Positions 1-5,176 of a DNA stretch of 5,176 nt are shown here, one piece after another. Below the pieces are notes generated by a model that worked only from the letters and a program-made list of their open reading frames with translations, made no database searches and was not told the origin of the DNA. The first letter of the stretch is position 1. Each line of letters starts with the position of its first letter. This DNA comes from Actinomycetes bacterium. GTDB lineage: Bacteria; Actinomycetota; Acidimicrobiia; Acidimicrobiales; Acidimicrobiaceae. The position numbers and the translations under genes were made by a program. The stretch covers positions 1 through 5,176 of the forward strand of contig JAJYFX010000174.1 of assembly GCA_021785315.1 (NCBI GenBank), in the 5' to 3' direction.

Positions 1-1887
1 GTGGATGCCAACGGCAATCCAGTTGCAAATGCCTCAGTTGCCCTCTGTCCCACCAATCCAGTGCTGCCGCTGCAGGGCTGTTCCACCGCCATAACCGATA
101 ACCAGGGCTATTACTCGATCGGCAGCCTGCCGCCGGGAAGCTACACAGGATCTGTAATAACCCTAATGGGGCCGATGACATTTGGCCCAGTTACAGTTAC
201 CAGCCAACGACAAACCGTCATTCCAATAAGCAAGATCAACAGTCTTGTACTGCCAATGCCATCAACCGTGTCTCTTACATCGGGAACGTTGCCGCCTCAG
301 ACAGCAACCACGACAAGCCAAAAGGGACTTCTACCAAACATCATTTCAACCGCGGTGACTACGGTTTCCAAATACAATTCTTGCCCTGACGCAAAGGGAG
401 CGACATTTACCGTATGGGCAACTGATGAAAACCCAAGTTCGCCGACCTATCAAAAACTGACGCAGGTGACGACTCAACCCATGACAGAAAATCCGGCAGG
501 TTCCGGCAACTACTCAGGGGCATTTGCACCACTTGACACGTTCCCAAACGGTCTATTCTTGAGCGGGGGCGGGCAGATCACCATCAACATACCGTGCCCC
601 TCAGGAACTCCGGAAAAGGCGGCATTCACAGTTTACATAGACCCATCAGGTATCGTAGTGAACCAGAACGGTGTGCCGCTGTCCGGAGCCGCTGTCACAC
701 TACTCAACTCTCCTACCGGTGCCCCAGGCACATACAATGTTGTACCCAACGGCAGTGCCGTGATGTCACCTGCCAACAGAACCAACCCTCAGATAACCGA
801 CTCCTCTGGAATCTTTGGATGGGACGTAATAGCGGGATATTATGAAATTTCCACAAGCCTGAGTGGCTGTACATCAACACCCCTGACGTTCCAGGTTCCG
901 CCATCCCTATCAAATGTCAGCATCACACTTAATTGTGCGGTATCAGGGCCTTCAAGTTTACCGTCAAACGATTTGCTACCGACAAATGTGACGGCAGAAG
1001 CGGGCAATGCCAGCGCAACAGTCACCTGGGACGCTCCGATCAACAACAATGGCAGCACTATAACCGGTTACAAAATAACCCCCTATATCGGGACTACGCC
1101 ACAGGCACCCCAGACATTCGACACCTCGGCGACTACCGAGACGGTGACCGGACTCACTAATGGAACCATCTACACATTCACGGTAGCCCCCATCAACTCA
1201 TCCGGTACAGGCTTACCGTCATATCCTTCCAATGCGATCATCCCATCGACCGTCCCTGGCGCACCAACAAATGTGACAGCCTCGCCAGGCAATACCAGCG
1301 CAACAATTGTTTGGGATGTTCCAATAAACAATGGTGGGTCCACGATTACTGCCTACATGATCACGCCATTTATAGGCAGTACACCACAAGCACCGCAGAT
1401 CTTCGATACACCGGCAACCGCAGATACCGTGATAGGACTAACCAATGGAACTACTTACACTTTCAAGGTCGCCGCGATTAACTCGGCCGGTACAGGACCA
1501 AACTCACAATCGTCCAACCCCGCCACTCCTGAAAACTCTTTGGGACCAGTTCCCCCGGGATCTGGAACCTCTGGAAGTGGACCAAGTGCGGTCGTCAAGA
1601 CGTCTGGTGGATCTGGATCCTCCGGAAGCTCAGGGGGGATTATTAGTGGAAATGCTGGTAGCGGGAGCCTGATATCGCCATCAATTGGCAGTAATGCCCT
1701 GGCAACTAGCCTCAGTTTCAATGTCAGCAACACCGCAAATGAAGTGGGAAACCTTACAGGCGGAAGTCTCTACACCTTCATCTGGTTCTTTGGTTGGCTT
1801 CTCATCTGCGTGATAAGCGGAAGATACTTCTTCTATAAGCGTCGTGACCTCAACTCGCCAAAACGCCTAAGGGTGGTCATCAAATAG
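1..1887 (+). CDS. Cell-surface protein with carboxypeptidase-regulatory-like and tandem fibronectin type III modules, C-terminal membrane anchor (5' partial)
   Basis: The reading frame is open to the first base, and no signal peptide precedes the mature-type sequence, so the true start lies upstream; the GTG at base 1 is probably internal. In order: residues 1-80 resemble a carboxypeptidase regulatory-like beta-sandwich (GNPV, then TDNQGYYSIGSLPPGSY). Residues 81-205 are an unassigned Thr/Ser/Pro-rich, beta-type stretch. Residues 210-310 are a second module of the same kind (GVPLSGAAVTLL, then DSSGIFGWDVIAGYY). Residues 327-421 and 422-516 are two fibronectin type III domains (SATVTWDAP, GLTNGT.YTF.V). 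Residues 517-575 are a Gly/Ser/Pro linker. Residues 589-607 form one hydrophobic helix, followed by a 21-residue Lys/Arg-rich tail. This predicts an exported protein held in the membrane by its C-terminus, with most of the chain outside. There is no LPXTG sorting motif. The role is unknown; adhesion or a structural surface function is inferred from domain type only. It lies 99 bases upstream of a signal peptidase homologue on the same strand. Confidence 0.85.
   Translation: MDANGNPVANASVALCPTNPVLPLQGCSTAITDNQGYYSIGSLPPGSYTGSVITLMGPMTFGPVTVTSQRQTVIPISKINSLVLPMPSTVSLTSGTLPPQTATTTSQKGLLPNIISTAVTTVSKYNSCPDAKGATFTVWATDENPSSPTYQKLTQVTTQPMTENPAGSGNYSGAFAPLDTFPNGLFLSGGGQITINIPCPSGTPEKAAFTVYIDPSGIVVNQNGVPLSGAAVTLLNSPTGAPGTYNVVPNGSAVMSPANRTNPQITDSSGIFGWDVIAGYYEISTSLSGCTSTPLTFQVPPSLSNVSITLNCAVSGPSSLPSNDLLPTNVTAEAGNASATVTWDAPINNNGSTITGYKITPYIGTTPQAPQTFDTSATTETVTGLTNGTIYTFTVAPINSSGTGLPSYPSNAIIPSTVPGAPTNVTASPGNTSATIVWDVPINNGGSTITAYMITPFIGSTPQAPQIFDTPATADTVIGLTNGTTYTFKVAAINSAGTGPNSQSSNPATPENSLGPVPPGSGTSGSGPSAVVKTSGGSGSSGSSGGIISGNAGSGSLISPSIGSNALATSLSFNVSNTANEVGNLTGGSLYTFIWFFGWLLICVISGRYFFYKRRDLNSPKRLRVVIK
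979..1548 (+). repeat. Tandem pair of 285-bp repeats encoding two fibronectin type III domains
   Basis: Two copies (979-1263 and 1264-1548) lie head to tail, exactly 285 bases or 95 codons apart. By eye about two thirds of the 95 residues are identical. Shared blocks include PTNVTA, PINN, GSTIT, TPQAPQ, GLTNGT and YTF. Stretches of DNA are also identical, such as ACAAATGTGAC at the start of each copy. This is the usual picture of recent duplication of a domain inside a modular surface protein. The copies stay in frame with each other and with the protein. Confidence 0.85.
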
Positions 1888-1952
1888 CACACATTGATGC
1901 TGATACGACCGGACACTTCCGATCAGGTTCCAATAGTCTCGTAGGCATGCCC

Positions 1953-1974
1953 TCGGAGCGCAAAGGTGCTCTGA
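1953..1974 (+). promoter_or_regulatory. Stable hairpin in the leader of the signal peptidase homologue
   Basis: Bases 1953-1961 pair with 1966-1974 to give nine consecutive base pairs, two of them G-U, closed by the four-base loop AAAG. The hairpin ends 12 bases before the ATG at 1987. No T-run follows on either strand, so it is not a standard intrinsic terminator. It may stabilise or mask the start region of the downstream gene, or mark an RNA processing point between the two + strand genes. The 8-base palindrome GGCATGCC (1944-1951) sits just before it. The pairing is visible in the sequence; the function is inference. Confidence 0.4.
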
Positions 1975-1986
1975 CCTGCCACGACG

Positions 1987-3417
1987 ATGACTCTATTGGG
2001 TGGTTGGCCTGAAATGGAACCAAGGCGCGACAAGATTCGAAGCAGAAAGCACCCTCGCAGGATTCTTGATTTTCTGTGGTTATTTCTTCCGACGATCACA
2101 CTCATCTCAGTTGCTGGATACCTCGTAGGTGCACTGGTTCTGAGGGTCAATCCGCCAGTATTGGCGATTCAGAGTCAAACTATGAGCCCCACCATCCGAC
2201 AGGGTGACCTGGCAATCCTGAAAAGCACCGAAGCCCGGCTTCTCAAGCCAGGAGACATCATAGCTATCAAGCTAACAGGTCAGGAGCAGTCTAAATACCA
2301 GCTCCCAAGTGAGATAATCCGTCGCATAGTCAAGATAACTCGCAGCAACAACACTGAACTCTTTCTGACTAAAGGCGACGGAAACCCGGCCAACGATCCC
2401 TTCTCTGTGAATCCATCGGCTGTTTCGGGCAAAGTAATTAAATCAATACCTTTTCTTGGCTTCCCAATTCTCTTCTTCTCCTCACAACAGGGAATCATCT
2501 TTCTCATCGCTTCAGCGATCATCCTCCTTATCTACTACATTCTCGGGTTCCTTGAGGATAGACGCCATTATGCTCATGCAACGGCCGCGACAATGCAGAA
2601 CGTACTCGAAATGGTGGGGTATGTCCATGATGCGGTGCAGGAGACCCAATCCATCTCCTTAGAGAGGCTTGCGTTCCCAGGAATCGAATTCCAGAAGGCG
2701 TCACGTCAGCTTCAAGCTTACGCAGAGGAACCTATCGCCGAGCCTGACAATCGACCATCCGAAACCCAGTCAAGCATTTCGAATCTGGATCTCACCCAAG
2801 TACGGGACGAACTGAAAAATATCCTCGGCCAAAGCATACAGCTCAGGCAAGCCGCAGACTGGATTTCAATGGGCGAGGTAGACTACGACAGCATCAGGGA
2901 GCTTCTAATGCAGTCGGTTCTTTCGATCCAAACATTGCTAGAGGCCATTCATGACCCTGAACTTCTGGTTGCTCTGGAACAGAGCAAATTGGCGGCGACC
3001 CCTTTACCATTGCCGATTGACGGACCTGCACCAAAAACTTTTCCCGAAATTTCCAATTTTCAAGTGCCACAGACACTTAAGGTCTCCAGAGACGCCATTT
3101 TGGCAGATCCCGAGACTGAGCTAATAGATCCAGGAATGAGTCCGCGTCAAGGTTTGACTGCAATGGCTGTTCAGACTGTCGCGCCGGGTAGTGAATCTAA
3201 TGATGAAATTGAAGCCACCAGGATCCAACTTCATCACGAAGATGCTCTTCTCGAAGATGACAACTTCGACATTTTTCAAAGCCAGGACGGCATTTTGGAA
3301 AATATAGACAATGTTTTCATTCAACAGGGAGCCACGCCAAATGAGGAGCCGGTGCAATCCCCACATGGTACAACCAATAAGCGCCACCGTAGAAGAAGTA
3401 TGCGCTGGCGGGACTGA
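1987..3417 (+). CDS. Type I signal peptidase (S26, SipW/Sec11-like) homologue with substituted catalytic residues and long C-terminal tail
   Basis: Residues 29-52 are a first membrane helix. They are followed by the family's active-site box (residues 63-74, SQTMSPTIRQGD), a beta-rich core (KPGDIIAIK, 87-95), the second box (EIIRRIVKI, 109-117) and TKGDGNPANDP (128-138). A second membrane helix lies at about 169-188. The order and spacing fit the archaeal/ER/SipW branch of signal peptidases, which cleave exported precursors outside the membrane. Two key positions differ. The nucleophile (Ser before Met in S-x-S-M-x-P) is Thr65, and the general base (His in that branch, Lys in classical bacterial enzymes) is Arg112. 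Asp131 and Asp137 remain. Residues 190-476 have no counterpart in the family, which is usually about 170-200 residues. This tail has helical segments to about 335, a Pro-rich stretch, an acidic part (about 402-445) and a basic end (KRHRRRSMRWRD). An in-frame stop (1972-1974) limits extension upstream. Neither ATG 1987 nor ATG 2014 has a strong Shine-Dalgarno; GGGTGG ten bases before 2014 makes Met10 a fair alternative start. Confidence 0.8.
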   Translation: MTLLGGWPEMEPRRDKIRSRKHPRRILDFLWLFLPTITLISVAGYLVGALVLRVNPPVLAIQSQTMSPTIRQGDLAILKSTEARLLKPGDIIAIKLTGQEQSKYQLPSEIIRRIVKITRSNNTELFLTKGDGNPANDPFSVNPSAVSGKVIKSIPFLGFPILFFSSQQGIIFLIASAIILLIYYILGFLEDRRHYAHATAATMQNVLEMVGYVHDAVQETQSISLERLAFPGIEFQKASRQLQAYAEEPIAEPDNRPSETQSSISNLDLTQVRDELKNILGQSIQLRQAADWISMGEVDYDSIRELLMQSVLSIQTLLEAIHDPELLVALEQSKLAATPLPLPIDGPAPKTFPEISNFQVPQTLKVSRDAILADPETELIDPGMSPRQGLTAMAVQTVAPGSESNDEIEATRIQLHHEDALLEDDNFDIFQSQDGILENIDNVFIQQGATPNEEPVQSPHGTTNKRHRRRSMRWRD

Positions 3418-3458
3418 CCTCACCGCATGTCAGGTCAACCTTGTTTATCTTTTTGAAA
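3415..3458 (+). terminator. Possible intrinsic terminator after the signal peptidase homologue
   Basis: TGACCT (3415-3420, which contains the stop codon) is an inverted repeat of AGGTCA (3432-3437), with an 11-base loop. A T-rich tract (TTGTTTATCTTTTT) starts four bases after the stem. The stem is short, the loop large and the tract interrupted, so this is only a plausible terminator for the + strand genes. Confidence 0.35.
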
Positions 3459-3710
3459 TTCGTCGGGACATTTACGGTCCAAATAGGCATTTCCAAAAAA
3501 TGTGGAGGTGCCACACATGCTTAATCTGGCTTCAGACACCTCATCAAGCCACCACGAGTGCACGTAGAAAGAAGATTTCGTGCGGCCTGAACCGAGCTAT
3601 TTATACTACGTTGGGATAGCTGTGATCCTATGGAACCGTCTCTCGTGGCCCCAACTCAAAGGAGAGGAAGGATTTTGCAAGTTAGGCGTCTCCACTTTCT
3701 TCTTCCCCAC
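3418..3710. other. Convergent intergenic region without a supported gene
   Basis: These 293 bases separate the stop codons of two converging genes. They hold the two terminator candidates described separately. They also contain a 5-bp hairpin GCACG/CGTGC (3560-3564 with 3579-3583) and a 6-bp inverted repeat GAGGTG (3505-3510) with CACCTC (3537-3542), which would compete with the - strand terminator stem. Open frames crossing the region have no recognisable protein features and no convincing start. Nothing resembling a tRNA or a mobile-element end was seen. Confidence 0.5.
3495..3515 (-). terminator. Intrinsic terminator for the - strand PIN gene
   Basis: Read on the - strand, TGTGG (3515-3511) and CCACA (3505-3501) form a perfect 5-bp stem with loop CACCT, directly followed by six Ts (3500-3495). 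This is the classic intrinsic terminator layout, though with a short stem. It lies about 195 bases after the stop at 3711 of the - strand gene. On the + strand the stem is not followed by Ts, so it would act only on - strand transcripts. Confidence 0.5.
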
Positions 3711-4148
3711 TTACCCATTTATGTCGATATTGCCAAGCTGCCACCGCCCGCGAGATGGGCTATAGAAGAATTCATTACTGCGAAGAGTTGATCGAACTGC
3801 ACTTTCTCCTTGCCCGACCCCCATATTTGGAAGTGCTTCGGAAAGTTCACGGGAAGATTGATGACCTCTGGAGCTACGAGCCAAGGTATATACGCAGGCT
3901 CGTGTCAACGTTGACCTGTTTCCAGTGGATGCCGCCAAGGATGCCCAAGATGGTATTTGCGCACTACCTTTTAGGAATCGATTGGAGTTCAGTTTTTGCT
4001 GCTCCATTGTCTCGCCGAAGGTATCGAGGATGGTCAAAAGGGACCTCTTAACTACAGCCCTAGTCTCAGGGGAAAGTTGTTTGATCACAAGATACCCGCC
4101 CACGGAAAGGACAGTGAGAATTAGCGGATGAAGATTTTTACCGCCCAT
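3711..4148 (-). CDS. Membrane helix plus winged-helix-like domain; out-of-frame continuation of the PIN gene or an overlapping small gene
   Basis: If translated alone from the ATG at 4148, this gives 145 residues and overlaps the PIN stop by 28 bases. It begins MGGKNLHPLILTVLSVGGYL, a hydrophobic segment of about 16-18 residues, then a basic helix (SPETRAVVKRSLL) and a polar linker. It ends in a domain of about 60 residues with the pattern VYTLARSS...SSRELSEALPNMGV...SAVRSTLRS...SPSRGRWQLG. The helix, turn, recognition-helix and GRGRW-like wing order resembles bacterial winged-helix modules; this is pattern recognition, not a proven match. No Shine-Dalgarno stands before ATG 4148, which favours this being the C-terminal half of the upstream PIN protein rather than an independent gene. 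The frame is open further upstream (to beyond 4259), but that part is antiparallel noise over PIN coding sequence. Confidence 0.5.
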   Translation of the reverse strand: MGGKNLHPLILTVLSVGGYLVIKQLSPETRAVVKRSLLTILDTFGETMEQQKLNSNRFLKGSAQIPSWASLAASTGNRSTLTRACVYTLARSSRGHQSSRELSEALPNMGVGQGESAVRSTLRSNEFFYSPSRGRWQLGNIDING

Positions 4149-4870
4149 TTGCCAACTGATACCGCGCTGGTTACAGCATACGAGGGCACTAGGACCATTC
4201 CCTGGATAATCCTGTCGAGCTCCGAGGCGTTGCCACCTGCCTGTAGCGTTTTCAACCACTCATAATGAAATTGTTGGTCGAACTTTGTTCCGTAGACTGC
4301 TTTTAGCGCTACATTGTCCTGAGTCAGGTAGAACGCTCCGAGAGCTAGTGAAAGGCATGCGGAAGGCACATCGTCAGGATCTTTGACTTTAAGGATACTA
4401 ATCCTCGTTCTCTCGTCGGCAGTGAGGAGATCTTCAAGAAGTTCGCACCGTTTGACTACCCGAACTAGAGGAAGGTATTGAGACTCCCACCTGGCGATGA
4501 ATTCTTGAATGCTAATTTGCTTGCTCTCAGCCCACACTGCCGCATGTTCATAAACCTCCTCAATGACATGCTCCGCACAGAACAATCGAAACGCCGCATT
4601 GTTCGCACCGTTTATGAGAACCGTGGGGCCCTTTTGCCTACAGGCTCGCGAGATGTCATTCTTGAGTACGTTGGCATCTGGCACGATTGGAGGGATTCCA
4701 TTTGGCCGCAGAAGGATATTGTAAGGCCACAAATCGCCATCAGCTTCGGGGAACTGAACGGCTTTAGTCGCGTTTTGGCGGTGCAGTACTCGTAAGGTTT
4801 GGTCAATCGGCGTGGATAACTGGGGCAGTCGTCGTGGCGTTTCGCTTGGGACTTCATCTGTCGGGCACAA
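4121..4870 (-). CDS. PIN-domain protein (putative ribonuclease), intact domain within a disrupted gene
   Basis: This is the open frame as it stands, 249 residues from TTG at 4870. Residues 1-55 are a polar lead-in. The PIN fold starts at about 60 with IPPIVPDANVL. The expected acidic metal ligands can be picked out: Asp65 in the PDAN motif, Glu104 or Glu105 in HVIEEV, Asp164/166/167 in KDPDDVP and Asp185 in LTQDN. All four positions typical of active PIN nucleases are therefore present. Residues 195-249 are helical and increasingly hydrophobic, ending in KWAVKIFIR just after the suspected frame change. The TTG start is forced by the in-frame TAG at 4885-4883 and has no Shine-Dalgarno. The better start, ATG 4933, lies on the other side of that TAG. 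No antitoxin gene of the VapB type lies beside it, and the extra domains are unlike VapC, so a toxin-antitoxin role is not supported. Confidence 0.65.
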   Translation of the reverse strand: MCPTDEVPSETPRRLPQLSTPIDQTLRVLHRQNATKAVQFPEADGDLWPYNILLRPNGIPPIVPDANVLKNDISRACRQKGPTVLINGANNAAFRLFCAEHVIEEVYEHAAVWAESKQISIQEFIARWESQYLPLVRVVKRCELLEDLLTADERTRISILKVKDPDDVPSACLSLALGAFYLTQDNVALKAVYGTKFDQQFHYEWLKTLQAGGNASELDRIIQGMVLVPSYAVTSAVSVGKWAVKIFIR

Positions 4871-4942
4871 GGGTTCGATGCTCTATGGATTGTGTGTTCG
4901 CAATTTTATGCACGCGCTAGGCTCGCCTTCCATCACAAAGTG

Positions 4943-4948
4943 CTCTCC
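4943..4948 (-). promoter_or_regulatory. Shine-Dalgarno sequence for the original start of the PIN gene
   Basis: On the - strand GGAGAG (within TAGGAGAG) stands nine bases before the ATG at 4933, which is in the same frame as the PIN domain. It is the only convincing ribosome binding site for this gene, and it decides that the gene originally began there rather than at the TTG at 4870 after the TAG. No clear -35/-10 pair was found between here and the nrdJ stop. Confidence 0.55.
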
Positions 4949-5076
4949 TATGTCTATTTTTGCCTCAGTCTGGCCGGTCTCAGGGGGACAATCATCTTAC
5001 CTACTTACGCCTCCTTCGTATTTCTCTTGAGCATCGTTCTGATCATCATTAGGGGACACTTGACCTTTACCCAGAC

Positions 5077-5176
5077 TTACGAACAGCCGCTTGTCGTACC
5101 GCAGGACGGACATACATAGCACGAACCGGCGCGCTGCATCTGATTGCCACATTGGTAACAATATGGAGCGTCTTTC
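5077..5176 (-). CDS. nrdJ: Vitamin B12-dependent (class II) ribonucleoside-diphosphate reductase, C-terminal end (partial)
   Basis: Read from the right edge on the - strand, the frame starting at base 5175 is open for 32 residues and stops at TAA 5079-5077. It contains DAPYC.QCG, then RAGSCYVCPSCGTTSGCS at the very end. The two spaced Cys pairs and the final SGCS match the Cys-rich tail that ends adenosylcobalamin-dependent ribonucleotide reductases of the NrdJ type. These enzymes make deoxyribonucleotides for DNA synthesis without needing oxygen; the tail Cys residues are thought to bind zinc and help re-reduce the active site. Only the tail is inside the window, so nothing can be said of the catalytic domain. 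The gene lies upstream of the disrupted PIN gene on the same strand, with 143 bases between its stop and ATG 4933 and no clear terminator between them. Confidence 0.85.
   Translation of the reverse strand, partial: KDAPYCYQCGNQMQRAGSCYVCPSCGTTSGCS

Follow-up and report, generated by a model that had tools for sequence, protein, structure and literature searches.

The window, meaning the whole analyzed stretch of 5,176 nucleotides, carries a gene of the signal peptidase family S26 whose product we regard, with a probability of about 0.7, as a pseudo-signal peptidase that binds without cutting. Together with 16 close relatives the protein forms a group here named clade A (17 members, the query included; the protein search returned 17 relatives, namely these 16 and the distant P0018). 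The comparisons described below suggest that the clade A protein, kept by selection beside a giant putative surface protein in a small group of uncultured bacteria, now holds partners instead of cutting them. The sequences show that the catalytic pair is lost, that the rest of the protein is under purifying selection, that the operon recurs and that one of the genomes has an active-type parallel operon. Binding without cutting is proposed since the groove seems to be kept, the operon is kept and a site in exp1', a small exported-type protein of the same operon, is changed.

The ORF spans positions 1987 to 3417 on the forward strand and encodes 476 aa without an internal stop, confirming the intact frame of 476 codons given in a preliminary description of this DNA. 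The true start may be the ATG at position 2014, which would result in a protein of 467 aa; the column of Met10 holds the first residue in 12 of the 16 close relatives (alignment A1). Residue numbers refer to the 476-aa ORF throughout.

The window protein scored 80.3 bits against the NCBIfam model TIGR02228 (sigpep_I_arch), above its cut-off of 51.85, and 18.6 bits against the Ser-Lys model TIGR02227, below the cut-off of 47. Its scores against the Pfam models PF10502 (S26) and PF00717 (S24) were under both cut-offs. A profile of 20 relatives searched against solved structures matched human SEC11A/C (E 4.7e-11 to 1.7e-10; 7p2p_A, E 4.7e-11). Two AlphaFold2 models were used, the first, poor one (20-row alignment, pLDDT 49) for helix positions only and the second (83-row alignment) for the fold only. 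The fold was that of a signal peptidase; the fold scores of the pseudo-signal peptidase SipA and of the E. coli signal peptidase were tied within 1 Z, hence the fold does not single out a pseudo-enzyme. With SipW, archaeal and SEC11 signal peptidase I (S26B, TIGR02228) the protein has in common the sequence model, the fold, the order TM1 - S26 - TM2, the position of the SxxM box and the KGD...D region. It falls outside S26A (Ser-Lys, LepB), with Arg at the base column and the TIGR02227 score below cut-off. Judged from these features, the window protein belongs to S26B by descent and fold, but its active site is not that of a signal peptidase.

In the alignment with SEC11A, Thr65 (ACT, 2179 to 2181, forward strand) stood on the column of the catalytic Ser and Arg112 (CGT, 2320 to 2322, forward strand) on that of the general base His (IVHR versus IVRR). 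Within clade A the nucleophile column holds Thr in five, Ala in six and Ser in six members, and the base column holds Arg in all 17. Sixty-nine additional rows, including some nearly identical sequences, were compared: P0018, 65 proteins found via the canonical paralogue of locus L024, and the paralogues of L023, L024 and L032. His was found at the base column in 69/69 of these canonical or outgroup rows and Ser at the nucleophile column in the 68/68 that hold it, P0019 being too short. The copy in locus L022 (domain identical to P0008; Ala, Arg) and two fusion proteins stand outside these counts. The SEC11A and S26 alignments thus agree with the preliminary description that both catalytic positions are replaced.

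An isolated mutation or a sequencing error, for which the loss of two catalytic residues might speak, is hardly credible. None of the 16 close relatives carries His or Lys at column 112, and six carry Ser at column 65. The 17 sequences with Arg112 reach down to 44% identity to the query, and the codon pattern among the three loci compared below is one of strong constraint, which already contradicts a decaying gene.

That the surrounding motifs are preserved, as had been stated, is correct for the two acidic active-site positions, Asp131 (KGD) and Asp137 (2377 to 2397, forward strand), both kept in 17/17 clade A members, but not for the nucleophile box. Column 60 is Pro in 63/64 canonical rows and Ala in the window protein, and column 63 is Gly in 64/64 and Ser in the window protein. 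Within clade A, column 65 is the 17th most variable of 161, next to an invariant Met66, and the pocket positions remain hydrophobic in the sequence alignment. The Ser/His pair is described as the mark of S26B (PMC4376731). Mutagenesis is reported to have shown Ser and His to be essential in archaeal enzymes, and of the conserved Asp residues both in yeast and one in archaea (PMC2913515). The clade A S26 domain is catalytically dead by sequence, a conclusion as well supported as sequence allows. Against it counts the invariance of Asp131 and Asp137, which is expected of an active enzyme as well, and for the six Ser-carrying members residue 65 taken alone may leave activity possible.

Codons were compared between the window, L001 and L022 over residues 31-217 (187 codons). 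Differences by codon position were 37/11/121, 38/19/126 and 34/15/122 for the pairs among them. dN was 0.13-0.16 over these residues and 0.14-0.21 in the S26 domain alone; dS was saturated and beyond computation in both cases. Arg112 is encoded by CGT, CGG and CGC and residue 65 by ACT, ACT and GCC in the window, L001 and L022, respectively. Since dN is low where synonymous change is saturated, the clade A protein is, by this codon pattern, under purifying selection. Together with the Arg found in 17/17 members this bears out the earlier view of a selected protein rather than decay.

The constraint is unevenly distributed. TM1 (residues 31-53; 2077 to 2145) was placed from the AlphaFold2 helix and a hydrophobic stretch seen by eye, with the topology taken from the Ser-His relatives. 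It is followed by the putative extracytoplasmic S26-type domain (residues 54-165; 2146 to 2481), with a mean pairwise identity of 0.73 within clade A and 43/112 positions invariant, and by TM2 (residues 166-189; 2482 to 2553; AlphaFold2 helix, identity 0.86). The adjacent cytosolic helix (residues 190-217; 2554 to 2637), EDRRHYAHATAATMQNVLEMVGYVHDAV, showed the highest conservation among nine stretches, with a mean identity of 0.92 within clade A and 0.26 against 64 canonical rows; its pLDDT in the second model was low (about 54-63). Further downstream, a helical segment with an LRxAADWxxxG motif (residues 276-330; 2812 to 2976) and a variable tail (residues 331-460, identity 0.23) precede a conserved basic C-terminus of 16 residues ending in KRHRRRSMRWRD (3367 to 3414, identity 0.64). 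All these features lie on the forward strand. By these identities, constraint covers the clade A protein but not the nucleophile column, and it is strongest in the clade-specific cytosolic helix.

Directly upstream, positions 1 to 1887 (forward strand) encode the C-terminal part of a giant protein that is cut by the window edge and adjoins the S26 gene. It contains carboxypeptidase-regulatory-like stretches and two Fn3 domains and, by eye, a Ser/Gly linker, a C-terminal TM and a short basic tail. Because of the Fn3 and carboxypeptidase-like domains and the C-terminal TM, we infer a surface location for this protein. Its end lies directly 5' of the clade A gene in the 3/3 loci holding that stretch (window, L001, L022); identity was 68% over 628 aa in L022 and 78% over the 27 aa present on the contig of L001. 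In genome G038 a piece of 2435 aa of the giant gene, which extends further past assembly gaps, carries 20 IPT/TIG stretches and two Fn3 domains, with the carboxypeptidase-like family not listed for this piece. Long low-complexity three-residue repeats were seen in the N-terminal region of the G038 protein at assembly gaps (L061:2567-2888, reverse strand; L022:19522-19875).

The upstream protein was found in 5/42 genomes of the family (G038, G039, G040 and, weakly, G012 and G021). It was not among the matches in G001, where the contig begins 27 residues before the protein end, nor in this 42-genome search among those in G042, where the contig ends earlier. The giant gene is preceded in G038 by exp1' (L061:3662-4489). 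G042 carries an exp1' with 76% identity to that of G038, and its giant gene begins just where the contig ends, the S26 gene lying beyond; no clade A locus spans the whole operon without an assembly gap. Divergently upstream of exp1' there is an epimerase-like gene which by eye resembles UDP-sulfoquinovose synthase (G038, L061:5721-7070, forward strand; G042, L066:1-464, reverse strand).

G038 also carries a canonical locus (L023), in which exp1 and exp2 are followed by an S26 enzyme that has the Ser/His pair. The same order with Ser/His enzymes was found in G035 (L024), G619 (L067), G542 (L068) and, more distantly, G067 (L032). As generally in these canonical paralogues, the S26 gene adjoins the exported proteins on their downstream side. 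Exp1' shared 34% identity with exp1 of G035 and 36% with that of G038. The clade A operon is thus composed of exp1', the giant protein and the dead enzyme, whereas the canonical one is composed of exp1, exp2 and an active-type enzyme. None of three exp proteins of L023 and L024 nor exp1' matched a Pfam family, none of the four exp proteins of L023 and L024 an NCBIfam family and none of the scanned exp1/exp2 proteins the TasA or camelysin families; their presumed role as substrates is therefore deduced from their position. The nearest parallel at the operon level is SipW of B. subtilis and, in particular, B. cereus with TasA and CalY, described as an S26 enzyme acting on two exported proteins (PMC4292775), as the three-gene canonical loci suggest. 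The clade A operon differs from it in that the enzyme is, judged by sequence, catalytically dead and that the second place is taken by a giant surface protein. In L024 the canonical S26 gene is followed by a DivIVA-like gene (L024:2039-2770, reverse strand), and five canonical S26 proteins (P0040, P0050, P0053, P0062, P0076) have a precomputed DivIVA domain (PF05103), hinting at a canonical signal peptidase placed at poles or septa.

The hydrophobic stretch of exp1 ends in SFLA-NSG in G035 and G038, SFLG-ATG in G619 and SFLG-STG in G542, and the like position of exp2 in the four canonical loci is Gly, Ala, Gly and Gly. In exp1' the corresponding motifs are SYLR-TTG (G038) and SYLK-STA (G042). 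If cleavage occurred there, P1, as placed by motif position, would be small in 8/8 precursors of the four canonical loci and basic in 2/2 clade A-type precursors, the latter coming from two loci of which that of G042 has its S26 gene beyond the contig end. Locus L032 stands outside this count: in its exp1 the aligned column is occupied by Gln, preceded by Ala, while the motif of its exp2, read by eye, is SFFG-SGS. Past the presumed P1 position, exp1' contains small residues (by eye GPA in G038 and STA in G042) at which a LepB-type enzyme might cut, and LepB was present in 6/6 genomes checked.

In a tree of 88 S26 domains (P0019 excluded), the 68 canonical and outgroup rows were split from clade A plus two fused domains by a 100/100 branch of length 0.74. 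The own branch of the fusions is very long (3.43), making their exact placement unsure, and P0018, P0082, P0083 and L032 are likewise loosely placed long branches. When a tree of the full-length clade A proteins was computed with column 65 removed, the Thr, Ala and Ser states required six changes. Shuffled labels required 8.5 on average and as few as six in 6/200 shuffles, so that the states are partly clustered. For the Ala label three changes were forced by well-supported branches alone. Since Arg is universal and Ser scattered in clade A, the simplest order would be that the base was lost once and first and the nucleophile varied later; Ser could also have been regained. It seems that a SipW/SEC11-like (Ser-His) operon was duplicated, giving rise to the canonical and the clade A operon, and that the change from His to Arg was fixed in one copy, with the nucleophile position taking Ser, Thr or Ala. 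As G038 has the active-type and the dead form in parallel operons, the route from protease to scaffold, and any accompanying change in the substrate, can be approached directly.

In the proposed mechanism the S26 domain would keep its hydrophobic peptide groove and bind the N-terminal signal or signal anchor of exp1' and/or the giant protein, which would stay uncut and tethered at the membrane. As it is fixed in clade A, Arg112 probably plays a structural part and might brace the dead site through a salt bridge with Asp137/Asp131 or a backbone contact. The latter may resemble the one described for Arg152, which takes the base position in phage 186 CI (PMC12984324, section 2.11). This C-terminal domain of the LexA/signal-peptidase-like superfamily differs in belonging to a phage repressor and in having Glu96 at the equivalent of lambda CI Ser115 (PMC12984324). 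The near-invariant cytosolic helix after TM2 would recruit or dock a cytosolic partner, and the pseudo-signal peptidase could thus link the cytosol to the export of surface proteins or to the assembly of the matrix.

The closest known case is SipA of Streptococcus pyogenes (PDB 4n31), in which Ser and Lys are reported to be replaced by Asp48 and Gly85 with the cleft kept, and which is described as lacking peptidase activity and as needed for pilus polymerisation (PMC4049620). Both proteins have the signal peptidase fold, have lost the catalytic pair and are, in clade A presumably, tied to the assembly of surface proteins; the groove may be kept in clade A too, where the pocket positions are hydrophobic in the alignment. 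SipA comes from the Ser-Lys branch and serves sortase pili, whereas clade A comes from the Ser-His branch and carries Arg; it matches the Ser-His model and its sister rows are Ser-His, in disagreement with a Ser-Lys descent. One sortase match each was present in G001, G038 and G042, on contigs other than that of the S26 locus. SipA is the pseudo-signal peptidase encountered in the literature searched, and clade A extends the kind to the Ser-His branch. Among the matches listed in a search of titles and abstract starts of the open-access literature we recognised no paper on a Ser-His pseudo-signal peptidase and none on a signal-peptidase domain fused to cellulose synthase. From S26B in general clade A differs by the change from His to Arg in 17/17, the Thr/Ala/Ser nucleophile column, a long cytosolic region with a conserved helix of its own and the giant surface protein in the operon.

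The preliminary description had left the choice between a pseudo-peptidase and an unusual Thr-based mechanism. Thr is the nucleophile in other hydrolase families, and an active peptidase with Thr65 (or Ser) as nucleophile and Arg112 or another residue as base would fit the conserved acidic residues, the groove pattern and the Ser found in 6/17 members. With its usual pKa, arginine makes a poor general base, and column 65 is Thr, Ala or Ser, with six changes of state and Ala, which cannot be a nucleophile, in 6/17; the Thr mechanism was rejected on these Ala-carrying members. Taken with the reported requirement for Ser and His in archaeal enzymes by mutagenesis (PMC2913515), an active peptidase of this type is very improbable. 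The pseudo-peptidase reading stands with regard to the loss of catalysis (Arg in 17/17, Ala in 6/17, purifying selection, the Ser/His paralogue in G038), and the binding or scaffold role attached to it is still conjectural.

Two non-catalytic roles of another kind appear unlikely. The S26 domain might be a leftover membrane anchor, the selected function residing in the cytosolic helix and the C-terminal region, e.g. in regulation or recruitment. Residues 190-217 are more conserved than the S26 domain (0.92 versus 0.73), the variable tail gives way to 16 conserved terminal residues, and the peptidase activity of SipW is reportedly not needed for its role in solid-surface biofilms (Terra et al. 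2012 cited in PMC5817204). This explanation is at odds with the strong purifying selection on the S26 domain (dN 0.14-0.21), its 43/112 invariant positions and the kept groove pattern. Equally doubtful is a partner or decoy that modulates an active S26 paralogue or LepB, e.g. as a substrate-presenting heteromer, although G038 encodes both an active-type S26 enzyme and a clade A protein and pseudoenzymes are described as sometimes regulating active cousins (PMC11266112). In G001 the Ser-His model matched the clade A protein and otherwise only a LepB-type enzyme below cut-off, so that an active paralogue may be absent from this incomplete MAG.

Within the favoured reading as a pseudo-signal peptidase, the two fusion proteins carry the loss further. 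G039 and G040 encode proteins of 918-919 aa (L025:2425-5181, reverse strand; L026:441-3200, forward strand) whose degenerate N-terminal S26 domain matched the clade A profile (E 6.0e-21 and 1.9e-15), with a second match over the LRxAADW region (G039, E 2.8e-7; G040, E 1.8e-4). All four catalytic positions are lost in both by alignment. The C-terminal side is a cellulose-synthase-like glycosyltransferase, which exceeded the cut-off of Pfam Cellulose_synt but, with 328.5 and 326.3 bits, stayed under the equivalog cut-off of TIGR03030 (699.1). Towards the C-terminus two PilZ-like motifs forming a pair were seen by eye only, and a PilZ match was not listed in the Pfam scan. In both genomes the next gene joins GH26 to an Fn3 domain that is about 40% identical to those of the upstream protein of the window. 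A search of the order sample with the N-terminal part of the fusions returned no further ones; as G039 and G040 were missing from its hits too, this sample evidently does not include them. The Ser-His branch thus presents a graded series from active-type Ser/His enzymes over a base-lost clade with a varying nucleophile to a fused domain with four positions gone. A more far-reaching scenario, which we regard as tentative, is that enzyme and substrate became receptor and ligand: the base and then the nucleophile would have been lost, exp1' would have acquired a basic residue where cleavage once took place, the giant protein would have replaced the second substrate, and the dead domain would front a cellulose-synthase-like enzyme, coupling matrix protein and polysaccharide on the cell surface.

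Full-length clade A matches came only from G001 and G038 in the samples of the family (42 genomes) and the order (397), and from G001 alone in that of the class (395); the latter two samples are even draws from larger groups. A profile search of the protein database, in which the best 7998 candidates by shared words were scored, yielded no further members. Searches for related loci gave one locus among genome contigs, none among viral contigs and one plasmid record from Haladaptatus, a 33% match annotated as signal peptidase I; these collections hence gave no indication that the gene resides on plasmids or in viruses. P0007, encoded in L001, comes from a MAG named Acidimicrobiaceae bacterium, and the label signal peptidase I, assigned to it automatically, probably misstates its function. 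The same MAG (G001) holds a second clade A C-terminal fragment (L027:25-327, contig C26), which reflects either two gene copies or a mixed bin. The large ORF that follows on this contig (L027:1628-4417) resembles the class II ribonucleotide reductase encoded beside the clade A gene of G038 (L022:5000-7864, confirmed there by Pfam). In the window itself, the pseudo-peptidase gene is followed by an ORF of 249 aa (4121 to 4870, reverse strand) which matched Pfam PIN_2 with 24.6 bits at a cut-off of 22.4.
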